Of a stretch of 51,363 bases of DNA, positions 1 through 51,363 are shown one piece after another. The translations under genes and the position numbers were made by a program. The DNA is from Ectocarpus siliculosus (lineage: Eukaryota; Sar; Phaeophyceae; Ectocarpales; Ectocarpaceae). The stretch's first letter is position 1; each line of letters starts with the position of its first letter. The notes under the pieces were generated by a model. It had not been told where the DNA came from. It did not search any database and was given only the letters and a program-made list of their open reading frames with translations. The DNA is taken from the NCBI GenBank assembly GCA_000310025.1, contig FN649750.1, forward strand, positions 2,786,599 to 2,837,961, given 5' to 3'.

Positions 1-362
1 TAGGGCCTCCCCCCCCTTCCCTACCTCAACCTCGAGCACCCCCGGGTCCCCGCCACCTCCCCCGCTCCGCGGAATTCCCTCCCCTCCAGGAGGAGGCGGA
101 GGGGGTGCCTCTTTCGCTGTCCATATTCCCCCAGCCGCTGCCGGCTGAGCAGAGCCCGCTCTCAACCCCCCCCTCCCACCCGCTGAAGATGCGCCTTCTC
201 GATCCGCGGGTTCCCCCCCAGACCCACCGGGGTGGTTCTCTTCTCTTATTCTTTCTCGGCTGTCGCCATCCTGCATGCCCTCTGCCCCGACAGCAACTGG
301 AGATCCCAAGGCGGCAGCGGCGGCGGCGGCAGCGGCGGCGGCATCAGTGTTCGGGGACGAAA

Positions 363-363
<1 letters not shown>

Positions 364-405
<42 letters not shown>
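364..405. repeat. (CTG)14 trinucleotide microsatellite
   Basis: Fourteen uninterrupted CTG units, preceded at about 311-342 by a GGC/AGC-rich tract. Every frame through it gives a homopolymer (Leu, Ala or Cys on plus; Ala, Ser or Gln on minus), so the open frames here are produced by the repeat and do not show a gene. Confidence 0.95.
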
Positions 406-409
<4 letters not shown>

Positions 410-940
410 GAGTTCGGTGGTCGTGCTACGTCTACCACCGACGTGGCTGTCGCTGTGCTCGCTGCCGCCGACTGCTGCGAGAGGTCCCCCCGCCCAGCGT
501 CTGGCGTGATTCTCCTTTGCGTTTGACCCCGGAACACCCCTCCCGTGGCTGGGCAAGAAGTGTTTGAACATAAGTAGGTTTAGGGGGTCCGGCGCAAGGT
601 AGAAGGGAAGGGGGTTATCGGCGGTAGGTGGCTTCGCTTGCCGTTGTGGTATCATCCTTCGCGTTCTGGTGGGCGATTTTTTTCCCTCCAATAGCGACGA
701 GGGTCGGTTGAGTCACGACAGTGGTGTGCAACTGGATGTGCTATTATTGTTATTAATTGTGTCTCCAAACCGCTGACAGTGGGCGGCAGGGAGGGGAGAT
801 AGAAGATGGTGCGAAGGGCTATGTGATTTGTCGGGGCCGCTCAAGATTTGTCCAACAAACCGCAACACACTTGGGGGAGGCTAGGGGCTCCAAGAGGGGA
901 ACCAGCTACCGCATGCGTGCATCATGACTCGCTGCATATA
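406..940. other. Intergenic, no gene recognised
   Basis: No exon with splice-site support or recognisable protein similarity was found on either strand between the CTG repeat and the MITE. Bases 1-363 are C-rich low-complexity sequence and also hold nothing recognisable. Confidence 0.5.
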
Positions 941-1142
941 CCGAGCGTGGCACAAGATAAAACACCCCCTGGACCGATTTTCAAAGCTCGATCACTCCAC
1001 GACGAAGATGATTCACAGACGAAAGGATACGTTTTCAGAGAGCTCTCGACAAGACTGTTCCAATGCCGCCACTGTTTCCGCTTTGGGATAATCGAGCTTT
1101 GAACATCGGTCCGGGGCGTGTGGTATCTTGCGTCACCTACGG
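941..1142. mobile_element. MITE copy A (terminal inverted repeats about 45 bp)
   Basis: The left end begins CCGAGCGTGGCACAAGATA and the reverse complement of the right end begins CCGTAGGTGACGCAAGATA. Both arms run inward through CGGACCGAT-like sequence to TTCAAAGCTCGAT. The same arms occur at 38757-38971 and 45774-45995. Small size, long inverted repeats and no coding capacity fit a non-autonomous DNA transposon. TA sits at the left edge; the right flank is AT, so the target duplication is not clean in this copy. Confidence 0.8.
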
Positions 1143-2120
1143 ATACGCGAAACGGAGAAAAGTGGTGAAGTTCAGTACTCAAGGACAAACATTGGTGGGC
1201 CTATCGTGAGTGGCCGAGAGCGACAGCGCTTGCGCCAGGTGCGACTTCTTTTTCAGATAGCGAGCCGCGGCGGTCGCAAGTGTCCTCTGCGCTGTCTCTG
1301 AAAGCTAGCTAGCTTCACGGCGCTTGACTTCCACGAAGAAGAGACTGGTAGCGTATCCCCCTCTCCCTCCTCTCTCGCCCTGAGGGCACCGATCTCTGAA
1401 GCCCGACGGTCCGCCGCGCCGCGCCACTGCGCCACAGCGGGGGGCAATCGCCCGCCGCCGACACTGCCGAGGCGTTGGCTTACACGTGGTGAGAACTGCC
1501 AGGTTCCTCGCTACTTGCAAGTCGAGAAGACGGAAGATATTTTTGGTCCGGGGGGGGGGGGGGGTCGAGGTGTTCCAGTGGGAGGGCCCCGATCGCGAGC
1601 AGCAGGCAGCGGCGTCGGGTGGACCGGCAGAGAGGGAGCGGGAAACGCTGGGACCGTCTTCCCGATCATTTTTTTTTGTTGCTGTAGTAATAAAACAGGG
1701 AGGGGGGTACGCAGAACCTATATCCCCCATCCTTATCCCAACTGCCCCCGAGATTGCATGCGTTACCCAACATGCTTAGACTACTCAATAGAAAATCTCC
1801 AGCGAAGGCTACTAGAACACCGGCGGGAGACCCGCTCCCGGCAGAAGAGATGCGACGCTGGCAGCGTGCCATAAGGTTGCGAGTCAGCGCACAGGGGTGC
1901 GATCGATTTTCTGAGCGCAAGTTTCTCCACAACCGGGAGGGTGCGAGCGCCAACTGATACTTCTCAGGAAAGCTCCTGATATGAGATATTTCCAAAACCG
2001 CCCCCTTTCGACAGTGGTAACCTCGTGGTTGTGGACAAATTGCGCTTTGGAAATCGTTCGCACCCCTGTGCCCTCACTCGCAGCCTTGCGTTACGCTGGA
2101 CCCGACGCCCTCGTCACCGA
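1143..2120. other. Intergenic, no gene recognised
   Basis: Contains a G homopolymer at about 1549-1563 and a T-run at about 1670-1678. No spliced coding exon could be supported on either strand. Confidence 0.5.
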
Positions 2121-2126
2121 CCCCAT

Positions 2127-2455
2127 GCTCATGGTGCACGTCCAGGGCGCTCACGTCAAGGAAGCGACCCACAACGGCATGACACAACTTCGGCCACCAT
2201 GAAAGGCTGTATCTTCATTGGGGAGCGGCTCACGGCCACGAAACCAAAACTCGTAGAGATGCAGCCGTCGCTGCGGGAAAAGCCATGTTCCCGCAGCAAC
2301 GATTGCATCTCGACGAGCTTTAGGTTCGCGACGACCATGGGTAGCTCGCCGCTAAAGGTAAAGCCGTTCATGGTGGCTGGGTTGTTGCCATGCCCCAATG
2401 GATTGATTCCTTGGCGCGAGCGCCCTGGACGTACACCCTGTCCTGGACGTGCTGC
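2127..2455. repeat. Large inverted duplication (foldback, arms about 160 bp)
   Basis: The sequence from about 2127 to 2285 is repeated in inverse from about 2455 back to 2290. Shared blocks in order include ACGTCCAGGGCGCTC, CCACCATGAA.GGCT, GAGATGCA and GCTGCGGGAA, the last flanking a short centre near 2285. Arms are diverged by roughly a quarter, so the event is not recent. Both arms translate to related peptides starting MKGCIFIGE and MNGFTFSGE. This suggests an inverted copy of a once-coding or element-derived segment. Confidence 0.75.
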
Positions 2456-2620
2456 AACGAGTCTGCATCTCGACGAGCGAGCGGGCCGCTCGCCGATCAG
2501 AATCCAGTCTTTCATGGTGGGAAGGGTACCACAGCGGTTGCACCACGCTGCTATGGATTTTTTCGTGGCGCGGGAGTTGTGGACGTGCACGATGGACATG
2601 GGCGGTGACAACCTGAGACA
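2456..2620. repeat. Third, direct copy of the inverted-duplication arm
   Basis: This block repeats the order of the right arm: GCATCTCGACGAGC, then GCCGATCAGAATCC, then TTTCATGGTGGGAA, and ends near GACGTGCACGATGG. It is a third diverged copy of the roughly 160-bp unit, directly downstream of the palindrome. Confidence 0.6.
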
Positions 2621-2864
2621 AGCCCTCCTTTCGTGCGATGACTGCAAATTGTAGAAGTATAATTGTAGCTCGACGATACTTGCGTACAACATCATGCAGT
2701 ACGCCCACGGGGTAGGTTTCCAGGTGTGCTCTTAGGAAAATAGAAAGCAGTGGCGGTCTCTGCAAAAGGCCGCGAACATATCTGCTGGCCGGTCGCACCG
2801 TATGATGAGGCCCGTGAAATCTGGTGACACAGACGGAATGGAGTACTTGACGCTGCCTCGTGCT

Positions 2865-3078
2865 CTGGATAGTACCGGATGCCCTGCACCACGCGGCGTC
2901 ATGGTACAGAGGGACCGCTGCTTGCACTGCAATATCTTGGGAGAGGTACCCTGCACCTTGCGGTTAATGGTATACAGGGACCACTGCTACTGCAATATAT
3001 ATCTTGGGAGAGGACCTGCACCTTGCGACCTTACGGTACGCAGGGACCACCGCTACTGCAATATCTTGGGAGAGGTAA
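2865..3078. repeat. Tandem repeat, about 65 bp x 3
   Basis: Three consecutive units each run CTGCACC..GCG...GGTA.(A/G)CAGGGACC.C.GCT..CTGCAATATCTTGGGAGAGG, with small length differences (the middle unit has an extra ATAT). No coding function is apparent. Confidence 0.85.
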
Positions 3079-5059
3079 AACGGACAGATCTTGTACCTTT
3101 GCTGCCCTAGCGGAGGCTTCGTTCCTTAGAGAATATGCACAGCCTGTACTGCAAATCGGGGAGAAGTGTGAACAAGCCTGTGTCTACATTGGCAGAGTTG
3201 GCAGCCCGGTAAACTTCCCTCCACGTCCAAAATGATTTAGTCTTGGTACCGGCCGAGTGCGCGAGACTTCCAGCAGCCTTGTACTTGTGCAGCAGACGAT
3301 ACGCTGCTTGCACTGAGAAAGTCCGCACGTGGTGTCTCTGACACATCGTTGTCTACCCGTCCTGCAGCAAGCACGCAGCAGTACCTCAGACTTCAGCCGA
3401 GCGTCGACCGCACGCACCTCGAGGCAACTCCGGGCTAGCTCGTCTTATGTTGATCACCACCAGCGCGTTGACGAGCAGCATTAGCCCGATCAGAAACTTC
3501 GTCTGCGTTCCCATCGCCATGCTGCTACTGCTCTAGTCTAGTCTATACTCCTCCTGTACCCCGCCGTCTCCTCAATATGCAAGCTCCCGCCAACATGAAT
3601 GGCCGTTGCGGTAGGTACAGAAGCGGCGAAACTCGTCGTCGGGTCTCCTTGGCCAAGCTCGCACCATACCCTGGTTGTAGCAGGTCTGTTATAGCTGCGC
3701 CTGTGCTGCTGCAGCAAGCTGGCAGCCAATCGGCACGTGTGGGTGGAACCGGGAGACGGGGGGGGGGTATAGGAGCTCCGCAGATTCGGGGAGTCTGTAA
3801 CCGTCACTTTTCGCTGAAACATGATGTTTCTACGTTTCGACATCTCGACGTTTGTGTGCCTGCCGTTGGGGCGTGCTGTGTAGCTTCAAAAATGATAAAA
3901 CATGACACCCATCGATCCTCAGAGGCAGGGAAGCTGTGGACGCGTTTGCGTTGGGCGTTGTAATTAAATCTAAACAAAACCAGGGAGAGATACACTGTAA
4001 CGCCCAGCACCCTCTTCGAGGCTTCGAGGTTTCCTGTCACGAGTGTGGTCTTTTCCTCGAACGGAGGGGAGGCAAAACATGCACCATTTAGCTACTCGCG
4101 TCCGACACGCTCATGCTTGTTGTGATGTAGGGTTGATGCAGGGGTAGTTCACAGCCACGTCGTGCCATATTCGTGAAGCGGGCACCGAGAACGTGAGCGG
4201 AGAAAGTCAGCAAGTGCGACACTGGATGATGTTAAAACCAACCGTGGTTTTAATGTACGGTGGTCGACGACCTAAAAGTAAGCTGTGTATGCGAAGTAGA
4301 GTCGCAACAAAACACTCCAGTGCACCACGCGTAAGCAGAATCGGTGTGAGTGTACGACGATACGTAGCTAGCTGCATGCAACATTAGGTACAATCCGTAC
4401 GTAAGTGAATGTGTGCGAACGGTAACGTATGTCGAGGGAGCTCCGTGTCGTTTGGAACCTGGATACCTACATCCACCCGCCGGCCGTATTTTCCATGGTA
4501 CAAGCTCGGGGTCCTCCTTCTTGGCATTGTTGTGGAGGGCATCGCGTATCCGTGTAAATTGAAGCATCCACCCGTTGTCTCCGTGCTTGTTGAATGTCAG
4601 CGCATAAGAGCGCTTCGCTCCAAACGTATAACCACCATCGTAGCACCGCGAATGAATGCACGTTTTCATCGAAAGAGACGGGAAGCCGAAGACTACAACT
4701 ACATGGCTGGCAGCGTGGGGTACGAAGAAGGTACAACAAACCTCTCCACGTTTCACGAACTCAGCATGCTACAGCAGATTATGTCCGCTCTCTCTCTCTC
4801 TGTGGTATATGCATAAATCCGGACACACCACCGGAACGTTCGGCCGAATACTTCGAAGGCAGCAACAACTTGCCGTACTTTTTCGCCATCACCCCAAGGA
4901 TGAATTCTGGGGATTTACGGCACGCGTTGCTCCTCCTCTGAAAGTACGCACCAGGAAAATGCCGAAACCATTCCAGTATCACCCCCTTCAAGTTCCTTGG
5001 CTACGTAGTTTTCTGCTGTATTGCCGACGTATTGCCACTGTCGAGCGCGCAGCTTGTAT
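3079..5059. other. Intergenic, no gene recognised
   Basis: A 9-bp perfect inverted repeat, TTAAAACCA/TGGTTTTAA, lies at 4232-4253. A 230-codon open frame on plus (4656-5348) crosses the last KAP3 exon in antisense and was not accepted. No other coding exon could be supported. Confidence 0.45.
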
Positions 5060-8000
5060 TCACGATTCCCAACCATTAGACCAAGACAAATCATCGCCAT
5101 TGCCCGCGGGGTCGTTACCACCACTAGAACCCCCTCTACCGCTCGATCTTCGCCGAGCTGGACCCTGGCAACGTGAAACAGTAGTGTCAGGGCAGACAGC
5201 AAGGGCGGGAATGTTAACAACACAAATTGTGATGAACTTCATTGGGGAAGGGCGTGTCCAGCTCGAGGTCGTGTTGTATCGGAGTTTGGGGGCAGCGATA
5301 GATATACCACACACTCCGGAGTACAGCAATACTGTCAGTTTTGTTTAAGGATGGTTGCATTTGTTTTAAATGGATACCGGGGAGGGTGCGGGTGGTGGTG
5401 GAGAGAGGACATACGGGGCAGAGAACTTATCGTCTGTTGCCGAAAGGTTGGTGAAGAACGCGCAATTTCGGCCCGGGCAAGTCCACAGAGATGCGGGAAA
5501 AGACCGAGAACGATGCGAACATTGCCTGGCCACACAAAAATGCATGCTAACAGCACCTACCTCCTCTGGGTCGTGGTCGTGGTCGTGGTGGTGGTGGTCG
5601 TGATCCTCGGAGTCGCTGAGGGGAACTCCGTTGTTCCTCGCTCTGGAGCCGTACACCACATCCATGTCTTCGATCTATGTTGGGTTGTGGGGGAAGGCGT
5701 GTATTAGGTGATCAAGTGCGATCCCGAAGCAGCATCCCACGGATGGGATGTTCGTTGAGGAGAAAATCGCTCGTGAAGAAAGTGGTCGAAAACATGTCGG
5801 TTTTCTAGGAACGAGGATGCACAGAGGGTCCATGCAAAGATTGTGGCATTTCATGGTGCGAACACGGAAAGGAAGCGACCGATTCCGCGCTCAGCACCCT
5901 GCTTGAAGAGGTCTCACCAGTCTCACCCTGAGGACTAATGACAACGCCATCATGTCAGCGATGCATCAAGCATTCTAAGGGGAAAAGGCTAAACTGCTAA
6001 GGAAACCATCGGGTATGCCTTCATGCCGCGAATACGTCCGCACCTGCGAAGCGGCATGCAGCCACTCCCGGTTGTGGGCGGCGAACCTCCTCCTCCTAAC
6101 CTGCTCCCCCATCTGCCCGAGTCGCCCGTCGTCGCTACTGTTGTGCCAGTTCACATATCGGAGGCGCCGGATGCACGAAGGGCAAAAATTGCCATGTAGC
6201 AGCGCGTTGACCTCAGTTGTATGGCTTCACGAGGGGCCTAAGTCCAAGCTACCCAAGAAAAGGTAACGTTCTCTTGATGGTAAATGACCACGGCTCAGCA
6301 ATTACGTTGCTCCTTCCTTAGTCTCACCGGTCGAACTCAAGCACGATGTCCATGCAAGCTGTGGCCATTGCTCTTGTCGGCGGGTGTCGGCTGTCAAGCG
6401 CGTCGAGCATCTCGGCCAACGCCCCGGTGCTATACAAGATCTAAACGTAGAGAAAAAGCGAACCGAGCGAGCGGCATTTGGAGAAAACGGCGCCAGCTGT
6501 ATCCGTCACCAGTCGCTTGACACCTCATATGGCACTTCTGAGCGGAAAGAGACTATTGTCCGTTGTGTCGGCAGGAGGGTTTAGGGTTATTGTCGGAAGC
6601 CAGCATCCCCTGCACAACGCGCACGAGGGCAGACCGACTCCTAGACACAAAACTACTCGTTTTCCTCTTGGCAATCAGAGTGCCGAAGACCGGTTGGATA
6701 TGCCCTGGAGATTGGATCTGCCAACGTTCTGGTGGCGTCAAATCGGATGCATGCACACCGGCGTGCAAGCTCTCAGAACCAGTCCTCCCGCCATGTTTTG
6801 CATCTTTCGTCGCGCATGTAATCGTCGGTGTCATTTGACATTCGTTGTTCTCCTCCCTGCCCTAACCCACAAAACTTCCGCTAACGCTTCGACAACTCGG
6901 CATGGATTGTGGGCCATGAGTGTATTTACTCCCTATGCCATTGCTGAGTTTCGTGTCGGCCTTATCAACTACGAGGCAAACCTACCTCTTCTCTAGATTC
7001 CTTTGTGTGAAGCAGCCACCACAGAGTGAGCAGGAGCTGCAGGGTAATCTCCGTGTCGCCAGACTTGTCCGACCACAGGTCATGCAAGGCGCTGGCGTAG
7101 GTACGGACGGGGAACGAAGTAGCCATAGCGCAGAGCAAGGGTGTGGCCTGGTATTACTCTTCAGCGCTTTGGAACAGGAGTTTGTCGTGTGTACCCCCCT
7201 TGTCGCAATTGCCGTCAGACGCGTCCACGATAGTCGCGGTACATCGCGCTCAAGCAACTCTTGTGTCTATTGAAATTATTACACATCTTCGGGCTTGTTT
7301 GTTTGACAAAGATGGCGTTGCTGAACCATGATCAAGATGCTCTTAATTGCTGTGTAATAGCACGTTGTATGGCTTTGTTGATGGCAAGATGGCACCACAG
7401 GCTAGCAGGGTATGGTGCTATGGCTAGGTTATGCCGAATCGAAAAGTACGGATGCGCATCAATGGTTGATTTACACCAGAAAATAAACTCGGTAGGCAGA
7501 GCATATCGATGATCCTGGTTGTTAACGTGAGACTTACATTTCTGAAGTCGATGACGACATAGCAGGCGAGGAGAAAATGTTCACAAGGGTTTCAGGTGAC
7601 TACAGTCTAGAACAAACGTGTCGCAGCCGCACCCTCCCCGACACGTTCCAAGGGACGTGCAGTTCGTGAGTTGGGGTAGTCTTGTCCTCTGCATACCTGA
7701 TCAGCCTCGAGCCAGCCAAAAGCGCCGCTGCTTGAGGATCTTGCGCCATCACCCCAGCCAAAATCACCACCTGAGAGGCCACATCCCACGTGGAGGAGGA
7801 TGGAAGGGCACATTGTTTGGTGTGGGAGAATATTGAGATCTTCTTGAAACCCGTGTTTCTTCAGTGGTGCGTTCTCCGAGACGCTGTCATCGGTCACAAA
7901 CCTTTCGCCGTTATGCATGAGGCAGCGGGTCTGGCTCGCGGAAGGTCTCTCTAGCCCGGACGGCATGTCCGAGCCGGAATGATCGTGACCAAGAACAGAT

Positions 8001-11000
8001 AGCGCCCGTACTTTGGCACCTCTAGTATAATTGTGCACGTGCCACCTCGTAGGAATGCTCGACAACAAGGTTCCATCAATTTCAACAGATTTATCGCAGT
8101 ACTCTCATGTGTTCTCTCTCCCACAGAGAAGAAGGGCGTACGCGACAGCCCCCAAGACTTAATTAAACGTGCCGTGTGGACGCTGTTGTCGGGGTTGTCA
8201 CCTCTAGAATTATGTCGTTCTGCGCCATGCCCGGGACGAGTAGTTTCGTCAAGAAAGGCGCCAACGCGTAGTTTGAGAGAACGTCCACCCATCCGATCCC
8301 TCTCGGGAGGTCCAGCGTCGTGAGGTTGTTGAGTGTGCCTAGCACCTTTTGATTCGCGGCATTTTGATTCGCGGCATTTTGATTCGCGGCATTTTGATTC
8401 GCGGCAGAGCGAGGGTGCGCACCACAACCACATAGATAGTAGTACGGGGGAGACAACGGCCAGAATTTTCGCAGCGTCAATAATGTGGCGAGGAATAAAC
8501 TTCGGTGCACATCGTCAAACAATGTGAGAAGCAATTTTTCGGTGAGCGTGTTTAGAAACTGAACGACGTGGTCACGGGACAAACACAGCCTACGAGGCAT
8601 ACCGAAAACATCCCCTTCCCCCAGCGTCTCAACATCGACTTTTGCGAGGAAATTGGCGAGGAGCCTTAGCTCAGGTAGTCGCGCGGAATCGCACCCCAGC
8701 TACCCAAGTGGGCGAGAAGGCTCGGTTCAGGTGGTCGCGCCGGACCGGATCTCAGCTACTTGCCCAACCCTCGTGTTTTCTTCCGTCACCTCAACAAGCA
8801 GCTCGTGGCTTTCCGTCTCCGTGGCGAGGTCGAGGAGTGGTTCTACAAGGGGGTCCCACAGCGTCCGCTCCCGGTACTCCTTCTCGGGGCTATCCATCGC
8901 CTCCTGGGACCGGAACGTCCACATGGAGATGTTGCGAACCACCTGCGAGAGGCAAGTAAAGCTAGACGCGTTGATATTAAACTTAGGAAGAAGTTTGTGT
9001 GGCCCACGTGGCGTCAAAACTGTTTTCGGAAGTGCTGTATGGGAGTCTGCACGTGAACTACAAACACGAATCGTGCAAAGCAAATGACGTAAACACAGTG
9101 TGCACCATCCCATGTTGGTCGGGGTGTCCCATCGTTTTCTATTGTCTACTCCCTCCATCTCCCTCTACCCTAGCCACATGCATTTCGTCTGCGCCTTGTG
9201 TCGAAGGGAGCAAACACCCACCAGAGCTCTCGAGGATCGCGTACGATTTTTGGTCCATGCTTCTCGATGAACGCTACATAGATGTAAACTTTGTTTTGGA
9301 TGCAGCCAGTGAATATCCCAAACGCGAAGCTTGTCATGAAATTTTACAAGAGTTTCTGTTCTTACACCTACCCCATATTATCCGCTACGTAAATACGTAG
9401 CCAGCCCCAAACATCAGTTTCACCAATCAGCAACTGCTACAGCAGCATGGGAGTCCCCTTTCGTCCCTACCAAGTCCTTCACCCATCCTTCGGAGATGAG
9501 TACTACTGTAGTCCAACATTCTTCTTTCGTCTGTCTGCCTGTCTGTCTCTCTGTCGGCCGTGTGTTCGGCCTACACTACCGCCGTACCTTCATGAGGAGC
9601 GGGTCCTTCGTCTCCGTGACCCTATCCACCAGGTGGGGCAGCCCCCTCTGCGACGCCATCATCTGTGCATTCCTGGGGTTGAGGCTGAGGTTCACCGCCA
9701 GCGCAGCGAGCTCCTTGGCCAGCATCTTCTGCGGGAAGTTCAGCACCAGCTGCATCACGATCGGCATGGCCTTTTGCAGTTTTTCCGCCATCCACGAAAA
9801 CGACATACCCAAACGCCGGGGGATCGGTACGGGGTTGGGGGACAGGGTGGAGCGTGCAGCAGCGGCGTACCGTTGTGTGGATTAATTTTATGTTCCTAAA
9901 TGAGCCGAAGTTGACAGGGATTCGTTGATGTGGTTGCGCTCGTGGTGATCTCCATCCCAGCGTCTTTGGGTCAAAAGCGAGTTCGAAGCGCGTTGATTTA
10001 TTCACATCTTGGGTGCTAGCTCCCACTTGCATCTACTCGCTCATGGCCGACATCGTTTCAGAATCCGGAATGGGTTGGAGCAACGGTCGACGCTCATACG
10101 GATATTGAGTGACCCTTCGTTTTTTCGTGTATTCAAGGTAGGCGCACCGCAGAACAGCAGGGCACCAGCACCCTAGACGAGCGATCTCTGATCAACAGCG
10201 GCAACGTAACGGTCACCGACTTGGTTTGCTGCAAAAAGGTGCATGTTGTTTCATCTTGGTCCCGTTGATTCTGGGCGCCAGCCTAAACAACACCCAAGGT
10301 GGTGCCCGAAGCAGTAGTCGCGAGCTTCGTGACTCACGTCCGTGTACGCGAACATGGTCTTGCATCGGTCATCGATGGACATGTGGTAGAGGAGCCGTAG
10401 GCCCCTCGCTCGGTAAGGCGGTCGCTTCAGGAGCTCCACGAGTTTCGGGATAAGTCCCGCTTTCACCATCTGGGCCCTGGAAACGGGAGGGAAAACCAAC
10501 AACGCACACGCAAGGGTTAGCGTGTTTCTACCGTGGTGCTTCTCTACACCGCATTTTCATCTGTGTGCCTCCCTTTTCCGGCTGACTTCCACGGTTCGAG
10601 GGCGGCCCCTAATCGGAGCCCTTTCCCGTCTGCTGAGCGAGAGTAGGACGTGGGGGGGCCCACGGAAGTATAACGAGTCATGCATATATGGGTGTTTCCG
10701 CACTCAAGGATCAGCAAAGGTCCTTCGGTGTTGCTTGCCTTCGCGTGTCCGATCTTTCGAAACGTTTCTTCGGTGCGGGCGTTACACATTGCGGATGGAT
10801 TCGGTGGGTTCTCTTCTGGACGAGCGCGAGCGCTTGGGCGCCCGTGCTCCTCACATCGACACCTTCGACGCTACACCGCACGCAGCCGGGGACGGCACAG
10901 GATAGATAGCACCTTATGTCAGGGTCGAAGCTGAGGTTGTACAGCAGCCTCAGCGTCATCACGATGAGAGGGTCGCAGGAGCACGGTACGAAGCGAACCA

Positions 11001-14000
11001 GGCACCCCGCCACCCCGCATTCCTTCGCGCGGTCCTTGTTTTCCTCCAAAACCTGGTCCGAATGTACGTCAGAGACGACGTAAAACATATCGGCTAGTGT
11101 TTGGCAACTAACGTGTCTATTCTGCGAGCCCCCCCCCCCCAAGGGTTGAGGAACATATGCCATCGGACGGTGGTGCCGACAGGAAAACAACTATCACGGG
11201 AGCTAGCTCCCTTCATGGTCTTTGTTGAGGACCAGCAGATGAGACCGTGGAAAGCGAAACCAAGCCAAAATTGATTGCGGAGACTGCACGGACCTACAGA
11301 GCGCGTCCTAAGGCGTACACCAGGAAGAACAGAGGTCTTCGTCGCTTGAAAGTGAACAGGCTCAAACCAGCGACAAGAAGGCGACGCCTTCAGGCGAAAG
11401 TGCCTGTATATGCGACAGATCCTGGCGTGTACACCGCGGAAACCTGTCGAGATGGTCGACAAACGTCACCCCCACTCACCGAGAGCTTCTTAAGGAAGGT
11501 GGCCGTGAGGTAGAGGAGGTTGACGCTCGCTCGCTCCAACAGGGACCGCAGCAGCTCCACCAGACCTTTCCGTACCTGACGACAGAGCAAATAACCGCTC
11601 CATTGTCAGCACCAACAACAATTATAGCAAAACCGCGACAGCACCAGTAGCCCCGTAAATGCCGACGACGCACAACGGGCACCGTCGATGTCGACGTCGC
11701 CATCAACAACCAACCTGTTCTGCGGAGGGGGTCGATTGCTGCGATCAGAACAAACTCACTACCGCAGGAAGAGGGTTCGGCCATAGTCACCATTTTTCGC
11801 TCGGTAGACACTTCCTCCGCGAGGTTGATGAGGATGTGCAGCCCGACGAAGAGCAACTTGTCCTGCCGTTTCGTCTGGACCTGTCGCGCGCACGTGGCAT
11901 TCGAGCGCGCGAGAATGTAACGTCGGCAAAACGGTAGGCGATGATCGATTGATTACCGCTCGTGTATTGTTATCTCCCTCCTCTACAACGGCACAGAGGC
12001 CATCGATTTATTGTCGCTCGTGATCAGCGCTGTAACCCACCCGGCCCCCGGTGTATATCCTTATCTGTGCGTCCCTGTTCAGCACGGTCAGTCGTTTCAA
12101 CAGTCCTACACCCGGAGCGGGTAGGCAAGCAAAGCGTTTGTCTATCGTTGAAGGTCCGCAGTCAGGGGGGACGGACCGTGGTGGGGAAATCGTACCGCGA
12201 AACCTGTGATTAGGGTTCTGGTGCCTTGGGGAAAGGAAGTTCGTGATTGGACAAAGACTTCACAAAGGACAGCGGGCCCCGCCCTGCGATGGCAGTGGTT
12301 GGCACCTGTGCGATGGGCTTAGCGTCTGTCAACAAGCCAGTTTCATTGTGTGAGCATGACGTGCAACAGGACAGTAGTTGGACCCTTCAATGAACCTCGG
12401 TTGGTGACCCGGGGCACGTGAATCGACGCTTCTGACAACACCGCGCGGTTACCCAGAACAACTTCTCGGCGTCACGTGCAAGGGCACATGGGTATCCCAC
12501 CGCACCCGGTGTATCGACACACGGAGGGAACACGAAAATATCTGCTGCGAGAGGTTGGCCCGGAAAAAAATGCGCTAAAGCTGTCCAACACGTCGATGGT
12601 CGAACTCGAAACCTACCGTAGTCCCATTACCCAAGCATGGTGTGTGTGGCGGTCATCATACGCCCCCCAGGCGGAACATCTCTAGGAAACCCAACGGCAG
12701 TGGCACCTTTTGCTTGGCTTCTTCTCGTTCCGCCCGACGACGCACGGTCGCCGTCTGCGCATCGTTTCCCCTAGCTTCTCTCAGGGCTTTCTCCACCTCG
12801 GCTGAGCGTTTGCGCTTCTCCTCTTGCCTGCGTGCGTCAGCGAGCACGTAGGTTGCGTGTCTGGCTAGATTGGCCTGTTGTTCAGCTTATCTTGTTTGTC
12901 GTAAAAGGGAAGAACAAAGGTAGTGAGAACTGCCTGCCATGCGTTTGGCACCTTGGAACCGTCCGCACTATTTACTACTGCTTAAACGCTTCGTTGATCA
13001 CGGTCTGTGATGCTGATCCCTTTGCTCGGCGCTGTGGAGCACAACAGATCCACTCCGTCGTGCACCTCGCGCTAGAAACACCCCCAGTCGTAATTTGTTC
13101 CCATTTGCCCGGCTTTCGTCTTCCCTATTGCCGTAGACAGTGTGTACCGTGGCGAACAACAAGCGCAAGAGCGCAACGTATTCCTGTCACCTGTGCTGCG
13201 CCCTTTGCACCTCCAGCTCGACTATCTTGAGAGTGATGTTGCCCACGCGGTACGTGGATAGTATGGGGTGCATCTCCATGAAGTTGGAGAACGCCTGCTC
13301 ATGAAGAGATTCCCCGTCGAAGGCAAACAAATCGCGTACATGCTCGGAATTTACGTACTTCAGCGGTAACGCGCTATGTATGGTATGCGCTGTAGACGAT
13401 CGCAACGCCACAAAACGTTTTTTCTCGGAGACATGATCCTTGAAGCAACTGAAGTTTTCCACGGAAACGTGGACGAGTAGTGCTGCAAAGCATAATGAAG
13501 TGGATTCTGTGGGAAGACGTTTGATACGTCAAGTACGTGCCGCAAGGTGTCGACTAGCGCAAGACTACAACTTGGACGAAAATACACGAACAAATTCCAT
13601 TCGTCGGCTACACTCGAAACACCTCCTAAACTCCGCGCCACCCGCCTGACATCTCGACGTGTAACGTGTGTAGCCAGTTACAATCAGCGTGTTTCCACAA
13701 AGAGACGTTTTCCCCCAGAAACCAGCTCATGAGCGGAGACATATCTCAAAGTAGCGTGTGGCAGCCACACACTTGGTCCCTTCGTTCTCCCTCACCAAGA
13801 AGGCCCGTAAGATGTTGTAGCAGAGCTCGACGCTTTTTTTGTACTCCTCGCTCAAGACTCGCGTCAGGGCCCCCATGAGAGTGTGGTCCTATGGGCTCGG
13901 ACGCCGAAAAGGTGGAGGTGGACAAAGTTCCGTGTTTGGACGGACCGAGGTCAGGGGACGCTTCGTGCTTACGTACATCTCCCCAAAAAATATAGATATC

Positions 14001-15852
14001 TGCCGCGAAACACGAGTCGATCCCTCACAATAGGGACGTTGTGTCAGTTAGGGTAAAACACTGGTCGTCGGTTGTCCCAGCACGGGGTCGGTGTCCATTA
14101 TTGAATGACGCGTAGCACGCAGACACGCGCACTCACGAAGAAGCTGTGAAACATGCACCTGATATCGGAGCAGAATCGATCTCGTGGAAACGCAAACGTG
14201 AGCAATGGATACCTGGATGAGATGTTCTAGGTTTCCCACGTGGCAACACAGGTCCAGGATTAGAGCTGTTCCCTTGATCTTCTTCGTCATGTCATCCTGC
14301 ATATGGCAGGGTATGAATCCATCGCGAGAGAGAAATAATACAACGGCGTTGCCAAAAGATTCGGGATGGACGTTAGCCAAGTTGTGTCGTCGATTTCTCA
14401 AAGAGTTTCTCGGATGCATTGCACTCGCATTGTATAAGTGAGAGGGCCATTAAGCAGACGGGTGCTCCAACAGACACGAAGAGTAGCGCATGACACTAAC
14501 GTGTTTCGGAGCGGCTGGGGTGCCCCCGCTAAACGATCAGGGATTCAGGACAGGTTCGTCTTTGTACGAACTGAACACGCTACACAGAGTATCACTTCAT
14601 ATGCCAATGGCACGTTGCGATTCTCTCGGACAGCAAAACCGCGCAAAGGAACCCTCCGGGTTGTCCACGTTAACTGAGCCCGTACCATCTATATTCTGCC
14701 GGCTGGTACTGACGATTAGGCTACGCCCGCGCGGCCATTCTGGAATATCAGCTCAAAAGCGGCCAGACTGGAGCACAACCACTGCTTATGATATCTACCC
14801 CTTGCGCACCTTGTCCTTTCCCTCGTACAGTAGCTCGACGTAATCCTCAAGACTGTCCATTTGGGCTTCCTCCTGTTCCTCTTCCCCTCCGTTCTTGCCC
14901 CCTCGCCCTTCCTCGCCACCTCTCCACCAGTCACCCCCATCCCCTCCCCCCCCTGTGCTAGCCCGCAGGTCATCTCGGATAAGCTGCACAACCACGTCGC
15001 AGAAAAATATTCAGATCAAGTCAAAGAGCGAGTAACCACATTCCAGCATGGAATGCGAGATTTCAACCAGAACGAGCGGAGCAAGTACACAAGTGGTATA
15101 GACAGAGGTAGAAATTGACTGTGACGTTTTGTGGCGCTGCCTCTACTGACCACCATTTGTTTATTACTCCTATTTAATCAAGGTCTTTGTACGTACTTGG
15201 TGCTGCAAGTCTTGTATAACCCTCTCCAGTTCATCGCGCTTGGAGACGTGCACGTATTTGCACTTCTTCATCACATCTCCGGCCAGCTTGGACACATCCG
15301 TTGATGGCTTGAGGTTCTTGCGGAGCTTAATGCGCTTCCGCTCTCGCTTCTGCGCGACGTGGTGGTTCGAGCAAAGAGGAGCATTTGATGACGTTGGCGT
15401 CAGAGAAAACTCAAAGTTTTGGAAAAGCCGATTCTCAAACGTGGTAGATGGACACAGAAGGGTCGGTCGAGAATCGGCAGGGAAAATCTCAACTTCCAAA
15501 AAACACTGCACGAGAATATAGTAGAAGTTGATGGTGCAGACTGAGTAGGCAGTGGGTAGGTGAGCGAGTCCTCTGCCGGACTCATGTTCCGTTTCTGTGT
15601 GGAGGATGACCATTTGTTCTTCGGCGATGCGGGTGGCTACGAGGCAATAATGCGTACCACGCTCGACGCATCTTCTACTTCTGAATTCCTTCAGCGTCTC
15701 GAATGCATACTATCCCCATTAAAAGTGTGCTTGACCTTTTCTGAATCGACCGCCACTCCGAACGCGTCGAGGTAGGTCGTCTCCACGACATATGTGACCA
15801 CGGCGGACAGCTCGTCCAAATCCGCTTCGATCGAAATATCCTTGGGATTCAC
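5060..15852 (-). CDS. KAP3: Kinesin-associated protein 3 (KAP3), kinesin-II accessory subunit; first exon missing
   Basis: The non-motor armadillo-repeat subunit of heterotrimeric kinesin-II, which carries intraflagellar transport trains toward the flagellar tip. Exons in transcript order, all joined by GT-AG sites in consistent phase: 15852-15736, 15349-15197, 14983-14810, 14296-14213, 13888-13796, 13294-13191, 12827-12707, 11880-11791, 11575-11480, 11052-10913, 10476-10338, 9770-9588, 8942-8790, 8345-8202, 7770-7697, 7091-6986, 6440-6328, 6224-6101, 5674-5561, 5164-5060. Total 2427 nt, about 808 residues, against roughly 790 in animals. Family signatures seen include DSLEDYVELLYE, LHILINLAEEV, TLRLLYNLSFD, LLYHMSIDDRCKTMFAYTD, ETKDPLLMK and YVNWHN. 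The C-terminus is His/Asp-rich and less conserved; the last two exons rest on phase and a terminal stop only. The ATG exon, expected before VNPKDIS, was not found. Confidence 0.93.
8346..8405 (-). repeat. 15-bp tandem repeat x 4 abutting a KAP3 splice acceptor
   Basis: On the minus strand four units of GCCGCGAATCAAAAT run directly into exon 14. The last unit ends AAAAG instead of AAAAT, and that single change supplies the AG of the acceptor before VLGTLNNL. The other three units lack the AG. If retained, the repeat would read AANQN x 4 in frame. Confidence 0.85.
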
Positions 15853-16524
15853 CTACGGGTGATGCGAATTTCGGAGGCGCATGGTTACAGTCATGGGTTG
15901 AGAATCACGTTCTACTTGTACTCTCTTGCATCTTTTGTGGGGGGGTCACGCCAACGCATAGTCTAGGCTTCTCCAGTTCGTCTCCATTAGACTATCTATA
16001 GACTTTGGTGCATGTGTTTATTTTGTCGGGGCATAGACTACTGTACGTGCTGCTATTTGTCCCCTGCAGCCCTTCCGGATGGATGACACACATTTCGTAT
16101 CCACAACGAACATGACATATAGCGACACAACCGGAGAACTCTACACTGAACCTAGACATATAACTGTAGGAGTATTACGGAATAAACGTCCTCTTCTGGT
16201 CGGCTCGTTTAGAGTGTTCTACATGTACACCATGTGCCTTCGCTTGGGCCACACATCTGTGATAAATAAAGTGGCTGAGAACTTTCGCGCTGACTGTAAA
16301 GATTTTTTTCATTAACCGCGCCGCACCTTATGTCTGACCGCACTATCCTCGCTTTGCTGTCCAGTGGCAGGCATGATCGCCGAGCCTTGCTCTGTCGAAC
16401 GTCAGCTTACGATTTGTGATGTGTTTGTTTGATCCCAGCCTTGCGATGGACAGGTTTGTGTCGAGGAGATGCGTCGAGATGCAGGAGGTTCGGCGCTTGG
16501 CAATCGACTTTTCTTAAAGCTTTC

Positions 16525-16586
<62 letters not shown>

Positions 16587-17290
16587 CCTCTTACGCGATG
16601 CGCGCGCGGACAGTTGAACGACACGGGCGAACAGTTGCTTGAACTCCATCGGTTACACATCGAAGCAGAACCAATCCTGTTGTCCAATCAAATTTCAGCC
16701 GCACCATGCAATTTCGCCGCACTGACCCAGGGGCAGAGGGGCAGGCCAAGTGTTGGCGATTCTGCTGCGGAGCTCCAAACCGATATTAACGGCGTGCCCT
16801 CGGTCATGAGATACGTGGGAAGTTCCACTTCTGCTGCTGTGGTTCTCGGCTTGGTGGCTGGGCAGTCGTGGACAGCTATGTCTTTCCGAGCAGGCGGAAG
16901 TGCGGTTGCCAGCGCTGCCTCTCGGCCCGCGCGCACGTCCGCGTTGGCCATCGCTGCTGGCGAATCTAGGTGGGTAAAAACGCAGTCGCGACCTGGTGTG
17001 CATAGCTGCTGACAGGTGTGCATAGCATGTCCAAGGTTCGTTTCGGTGCCGCACGTACTAGAAGAGCAGATATTGTCTACAGCTATGCATATCAATAGTG
17101 CTGCTGTGCACGTGGTGTCAATAGAAGGAAGGTACAGCAGCGGCAGGCGACCATATTGGGGTCTTTCGGTTGCCTTACGCACAGCAACAGCGGAGGATCA
17201 CTGCGGTGTACGATGGAGCTCTGTCGGTGAGTTCTAGAGTGGCTTCGAACTCCTCGAAAATCTGTCCTCTTTTTCGAACCACATCGACAA
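15853..17290. other. Divergent intergenic region between KAP3 and the carboxypeptidase
   Basis: Probably holds the first KAP3 exon and the promoters of both divergent genes, but neither could be placed. A CT microsatellite is at 16522-16583. An open frame on minus from 16946 to about 16686 beginning MANADVRAG has no recognisable family and was not called. Confidence 0.5.
16522..16583. repeat. (TC)n dinucleotide microsatellite
   Basis: About thirty TC units with one early TG interruption. The Arg-Glu and Leu-Ser open frames across it are repeat artefacts. Confidence 0.95.
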
Positions 17291-20200
17291 TTGACGGGAC
17301 GGCGTTTTACTACTCCACGTTGCTGCAAGAGATGTGCGTGGCACTGCATGTTCACATACGTACTTTTTTTTTGTTACCGTTGGTTCAAAACTGTTCAGTA
17401 TACACCTCAACAAGGTCCACCCCACCCCCAGCTTTGCCGTCGTCACCACTCAACACAAGTGCCACGCCTGAACACAAAACCCAGGGCGCCTGGCAGCGAC
17501 AGCAGCAGGCGAGGTGTCGCCACCAAGTGCTCGGCAACTGCAGCCGCCGCAGTGGTGATAGAGGGGCAGCGGGAGCTCTATGGCCAGCTGTGCAAGAAGC
17601 TGAAGGAGGTAGAGCGGCTCGCCGGCATCCAGGGACTGCTCTCGTGGGACGAGCAGGTATTCCGTTTCGTCAATGTTGGAGCCCGCGTCACGCCCGGCCC
17701 ACTATCCACCGATGGGGGGTACAAGCAGTAGATCCGGCGACTACTCCACCGAGCTTCTTTAGCGCGGCCATGCAGTTCCACGGAGCCATATGGTGTGGTG
17801 TGTAGGCGCCATGGGCTAAAAAGGGAGACTGATAATTGTTAAATGCAGCGGCCCTTTCTATTTTGTACTAGTAGACTCTTGTGATGGTGTTCCACCTTCC
17901 GTCACCCCAAATTCTGTTCCGTTGACGTCTTCTTACCTAGACACGACTGCTTGAAGGTGAGTCTTGATAACGGTCCTCAGGCAGCTAGTGATCCATGCCA
18001 AGATCACAGCCACAACGCGTGCACCATTGGCACCATGCACCACGGCAACGCTAGCAACACCACCAGCAAAGCAACAGCACCAACAGCATAATCGACAACA
18101 GTGGAACGTAAAGTCGTGTCAGGCGATGACACCAGCAACAGCACCAACAACAGCGCAACGTTAAATGTGTTAGACCGTGTCAGGAGATGATGCCAGCAAC
18201 AGCAACAGCGAAACGTAAAACGTGTTGTCCCGTGTCAGGTGATGATGCCAGCTGGAGGCGCGGCGTCTAGGGCCAACCAGAAGACCGCCTTAGCGGCGGT
18301 CATCCACGAGAAGAAAGTGGACGCCGGTCTGGGAGACCTCCTCCGCCAGCTCCAGGAAGAGCAGGAGGTGCGTGCGGTAGGTGGGTGAGGGGGTGCCCGC
18401 GGAAGGACGACGCGGGTGGGAGTCGGCGCGAAGGTTGGCGTGGCTTGGCGGCGTTGCTAGGAGCGAGAGCCGCCCCTATAGACATATTTGTTGGTTATCC
18501 TGTTTCAAGCGCTCGTGATTTTCGGGGAATGCACTAGCACGCCGGAAGTTTGGAATGCAGTGGAGTCAAGACCAACCCGCGCCATTATTCTCCTTCTAGC
18601 GTCCTTGCGAGATGCCCATCGTAAAGCCCGGCACACGTTACCGCTCCCACCCCCTCCCCCGGCGCCGATAACCGAAGGGAGAGGCGGCGAGCGAGCTTTC
18701 CGTCCACGAGGCGGCGGTGGTGCGCGACGCGGTCCGCGACTACAACCACGAGACGCGCAAGTCGGCGGAGCTGGCCGGTAGAGAGGCGGACGTTGAGGCC
18801 AGGGCCTACGCGGCCTGGGTGGCCGCCCGGAAGGATGGGGATTGGGAGGCGTTCGCGCCCTCCATGGAGGAGGTGTGAGCGAGCACGACTTTGTTCGGTT
18901 TGCTGTTGTTGACCATCCTCTTTCGGACCAGTGTTTTTTGCCTCGTTCCTTGTTCGGTGGTGTCGTTGATTTGTTGCTGACCGTCCTCTCCCGAACCGGT
19001 GCTTTTTTTGCCACAACTATGTAGCGGTCGCGCCAAACACGTACGTATGCTGTGGCATTGTGCTGTTGTTGCTGTTGCTGGTTTTCGTTGCTGACCGACC
19101 TCTTCTGGACCATTTTTTTTGCCTCCGTGCAGTGGTTGCACCAAGCACGTACTGTACGCATCCTGTACTGATGATCCGCGTGGCAGGGTTGGTGGGGGCC
19201 GCGTGCACGTCCTGTGTTTCACTGGAGATACCAAAAAGTAAAAGTCTGAATAAAATTGGGATATAGCCCTGATGCTTGTTTTGGCAGGTTGTCGTGGGAT
19301 TCGCGGACAGGTCGACGCGAAAATAATTTTGGATCAAGAATATTTCCACGTTTCTCAGCGTGTCGCGCCTATCGGTTGCACGGTGGTTCACAGGAAGCAG
19401 AGAGAAGAAATTGTTCGCTTGATCACCTTCGCTATATAGAAACGGTGGCGGTACTTTTCCCCGTGGTATCGCTCTGCACGTTACCCTAAAAGCGGAGTAC
19501 TAGTCCCGTGTCTATCTCGCCGTCGCTGCAGCCTCTCTCCTTCTTCCCCCCGCCCTGATCCATCGCTCATCCGCGTTGCCCCCGCAGCGTGTCTGCCACG
19601 TGTCCTTATCTCCTTCATCAAGAATGGACCTGATATTTTGCCACGTTTTTCGGTTGCTCATCTCCCTATTCTCACTCTCGTTCCGCGTGCATTTTTTGCG
19701 GCCTGTTCTTCTCTCCGAAAAAATAACAACACAAAAACAACTACGGGCAAAAACGCGAAACTTGGGAAGATGGTGAGCGTGAAGCGGGACGTGGCGGAGG
19801 CGACGAGGTCGGAGCTCGGCGGGGCCTACGAGGGCTGCCTGGACCAGTTCGAGAGAGGAATGTCCACGGAGAGGCTGCGGGAGGTGTTTGGCGAGCTCAA
19901 GGCCGGCCTGGTTCCCCTGCTCAGAGCCATCCAAGAAAAGGTAGACATTGCACACAGAGCGTCAGAATGCACGACAGTTTTCGTTTGTACTGTTTTCTTC
20001 GTAATTTCTTGGCAGATGGGCGCTTTCTGGGCATGCCCCATGTATTTTCTAAGTCGCAATCGAAGTCCAAGTCCTATTGCTGTCGGTGTCGGTTTCCCTT
20101 CATGGTCCCATTGGGGAGGGGGAGGGGGGTTCTTTGCTTTGGGTAGAGTATTGCTTGGTGTGCTCTTCTTCGGTTACCTCCTGCCGGTTTGGTGGTGGAG

Positions 20201-23200
20201 GTATTTCCCTCTGATGGCTTGTCTTCGTCCCTGTTTCGCAGGTAGCAAAAGAGGACAAGTCGGGAGCCGCCGCGGAGAGACACCCCACTCCTCTGCACTC
20301 GGGAGAGCAATGGGGCAAGGACGAGCAGGTGCATATACCAACTTTCACGTGTGTGCTCCTACACAAAGCACGTGCATGTGCGTACCGTGCCGACGGATAA
20401 ACGTAGTCTTCATTCCACATGATCATTCCACATGATGCTGCTAGATAGGTTCAATCTTGATTTGATCTTCGATGATACCCGTACAACACGCGCAGATGGT
20501 GTCGGCGAACCGTTTCGCGCATTTTTTTTTTCATTTTCATGAATAACCTTTTATCATCGGGGTGAGGACAACGCTGCCCTCTTGTCAGGTGTCACTATTA
20601 GCATTGCACGCGCACCGCCATGAAGTCGGGATTCTCCGTGGCTACAATGAGTTCTACCAGTATGGGGGATGTTTTGTTTATGGCATGGGTTATGTTTGAT
20701 TTCCACGGCAGTACCGTCGAGAATTTCCCATCCCATCGCGGAAACCAATCCGATCCCCTCGAAGCGGCGGGCTTCAGCGCCCTAGTTTTGAGCACACGTC
20801 GCGCGGCCTATGGCCTCCCAGTCGCGGCTTTCGGGCTTCGAGGTTGATTGTTGCCTGTCGGTTCGTGTCTCGTGCCTGGTTCTCTCTGGCACCCAGGCCG
20901 CTCTCTGCCGTGACATGGCCGAGAAGTTGGGTTTCGACATGAGCAAAGGCCGCTTGGACGTATCGGTGCACCCCTTCACCGGGGGACCGGGCCCTTCCGA
21001 CGTGAGGATAACCACCAGGTGAAAATGCGGCGAGGTTGTGTTGTCATGTGTGGTCTGCCGTGCTGCTGGTATACCACTGGCCGCACGTTTGGCACTCAAG
21101 AAGAGTTCCTTCGTTTCAGCAAAGGAAGTGAAGAAACGTGTTTCTTTTGACGGAATAGGTGGCGGTCCGTAGCGTCGCCGACGACTCACTTTCCCGTTTC
21201 GCCCCGTCAACACCAGCCGAACCGGTACACCGGTGGTACTTTGAAGGCACTAAGCAAGAGTTCGGATGGGTTCAGCGTGCAGACAACGCGTCCCGTGTCT
21301 GTCTCGTAACCCGTTCGTTTTTTTTTTTTGTGTGTTTCAGGTACAGCAACAACTGGATGGAGGGCGTGGCCGGAACCGTCCACGAGGTGGGACACGCGCT
21401 CTACGAGCAGGGGAGGCCTGGGGGGGACATGGAAGACCTGCCGGTGTCGAGGGCCCTCAGCATGGGAGTCCACGAGAGCCAGGTGGACCAGCCAACATGG
21501 GTTGTTGGTGTTGTTGTTATTGGTGGTGGTGGTGGTGGTGGTGGTGGCATTCCCCTCTCTTGGACTCCAGTGGCTGCAGGGCTCGCAGTGTCTCAACCTT
21601 GTACCATATCCCGCATTAATACTTTATACTACCACACCCGTAAGCCAACCAAAAACTCCCTCCTGTGTACCGCTTTTCTTTTCCTTCCGCCGCTCGGTTT
21701 TGTACTTCTGGCCATTTCATCGTGCTATGCTGCTACAACCCTGTCCTTCTTTCAGTCTCTGCTGTGGGAGAGGATGGTCTTCCAGTCCCGCCCTTTCTGG
21801 AAGTTCGCTGCACCCCTGGTTCGTGCCCGCTTCCCTCACACGAAGGGGGTCAGCGACGAGGCGTTCTACCGTGGGCTAAACCGCGTCGCCCCTTCGCTCA
21901 TCCGGGTCGATGCCGACGAGGTCACCTACCCGTTGCACATTATCCTCAGGTTTGTTGGGGCTGTTAAAAGTGTGGTATTTCATTCGTAGCTTGAATAGGC
22001 TTGCTTGCCATAAGTACCCCCGACAGGGGATGGCCCGACGACGTCTGGGTTACTTTATTTGAATCCCCCGCTGATTCTGAGCATGAAATTTTTCACTCGT
22101 AAGCAAATGAAATGAATATTTGTATACCGATTCTCACTTGAATGAGAAGTCTAAGTCTTCACTTGCAAGCAAGCGATGTTCTCCCTTGTCCTGTCGCCCT
22201 TTCTTTCGAGGGGCACCTACCCGGTGGGGGACTTGGTTTCACGGGACACAATATTCCATTTCGTCTCTAGCCGGTAAAACCCGACTTCGAATGACCTTGT
22301 TGTTCGGAGGCGCCTTTCACCCTCCCAGGCCTGGAATCGATTGTCCTCTCCCATGTACTGGTCTCTGAAGCACCACAAGATCTCGCTTTTGTTTGACCAC
22401 GGGTCGGTTTTGTTGTCAGTGGGTGTCGGCAGGCGCAATAGCGACAGAGTTTGACCTATTTATGCGCCTTCACTTTCACTTCGCGCTCTTACCCCTGACC
22501 TGACCTGACCTGACCTGAATGGTGCTCTACAGAACGGTATTTCGCTTCAGTTTGGCGACCAGCTCTCTGCCTCACGGTGCCGCTATTCCGTAGCGTGGTA
22601 AATCCCCCTTCATCCCCACTCGATTGCGTGTCCAGCTGCTGGGATGTGGCCGCCGCGTCTTGGCGTGCGAAGATGTGGCAACAAGTCTTGAATCGAGTAG
22701 GGAAACTGGGTAGGATGCGGCGTAATGTCGTGTACCTTCAAAAATTCAAGTTTATGGATGCCTCACAGCAACACCGAATCATGGCCTCCGCTTGGCATGC
22801 TTGGCGCCGAGATACGAGATCGCGATCGGCGTTGCCAAGGCATTTGGGCTCCTGTTTTTCTCTGACGTACCTCGTATGCGTATTCTGGACAAATCTCAAG
22901 AACATTTCTGAAACTACACCAAGCAATGATCCATTGCCCCTCCGATGACAAAGGTTCGAGATTGAGCAGGGCCTGATGGACGGGAGCATCGCCGTGAAAG
23001 ACGTGCCTTCGGTGTGGGTCTCGAAGATGAAGGAACTGCTCGGGGTGGACGTGCCCGGGGATGCGGAAGGCTGCTTGCAAGACATCCACTGGTACTCTAC
23101 TGTTGTGTTGTTAAAGCTTGCTTGCGAGGCATCCACTGGTACTCTCTTGCCGCTTTGTGTTGTTAAAGGCTGCTTCCAAGAGATCCACTGGTGCTATCTT

Positions 23201-24399
23201 GCCACTGTGTGTCGTTGAAACTTGCTTGCCAGACATCCCCTGGTACTCTCTTGCCGCTATGTGTCGTTGAAGGATGGCTGCAGGACATTCACTGGTACTC
23301 TCTTGCGGCCATGCGCCGTTAACGACTGCTTGCAAGACATCTGGTACTCTCTTGCCACCATGTGTTGTTGAAGGCTGCTTGCAAGGCGGCCACTGATGCT
23401 CTCTTGCAACCGTGTGCGTCGTTGTGAAAAACTCGCGCTGAAGTAGTATGCTGTTGTTGTTTTTGGCGCCGTTGAACCGTCGGATCTTGACAACAGTGGC
23501 TGGGTAGATGTACGTGACGGCAGAAGACATCTCTCAGACGTAGATGCCGCCGTGAAGTCATTGCTGCTATTTGTCGTGGTTGCCGCTGATGTGGGTGTTG
23601 AGCTGTCCATTGTTCCGCCGTTGGTACCATCGAGTTTCCCCGTCGGCCACACCGCTCTTTGCTCCTGTAGGACTTCACAGCAGTTGTTCAAGTCGCTGCT
23701 CACGCAAGTTCGCCTTCCACCTTTTTGCCTTTTCCGCCGAAGACATGATATTTCTTGTTATTGAGCGTTTCCGGTACGAATATGCGCAGGTCCGTCGGAG
23801 CGTTCGGGTACTTCCCGAGCTATACCCTGGGTGCGGTGATGGCTTGCCAGTTCTTGGAGGCCGCGAAGTTGGCGCTCCCTGACCTAGACAGCAGCCTTGA
23901 GGACGGGAACTTCGAGCCGCTCAAAACCTGGCTCAACCGAGAGGTGGGAGGGCAATGCTCGTGTTAATAACTACGTCAGAATTATAGGTTTTGAGTGGGG
24001 AGGGCCTGAAGCACTGTTTACTTTGTCCATAGTTCGAAATGCTGCAATGTCATGTGTTGATATTTGTCGCGGGCTTAGGTTTTTCGTTTCTTCCGCGTAG
24101 TATTGCAGGATGTTCACTCGATTTTGGTGGAGAGACCGGTTGAATACATGGCGCGCGGCACTTTCTATCGACCACAAGCAGCCGTTGCCGCCACTGCAGC
24201 CAGTCAGCAAAACAAGAAATGAACGGAACACCGTAATGAATGGCCCGCCACGATCGAATGGCGTCCTCAGGTGCACGCAAGAGGGTCCCTGTTTGCTAGC
24301 CCGGACGAGCTATTGACCGAGGTCACCGGGGATATCATGCGGCCCTCGGCGCTCGTGGAGCACTTGAAGTCGAAGTACACCGAGATTTACGACCTGTAG
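17291..24399 (+). CDS. M32-family (thermostable carboxypeptidase 1 type) metallocarboxypeptidase
   Basis: A metal-dependent carboxypeptidase that removes C-terminal residues from peptides. Exons: (17291)-17656, 18239-18367, 18678-18872, 19770-19940, 20242-20328, 20897-21018, 21341-21482, 21756-21949, 22954-23091, 23790-23943, 24271-24399. Exons 2-11 give 1461 nt in unbroken phase with a TAG stop. M32 motifs appear in order: LLSWDEQVMMPAGG, HPFTGG with DVRITTR, the zinc site HEVGH, HESQSLLWE (third metal ligand Glu), IRVDADEVTYPLH, GCLQDIHW and GAFGYFPSYTLG, then a terminal KSKYTEIYDL-like helix. The catalytic core is therefore complete, about 500 residues. The frame before about 17530 is Arg/Ser/Ala-rich and looks like an organelle transit peptide. 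Its true start is unsettled: ATG 17291, ATG 17348, or an upstream exon joining at a good acceptor before 17399. Confidence 0.95.
18085..18250 (+). repeat. Tandem repeat of a splice acceptor, 3 copies (carboxypeptidase exon 2)
   Basis: Three units of about 55-61 bp each contain GTGTCAG followed by G.GATGA..CCAGC. CAG ends at 18122, 18183 and 18238; only the last is followed by the codons for VMMPAGG. Using the first leads to an in-frame TAA; using the second shifts the frame. The unit therefore duplicates the intron-exon 2 boundary. Confidence 0.85.
21521..21547 (+). repeat. (GGT)n microsatellite in carboxypeptidase intron 7
   Basis: A short GGT run with flanking TTG repeats begins about 40 bases after the exon 7 donor. 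It is intronic. Confidence 0.85.
22494..22518 (+). repeat. (CCTGA)5 pentanucleotide repeat
   Basis: Five head-to-tail CCTGA units lie in carboxypeptidase intron 8. Confidence 0.9.
23067..23425 (+). repeat. Minisatellite of a splice donor, about 52 bp x 7 (carboxypeptidase exon 9)
   Basis: Unit 1 is the true exon end, encoding GCLQDIH and splitting the Trp codon at CACTG|GTACTC (exon end 23091). Six diverged copies follow, with matching junctions after 23138, 23190, 23242, 23294, 23343 and 23395. Spacings are 47, 52, 52, 52, 49 and 52. Five of the six keep GT after CTG; the last has AT. Each copy begins GGCTGCTTGCAAGACATC or a close variant. Confidence 0.93.
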
Positions 24400-25398
24400 G
24401 GGGAGTGAGTGGACGCAGGTCACACAGCCCGCGAGAAGCGAGGAGGTGGAAGAGTGACTTCCATGTAGTTTGGACATGTCGTGGGTGGTTGACCCCCGAT
24501 TGAACCCTGTAGCAAAGAGGGATAAAGGTGATGGTCAATAATAGTTTGAGCGAATGAGGGCATGGGATATTGAGCAATATGCTCACCTGCGCAGGCTGTG
24601 TGTGGAAGGAACGTCGAACGTAGAACGTTGAGACAAGGCCTACTGTCCCGCCACTGCTTGTCACAATTGTGGCGAAGCTGTTGAGATGGGTTGGACATGT
24701 CCGTGGAAATGTCCACTGAACGGAGAGAGAGCGAGAAAGAGTCAAACACAAACATGGTGCTGTTTCTGGCGTCATGAGATGGCCGCAGAAGATTTTCTGA
24801 CAGGAAATGCACGGACGTTCGTTCATTGTCGAGGGTCGCCTAATGACATTCAAACGAGTATGGGTTCGACAGCCAAAGGTGATGACCTTTCAGGTGTGCG
24901 CCATCCCCCAGAATGCTTCGACGAATCGTAGCTCCTGCTGACCACTGTTGTAGTGGCGGTCGATAGTCTACGGCAGGCTAGTCGCGTCGAGTGGGAAGGG
25001 ATGCAAGCCTGCGTCAATTGCGTTTCGCGTGTCAGCGGCACCACTTTGCATACGCTACATTGTACACTTCGTTGTGTGCCCGGCGGACACCAGTGGAGGC
25101 GTACGTGCTCCCTGCTCGTCATTGCTCTTCTCCGGCAACTTAATGTACGATTGATCGTTTCTTCGCCACCACACTACGAGCTTTCTGGGCCACCCACGAT
25201 CACAAGATGTCCCCATATCAAAGACTATGACATATGCATATTATAACCATAGTCTTTGTTCGCCATTCTTCTCGTTTAGGGGCGCCGCGAGATGCTTCTT
25301 GGGCTGTACACATACATACCCCAACCGCGTCGCCGCCAGCGGTTGACAGTCCAGACAACAACACGACATCCACGACCACGACAGGGCCGTGAACAACG
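24400..25398. other. Intergenic, carboxypeptidase 3' region to PCD
   Basis: About 1 kb between two co-oriented genes, probably holding the 3' UTR of the first and the promoter of the second. The only structure seen is an 11-bp perfect inverted repeat, CAAAGACTATG at 25219-25229 and CATAGTCTTTG at 25248-25258, enclosing an AT-rich loop. No further exon was found. Confidence 0.5.
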
Positions 25399-26963
25399 AT
25401 GGCGTTAAGTTGCAAATCGCTTGGTGCAATGAGCTCGGGTCGCCGCTGCTGCTATGTAGGAAATGCCCAAGCAGCAGTTGTTGCGCTGTCTACGAAGAAG
25501 AACTCAAGTTCGTGTCCTATTGCGGTGTGCAAGAGAGAATTGCGGACCGGCAAGCATGTGTTCACCGATGCCCGTGAGAGAGAGACCGCTATCGCTACCT
25601 TGAGCGGATGGGCCGAGGTGAGCATTCTGCCGATCAGTCTTCATCAGACGTGTGCCTGTACATTCTGGGGTATTTGTCACCTTTCTTGTTCTGTGTAACG
25701 GACGCACATTTCAGTTCAGCAAGGCAATGCTGTTGTACAAGTCTACAGTAGTGTCGTCCCTCTGCGTGTTCTCGCGCACTTTCTGCAAGCAGGGAAGTTC
25801 CGGGGACAAGACATGTGCAGAGCCTTTCTGCCCAACATGTCTTGTCACTAACTATCCTAGTAGAGTTACGAGGCGGAAGCGATATCACGTCTTTGACCAA
25901 GCCTCTTACCCAAAAATAATACTGCTGTACCTCAGAAAATACCCCGTCTACAACAAGTGTGTTGTACATAACATCAAGAAAGAATCGCGGTGACGAGCGC
26001 ATTGAATCGTAAATAGAGAAATCCGACAACGAGTGATTGAGGGTAGTACGACAATGTTGGCATCGGAATAGATCCCGCACGAGGAATACTACACATTGGT
26101 GTTGTGTCTTCTCCTTTTAGAAGGAATATTTACCTCTGGTGCCGAGACTGGACCCTGTCATTCAAGCTATTCCGCCGCCTCCCCGGTCGAGGTGGACTAC
26201 TTGCGGAAGACATTACCTCGACACAACCCTACGATAGCAATGCCGCTGCCAGCGCTTGCAGCAGGTTCCTATTCCCTACCCGCAGGCCGTATCCAGCAGC
26301 CAATGGCCTTAAAGGCCCCTAGTGCACGCACGTACTTGACCAGTTCGTGTGAGACCCCGATGTGTTTTTTTACAACTCAAGAGTTACGCTCTCGTACAGG
26401 GCATATGCATGCAACGTCCCCTTACCACTCGCTTCGTACTGAGACTTGCTGAAATGAGCTATCGTTGTTCCCAACGAGCAGGCGGGAGAGGGTAGGGACG
26501 CGATCAGCAAGTCCTTCTGCTTTTCCGACTTCAACCAGGCTTTCGCCTTCATGACAAGAGCCGCGCTTGTCGCAGAAAAGGTTTGTGAAGCACTGCTGTA
26601 GTGAACGCGGATCTCTCCTCACATATTCCCTGGAAAGCTTATTCCCTCGTCGGGTGTTCGTGGCACGGCTGCCATGCTGTTGTTGCGGTTGGCCACTATG
26701 ATGATAGGGCTGGTAGTCGGGCCTGCGTGTACCGGGAAACGCTTGTGCGCGGACCCTAATAACCCTGCCACGCCTCCTCGTGTGTGCGTGCGCTATTGCG
26801 TTGATCATCGCAGATGGACCACCACCCCGAATGGTTCAACGTGTACAACAGGGTGGACGTGACGCTCTCGACGCACGACTTGGGAGGGCTCTCCCGGAAG
26901 GACATCAGGCTAGCGCAGAGATTAGATGCGTTCGCCAAAGATGCGCCGGAGGCACTGCCATGA
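25399..26963 (+). CDS. Pterin-4a-carbinolamine dehydratase with N-terminal targeting extension
   Basis: Dehydrates 4a-hydroxytetrahydropterin during regeneration of the tetrahydropterin cofactor of aromatic amino acid hydroxylases. Exons: 25399-25617, 26482-26580, 26814-26963; all junctions are phase 0 with GT-AG, giving 155 residues and a TGA stop. Exon 1 ends [14 protein letters not shown], exon 2 carries [18 protein letters not shown] and [11 protein letters not shown], and exon 3 starts [20 protein letters not shown]. The family's active-site pattern is present: the HHP motif, the following Trp and aromatic, then H of STHD and a closing Asp. Typical cytosolic members have about 100 residues; the extra 50 or so at the N-terminus are Ser/Arg/Lys/Ala-rich with few acids and resemble a mitochondrial or plastid presequence. 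A second in-frame ATG lies at 25429. Same strand as the carboxypeptidase, about 1 kb downstream. Confidence 0.94.
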
Positions 26964-27828
26964 TCTGCTCGTGGAGATGTCCCGTCAGATTGCTGATCAC
27001 AGCAGCAGCTTGTACTCGAAATCCTACATGTTTGGTACCCCCGTCAGCCGAAAAGGAGATCCATCGGACGGAGCTTGAGCAACCAGTTCGCGCAGGACAA
27101 CATCACACATCAACACCGGGTGGGTGGGAGTCAAACCTCCAGCATGAAGCACTCAACAACGCTGCTGATACCCTGAGTTCAAAACTGCTGCGAAGGGCGT
27201 CTACCCTCTGCGCCGCTTCTCTTAAGAGTGGTGTCGTCCCTGCTGTTTTCCTTGAGCGAGAAGCTTAAGCCTCTCCTCTTCGTTTGCGGCCTTTAGGCCC
27301 TGTCGCACCTGGTCAGCACAGTCGGTGAACCGCCGAGAGAATGACGCTCTTGATGCTTGACGGAAGCAAAGGGTAGATAAGTTGGGATGGCCACACATCA
27401 GTTAGCCGGCCCACCAGACCCTTATGGGAATCACTCTCTACTATTCCATTGCCGCGCTTGGGGTTCTCTTCTTACAGGGTACTATCCACGGTATGTACAG
27501 TCTCGTTGGTTGTGACCTCAAAGCCGGTCACCCTCAGTGGGGACAATACAGACGTTAGAAGGTGCGTGAGCAGGTTGGAACTGATTTGTTATGCAAGTAC
27601 CAACCATTCTCGGCTTTGCGTTTCATACCCGGGCGCGGGCTGCAAACCTATGCTTCTGATCGTGTGCTCGACTGAACGATCGGATTATCCCCTGCGGTAG
27701 CTTTTTTCGGTGATGTTGACCAGTCGTCGTCGTGAGCGTGTTCTTTTGGCCACTTCTCGACGGGGATGTTTGATGTCTTGGCTCAGTCAACAACGTTTCG
27801 TCGGGATTCTGTACAGTATCGACAACGA
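26964..27828. other. Convergent intergenic region, no gene recognised
   Basis: Between the 3' ends of two convergent genes. Presumably 3' UTR and polyadenylation sequence; no further exon could be supported. Confidence 0.5.
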
Positions 27829-30291
27829 CTACATGGCATGTATTGCGGTGGTAGCAATCTTAATTTTCACCTCGTCAAGGGAAGACTGCATCAACCACAG
27901 CTCGGCCCCAACGTCCGCTTTCAGGTTTGACAGCCGAAGCGTTCCCTCATCCATTGCCTTTGGTTTCCCCCCCAGCCAGAAAACGTCCAGGGGAGCCGAA
28001 CCAGATCAAACATTTAGTAGACGAGTGCATGATAACATGTTGTGCCGAAGAGCAATCGCGAACGGGCGGCACGCACGATACCTCCGATGACGATCTGACA
28101 TATACCCAACAGGTGTTGCTCGCGAGATGGAGACCGGTCTTGCAGAACTGGATACCCTAAACATGTTAAATCAGCGACAACAAGCGACACGGCTTCCGAC
28201 AAGAGTCTATGGTTTGCCCAGCGAAAGGTCGTTGTGCTTGCCTCATAGCTCTCTGTTATCTTGGCCACGGCCTGCTCAAGGTGGGCTGCAAGCACTCTCT
28301 TGTAGCTGTTGGTACAGGAGTACAGCGGGGGCTCACCAAATGCCCGATCGCAGGCGGGGTATTTCCTGCAACGTGTCATCGGGAGTGAAACATGATTCGC
28401 CTATCATTTTCACGGTAATGCCATTGAGAGGAAGCTGGCTTCCGATTTTTTCCTCACGTGTGGTGGCAACAAAGTGATAGTGGTGCTGACCTACTCGGAG
28501 TGAATTATTGTGGTTCTTCCCACACAAAATTCACTCGCATCACGTCCGAAATATACTCCCCATCTCACACACGATTCACGCGAATCCTCTCTGTTGACCA
28601 CGTAAAATCGTTCGTCGACTGAGTGACAATTGCACAAGAGAGAGAGAGACAGAAGAGTGCAATGTACGCGCCGTTGCGCAACTTAAAAGCATTCGCCAGA
28701 CGTACACGAAACCAAGCTGGGTTTGTTCATCGAAGCTTCGTGCAACGATGCCAAGTGATACCAAGCCGAATCAATTTTTCCGATGAAGTTACCATGATGG
28801 ATGTTTGGCCGCAGCCTCCTTACGAGCGCGCTTTGTCTCCTGGAACTCCAAGAAGGCATTTCCTGCAATCGCCTCCGGTGTCATACTGCGTATTGGGTTT
28901 AAAGGTCGGTGACGGTCGGTCATACCCGTGCCTTTTTCAGATGAGGTGGGAATATGCAACGATTCGTTCGCTCCTGATGTACACGTGAAAGTCGAGCGCC
29001 CTCTGAGACATCCGTCCACGAAAATGTTCTAGAGTACAGTTATTGGGCGTTTATCGTCCATTTTGGATAGCTCGGTTTCAGATATCGTCGCTGCCGTCGA
29101 TCATGGGCTACAACACATAATTAGTCCACACTAGGAGGTGTGAACATCAACCAACTTTTTCAATGTTTTCTTTCTGAACATTCTTAAACATTTTCTTCGC
29201 GGCTATTTCTTGAAATAAAATATTGGCGGGTTCTTGAAGTAGTGGCGGACCCTAGTTTGTGCCTCACGTAGTGCCCTGTATTGATCAAGACGCCATACTT
29301 CGTCGCACACGTTGGCATCAGACTTCCGAACTTACCAGGCGAATTTTTCACAGTAACACGTTCAGCAAATAAATGCCTTCTCGGAATGAAAGCTGGAGTA
29401 TCCGAAGAACTCGCGTGGACAAACGTGGATGATTTACTGCCAACAGTAGACAATGATATTGCCTCCAGGGTACGAAGTGGGGCAAGATACTTGCCCGAAA
29501 TCGGTCTTGACGGTGCATGTAATGGGCGATTGGTTTTTCTCATCGGACTGGCCTGAATGGGGCCAGAACACCAGATCAAATATGGCCGGCTCAAGGTTGC
29601 GCCCACTTCTATTTCCTCGGCTCTGCGAGTTTTCCCTGTGTAGTTCTGTGTAGGATGTACACAAGCTACGGTAAGGCAACCGGAGAGGGACACATACCGT
29701 TCTCGTTCAGGATCGAGGAGGGGTGAGTCGTTCCAGGGTCTAGGGTGGGGAAAAGGCTTTCGTTCCAAAAGTCGAGCTTCACGGGCGACAGCCCTGGTCT
29801 GGGCGTCGCGATTTCTGTGGATCTCCTGTAGAAACGCTTGGTGCTGCACCATTGTGTATCGTGTGGCATGCGAGTGAAACCAAGACAAATAAAATAGATG
29901 CAAGGTTAAGAGTGAGAAAAACGGGCGATAGGAGGTATCAGTAGGCCGAACGGTCCTCAGGGTGACGCACAGACGATAATTCACCAGAGACCCGGAGGTT
30001 GAGAAGACAAAAACGAGGGCAAGACGATACGCTTGCTTCAGGCGAATTTTCACAAAATTCATAAATTGGGAAAGTTGGACTGTTAGTGGGGCCGTCCGAA
30101 TGTGGTCAGACCACCACATCCTGCAAGCGGTGTTGGGCGGCAGCAGAGCCGGCGCCCTGAGAAGAAGTTTGGTCTATAAAAAAAGCACCTGCTTCTTTGC
30201 GTCCGTTATCTCGGCTAAGATATCATCCAAGCTGACGGCGTTGGAGCCACTGCCGCTCCGATCAACTGCGGACGCAAGCTTGTTCATTTCC
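27829..30291 (-). CDS. Unrecognised helical, charged protein; 5' end missing
   Basis: No family recognised. Five exons join in consistent phase on minus: 30291-30189, 29843-29698, 28885-28793, 28365-28242, 27957-27829, with stop TAG, giving about 197 residues. The translation contains SLDDILAEITDAKKQ, FLQEIHRNRDAQTRAVAREA, PFPHPRPWNDSPLLDPERER, NAFLEFQETKRARKEAAAKH and SYKRVLAAHLEQAVAKITES. It is mostly predicted amphipathic helix, rich in Arg, Lys and Glu, with no signal peptide or membrane segment. The donor after 28242 reads GAG|GCAAGC, a GC-AG intron; the terminal exon rests on phase and a stop. Upstream coding may continue near 30420-30350, but that would need an intron of only about 58 nt. 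The NAFLEFQ...KH stretch loosely recalls an HMG-box start, but too little matches to call it. Confidence 0.6.
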
Positions 30292-31706
30292 CTGCCATAA
30301 ATGCGATGAGGACGCAAAGAGAGATACAGATGGGATGAAATAATGAAACCTGCTCACGGCCGGCATGTCAGTAATTTCCGCCTCATTCGGGCAAGGTCTG
30401 CTGTTTGAGCTCTTCAAGGCAGCATCCTCCAAAGCCCCTCATTGCGCATGCGTTCAAGCCACTACATTGCTTTTCAGACGGATGAGTGAAATGAGTTGGT
30501 TAAAATGCCTCGCTCGCCGGGAGTCTCCCTCCGTTGCGGTTACGTGAAATTTTATGGTTTGAACATGGACAACATCAACATCATTCCTTCGCCTCTAACA
30601 CCTCTACCCAGACGCTGCACCGCACTATGTACATGATTGAGAAACATTGATCGATGTTGATGGCACGGTAGTTTGCGTTGGGAGTACAAAGTCTTCCCAA
30701 GAAGAGCTATGTGCACGACGCAGACAACAGGCAGACAGCGAAACAACGTTATGGATTCTTCATCACACATACATACAGACCCAACAAGTATTGTGCATCG
30801 AACTACGCATTGCTAAAAGAAAGGAAGTACCGAACCACTTGCACTGCTTAGAGAACGGAGATGGTTTCTACGGCATATGGGCGGGATGGAGGGGAACACA
30901 CGCGGGAGAGCAGACGCGGGAAGAGAAGAAGAAACATTCCGAAGGAATTCTTGATCCGCGATATTTCACCGTAGACCATCACACCACTCGTCCTTCGGTG
31001 TTGCCGCGTTCACTCGTATCAATGTTTGAACAAGGGTACAGGAGGGGGAAGATATTCGAAAAGTTACCATGAATCGTCGAACTTTTTCTACGAGGTTGGC
31101 AGTAGTAGATGGATGGCAAACGTGCCTCACTCTCGTTACCCGTTCTGCGTCTACCTCCTCGTCATTGATGCCGGCCCATATTCACTCAGCCGTGCTACCA
31201 CAGGAACACACGGAGACAAGCAGCCTAGTTCGCGTAGCGCCTAGTATCTACCAAGAGAGCAATAGTTTCTACATTGCACAGTAGTATCGACCAAAGCTCG
31301 ATATCAGTCCAATTCAAATGGAACAGGTCATTGACCAACTTTCACATTGAACCACCTGCCTTGCAAACTTGCCCTTGCCGCCTCCTCTAGCACTGGACAA
31401 CAGGGAACATAGTCTCGCAAATCTACTCGTTTCGTAGCCTTGCTCTTCTTGTTGTAGGGTTACCTTTGACTGGACCAATCGGCCACACGGGCGACTGGCG
31501 GGCTATAATAGCGGGTACTCATGCGAAGATTGCGAAGATGGCCCGTTGTGTGCGGGGTGTCTGCCATCTATCGGGGATCTCCACAGCTCCACAGCGCCAG
31601 CAGCGCCAGTGGTGATGCACACCATGCGAGAGCGGGACGCCAAAGCACCGAGGCCTCGGCGGGAAACCCGGGGATACATGGGGATATGCCCCCCTCCCGC
31701 CCCTCC
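30292..31706. other. Region without a confirmed gene
   Basis: Should hold the 5' exon(s) of the minus-strand gene ending at 30291. A possible exon encoding DAALKSSN and EAEITDMPAVS lies near 30350-30420 on minus. Nothing else was recognised. Confidence 0.4.
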
Positions 31707-32386
31707 CCCCCCGGTGTTTGCCATCGGTGTTGGGTTTTCGTCGCTTGGCAACGACGTTGTAAAACAAGCCGCCGCCCCGGTGTTTTGCCATCGGGGTTGG
31801 GTTTTCGTCGCTTGGCAACGACGTTGTAAAACAAGCCCCCCCCTCGGTGTTTCCCATCGGGGTTGGGTTTTTGTCGCTTGGCAACGACGTTGTAAAATAA
31901 GCCAAGTCAATTCGTGAACTCGGCAACCAGGTTACCGTTTTTTTTTTTGCCTTTGGATTTTTTTTTTGCGGTAACCGTGAATGGTGGTCGAGTAGATCAT
32001 GTTGTGCTGGGTCGAGAACCCTCACTCCACGCAAGGGGGATGATCACACCACGTTGTGTTAAATTGGTCAAGCACTCTCGAGGCAGTTACACAGTGCTTA
32101 CAACTATCTCTGGAAGTGAAAGCACCAGAAAATAAATTAAGTCATACGCAGCTGTCATCCGTATGCAAGGAAGTAAGCACAAGATGCCGAACACCCTTAG
32201 CAGGATGCAGCGCACCCTTCATGCGACTCGCCGAATACCTCACGGCGCTTCGCGCTTGGTGATGTGAGAGCCTGGTTCGGTGAGAACCCGGCGTGCTCCG
32301 TCCCGGCTTTGTAGGGATGCGAGGTCAATGGTCTAACGACTACAGCATGCACGACTATGAGTACACCCCCCCCCCCCCCCCCAATA
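31707..32386 (-). mobile_element. Homopolymer-ended repeat element, copy 1
   Basis: Opposite orientation to copies 2 (37041-37586) and 3 (41851-42464). Reading on plus: a C-tract, three tandem roughly 60-bp units containing GTTGGGTTTTCGTCGCTTGG and ACGACGTTGTAAAACAAGCC, then GGTTACCG and CGGTAACC flanking T-runs, a unique middle with GGATGCAGCGCACCC and CGGCGCTTCGCGCTTGG, and finally GACTATGAGTACACC followed by a poly-C tract. No open frame of note. Copy number of the 60-bp unit differs between copies (3, 1, 2). Confidence 0.88.
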
Positions 32387-32594
32387 ACCCCCATTTTCCA
32401 TTAAATACTAGACTGAGCCCCCGTGGACTATTCCACAATGGGTGGGGCTTGAATTTTTTTTCAAGGGGACCCTTGGTTTGAAAAAAAAATTCTATAAAAA
32501 ATTCTAAATAATGAGTTGGGGTCCTACTGCTGTAAAATATATGCCCCCCCCCGGCATAAATGCTTCCTTTTAGCTTTAAAAAAAAACCCGGGGC
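32387..32594. other. Low-quality contig end duplicating 33618-33830
   Basis: This stretch aligns base for base, with many substitutions toward homopolymers, to the clean sequence after the gap: shared landmarks are GGACTATTC.ACAATG, CTTGAATTTTTTTTCAAG, ACCCTTGGTTTGAA and TAATGAGTTGG. It looks like degraded read-through past the poly-C tract rather than genomic sequence. Confidence 0.85.
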
Positions 32595-33541
32595 NNNNNN
32601 NNNNNNNNNNNNNNNNNNNNNNNNNNNNNNNNNNNNNNNNNNNNNNNNNNNNNNNNNNNNNNNNNNNNNNNNNNNNNNNNNNNNNNNNNNNNNNNNNNNN
32701 NNNNNNNNNNNNNNNNNNNNNNNNNNNNNNNNNNNNNNNNNNNNNNNNNNNNNNNNNNNNNNNNNNNNNNNNNNNNNNNNNNNNNNNNNNNNNNNNNNNN
32801 NNNNNNNNNNNNNNNNNNNNNNNNNNNNNNNNNNNNNNNNNNNNNNNNNNNNNNNNNNNNNNNNNNNNNNNNNNNNNNNNNNNNNNNNNNNNNNNNNNNN
32901 NNNNNNNNNNNNNNNNNNNNNNNNNNNNNNNNNNNNNNNNNNNNNNNNNNNNNNNNNNNNNNNNNNNNNNNNNNNNNNNNNNNNNNNNNNNNNNNNNNNN
33001 NNNNNNNNNNNNNNNNNNNNNNNNNNNNNNNNNNNNNNNNNNNNNNNNNNNNNNNNNNNNNNNNNNNNNNNNNNNNNNNNNNNNNNNNNNNNNNNNNNNN
33101 NNNNNNNNNNNNNNNNNNNNNNNNNNNNNNNNNNNNNNNNNNNNNNNNNNNNNNNNNNNNNNNNNNNNNNNNNNNNNNNNNNNNNNNNNNNNNNNNNNNN
33201 NNNNNNNNNNNNNNNNNNNNNNNNNNNNNNNNNNNNNNNNNNNNNNNNNNNNNNNNNNNNNNNNNNNNNNNNNNNNNNNNNNNNNNNNNNNNNNNNNNNN
33301 NNNNNNNNNNNNNNNNNNNNNNNNNNNNNNNNNNNNNNNNNNNNNNNNNNNNNNNNNNNNNNNNNNNNNNNNNNNNNNNNNNNNNNNNNNNNNNNNNNNN
33401 NNNNNNNNNNNNNNNNNNNNNNNNNNNNNNNNNNNNNNNNNNNNNNNNNNNNNNNNNNNNNNNNNNNNNNNNNNNNNNNNNNNNNNNNNNNNNNNNNNNN
33501 NNNNNNNNNNNNNNNNNNNNNNNNNNNNNNNNNNNNNNNNN
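32595..33541. other. Assembly gap (947 N)
   Basis: A run of N. The sequences on its two sides represent the same locus, so the gap size is probably not real. Confidence 0.95.
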
Positions 33542-33617
33542 TTTGTGGGGTTGGGGGTCCAATGTTTAACGGGTTCGGGCATCCAGGCTTTTGGGTCCCC
33601 CCCCCCCCCCCCCCCAA
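33542..33617. other. Low-quality contig start duplicating about 32310-32386
   Basis: TTTGTGGGGTTGGGGGTCCA and the following bases up to the C-tract are a corrupted copy of the right part of repeat copy 1 (TTTGTAGGGATGCGAGGTCA and on). It is the mirror image of the artefact on the left side of the gap. Confidence 0.8.
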
Positions 33618-35219
33618 ATGACCCCGATTTTCGATTACATAGTATAGTAGGCCTACATGGACTATTCTACAATGCATGTGTCTTGAATTTTTTTTCAAGT
33701 GTACCCTTGGTTTGAAGAAAATATTCAATAAAATAGTCTAAGTAATGAGTTGGCGTCGTACTGCTGTAGACTATATGCACACACGCGGCATACATGCTGC
33801 CATGTAGCTATAGAGCAAATCCAGGTGCTGGTGATACTGCTGTCGAAGTTCGGCGAAAGCTGCTGCTGCTACTGCTGCTCGAGCATGATGTTTGTACAGT
33901 AGCAGTCAATCACCCTTCAAGGATCACACGTTCCCGTACACACGCCGCGGGCCTTCTCCACAACACTCCACACTCTACAGCTGCTGGTCTGTGTGCTGCT
34001 GCGTGCTTTGGTTGGTTGCCCAAGCCAAACCACGATGAGATGGTCGCGAAGTATCGTTTTTCAAATTCGGTACCTTGGTATATACCTCTGCGGTCGAACC
34101 CCCTTGGGTGGCAAAATCGTTCCGACCCTTCATCAACCCCACAAGCAAGGAGCCCCTTGTCTGTCTGACCTGACTCGTCGAAGCATCTTTTTGTGGCTCA
34201 ACCTTGTGACAGCATCGTCCTGCGGAACCGCCGGCGCACCACCGACACCACCTCCTCCGCTGCTGCACCTCCTTGCTGTGGACTCATCTCGAAGCATTGC
34301 AGCGGCGTATTAGCCTGTGGCTAGCTGGCGCCAATCATGCACTTGAGTCTCCTTACTCACACGCCTGCTCCAACCCCCAGGCTTAGAGAGCAAGGGCCGA
34401 AGGCGGCGGTGGTGGCTCCTCTCCAATACAAACGTAGAACACCCGCTGCGGCCGCAACGTGACTTCCCGCCGAAACCATGATTTTCTGACAGCACGTGTG
34501 ACCGTTTCAAGTTTAGTTTGTTGGTCAAAGTCCGGCCGCAAGTGACAGTCCCGCATCCAGCTTGATATTTTTCAGTCTCGCCGATATAGTACCGGCGGGC
34601 ATGCGTACTTGTTCTCTGGGCCATTCCTGCATCGTCTCGCTCATCCCTCAGCTACGCGGGAAGATTAAAAATGGGAAAAAGAGAGCCACGAGTGAAACGT
34701 AAATCGGCACATTTCCTGTCTTGGATCAAACTTTCTTGGGTCAGTATTTACTGCGTTTTCTTATAGTCGTCAGCAGACATAAGATATAATAGTGGAACAA
34801 GAGGCTCGTTGCTGTATACGGCTGGGCTCACAGGTACCCTCTAGTCCATCTCTCCTGGCCTTCCAGACATACATGTGCAGCATCACATGATGGAGTATTG
34901 GTTCCGGGCGCAAGGTTCGATTGCGAACGAAAAAGGTTCCACACGCTTCGAATCAGTTCGAATCTCTCTCAAAATTTCCGGAAGGAGCGAAGCACGCCGG
35001 GAAGACACGTGCACTAAAACGATCCGCACGGCGGGCTGCCCGACCTACGACTACGGCCACGGTCAGCCAGCACCGCAACAAACACTACATGTAAAGACTT
35101 TCGCGTGAAGTGCGCCTAGCGCGTGCGAGCCAATGCCGGCGCGCCCTATGCCCCCTGTACCCCCCCGTGCACTCTACATCACACACACGAACTTTCTTCA
35201 CAAGCGAAATACTTCGTAC
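33618..35219. other. Intergenic, no gene recognised
   Basis: A short CTG/CTA-rich stretch lies at about 33859-33880. No exon with splice support or family similarity was found on either strand. Confidence 0.45.
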
Positions 35220-35223
35220 TTAA

Positions 35224-35840
35224 GGGCGCGGGGGGGATCGCAGTACCTCCTCTGAAAAATCCAGGAAACGCCTGCATATCTCGGTTTTCCAAAGTCTAAC
35301 TGCAGTACGAAACTACCATCGTAAATTAACCGTCCGCCGCGGTCGCTTGTGGACAATGTTAGCAGCTGAGATTGTAGCCCTTTCGATACACTGTCGCTTC
35401 AAGCACTTTTCCTAAAGGCTGGACATGCATATACATGACCCTAGGCATTCAAATCGACAATGGCGACCAGCTGGATATGTGAGGGAAGAGCTGCGCTGAA
35501 GTTCGTGGCCCCATACACTCACATAGGCGGTGATTCGTGTTCACCGTGTGCTTGAAGCGTTTCAAAATTGGACCGCACAGCAGCTTCAAAAATCTAGCTT
35601 GTAGCTCACCGAACTCGATGATAGAAGGATCGTTTGGAAAATCGCGGACCGCTAGTCTGTAGTGTATAGCAAGGGGTACAACCTCAGCTACTAACATTGT
35701 ACACAAGCGACCGCTGCGGACGGTTAATTTACGATGGCAGTTTCGTACTGGAGTTAGACTTTGGAAAACCGAGATATGCAGGCGTTTCCAGGCGTTTCCT
35801 GTTTTTTGTAAGAGGAAGTACTGCGATCCCCAGTGCGGCC
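35224..35840. mobile_element. 617-bp non-autonomous DNA element with about 180-bp inverted repeats and TTAA flanks
   Basis: TTAA is present immediately outside both ends (35220-35223 and 35841-35844), the target duplication used by piggyBac-type transposons. The arms (about 35224-35400 and 35655-35840) are near-identical inverted copies sharing GGGGATCGCAGTAC, ATATCTCGGTTTTCCAAAGT, GTAAATTAACCGTCCGC and GGTCGCTTGTG. The roughly 250-bp centre has no substantial open frame. The right arm carries a small local duplication (GGCGTTTCCA twice). Confidence 0.88.
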
Positions 35841-35844
35841 TTAA

Positions 35845-36754
35845 CACGGCCGCCCGTACTGAGTCGGAGCACAGCAGCACCCCATCCAACGCTTCCCTTT
35901 GTAATGTTATTTACATGCAGATCACCCAAAAGTACAACAATGCAGGCTCCCACGGCTTTGTTGTTGTAGTACCCGCAGTCCCCAAATCCCCACAAACATG
36001 TCATCAACAGTCAAAGGTCAAACCAAACAATAGACGAACTGCGTTCAACATGATAACTTGGGAGCTTGCCGAAGCAGAAAAACTGAGGTTCATTGCTAGA
36101 CAAACCCATCAACGTCCCGTGGACATAACAGCGAAAGCTGCACAAAATCGCCCTCTCCCAAAGTGATGCCGCCGCCGAGTCGGTCGACATGACGATGAAA
36201 GAGATCAACGACCGAGAGCAGTATCACATGGAACAAAACTCGTTTCGCGGGTGAAAGCAGCGGAAGTTTTTCGCCGCATCAAGAAACGTGCCTATCGTTG
36301 ACCCGACATTTTTGACCCGACATTTTTGTCACTCCCTTGCCCCGCTCGCTTTTCCCGAGACATGGGTTCCTGATGAGATGCTCCATCGCCGTGTGTGTGA
36401 GTGTTTTCATCCCGTTCATGCTGGACTTGGTCCTTGCGGCAAGTCAGTTGGGGGTCACTCAGGAGGGACGCCACACATCCCCCTCCACACTACACTTCTG
36501 CGGTGACTACCTTGCTCATGATGGTTGAGCAGGGATCAGTCGTTCCCCCCCTCTTCTACTGCAAATATAACTATTGCGTACAAAGCACGAACTCACTCCA
36601 CAATGTTTAACATTTACCAAGATTATAGCGAAGAAGAAAAAAAAAACTCTTCCGCGTTTTGAAACCACACCGGATTTGAACTCAGGTTCCAAAAGGTTGT
36701 TTCCAACTCAAGCCACTTTGAACATGCACTTGGAAACCCGAAAACCAAAAATCT
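35845..36754. other. Intergenic, downstream of MAEA
   Basis: 3' flank of the minus-strand MAEA gene. An A-run at about 36637-36646 and T-rich minus-strand sequence here could include its 3' UTR. No other exon was supported. Confidence 0.45.
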
Positions 36755-39700
36755 TCAGATTATGTAGACGCTCCGGAGCTGGTCGAAACGGAACGTCTGG
36801 CCCGTCGACGGGCACGTCACCACGCTGGCCCCAACAGTCCCGCCGACAGTCCCGTCGAACCCCACAATCCCGCTGCCCGCGGCAGCGGCAGCATCCCCGG
36901 CCCCCGCCCCGGTCGTGCCCGCCGCCGGCCGCGCCAACGCCCGGATCGCCCTCGAGCCGTACACACGACCGTTCGGGAGCACCAGGGGAGGGTTGTCGTC
37001 TCCGATCGGGTCTCCAGACTGGGGAACGGGCAAGCAGGGAGGGGGGGGGGGGGGTGTACTCATAGTCGTGCATGCCGTAGTCGTTTGACCATTGACCTCG
37101 CATCCCTACAAAGCCGGGACGGAGCACGCCGGGTTCTCACCGGACCAGGCTCTCACATCACCAAGCGCGAAGCGCCGTGAGGTATTTGGCGAGTCGCATG
37201 AAGGGTGAGCTGCATCCTGCTAAGGGTCTTGTGCTTACTTCCTTGCGTACGGATGACAGCTACGTATGACTTAAATTATTTTCTGGTGCTTTCACCTCCA
37301 GTTACACAGTTGTAAGCACTGTGTAACTGCCTCGAGGAAGCTTGACCATTTTAACACAACGTGGTGCGATCATCCCACGTTGCGCGGAGTGAGGTTTCTC
37401 GACCCCGCACAACATGATCTACTCGACCACCGATTATGGTTACCGCCAAAAAAAAAGAACCAAAGGCAAAAAAAAAAGCGGTAACCTGGCTGCCGAGCTC
37501 ACGAAGTGATCGGCTTGTTATACAACATCGCTGCCAAGCGACGAAAACCCAACCCCGATGGCAAATTTCGGGGGGGGGGGGGGGGAAGGCGACTGGCGTG
37601 GAAGGAATATCAGGGGGAAGGATGGAAGAGGCGCCGCGCGTCTGATTCAGAGTAGCTAGACTACCCAGAGGGCACGGGGGGGGGGGTTCACACAGAGAGA
37701 AGGCGCATCTTGTTCAACCGGAAATAGTTCGCCTTTCCATAGCCGGACCCAAGTCCTGGAGGAGATGAGGAACCAGAGCCAGCAGGTAACGAGACTCGGC
37801 TAGTGCTCCCCAGCCAAAAAAGAGGTCGAACCGGCTCGGGAAACATAAGCGGTCAACAAAGCCACATGATACACGACGAGGGCTCTGAGTCTACGTGCTT
37901 CGCCCAGTGGAAGAGAAAACCGATGTTTACTGTAAGGCACGACCAACAGACGCCCAATAAACTCCGGTAAAATTAGCACGACGGAGGAACAGAGCTTCGT
38001 CCTGTCCATTTTCGTGGGGAGACATTGTACACACTGCGAAGTAGTTCTTCTGTCAGCAGCACCAGCAGCAGCCGTGCAACCGTAATCTGTTTACCTGGCG
38101 GCATATGAGGAACGACTGCCCGTGATGTGCGCAAGGTAGGCCCTCCGCCAGCGCCCGACCCTCCGAGCTGCAGGTAGGGCAGTGACTGAGCCGGAAGCTA
38201 TCCTGAGAGCACTGGGGGGTCTTCACCACGGAAACCCCGCTCTGCGAAAAAAAAAAAAAAAATGGGAGCAGGTGCGAGGGGAAAGCGCGGCGCGCGCACG
38301 GGAGCGCGGGGTGGTCTTGAGGAAATCGTAGAGGAGTCTTGCCCTACCAAAGAAGGCTTGCGGGTATTGATGTCGACGCTTCTTCGCTTCGACCTAGCGC
38401 ATCCAATCGGCAACCTGTTCGGATACTGAATAAAGTCTACTGCAGATGAGACAATGCCAGAAAAATAGAAACAATCAAGAAACCAAGCTGGGTCTTGCAC
38501 CGAATTTGGCGTCACTCCACACGAGTGAACAACGGGGGCTAAACCTACGCTCAACACAACACTCAATAGGGATGAGGCTGGGTCAAATGGTGTGTGGGTT
38601 GACGATACTCCTTTTGATGGCATTGGATCTCACTCGCCTTCGGCGCCTGAGGAAGGACTACGGGAGCAGCAGAACAACTTCAAAAAAAAAAAAAAAAAAA
38701 GGACAAGCAAACAGCGTGCGCCGTACTACAGTAGTAGTCGTATCGTGACATACATACCGTATATGACACAAGATAACACATCCCCTCGACCAATTTTCAA
38801 AGCTCGACTACGGCATGACGAAGAGGATGCATAATTGAAACAATGCATTTTCGGAAAGCTCTCCACGAGAAGCTTCAACGCCACCGTTTTCGGTTCTGTG
38901 ACTCTTTCTGTTGTTGCGAAATCGACATTTCAAATCGGTCGAGGGGATGTGTTATCTTGTGTCATTTACGGTAGTCCATTCACTCGTGCCCCTGGTCACA
39001 CGGGCCACCAGCAACATCCGCCTTCCCACCACCGTCGCCATGATACTCGACACAACACAACCAAGAAGGCATGCGGGCGCCTGCCCCGAGACCACAAAAG
39101 CAAAAAAAAAAACACAAAAACATCAGATGAAGCAAAAACAAAAAATATAACTGAAATAGAACAAAAATTACAAACTGAGCACGGGCACCAAGCTAGGCGG
39201 AGGTCTGTCAAATACAGGAAAGCGACGAACACATCCTTGTTCTGCTCTAAATCGCGTCGCACCTGGACCACAATCTCCAGCATCGACGGCTGCGTGAGGC
39301 CGAACACGCCTTGCATCTCTATCAGGAACTCCGACGCCAGCTCCGCCCACCTTTTCGTGCCACGCATTGCGGAGGCAGGGAGCACGGTGCAACCACAGGC
39401 GGGGTAAGCAGTAGCACCACATGTCGCACAGGAGAGTAATGGGCGTAATATCCAGCGTAATGTCACGCGGTCAAGAGAGGGAAAACACCAGTGGGGTACG
39501 CTGCAAATACAGCCCTTGAGCAGCGAGACAGGACCGCTGAAGCCACATTCGAAATGCTGCCATGGTGGCACTACATACCAGTCGCCCCGGTGGTCTAGTT
39601 GGTATCCTCGAAACCTTCAAGAGGTCAGGTCAGGGGTTCGAATCCCGGCGCAAGCGAGCTTTTCTTGCAAAGCGAGTTTTTCTCTCGCTTCCGCTACTGG

Positions 39701-42700
39701 CCTAGTGGATAGCGCTAGTTCGTGTGTACACAGAGGGAAGAGAGTGCTGAACTCTTCTCGCATTAAAAATCGAAGGCAAAGTACCGCAGGATGGGAGGGT
39801 AGAGAGGGGCTCTTCTGTGTGACCACGGGTTGGAGTAAACGGCACTATTTAGTGCTGTGAGCGCTGATTTGAAGTGAAGAAAAAAAAAAAAAAGTTTCAC
39901 CCCATATCCCTCAGTACCGTCTCACCCCGTACCCATACCGTACCGTTTTCACCCCATATTCATACCGTACCATACCTGTCATCGTGAAAAAGCGCGACCC
40001 ACTCGGGCACCGTCGACTCCTGCGGGTTAGGGAACACAAGAGTCCCCATGTCCCGCTGCACCTCAGCCTGGTGATTCGCAGCGTGTGGCTGGAGGTAGTC
40101 CCGGGCGTACTGGACCGCCTGATTGGTTCAATGTTATGTTGTTCAGGCGTGGCAGGGGTGTCGGCGAGTGTTGTTGTCGGTGTCAGCGGGGTAGGCAGCA
40201 ACGGCTGCCGTGAAACCGATAGGCGAACTCGAAACCGTTCGAGTCAGACGTGATGTGACAAAGTCACACCGCAGCACAACCTCGGTAGAATATTTGGACC
40301 GCCTGATTTTAACGCTGTCCGTTGCAACACACCGTCGATTGTTGGTGTTGGTGCCAGCGATCGGGGTGGGCCGCGCCAGTGGCCAAGGCGATGCCGTTCG
40401 TTGTGCGATGTGATCATGTGTAACTGACACGTTGCAGCATTGGACAGAAAGCGGGTGCGCATCGATGGAGACGTTCATGTCGGACGGGAAACAAGGGGCT
40501 GATGCCATTGCTGTTGGAAGAAATGCGTTAGCGTGAGCGGTGTTTGGTGTTGAAGGCCACCATGAACTATCGTGATCCACTAAATGCTCAACTGTCCAAC
40601 ACGACCGCGTCCACGCCAAACCCGAACAATGCTCGAAGACCGCGAGAGGGGGTCCGTCTTGGAGAGGTTGTTTGCGCTAGCGTGAGAACGATTTGCCATC
40701 GCTGTACCAATTTCGCGCAAAGCGTCTTCTCAACGACCATTGCCATAACGCGGAAATCTCATATCACTATCAGACGCAGCCAGGGGCGCAAATTTCGTAA
40801 CTTCTATTCGCCGTCATGACCATTGGGTACATAAACAAAGCACCATATTGTTAAGCGAGAACCAAAAAGAACAACAATACCACCCTCCTACACTGCAACA
40901 TTTAATCAAGCAAGAACCAACGAGGGACAAAAATAACTCCTCCTAGAGATCACCATACACTCGAGCGACAACCAAAAACAGCACATCCTCCTCCTACAAA
41001 GCAACATACATTCAAGCGATAGACACAATAAGCGCTATGGTGTGCGTACCTCCTCCTTCTTGTTAGCTCGGACCATCTCCAGAAACGCCCTCTCGCGGAC
41101 GCGGAACTCCAGCTTGCTCTCGAGCTTCCTCAGTCTCGACGAATTGTCCTCGCACCACCGGAGAGCCGGCCCGAGATCCTTGGCCCTTATCGCAGCCTCC
41201 ACTTCCTTTGCCCTGAATAAAAAATACACAGGAGAAACACACAAAAAAAAACGGGATGACGACATCGGGGTGATTGATCTTGCATCTTGCAGTGGTGAAA
41301 AAAAAAAATGTGGTGTCACATCAAGGGTGATTGATCTTGCATCTTCTTGCAGTGGTGGAAAAAAAAAAAAAAACTTAGAGATACACAGATACACCGCGCT
41401 TCTTGTTTTGTTTGCGTCATATACCCCTGTCTATGTCGTTTGCAGTGAAAAATTGTTCGAGAGAACCGTTCGTGCGTGTTTCCTTGTGCACCAGCCATCG
41501 ATCCACCTGTTCACCGAAAAACCCCACCTAAAAAAAAAGCACGCCGAGAGAGAGACGTGTTACGCAACGAGCGTTAAAACGTCCCCAAGGCCATATTTCC
41601 CCTCCATTACGCCGGGCATCATCGTGAAACCCATGAGCGGCGCGCGCCAGGCAACGATTCCAAAACAGACGAAACCGTTACAGCAGTCAAGATGAGAGCG
41701 GCTTCATCAGGCAAACGGCGCCCCCACCTCTCGAACAGCTCTATCGTGACGAAGTCTTGGATGCCCGCCTCCTCCGAGAGTTCCCGGGCAGCCTCCGAGT
41801 GCCCCTGTCAACGCCATCATCCAGCCCGGGCAGTCAGGCAAAATTGGCAGGGGGGGGGGGGGTGTACTCATAGTCGTGCATGCCGTAGTCGTTTGACCAT
41901 TGACCTCGCATCCCTACAAAGCCGGGACGGAGCACGCCGGGTTCTCACCGGACCAGGCTCTCACATCACCAAGCGCGAAGCGCCGTGAGGTATTTGGCGA
42001 GTCGCATGAAGGGTGAGCTGCATCCTGCTAAGGGTGTTCGGCATCTTGTGCTTACTTCCTTGCGTACGGATGACAGCTACGTATGACTTAATTTATTTTC
42101 TGGTGCGTTCACTTCCAGAGACAGTTGTAAGCACTGTGTAACTGCCTCGAGGAAGCTTGACCATTTTAACATAACGTGGTGCGATCATCCCCCGTTGCGC
42201 GGAGTGAGGTTTCTCGACCCCGCACAACATGATCTACTCGACCACCATTATGGTTACCGCCAAAAAAAAAAACGAGGTAAAAAAAAAAAAACGGTAACCT
42301 GGTTGCCGAGTTCACGAAGTGAATTGGCTTGTTTTACAACGTCGTTGCCAAGCGACGAAAACCCAATCCCGATGGCAAACACCGAGTGGGGGGCTTGTTT
42401 TACAACGTCGTTGCCAAGCGACGAAAACCCAACCCCGATGACAAACACCGGGGGGGGCGGGGGGTACCATGCATGCCTAACGGACACTCTGCAGTCGCCG
42501 CCGCCAAAGAACTTGACATATCGCGTGTTTTAGGCGGGAGGGGGTGACGGAGAATGGTACGAGACGACCTTGCGGGTTGGCGGAGATTGCGACTTGAAGA
42601 AGACACGAACAGCAACCCCCTGATACCGAATATAAACAGACGTGCGTCTACTAATAGAAATATCGCAATCCAACCAGCGCGAAGAACTTGCTCTCTCTCT

Positions 42701-43113
42701 CCCTTTGCAAAGGTATTCGACGACGCCGGGACTGAAGACACGAACGACCACGGTGCTTGCATTGCTTGCATTGCCCTGTCGAGAGCAGATGGCATACACA
42801 CCCACCGACGCCCCCCACTGCCCCGGCCATTCACGTGAGTGGCGGCTCGCGGGGTGTCTTCGACCACAGTACCTGTCGTCGGCACGCAGTCGCTCGGGCG
42901 GTGCCTTGGACTGCATCGGACCCACACAAGGCACATGCGGTATTCTCTACGAAACCCCTCTCTTCACGGCACGTTCCGCGTACACACCTACCTCTCTCAG
43001 CAGGTACTCCACGATGAAGCGGTCGAGCCGCGTCTTGCCCCCCGGAGACTCTGTCACAGCGAAGGACGATGCCGCCGCCGCGGTCGACGCGACGGCGGAA
43101 CTTCCGGTCAGGT

Positions 43114-43145
<32 letters not shown>

Positions 43146-43393
43146 TGCGCCAGAAGATCGAGGCGTTTTCTCAACCCCGTCAGGTGCTTCTTCTCTTCGC
43201 GCCCTGCTTCCTGGGCCTGGAAACCACCGTCGCAGTGGAGGTGGAGGTGTGTTTTTTCCGGGAGATACGTGTACGCACATGCCTTCTTTATTTCACGGAT
43301 GTACGACAACGCCGATCATGTCAACTTCAGGTAACGGCACGGTTTGGTAAAGAAGAACATATCACCACCAAAAACAACACCAACACGACCACC

Positions 43394-43425
<32 letters not shown>

Positions 43426-43638
43426 CAACAACAGTCAGAAAGAGCGTACCGTCGCCTTGAGGTTGGTGAGGCGGTCCATCAGCTCGCCAAGTTTCGCCGA
43501 AGCGTCACCTTCACCTTCACCGCCGCTATCGGCGGTTTCGCCTCTTCTCGTGTCGTCACCATCGGTGTCACCCGCCGCCGCCCCTGCTGCCTCGAGACTG
43601 CTGATCTCCTTGATTATTGCCGTGAGCTCCGATGTAAC
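36755..43638 (-). CDS. MAEA: MAEA/Fyv10-type (Gid9) subunit of the CTLH/GID E3 ubiquitin ligase; 5' end unresolved
   Basis: One of the two RING-like subunits of the CTLH/GID ubiquitin ligase. Exons in transcript order: 43638-43450, 43216-42992, 41804-41728, 41212-41050, 40118-39976, 39350-39263, 38211-38095, 37018-36755; total 1266 nt in exact phase, ending TGA. In order it shows a LisH-like RLDRFIVEYLLRE, the CTLH region with FERAKEVEAAI and ALRWCEDNSSRLRKLESKLE, AVQYARDYLQPH, DRWAELASEF, then the degenerate RING: CPTC, LPCAHH, FLICRQ, NPPLVLPNGRVYG and VVTCPSTGQTFRFDQL with terminal RSVYII. Oddities: a Pro-run from (CCG)n in exon 2, a Gly/Asp-rich insert in exon 1, and a roughly 35-residue Ala/Gly insert between RAIRALAR and VVTCP. 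The N-terminus is missing; a candidate lies at 45749-45575. Introns carry a SINE, a MITE and two copies of the homopolymer-ended element. Confidence 0.95.
37041..37586 (+). mobile_element. Homopolymer-ended repeat element, copy 2 (MAEA last intron)
   Basis: Starts with a 14-G run followed by TGTACTCATAGTCGTGCATG and ends with a 17-G run after GATGGCAAATTTCG. It contains one 60-bp terminal unit. On the sense strand of MAEA the G-run is a C-tract that ends 22 nt before the last exon, so it serves as or extends the polypyrimidine tract. Flanking duplications could not be identified. Confidence 0.9.
38757..38971. mobile_element. MITE copy B (MAEA intron)
   Basis: Best preserved copy. The left end CCGTATATGACACAAGATAA and the reverse complement of the right end CCGTAAATGACACAAGATAA match almost perfectly for about 40 bp. 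TA is present on both sides, suggesting a TA target duplication of the Tc1/mariner kind. Confidence 0.88.
39581..39893 (+). mobile_element. tRNA-derived SINE with poly(A) tail (MAEA intron, antisense)
   Basis: TGGTCTAGTTGG at 39591-39602 matches the RNA polymerase III A-box consensus and GGTTCGAATCC at 39635-39645 is a perfect B box, at tRNA-like spacing. The body continues for about 240 bases through a second A-box-like TGGCCTAGTGGA (39698-39709), which suggests a composite origin, and ends in a 14-A run at about 39880-39893. The T and acceptor stems do not fold properly, so it is not a working tRNA gene. Confidence 0.82.
39894..39975 (-). repeat. Tandem repeat starting at a MAEA splice donor, about 26-32 bp x 3
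   Basis: On minus, exon 5 ends GATGACAG and the intron begins with three diverged units, each starting GGTAC/T and ending GGGGTGA(A/G)AAC or similar. The first unit contains the real donor GTATGG. The third unit abuts the SINE poly(A) tail. Confidence 0.75.
41851..42464 (+). mobile_element. Homopolymer-ended repeat element, copy 3 (MAEA intron 2)
   Basis: Starts with a 12-G run and TGTACTCATAGTCGTGCATG, is over 90% identical to copy 2 through the middle, and ends ACAAACACCG plus a G-run. It has two 60-bp units with ACAACGTCGTTGCCAAGCGA, whose CGTCG/CGACG arms can form a hairpin, and GGTTACCG/CGGTAACC around A-runs. On the MAEA sense strand the C-tract ends 46 nt before exon 3. Confidence 0.9.
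43115..43145 (-). repeat. (CCG)n coding microsatellite in MAEA exon 2
   Basis: Encodes a run of about ten Pro in a spacer between the N-terminal helical part and the LisH-like motif. Likely length-variable between individuals. Confidence 0.85.
43388..43434. repeat. (CCA)n(CAA)n microsatellite in MAEA intron 1
   Basis: A CCA run followed by a CAA run begins about 15 bases inside the intron from the exon 1 donor at 43449. Confidence 0.9.
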
Positions 43639-44308
43639 CTGAGGCGGGTACAGAAAGCATGTTTCACTTCGGTTTGTCTCTCGATCCATTACGTGAGAGG
43701 TTCAGTGATTGACATCGTGAAACCAGTGTTGGATATTCAAGCGTAGTACGCAAGTCTGGATGGGACATTTATTGGCCACGGATGCCACCTGAGGCATTGA
43801 AAACCGGTCCCTCGTTACCGAAAAATAAAAATGCTCGTCTTCCGCTTTGGCGTGAATCCCAAGAATTGGCCTTTTTTTATTATGTGGGGGCGGCCGCTCT
43901 CATTCGGTGCATGTCTCGACCTGAACGACCATTGACGGCATCGTCTATCCTACACTCCGTGTCACCATTGCTGTGTTCCTTCGTACGTACCATACGCCTG
44001 TAGCCAAATACTTTGAATAGTCGAAGAACAAAAAATAACTCAACGCAATTGTTAATTCCTAGTTCTTGGTTTGGGCATGTATCATTCATTGTCCGTTTGG
44101 TGGGCTTCAAATTTTTTCTCAAGGGTGCGTTGGTGCCTGTGCGAGAGCCGCTCCAAACGGGAGAGAGAAACCGGCCGACTTCGCCACAGCTTCGGCGGCA
44201 AAAACCAAGCCCTGTCAGCATCAACGTGCTTCTGCTGTGGCCGTTCGCCTTGCCAAGCTAAAATCGCAAGCAGGCGGGCCCTTGTTCTTCGAGGGTTATG
44301 GGAAGGGT

Positions 44309-44560
44309 GTCAGCCATGCTACAAGAGCAAGAAATGACCGCCAGGGCAGCCCTGTTCTGCAAGAGCTAGGGTTAATGTCAGCCATGCCAGGAGAGCAAGC
44401 AATGATCGTCAGGTCAGCCCTGTCCTGCAAGAGTGCGAGCCATGCTAGAAGAGCAAGCAACGACCGCCAGGTCAGCCCAGTTCTGCAAAGGTTTAAGATT
44501 AAGGTCAGCCGAGCCGGAAGAGCAAGCAGTGACCGCCAGGCGGGCACTCTCTCAAGGTCT
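44309..44560. repeat. Tandem repeat, about 60-68 bp x 4
   Basis: Units begin near 44309, 44377, 44437 and 44504. Each runs GTCAGCCATGC..GAAGAGCAAGCAATGACCGCCAGG.CAGCCC and then TGTTCTGCAAGAG with variation. No stable frame is shared, so it is not a repeat protein. Confidence 0.88.
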
Positions 44561-44694
44561 GGACGCAGCGGTGGTCACCACCGCCGCCGCCGCCTCCGGG
44601 GAGCAAAACCCCCGCCATGGTGAACCGTCAAGTTTACCGGGGCGGCGGCCAACGAGGCGACCACCCACTGCACGACGGCTGCCGCGACCCTGAC

Positions 44695-44955
44695 TCGTGC
44701 GCTGCTGTGCGTGCTTCGCGATCAACCGCTCAGGGGGTGTCGCGAAAATCGTGTGCTGCTCTGTGTGCGCTTCGCGATCAACCGCTTCTCAGGGGGTCCC
44801 GCCGAATAGGTCACCTCGTCGACGGGGAGGGTGGATTGATGGGGCGCGACCTCGAATCATCCACCCCCCCACATGGTCGAACGGATACATATATTTTGAG
44901 AGACCGACCCCCCGACGAGCGGTTGAATCGCGAAGCACACACAGAAGCACACGGC
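44695..44955. repeat. Direct duplication with an inverted partner
   Basis: GTGCTTCGCGATCAACCGCT occurs at about 44709 and, as GCGCTTCGCGATCAACCGCT, at about 44767, each followed by CAGGGGGT. An inverted counterpart GAGCGGTTGAATCGCGAAGC lies at about 44918-44937. Together they could form a stem-loop of about 170 bp. Confidence 0.7.
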
Positions 44956-45773
44956 AGTGTCACGGCAACCGTCCGGCCGGCGGCGAGGTGGGTGGTCGGC
45001 AACCTGACGGTTCGTCATGGCGGAGGGCTGCTCCCCCGGCTATGGTGACCACTGCTCCAAGGTCTTGCAGGGTCCGATCGACAGCCATTGGGTGCACGTC
45101 TAGCTTGGCTTACCCTAACCTAACCCTTCAGCGCTGGACCTGCCTGCCGCTGCCCACCTGGTTGCCCTTCAGCCTCGGCGGGGCGAACCGCCGCAGCAGC
45201 AGCAACAATAGAGGCAGCGCGTTATTGCTGACGGGCTTGGCTTGCCGCCGCTGTGGGGCGGCGTCGGCTCTTTCCGCCGGTTGTTGGCGGAGCAAGTGCT
45301 TGATTGTGTTTCCAGCGGCGTGTTCGTCTTCGGTGCAGGCGGCGTCGTGCTGCTGCACTTGGCAGCAGGGTGAACCGCAAGAAGAAAACTGCCAATAGAA
45401 AAATGCTGTTTTCACAAACACAAGTTGAGGATTCTACGTCCAGCTGATTCGCACCACAGCAGTGCCTGCCTCTCCATTCCCGCCGAGACACAGCAGGCTG
45501 GCCTCGAGCAGATGTTTCCGGCGGCCAAGAAGAAATGGACGGCACTCATACACCACCTACTTTACACCACCTACTCTGTACAGCAGCGCTGTAGTTTTCC
45601 CGCAGCAGGGGCACATCAACTTCAACCCCGAGAGTGCAAAGTTGGAGGCACAAAAATCCGCACGCAGCTGCAGCCGGTGGGATAACGTGGTGCGAGCATA
45701 GAGGTAGCACCTGCAACATTGTGGTGCCGTGCCTTTGTGTTTGAAGCAACCGTTACCCAACCCTTGCGACCAA

Positions 45774-45995
45774 CCGAACGCGACCCAATAGATACCACAC
45801 CCTCCGGACCGAACTGCAAAGCTCGGTTACTACACGATGAAGATGATCCATCTAAACGCCACGATATGTTTTGGGGAAGCTCTGGGCGAGACAGTTCCAA
45901 CGCAACCATTTTTCAACACTGACACTGTTTCTGCTGTGGAGTACTCGAGCTTTGAAAGTCGGTCCAGGGGGTGTGCTATCTTACGTCCCAAAAGG
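45774..45995. mobile_element. MITE copy C
   Basis: Arms CCGGACCGAACTGCAAAGCTCG (left, from about 45804) and the inverted CGAGCTTTGAAAGTCGGTCC (right) match copies A and B, with CACACC and TATC.TA blocks further out. It is the most diverged copy, and the outer 15 bases of the left end no longer match well. Confidence 0.78.
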
Positions 45996-46902
45996 TAGCC
46001 TATTCGATGCATAGTCTATGTTTTGCAAGTACGCAGCAATAGACAGCACCAGTATCCTGCCCCGGCAAGTTCCTGAGGTGAGTTTCGCTCACCGTTTTCC
46101 TAGTCTTGCGGAAGACCTGGCTGACACATTCAATGGGCACTTTGATGAATGGTCCCTCCGTCTCCATTCTCGTGTTGTTCCCGCCGTGCCGTCCAACCCC
46201 GGTCTCTCTGCGAGCACACACACAGCAGCAGCAGAGTGCAAAAGGTCTCCAGTTTTGCAGTGTTTTGTGTTTTGAGGTAGGGGGCACGGCGGATCGGGTA
46301 AGGGTTTTAAGGGTGGGATAGGGAAAAACTGTAACCGCCGAACCAAGCAAGAAGCAAGAAGCGCAGAGTTTCATGTCGAACAGTTTGTCCCTATGCGCGG
46401 TCCGTACACCAGGGTTCTCGAGAGGGGTAGAGAGACAGAAGCAGAGACAAGGTTGTCCGTACATGTTGGCTGAAAGACAGCGTCTGAAACATGGGTCAAA
46501 GGTTCGCAAAAGGGTCATTAGGAGTGCTCGACGAATTTCGCCGCGATACATTCAACCCACCTTTTCGACGCGCAACACTGTCAGCGGCAAAATGGTTTGT
46601 GCGAATGGACAGGCCACTTGGGCGAAAGTACGTACGGTCGGTCACTTCGGTTACAAGATAGAGATCGTCTGGCCACGTGCCAAACAATATCCAGAATTTT
46701 TTTACTTGCTGCTGCGCTACTGTGTAGCACGAGGAACGCATTGCGCTCATCAGCACGGCGGATACAGGTAGTACCGCAGCAGTACTTAGGGGCACCACCC
46801 AAACACGACCTACATACATCAACACATCGGCACCAACAGAAGAACCTCAACGGGATACGTGATAACTGGCATTGATCCAACGGTGGTGGCGTGACTGGCA
46901 GA

Positions 46903-47801
46903 ATGGCGGCATCGTTGGTGTACTACATGCTTGCCATAATCTTCGGGGTTGCATTCGGCATCCCGATAGTAAGGTTAGTGGAGCACCGCCCCGGGGACGA
47001 ATTCGTTGCATTCGACTGATGATCTTCATCTTTGTTTCACTGCGTTATTTGTAGTGAGAGTGTGCGGCTGATGCTGCCTGCAGGAGTGTTCAATATTGTC
47101 TCGGTGAGACCCGTCTGACCGGAATTGATTGGCAGTGAAAGTCTCTTTGGTATGTACTTTGTGAGTCAATGAGTCAATGAGAGCGGCTTGCTTGACACAC
47201 CGCCCAGTATTGTACCACGCATGTATGTATGTGGACGTTGTCCCTTCACCAGGCAAAGTACACACCCGTTGGTGTACTGACTATGTGGACGCACTACATG
47301 GCCGTGTTCACCCAGGAGGGATATTTGTACCGCACAGGAATTTTGTTTCACTTTCGATCCAGGCGCTTTCCGCGGTGCTCGCCTTGGTTTAACATCCCCA
47401 AAAATTCAAGTATCCATTTCTATATTTATTTCCGCTGTCAATCATGAGGTCGAAAAAATAGTCCGTGTCTTGACTGTGTACCGACAACATACTCTGTACC
47501 TCCCCTTTGATGGGCATGATCTGAATGGCACATTAAATTCATGTGCGACTTGGACACACTTTCTAAAATCAATCATGTTCTGTTTTGGTACCAATGTGCA
47601 CGTCCTTCACCTTGTCGAGACACCCGCCAATCAATTGCGACATGGCATTCATTCACGGCCAGGTGTCTCCATCTCCAGTACATCAGGCCCTGGATGAAAA
47701 ATAAACAGGAGAGCGTGACCCATGCTATTCAGGACGCGGCGAATCAGGCAGTCAACACGGTGGCGCAGGCCCACATCAAGCAAGCGGGCCGGCGCAGCTG
47801 A
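46903..47801 (+). CDS. Unrecognised 110-residue membrane protein
   Basis: No family recognised. Four exons: 46903-46973, 47055-47103, 47253-47326, 47663-47801; GT-AG at each junction, phases 2, 0 and 2 match, stop TGA. The N-terminus MAASLVYYMLAIIFGVAFGI is a single hydrophobic segment (signal anchor or transmembrane helix). The middle YTPVGVLTMWTHYMAVFTQE is aromatic-rich and could be a second membrane-associated segment. The C-terminus, with SVTHAIQDAANQAVNTVAQA and a basic GRRS end, is an amphipathic helix. For exon 3 the acceptor before 47253 (after CACCAG) was preferred over one before 47259; both keep the frame. Divergent from MAEA, about 3.3 kb away. Confidence 0.65.
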
Positions 47802-48905
47802 AGCTGTTGAATTCAATCTTCTCATTGGTACTCCAACGGCGTAATTATTGGGTGCAAGTGGGCCCTCCTTCGAAGTATCTACCAGCAAATCGTAGTGGCA
47901 CCACACGACGACGTCGACACGCATGGTTTCTGAACATATGGAGATTCTGTCTCCCGGGGGCGGGGGCGGGGGCGGGGGGGGCACCTACCTATGGTACGCC
48001 CATCCCCGGTTCGAACTCTTGCGAGCGGTAGACACCACAACTCGGTTGAGGACGGTCTACTGTAGTCTATGGGTACGGTATTTTTGTGGTTGTTGTAATT
48101 TTCACAATAATATAAACCGTTCCGGTCTCCGCTCAGTACCTAATAGTGTCCGTACTATACTATGACAGTCCAACTGACGCGGACGCCGTCCGTGTTCATG
48201 GCCGGCGATTTCCTTGGCATACTCTTGGAAGCTATAGCTAGCGCTTGCAATCGCATTGCGTTCAACGTAGGGCCTTTACATGTGTTCGGGTATCTGTAGA
48301 GCCGCATTCCTTGTCGCATTTCGCGCGCCGGTTGTTTTGTCGTTGAGTATAGATTTGCGTGTTGGGCATATACTTTTTATTGCATCGCAGAAGAAAGGGT
48401 TGGAAGAAGCTCCAGCCTTGCCCGTACAAAATCGCTACGTTAAACATTTGCACTCTTGAGGATGATTTCCATAGGTCAGCTAACTGAAACATCTGCTCGA
48501 CGAGGGTGAGGGCCTCCTTGGATCGCTCCCGACCGAGGCGCTAGAGCTCCATCATGAGACATTGCGTGCCTGTAACACCTCCTATGATCCACTTGTGACG
48601 CGACGTTTATATGGCTGGGCGGGCAACTACTACTCGTTCCTCTCGAAAACCAATTGTAGGGTTATGGAAGCAGGGAGCTGTAAAAAAAAAAGGAACCGCT
48701 GCGCAAAATGTGGTTGGTTGATCCCCCCGCAGATGAGGCGGTCCTATTAGTGGAAGCCCCCAAACGCGTGTGTGGGCAAGTTGAAAATCCCGCGGCCTTC
48801 AGAGACGCAGACACAACCAAACCATATTTCCACACAAGAGGAATGCCTTTCCGTGTGCGACCCCGGATCTAAGCTATTCTATTCAGAGAGGCCAACACCG
48901 TAACG
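47802..48905. other. Region without a confirmed gene
   Basis: On minus, about 48541-48493 reads RLGRERSKEALTLVEQ after an acceptor-like CTCTAG and could be an isolated exon, but no partner exon was found. A G/C-run lies at about 47956-47980. Confidence 0.35.
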
Positions 48906-49448
48906 GTGAGCAAGCTGGGGGGGGGGGCAAAGGGAAGCACCAACGGAAAACACGATGTACAGCAACCCAGCCAGTCAAACGCTGCGCACCGAGCCTTGGT
49001 GGCACGTGCCCCCGATGGGCGGCCTCTATTGGACCTCCAACACCCCTCTTGGGAGTATGCCATTTTTCCAAACAACAAGGCCATCAGCGTCATGAACGCG
49101 CCGGCATGCCTGGCCGCGGGATGCAAGGCGGACGGGGAAAGCCCCACCGACCAAATCTCTAGAACCCCAACCCTACCAAAACAGGCCTACAGACCGCAGG
49201 CGGTTGTGCACAAGAATGAAAAACACCTCGAGGTGTTCCGAGGAACATTTGTTCTCAAAGTTTCGTGCGTCCTACAACCACGGGAAACATACCAGGGGCC
49301 CTACGGATTGTACCTTTCTTTTTCCCTCCGTGGAGCGGGGGGGGGGTTGGGCCCAAATTTCCAGATCACTCAAAGAGCCGACTGGGTACCCACTTACCTT
49401 AAAATACCAGACGCGCACGTGTTGGAGGAATACCCCAATGCCACATAG
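48906..49448 (+). CDS. Unassigned single open frame of 180 codons
   Basis: An uninterrupted frame starting MSKLGGGAKG and ending EEYPNAT, longer than expected by chance in this region. No motif, signal peptide or membrane segment is recognised, and no splice partners are evident. It could be a real single-exon gene, a decayed mobile-element frame, or chance. Codon choice does not obviously match the spliced genes nearby. Confidence 0.22.
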   Translation: MSKLGGGAKGSTNGKHDVQQPSQSNAAHRALVARAPDGRPLLDLQHPSWEYAIFPNNKAISVMNAPACLAAGCKADGESPTDQISRTPTLPKQAYRPQAVVHKNEKHLEVFRGTFVLKVSCVLQPRETYQGPYGLYLSFSLRGAGGGLGPNFQITQRADWVPTYLKIPDAHVLEEYPNAT

Positions 49449-50216
49449 AAGTACTGCATGCATACTCCCCCCAGGTACCTGGAACGCGGCGCTTAAACCT
49501 TGCAAAACGCTTGAGGTACACCCTCAACGCACATGGTTCTCGGGCCGCCCGCGCCCCCCGATTGGCCCCAACCCGCATCTAGAACAGCAATCGACTACCT
49601 CCTGGTTGTAGCCAATCCATTTTCACAGGGATTCCGTACAGCAGTCTGTTCTACGCGCCAGCCTGGTCCCTGCCGTTTCGCCACCTCCGCGCCCCACTCA
49701 AGACGGGGCGGGGTATATAGGGCAGGAAGACGGGCCTTTCCACCCGAGGGAGTGCCCACGCGAAGAAATAGAGCTTTATCCGTGGAGCAGAGACGGAGGG
49801 GTTATGTACTCCCAAACCGTTACCGTTACCGTTACCGTAAACCCGGAAATTCCCCCGATTCCATACTCCATCCAATAAGTTCGCATAACAAACACCTGCT
49901 TAGGTTACTACTGTACCCGAGGCACACCCCAAGCTTCCGTCGGTGGGGCGTGCTTTCGACTTTGCCGCGAAAAGCAAAAACGAGTAGAGCGCGCGGCCCG
50001 TGAGCACTAATTCACCCCCAAGCGCATTCAACGCATCAGACCGTGTCCAAGCTCAACTCTCAAGACAGTTACCTACCTCTCTCTATTCCAGTGGCGATCA
50101 CAGCTCTCAACCTGCTCGTCACCGCAAAACGATCGACAAAAAAGAATATGCCTAAGACAAGGACCTCCTGACTAAAGCCGACAACCCGCACCGACATAGG
50201 ACCAACAACAACAAAA
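49449..50216. other. Region without a confirmed gene
   Basis: Contains a TATA-like GGTATATAG at 49711-49719 and a short tandem (CCGTTA) repeat at 49817-49838. Taken with the open frame upstream these might be remnants of a mobile element, but no terminal repeat pair was found. Confidence 0.35.
49817..49838. repeat. (CCGTTA)n short tandem repeat
   Basis: Just under four units of CCGTTA, then CCGTAAA. Confidence 0.9.
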
Positions 50217-50936
50217 TTACGCCGCATCTGGGTCTCGAGCGGGGCGCCACACCTCGTACAGGATGTGCTCGTGCTTGGCCAAGGCAAGCCCCAAGGACGC
50301 GGTGCTTGTCATCTCGAGGCGCCAGACGATCTCGCTGCGGCGTCAACACGCAAGGATGGGCGGGGGGGCGCGCAGACAGGGGGATATCAACAGCGGGTTG
50401 TCCTCGCGAAGTGAACCTAGGGGCACTTAGAGCTGCGGCGGCTAGTGCAACAAATCCTGTGGAAAGCGATAGGGCTGTAGGGACTCCGGTGGCAACGGGA
50501 AAATCGTTGTTTCCCCTCGTCCCCAATTTGCCGCGGTCGCCCGATGTAGTAGTACCTCTACGTATCCATGGCGAGCAAGCACACCACGCACGCGGCAGGT
50601 TCGGGTGCAGCGTAAGCGTTGCTCGCGGTCCACATCCAATTGCTTGTCCGCCTGGTGTTAGCCGTTCAAGGGCAGGCGTGCCGTCACTGCTACCGGCTGA
50701 AGCAGGCGAAGCATTTCCTTCCCTCAAGCTTTAGGCCGACGAGCACGAGGGAGGGAACGTTTTCCTCGTCTGCTTCGCAAGAGGTTAAAAAAGCCTCGTG
50801 CTTGTTTTTCTCTTGTGTGCATGTCTATCTCTTGCTGCCTCTTCTTCCAACGTCTTTGGTATTGGTTGCCTACGTACTTTCCTTCTGGGTTCCTGTGAGT
50901 GATTACCCTTCTCCTCTCTCTCTGCCCTGCTGCTTG

Positions 50937-50973
<37 letters not shown>

Positions 50974-51324
50974 GCCTCCCTGCGCTTCTCCGCCTGCTAG
51001 TCTGGATGTATCTCCGTCTCTCTTGCCTCGCTGTTTCTCCTCCCAGCGCCCGTTCTCTCTCTCTTCCCTCTTCCCCCCACCTCCACAAAGACAGTCCATC
51101 AGTACAAAGCACACCCGCGTTGCCCCGACAGCGTTGTGCAAGCACAACACGGCATGCTTCGCCCCCAAATCACCACAGGGCCTCTCTCCTCCTCCTCCTC
51201 CTCCTCCTCCTCCTCCTCCTCCCTCAAACTCACCGCATGCTAAGTTTTCCCCGCAGCAGCGGGGCAATCCTTCGCATGAGCCTGCTAGCCTCTGAGCCGT
51301 CGTCAATGCTCAGGAGATACTCTT
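50217..51324 (-). CDS. C-terminal exons of a probable NPRL3-like GATOR1 subunit; continues past the window
   Basis: Two exons on minus: 51324-51234 and 50334-50217, ending TAA. The junction has a strong GTGAGT donor and a CAG acceptor and matches in phase 2. The peptide includes EEYLLSIDDGSEASRLMRR, IAPLLRGKLSMREIVWRLEM and LALAKHEHILYEVWRPARDP. The pattern of a helix, then a pair of hydrophobics before a short basic loop, then R/EEI..., then a final 'hILyevwrp..DP' strand resembles the C-terminal winged-helix end of NPRL3, which with NPRL2 and DEPDC5 forms GATOR1, the amino-acid-sensing brake on TORC1. With only about 68 residues visible the family name is tentative. The intron carries CT and CTC microsatellites, and the upstream intron ends in a C-tract at the window edge. 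Confidence 0.55.
50936..50971. repeat. (CT)n microsatellite in the intron of the NPRL3-like gene
   Basis: About seventeen CT units. Confidence 0.92.
51186..51221. repeat. (CTC)n microsatellite close to a splice donor
   Basis: About eleven CTC units, ending about 12 bases from the exon end at 51234 on the intron side. Confidence 0.92.
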
Positions 51325-51346
51325 CTGCTCCATCGTGCAACAAGGA

Positions 51347-51363
51347 GGGGGGGGGGGGGGGGG
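51347..51363. repeat. G homopolymer at the window edge, possible fourth homopolymer-ended element
   Basis: Seventeen G to the end of the window. On minus this is a C-tract ending 22 nt before a splice acceptor, the same spacing as repeat copy 2 in MAEA, so it may be the end of another copy lying outside the window. Confidence 0.45.

Follow-up and report, generated by a model that had tools for sequence, protein, structure and literature searches.

An element ahead of splice acceptors

Where a short repeat lies with its C-tract directly upstream of splice acceptors, does it create introns, or does it settle at acceptors that were there before? The question is raised by a MAEA-like gene of Ectocarpus siliculosus in the window, the whole analysed stretch of 51,363 nt on contig FN649750.1. 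Two introns of this gene each carry a copy of the same element, in like orientation and with the C-tract towards the acceptor, just as the first-pass annotation had described; it suggested that an element inserting at, or bringing, 3' splice-site sequence would resemble an introner. We consider it very probable that the element is a non-autonomous, LINE-mobilised (SINE-like) Ectocarpus retroposon with C-runs as its targets, and that the splice sites are older. Read from the sequence, its anatomy and truncation, the duplications flanking some copies, the 3' end that it has in common with a LINE, one empty site and the equal standing of bare C-runs beside acceptors all point in this direction. 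A suspected intron-maker is thereby recast as a case of target preference, in which a C-run-favouring retroposon is steered into polypyrimidine tracts in the sense orientation.

The gene (36755-43660, minus strand) was modelled partially and by eye, with LisH, CTLH and MAEA-like C-terminal exons. The exon model matches Pfam CTLH (3.4e-30) and the human MAEA chain 8pjn_i of the PDB (1.6e-43), and the latter alignment is gap-free over both junctions of the element-bearing introns. Both copies are sense on the minus strand. The last intron (37019-38094, GT..AG, 1076 nt) holds copy 2 (37041-37585), made up of a body with one 66-bp unit (37055-37585, including a 5' C-run at 37570-37585) and a C14 run, tail or target (37041-37054), that lies 22 nt from the last exon; between the donor and the other end of the element there are 509 nt. 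Copy 3 (41850-42464) occupies an intron of 1187 nt (41805-42991), with a two-unit body whose 5' end is C-rich (41863-42464) and a C13 tail or target run (41850-41862) 45 nt before the exon that starts at 41804, and with the donor 527 nt away. These distances, obtained by subtraction, agree with the 22 nt and the roughly 510-530 nt to the donors first reported, while the second C-tract is one nucleotide closer to its exon than the 46 nt given. The two introns would still measure 531 and 572 nt with the element removed, close to the published median of 524 bp for Ectocarpus introns. Such lengths, together with the remote donors, argue against an introner, and both acceptors presumably existed before the insertions.

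The remaining copy in the window, copy 1, is sense on the plus strand at about 31705-32382, with three units in its body (31705-32365) and a C17 tail or target run (32366-32382). At the right edge a G17 run (51347-51363), read as C17 on the minus strand, does lie 22 nt from a minus-strand CAG, as had been noticed; this CAG is a candidate acceptor only, and the run itself is only a candidate element end, since the retrieved sequence, a stretch of 6 kb, reads N throughout beyond 51363.

Anatomy, abundance and kinship

On its sense strand the element reads [66-bp unit]n-body-GAGTACA-C(n). The pattern for its end, G6 plus 20 nt, has 1044 exact matches in the genome, divided 480 to 564 between the two strands, and none when reversed; a first-look search returned 2333 candidates, of which 40 were scored. 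The anatomy was followed in a non-random sample of 82 copies, of which 73 derive from 100 places among the matches listed (1044 in total) on contigs C1 and C2 only, and the rest comprise six copies from other contigs, chosen among the best first-look matches, together with the three copies of the window. A length of 500-700 nt is found in 47 of the 82, while 31 were called shorter than 500 nt, the shortest measuring 38 nt. The 3' end is constant, in a sample that was picked by this very end. Four of the short copies (L010, L020, L032 and L068) have Ns within 60 nt upstream and two (L044 and L071) run on into LINE-like sequence, which leaves 25 plain 5' truncations by length call. A search for relatives of the sequence upstream of L044 returned L044 alone.

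The 3' end also provides a link to a possible source of mobility. The last ~90 nt of the element can be aligned to the 3' end of a LINE (L096) that has a 1122-codon frame, matches RVT_1 (4.1e-34) and terminates in GAGTACGC followed by a C-run. RVT_1 was the only Pfam match in this LINE, and its endonuclease was recognised by eye. Among 20 fetched RVT_1 loci, each with ~1.5 kb of flank, a related tail occurs in this one, another (L098) being N at that place. That the element is a G/C-ended DNA transposon or MITE can scarcely be credited: both ends are homopolymeric, as such an element would have it, but inspection of the ends revealed no terminal inverted repeat, the duplications vary in length, truncation is one-sided, and the 3' end is common to an element that codes for reverse transcriptase.

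SINEs with a LINE-derived 3' end are short, non-autonomous elements that show 5' truncation and target duplications and have an A-rich tail. The Ectocarpus element resembles them in size, in its lack of autonomy, in truncation and duplications, and in the 3' end held in common with a LINE. It differs in that its tail is a C-run and in that no tRNA or Rfam head was found, either by Rfam searches of copy 1 (up to E=1) or by ARAGORN at four loci.

Although the element had at first seemed to match nothing that could be named, a published description fits it. RTEX-N1_Ec32 of Ectocarpus sp. 7 is a non-autonomous family of ~600 bp, the most abundant single family with more than 6000 copies, and it shares its 3' end with autonomous RTE-X LINEs while its 5' part is of unknown origin (PMC12477816). 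The host genus, the length of ~600 bp, the abundance (1044 exact ends here) and the LINE-shared 3' end all agree, so far as the available part of that account goes, and most likely the family has already been catalogued, probably under this name, matched by description alone. The host genus is borne out by PKS III exons that are identical to PDB 4b0n, a protein of E. siliculosus. The same part of the account makes no mention of C-run targets or of closeness to acceptors (PMC12477816); the preference for C-runs and its tie to polypyrimidine tracts may be the new part.

Probable insertion into C-runs

Target preference can be read from the flanks. In the 73 copies that could be scored for duplications (nine of the 82 were dropped for Ns), a duplication extending at least 5 nt beyond the C-run was found in 16, against a permuted mean of 1.46 and a maximum of 6 in 300 shuffles. 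The duplications are variable in length and begin with the C-run (for example in L028, L033, L050 and L054). The other 57 copies, both MAEA copies included, have no duplication of at least 5 nt past the C-run, and there it may consist of Cs only or be absent. At least five consecutive Cs lie within 45 nt of the 5' boundary in 56 of 73 copies, compared with 7.9% of random 45-mers, a figure that overstates the effect because the 66-bp unit of longer copies has Cs of its own.

When the flanks of copy L025 are joined, they align over the junction with 17 loci, all belonging to one RT-bearing repeat (68-77% identity), and the one locus displayed (L083) is an empty site with an unbroken C10 and no element. 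Copy 1 lies within a repeat too, and it and two further insertions (L063 and L037) hit the same C-run of three related repeats. In L067 the C-tail of a LINE copy, itself truncated, houses a truncated copy of the element that is flanked by repeats of the C-run plus GGGT(AA), in which the AA is ambiguous.

The C-run might alternatively be made by the element, as an untemplated or slipped tail, and tail lengths do vary, the longest being 23 and the shortest 6, which is the search minimum. We regard this as improbable, given that the 5' duplications contain C-runs as well, in truncated (L048, L050, L054) and in long copies (L028, L033), that the displayed empty site has its C10 without any element, and that one C-run was hit in three related repeats. 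Part of the C-tail could nonetheless have been added or expanded after insertion.

For the C-run-targeting retroposon a plausible route starts with an RNA read 5'-[66-bp unit]1-3-body-GAGTACA-C(n)-3'. LINE machinery with a related 3' end, perhaps an enzyme of the L096 type, would nick a C/G homopolymer run on its G-rich strand, and the 3' end of the RNA would be primed at the nick (target-primed reverse transcription). The new copy, often 5'-truncated, would be left between duplicates of the C-run and a few bases. As C-runs frequently precede acceptors when read in the coding sense, about one fifth of the sampled copies would come to lie just before an acceptor, C-tail facing it, and the splice site would already have been present.

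Proximity to splice acceptors

An acceptor was called where an AG and a coding-like exon follow within 120 nt downstream of the C-run. Five of the 82 copies were dropped for Ns within 150 nt downstream, leaving 77 for sense scoring, and a further eight had short or N-bearing upstream flanks, leaving 69 for antisense scoring. The underlying codon model was self-trained on the same sequences and replaced an order-4 Markov model that drifted to non-coding sequence; the AG that it picks may not be the true acceptor (in L012 a CAG lies at 30 nt and the one at 96 nt was picked). The tabulation of position and orientation that the first-pass annotation had proposed bears out the orientation bias, with acceptors called for 17 of 77 copies in the sense and 3 of 69 in the antisense direction (Fisher p=0.0017) and at 7.9% of random places, but it credits the element with nothing beyond its target: acceptors follow 13 of 61 element-free C-runs of at least 8 nt (Fisher p=1.0), a comparison in which only a large difference would be detectable at n=77 and 61. 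At a looser cut-off (score over 5) the enrichment fades, with 23 of 77 sense, 14 of 69 antisense and 24.1% of random places. Since bare C-runs score alike, nearness to acceptors is explained by the targeting of C-runs, and the element is often found beside existing splice sites because C-runs are common just before exons. This provides a simple null model wherever a repeat is seen to accumulate at splice acceptors.

An introner is the new intron, and some introner families have 3-9 bp duplications and TIRs, marks of DNA transposons, according to the part of the source available (PMC9860276). By that description the Ectocarpus element resembles introners in being short, present in many copies and linked to introns, and differs in lying inside a longer intron and in bearing retroposon marks. 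That it is itself the new intron, or carries a 3' splice site into exons, is very improbable. Sense orientation and acceptor closeness in 17 of 77 copies would suit this reading, but no acceptor was called nearby for the other 60, and bare C-runs are equally near to acceptors. The called AG and exon sit in the host flank, 12-119 nt past the C-run, so that of the notion that the element inserts at or brings 3' splice-site sequence only the first half survives: the sequence in which it lands frequently belongs to a 3' splice site. The missing AG alone does not exclude an introner, because some introners bring no splice site with them and use two that the insertion site supplies, as the same partly available source states (PMC9860276). 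On the upstream side, none of the 17 acceptor-proximal copies (15 scorable, with Ns in L020 and L068) has a coding exon ending within 150 nt and seven have a coding exon end 229-506 nt away; the intron reaches well past the element, whose edges are not intron edges. The results give no sign that the element makes introns.

Selection or function could still act on C-run insertions, copies near acceptors being retained for a 3' end that provides both the branch point and the polypyrimidine tract anew. Where the element landed between the AG and the original branch point, the latter would be displaced, and the element's 3' end does have CTAAC or CAAAC and GACTAC/GACTAT ahead of the C-run. We nevertheless think such retention unlikely: CTAAC occurs in 7 of 17 acceptor-proximal and 26 of 60 other copies (Fisher p=1), acceptor proximity does not exceed that of bare C-runs, and the AG of TATGAG intervenes between the branch-point-like motifs and the C-run. 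The wider idea that C-run-homing LINE machinery finds landing pads in the polypyrimidine tracts of a great many genes and, with a replacement branch point and tract, has remodelled 3' splice regions across numerous introns of Ectocarpus while sparing the exons is likewise rather doubtful. The insertions do offer a natural test of the distance over which a branch point can be shifted.

A related arrangement exists in PMEL17, where a retroposon, the dog merle SINE, occupies an intron-exon boundary and its tail is of consequence for the intron's 3' end; as far as the accessible portion of the source describes it, this is a single reverse-oriented insertion that carries a poly(A) tail (PMC7349775). 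On that description the two share the boundary position and the homopolymer tail at the intron's 3' end, whereas the Ectocarpus element has a C-tail, lies in sense orientation and shows its preference over many copies.

Element copies and the MAEA-like introns

The repeat that ends in a homopolymer of C's is present in three copies within the window (copy 1 at about 31705-32382 on the plus strand, copies 2 and 3 at 37041-37585 and 41850-42464 on the minus strand) and is best read as a LINE-mobilised retroposon that targets C-runs. In the sense direction, towards the C-run, its 66-bp units, between one and three in number, are followed by a body and then by GAGTACA and C6 to C23, the lower limit being the minimum used in the search. 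Among 82 copies sampled, 47 measure 500-700 nt, 31 were called shorter and four are longer, at least two of the latter (loci L005 and L061) because a second copy adjoins. G6 plus 20 nt of the element end has 1044 exact matches in the genome, 480 on one strand and 564 on the other, and the reversed control has none. Six of the ten internal N runs in the examined loci and the window adjoin a G or C run of six or more; C-runs may interrupt assembly and conceal element copies.

The first-pass annotation had placed copies 2 and 3 near the acceptors of two separate MAEA introns, and this is borne out; the MAEA-like gene (36755..43660) is on the minus strand. The exon model, partial and built by eye, matches Pfam CTLH (3.4e-30) and, slightly below the Pfam cut-off, LisH (0.00044), and aligns with MAEA in PDB chain 8pjn_i (1.6e-43) without gaps across both junctions downstream of the element. 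Copy 2 lies 22 nt from the exon and 509 nt from the donor in an intron of 1076 nt (37019-38094), copy 3 45 and 527 nt away in one of 1187 nt (41805-42991); the minus-strand borders of both were checked by script, and element plus C-runs account for 545 and 615 nt. The same annotation suspected an introner-like element, a reading that is not supported: introns extend well past the element, 531 and 572 nt remain in the MAEA-like introns without it (PMC12477816 gives an autosomal median of 524 for Ectocarpus), and C-runs devoid of the element are close to acceptors about as often.

At the right edge of the window a C-run lies 22 nt from a CAG, and the genome sequence past that run is N. An assembly gap of 947 N's (32595-33541) accounts for an apparent GC drop to 23-29% in the composition profile.

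Closeness to splice acceptors

An acceptor was called where AG preceded a coding-like stretch starting at most 120 nt downstream and scoring over 10 under a codon model trained on the sequences under study themselves, which ranked the true frame top in 6/6 MAEA exons tried. Such calls follow 17/77 copies in sense, against 3/69 in antisense at the opposite end (Fisher 0.0017) and 7.9% of 4000 random places. Scores over 8 give 19/77, 3/69 and 11.5%, those over 12 give 14/77, 2/69 and 6.0%, and those over 15 give 11/77, 2/69 and 4.1%; over 5 (23/77, 14/69 and 24.1%) the excess over random is lost. Coding-like sequence within 500 nt, scored in 75 copies, is downstream in sense in 17, downstream in antisense in eight, upstream in sense in five and upstream in antisense in three. 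Bare C-runs drawn from the same loci behave alike: acceptors are called in sense and antisense for 13/61 and 3/47 runs of at least 8, for 29/197 and 12/157 of at least 6, and for 6/34 and 2/24 of at least 10. Elements do not differ from bare runs of at least 8 (p=1.0), in numbers that reveal large differences only. No coding exon ends within 150 nt upstream of any of the 17 acceptor-proximal copies (two unscorable for N's), and seven have one (score over 10) at 229-506 nt, so these introns reach well past the element, which occupies their 3' part.

Insertion into a polypyrimidine tract would leave the old branch point one element length farther off, and the element might provide a replacement. 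Its 3' end contains CTAAC or CAAAC, plus GACTAC/GACTAT, and CTAAC is not enriched near acceptors (7 of 17 proximal copies versus 26 of 60 others). The two variants are roughly even, in 33/77 and 34/77 copies, and may represent two subfamilies.

Target-site duplications and a probable LINE partner

Truncated copies whose exact duplications start with a C-run bear the hallmark of target-primed reverse transcription. Copies of 38 nt (locus L050), 39-40 nt (L054), 47-50 nt (L048) and 48-52 nt (L019) carry duplications reaching 12, 10, 14 and 15 nt beyond the C-run, the last itself C-rich, and long copies of 510 nt (L033) and 527 nt (L028) carry 11 and 9 nt. Duplications of at least 5 nt beyond the C-run occur in 16/73 copies versus 1.46 expected (300 permutations, maximum 6); the other 57, both MAEA copies included, have none of that length and may duplicate C's only. 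Among the 31 short copies, N's lie within 60 nt upstream in four and LINE-like sequence upstream in two.

An empty site for the copy at L025 exists inside the genome: when the flanks of this copy are joined, 17 loci of a single repeat match them over the junction (68-77% identity), and the one displayed, L083, has an unbroken C10 there. Copy 1 and those at L063 and L037 sit in related repeats, at the same C-run in each. At L067 (about 930-1215) two retroposon insertions are nested, each with a duplication: a truncated element copy lies in the C-tail of a LINE copy that is truncated too.

One of the 20 RVT_1 loci examined, L096, has a frame of 1122 codons (RVT_1 4.1e-34) with an endonuclease-like stretch recognised by eye; its 3' end can be aligned to the last ~90 nt of the element and also terminates in a C-run. 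L098 has a nearly identical coding frame, and the 3' part of that locus is N.

Relation to catalogued repeats

The family is probably already catalogued. That the host is Ectocarpus is supported by exons of a type III PKS in this genome, which are identical to PDB 4b0n, a protein of Ectocarpus siliculosus (PMC6274091), throughout the aligned region except for one residue doubled where exons were joined in the model. PMC12477816 describes RTEX-N1_Ec32 as the most abundant family of Ectocarpus sp. 7, non-autonomous, ~600 bp long and in >6000 copies, with a 3' end resembling RTE-X LINEs and a 5' end of unknown origin. Ectocarpus host, size, abundance and LINE-related 3' end agree, a match by description and not by sequence or LINE clade. 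The sections of PMC12477816 covered leave C-runs and acceptors unmentioned, and the titles and abstract openings searched held no statement of such a preference; the C-run target preference, the sole part that looks new, may be undescribed.

Other repeats also occur in the window. At 38755-38973, an inverted repeat with 42-nt arms, 95% complementary and separated by 135 nt, spans 219 bp, near the 217 bp of TcMar-N1_Ec32 in PMC12477816, a likeness of length alone, and a related stretch lies at 938-1054. Another, with 137-nt arms that are 91% complementary and flank a 268-nt spacer, occupies 35256-35797, and a tandem array with a 52-bp period and 6.7 copies lies at 23067-23407.
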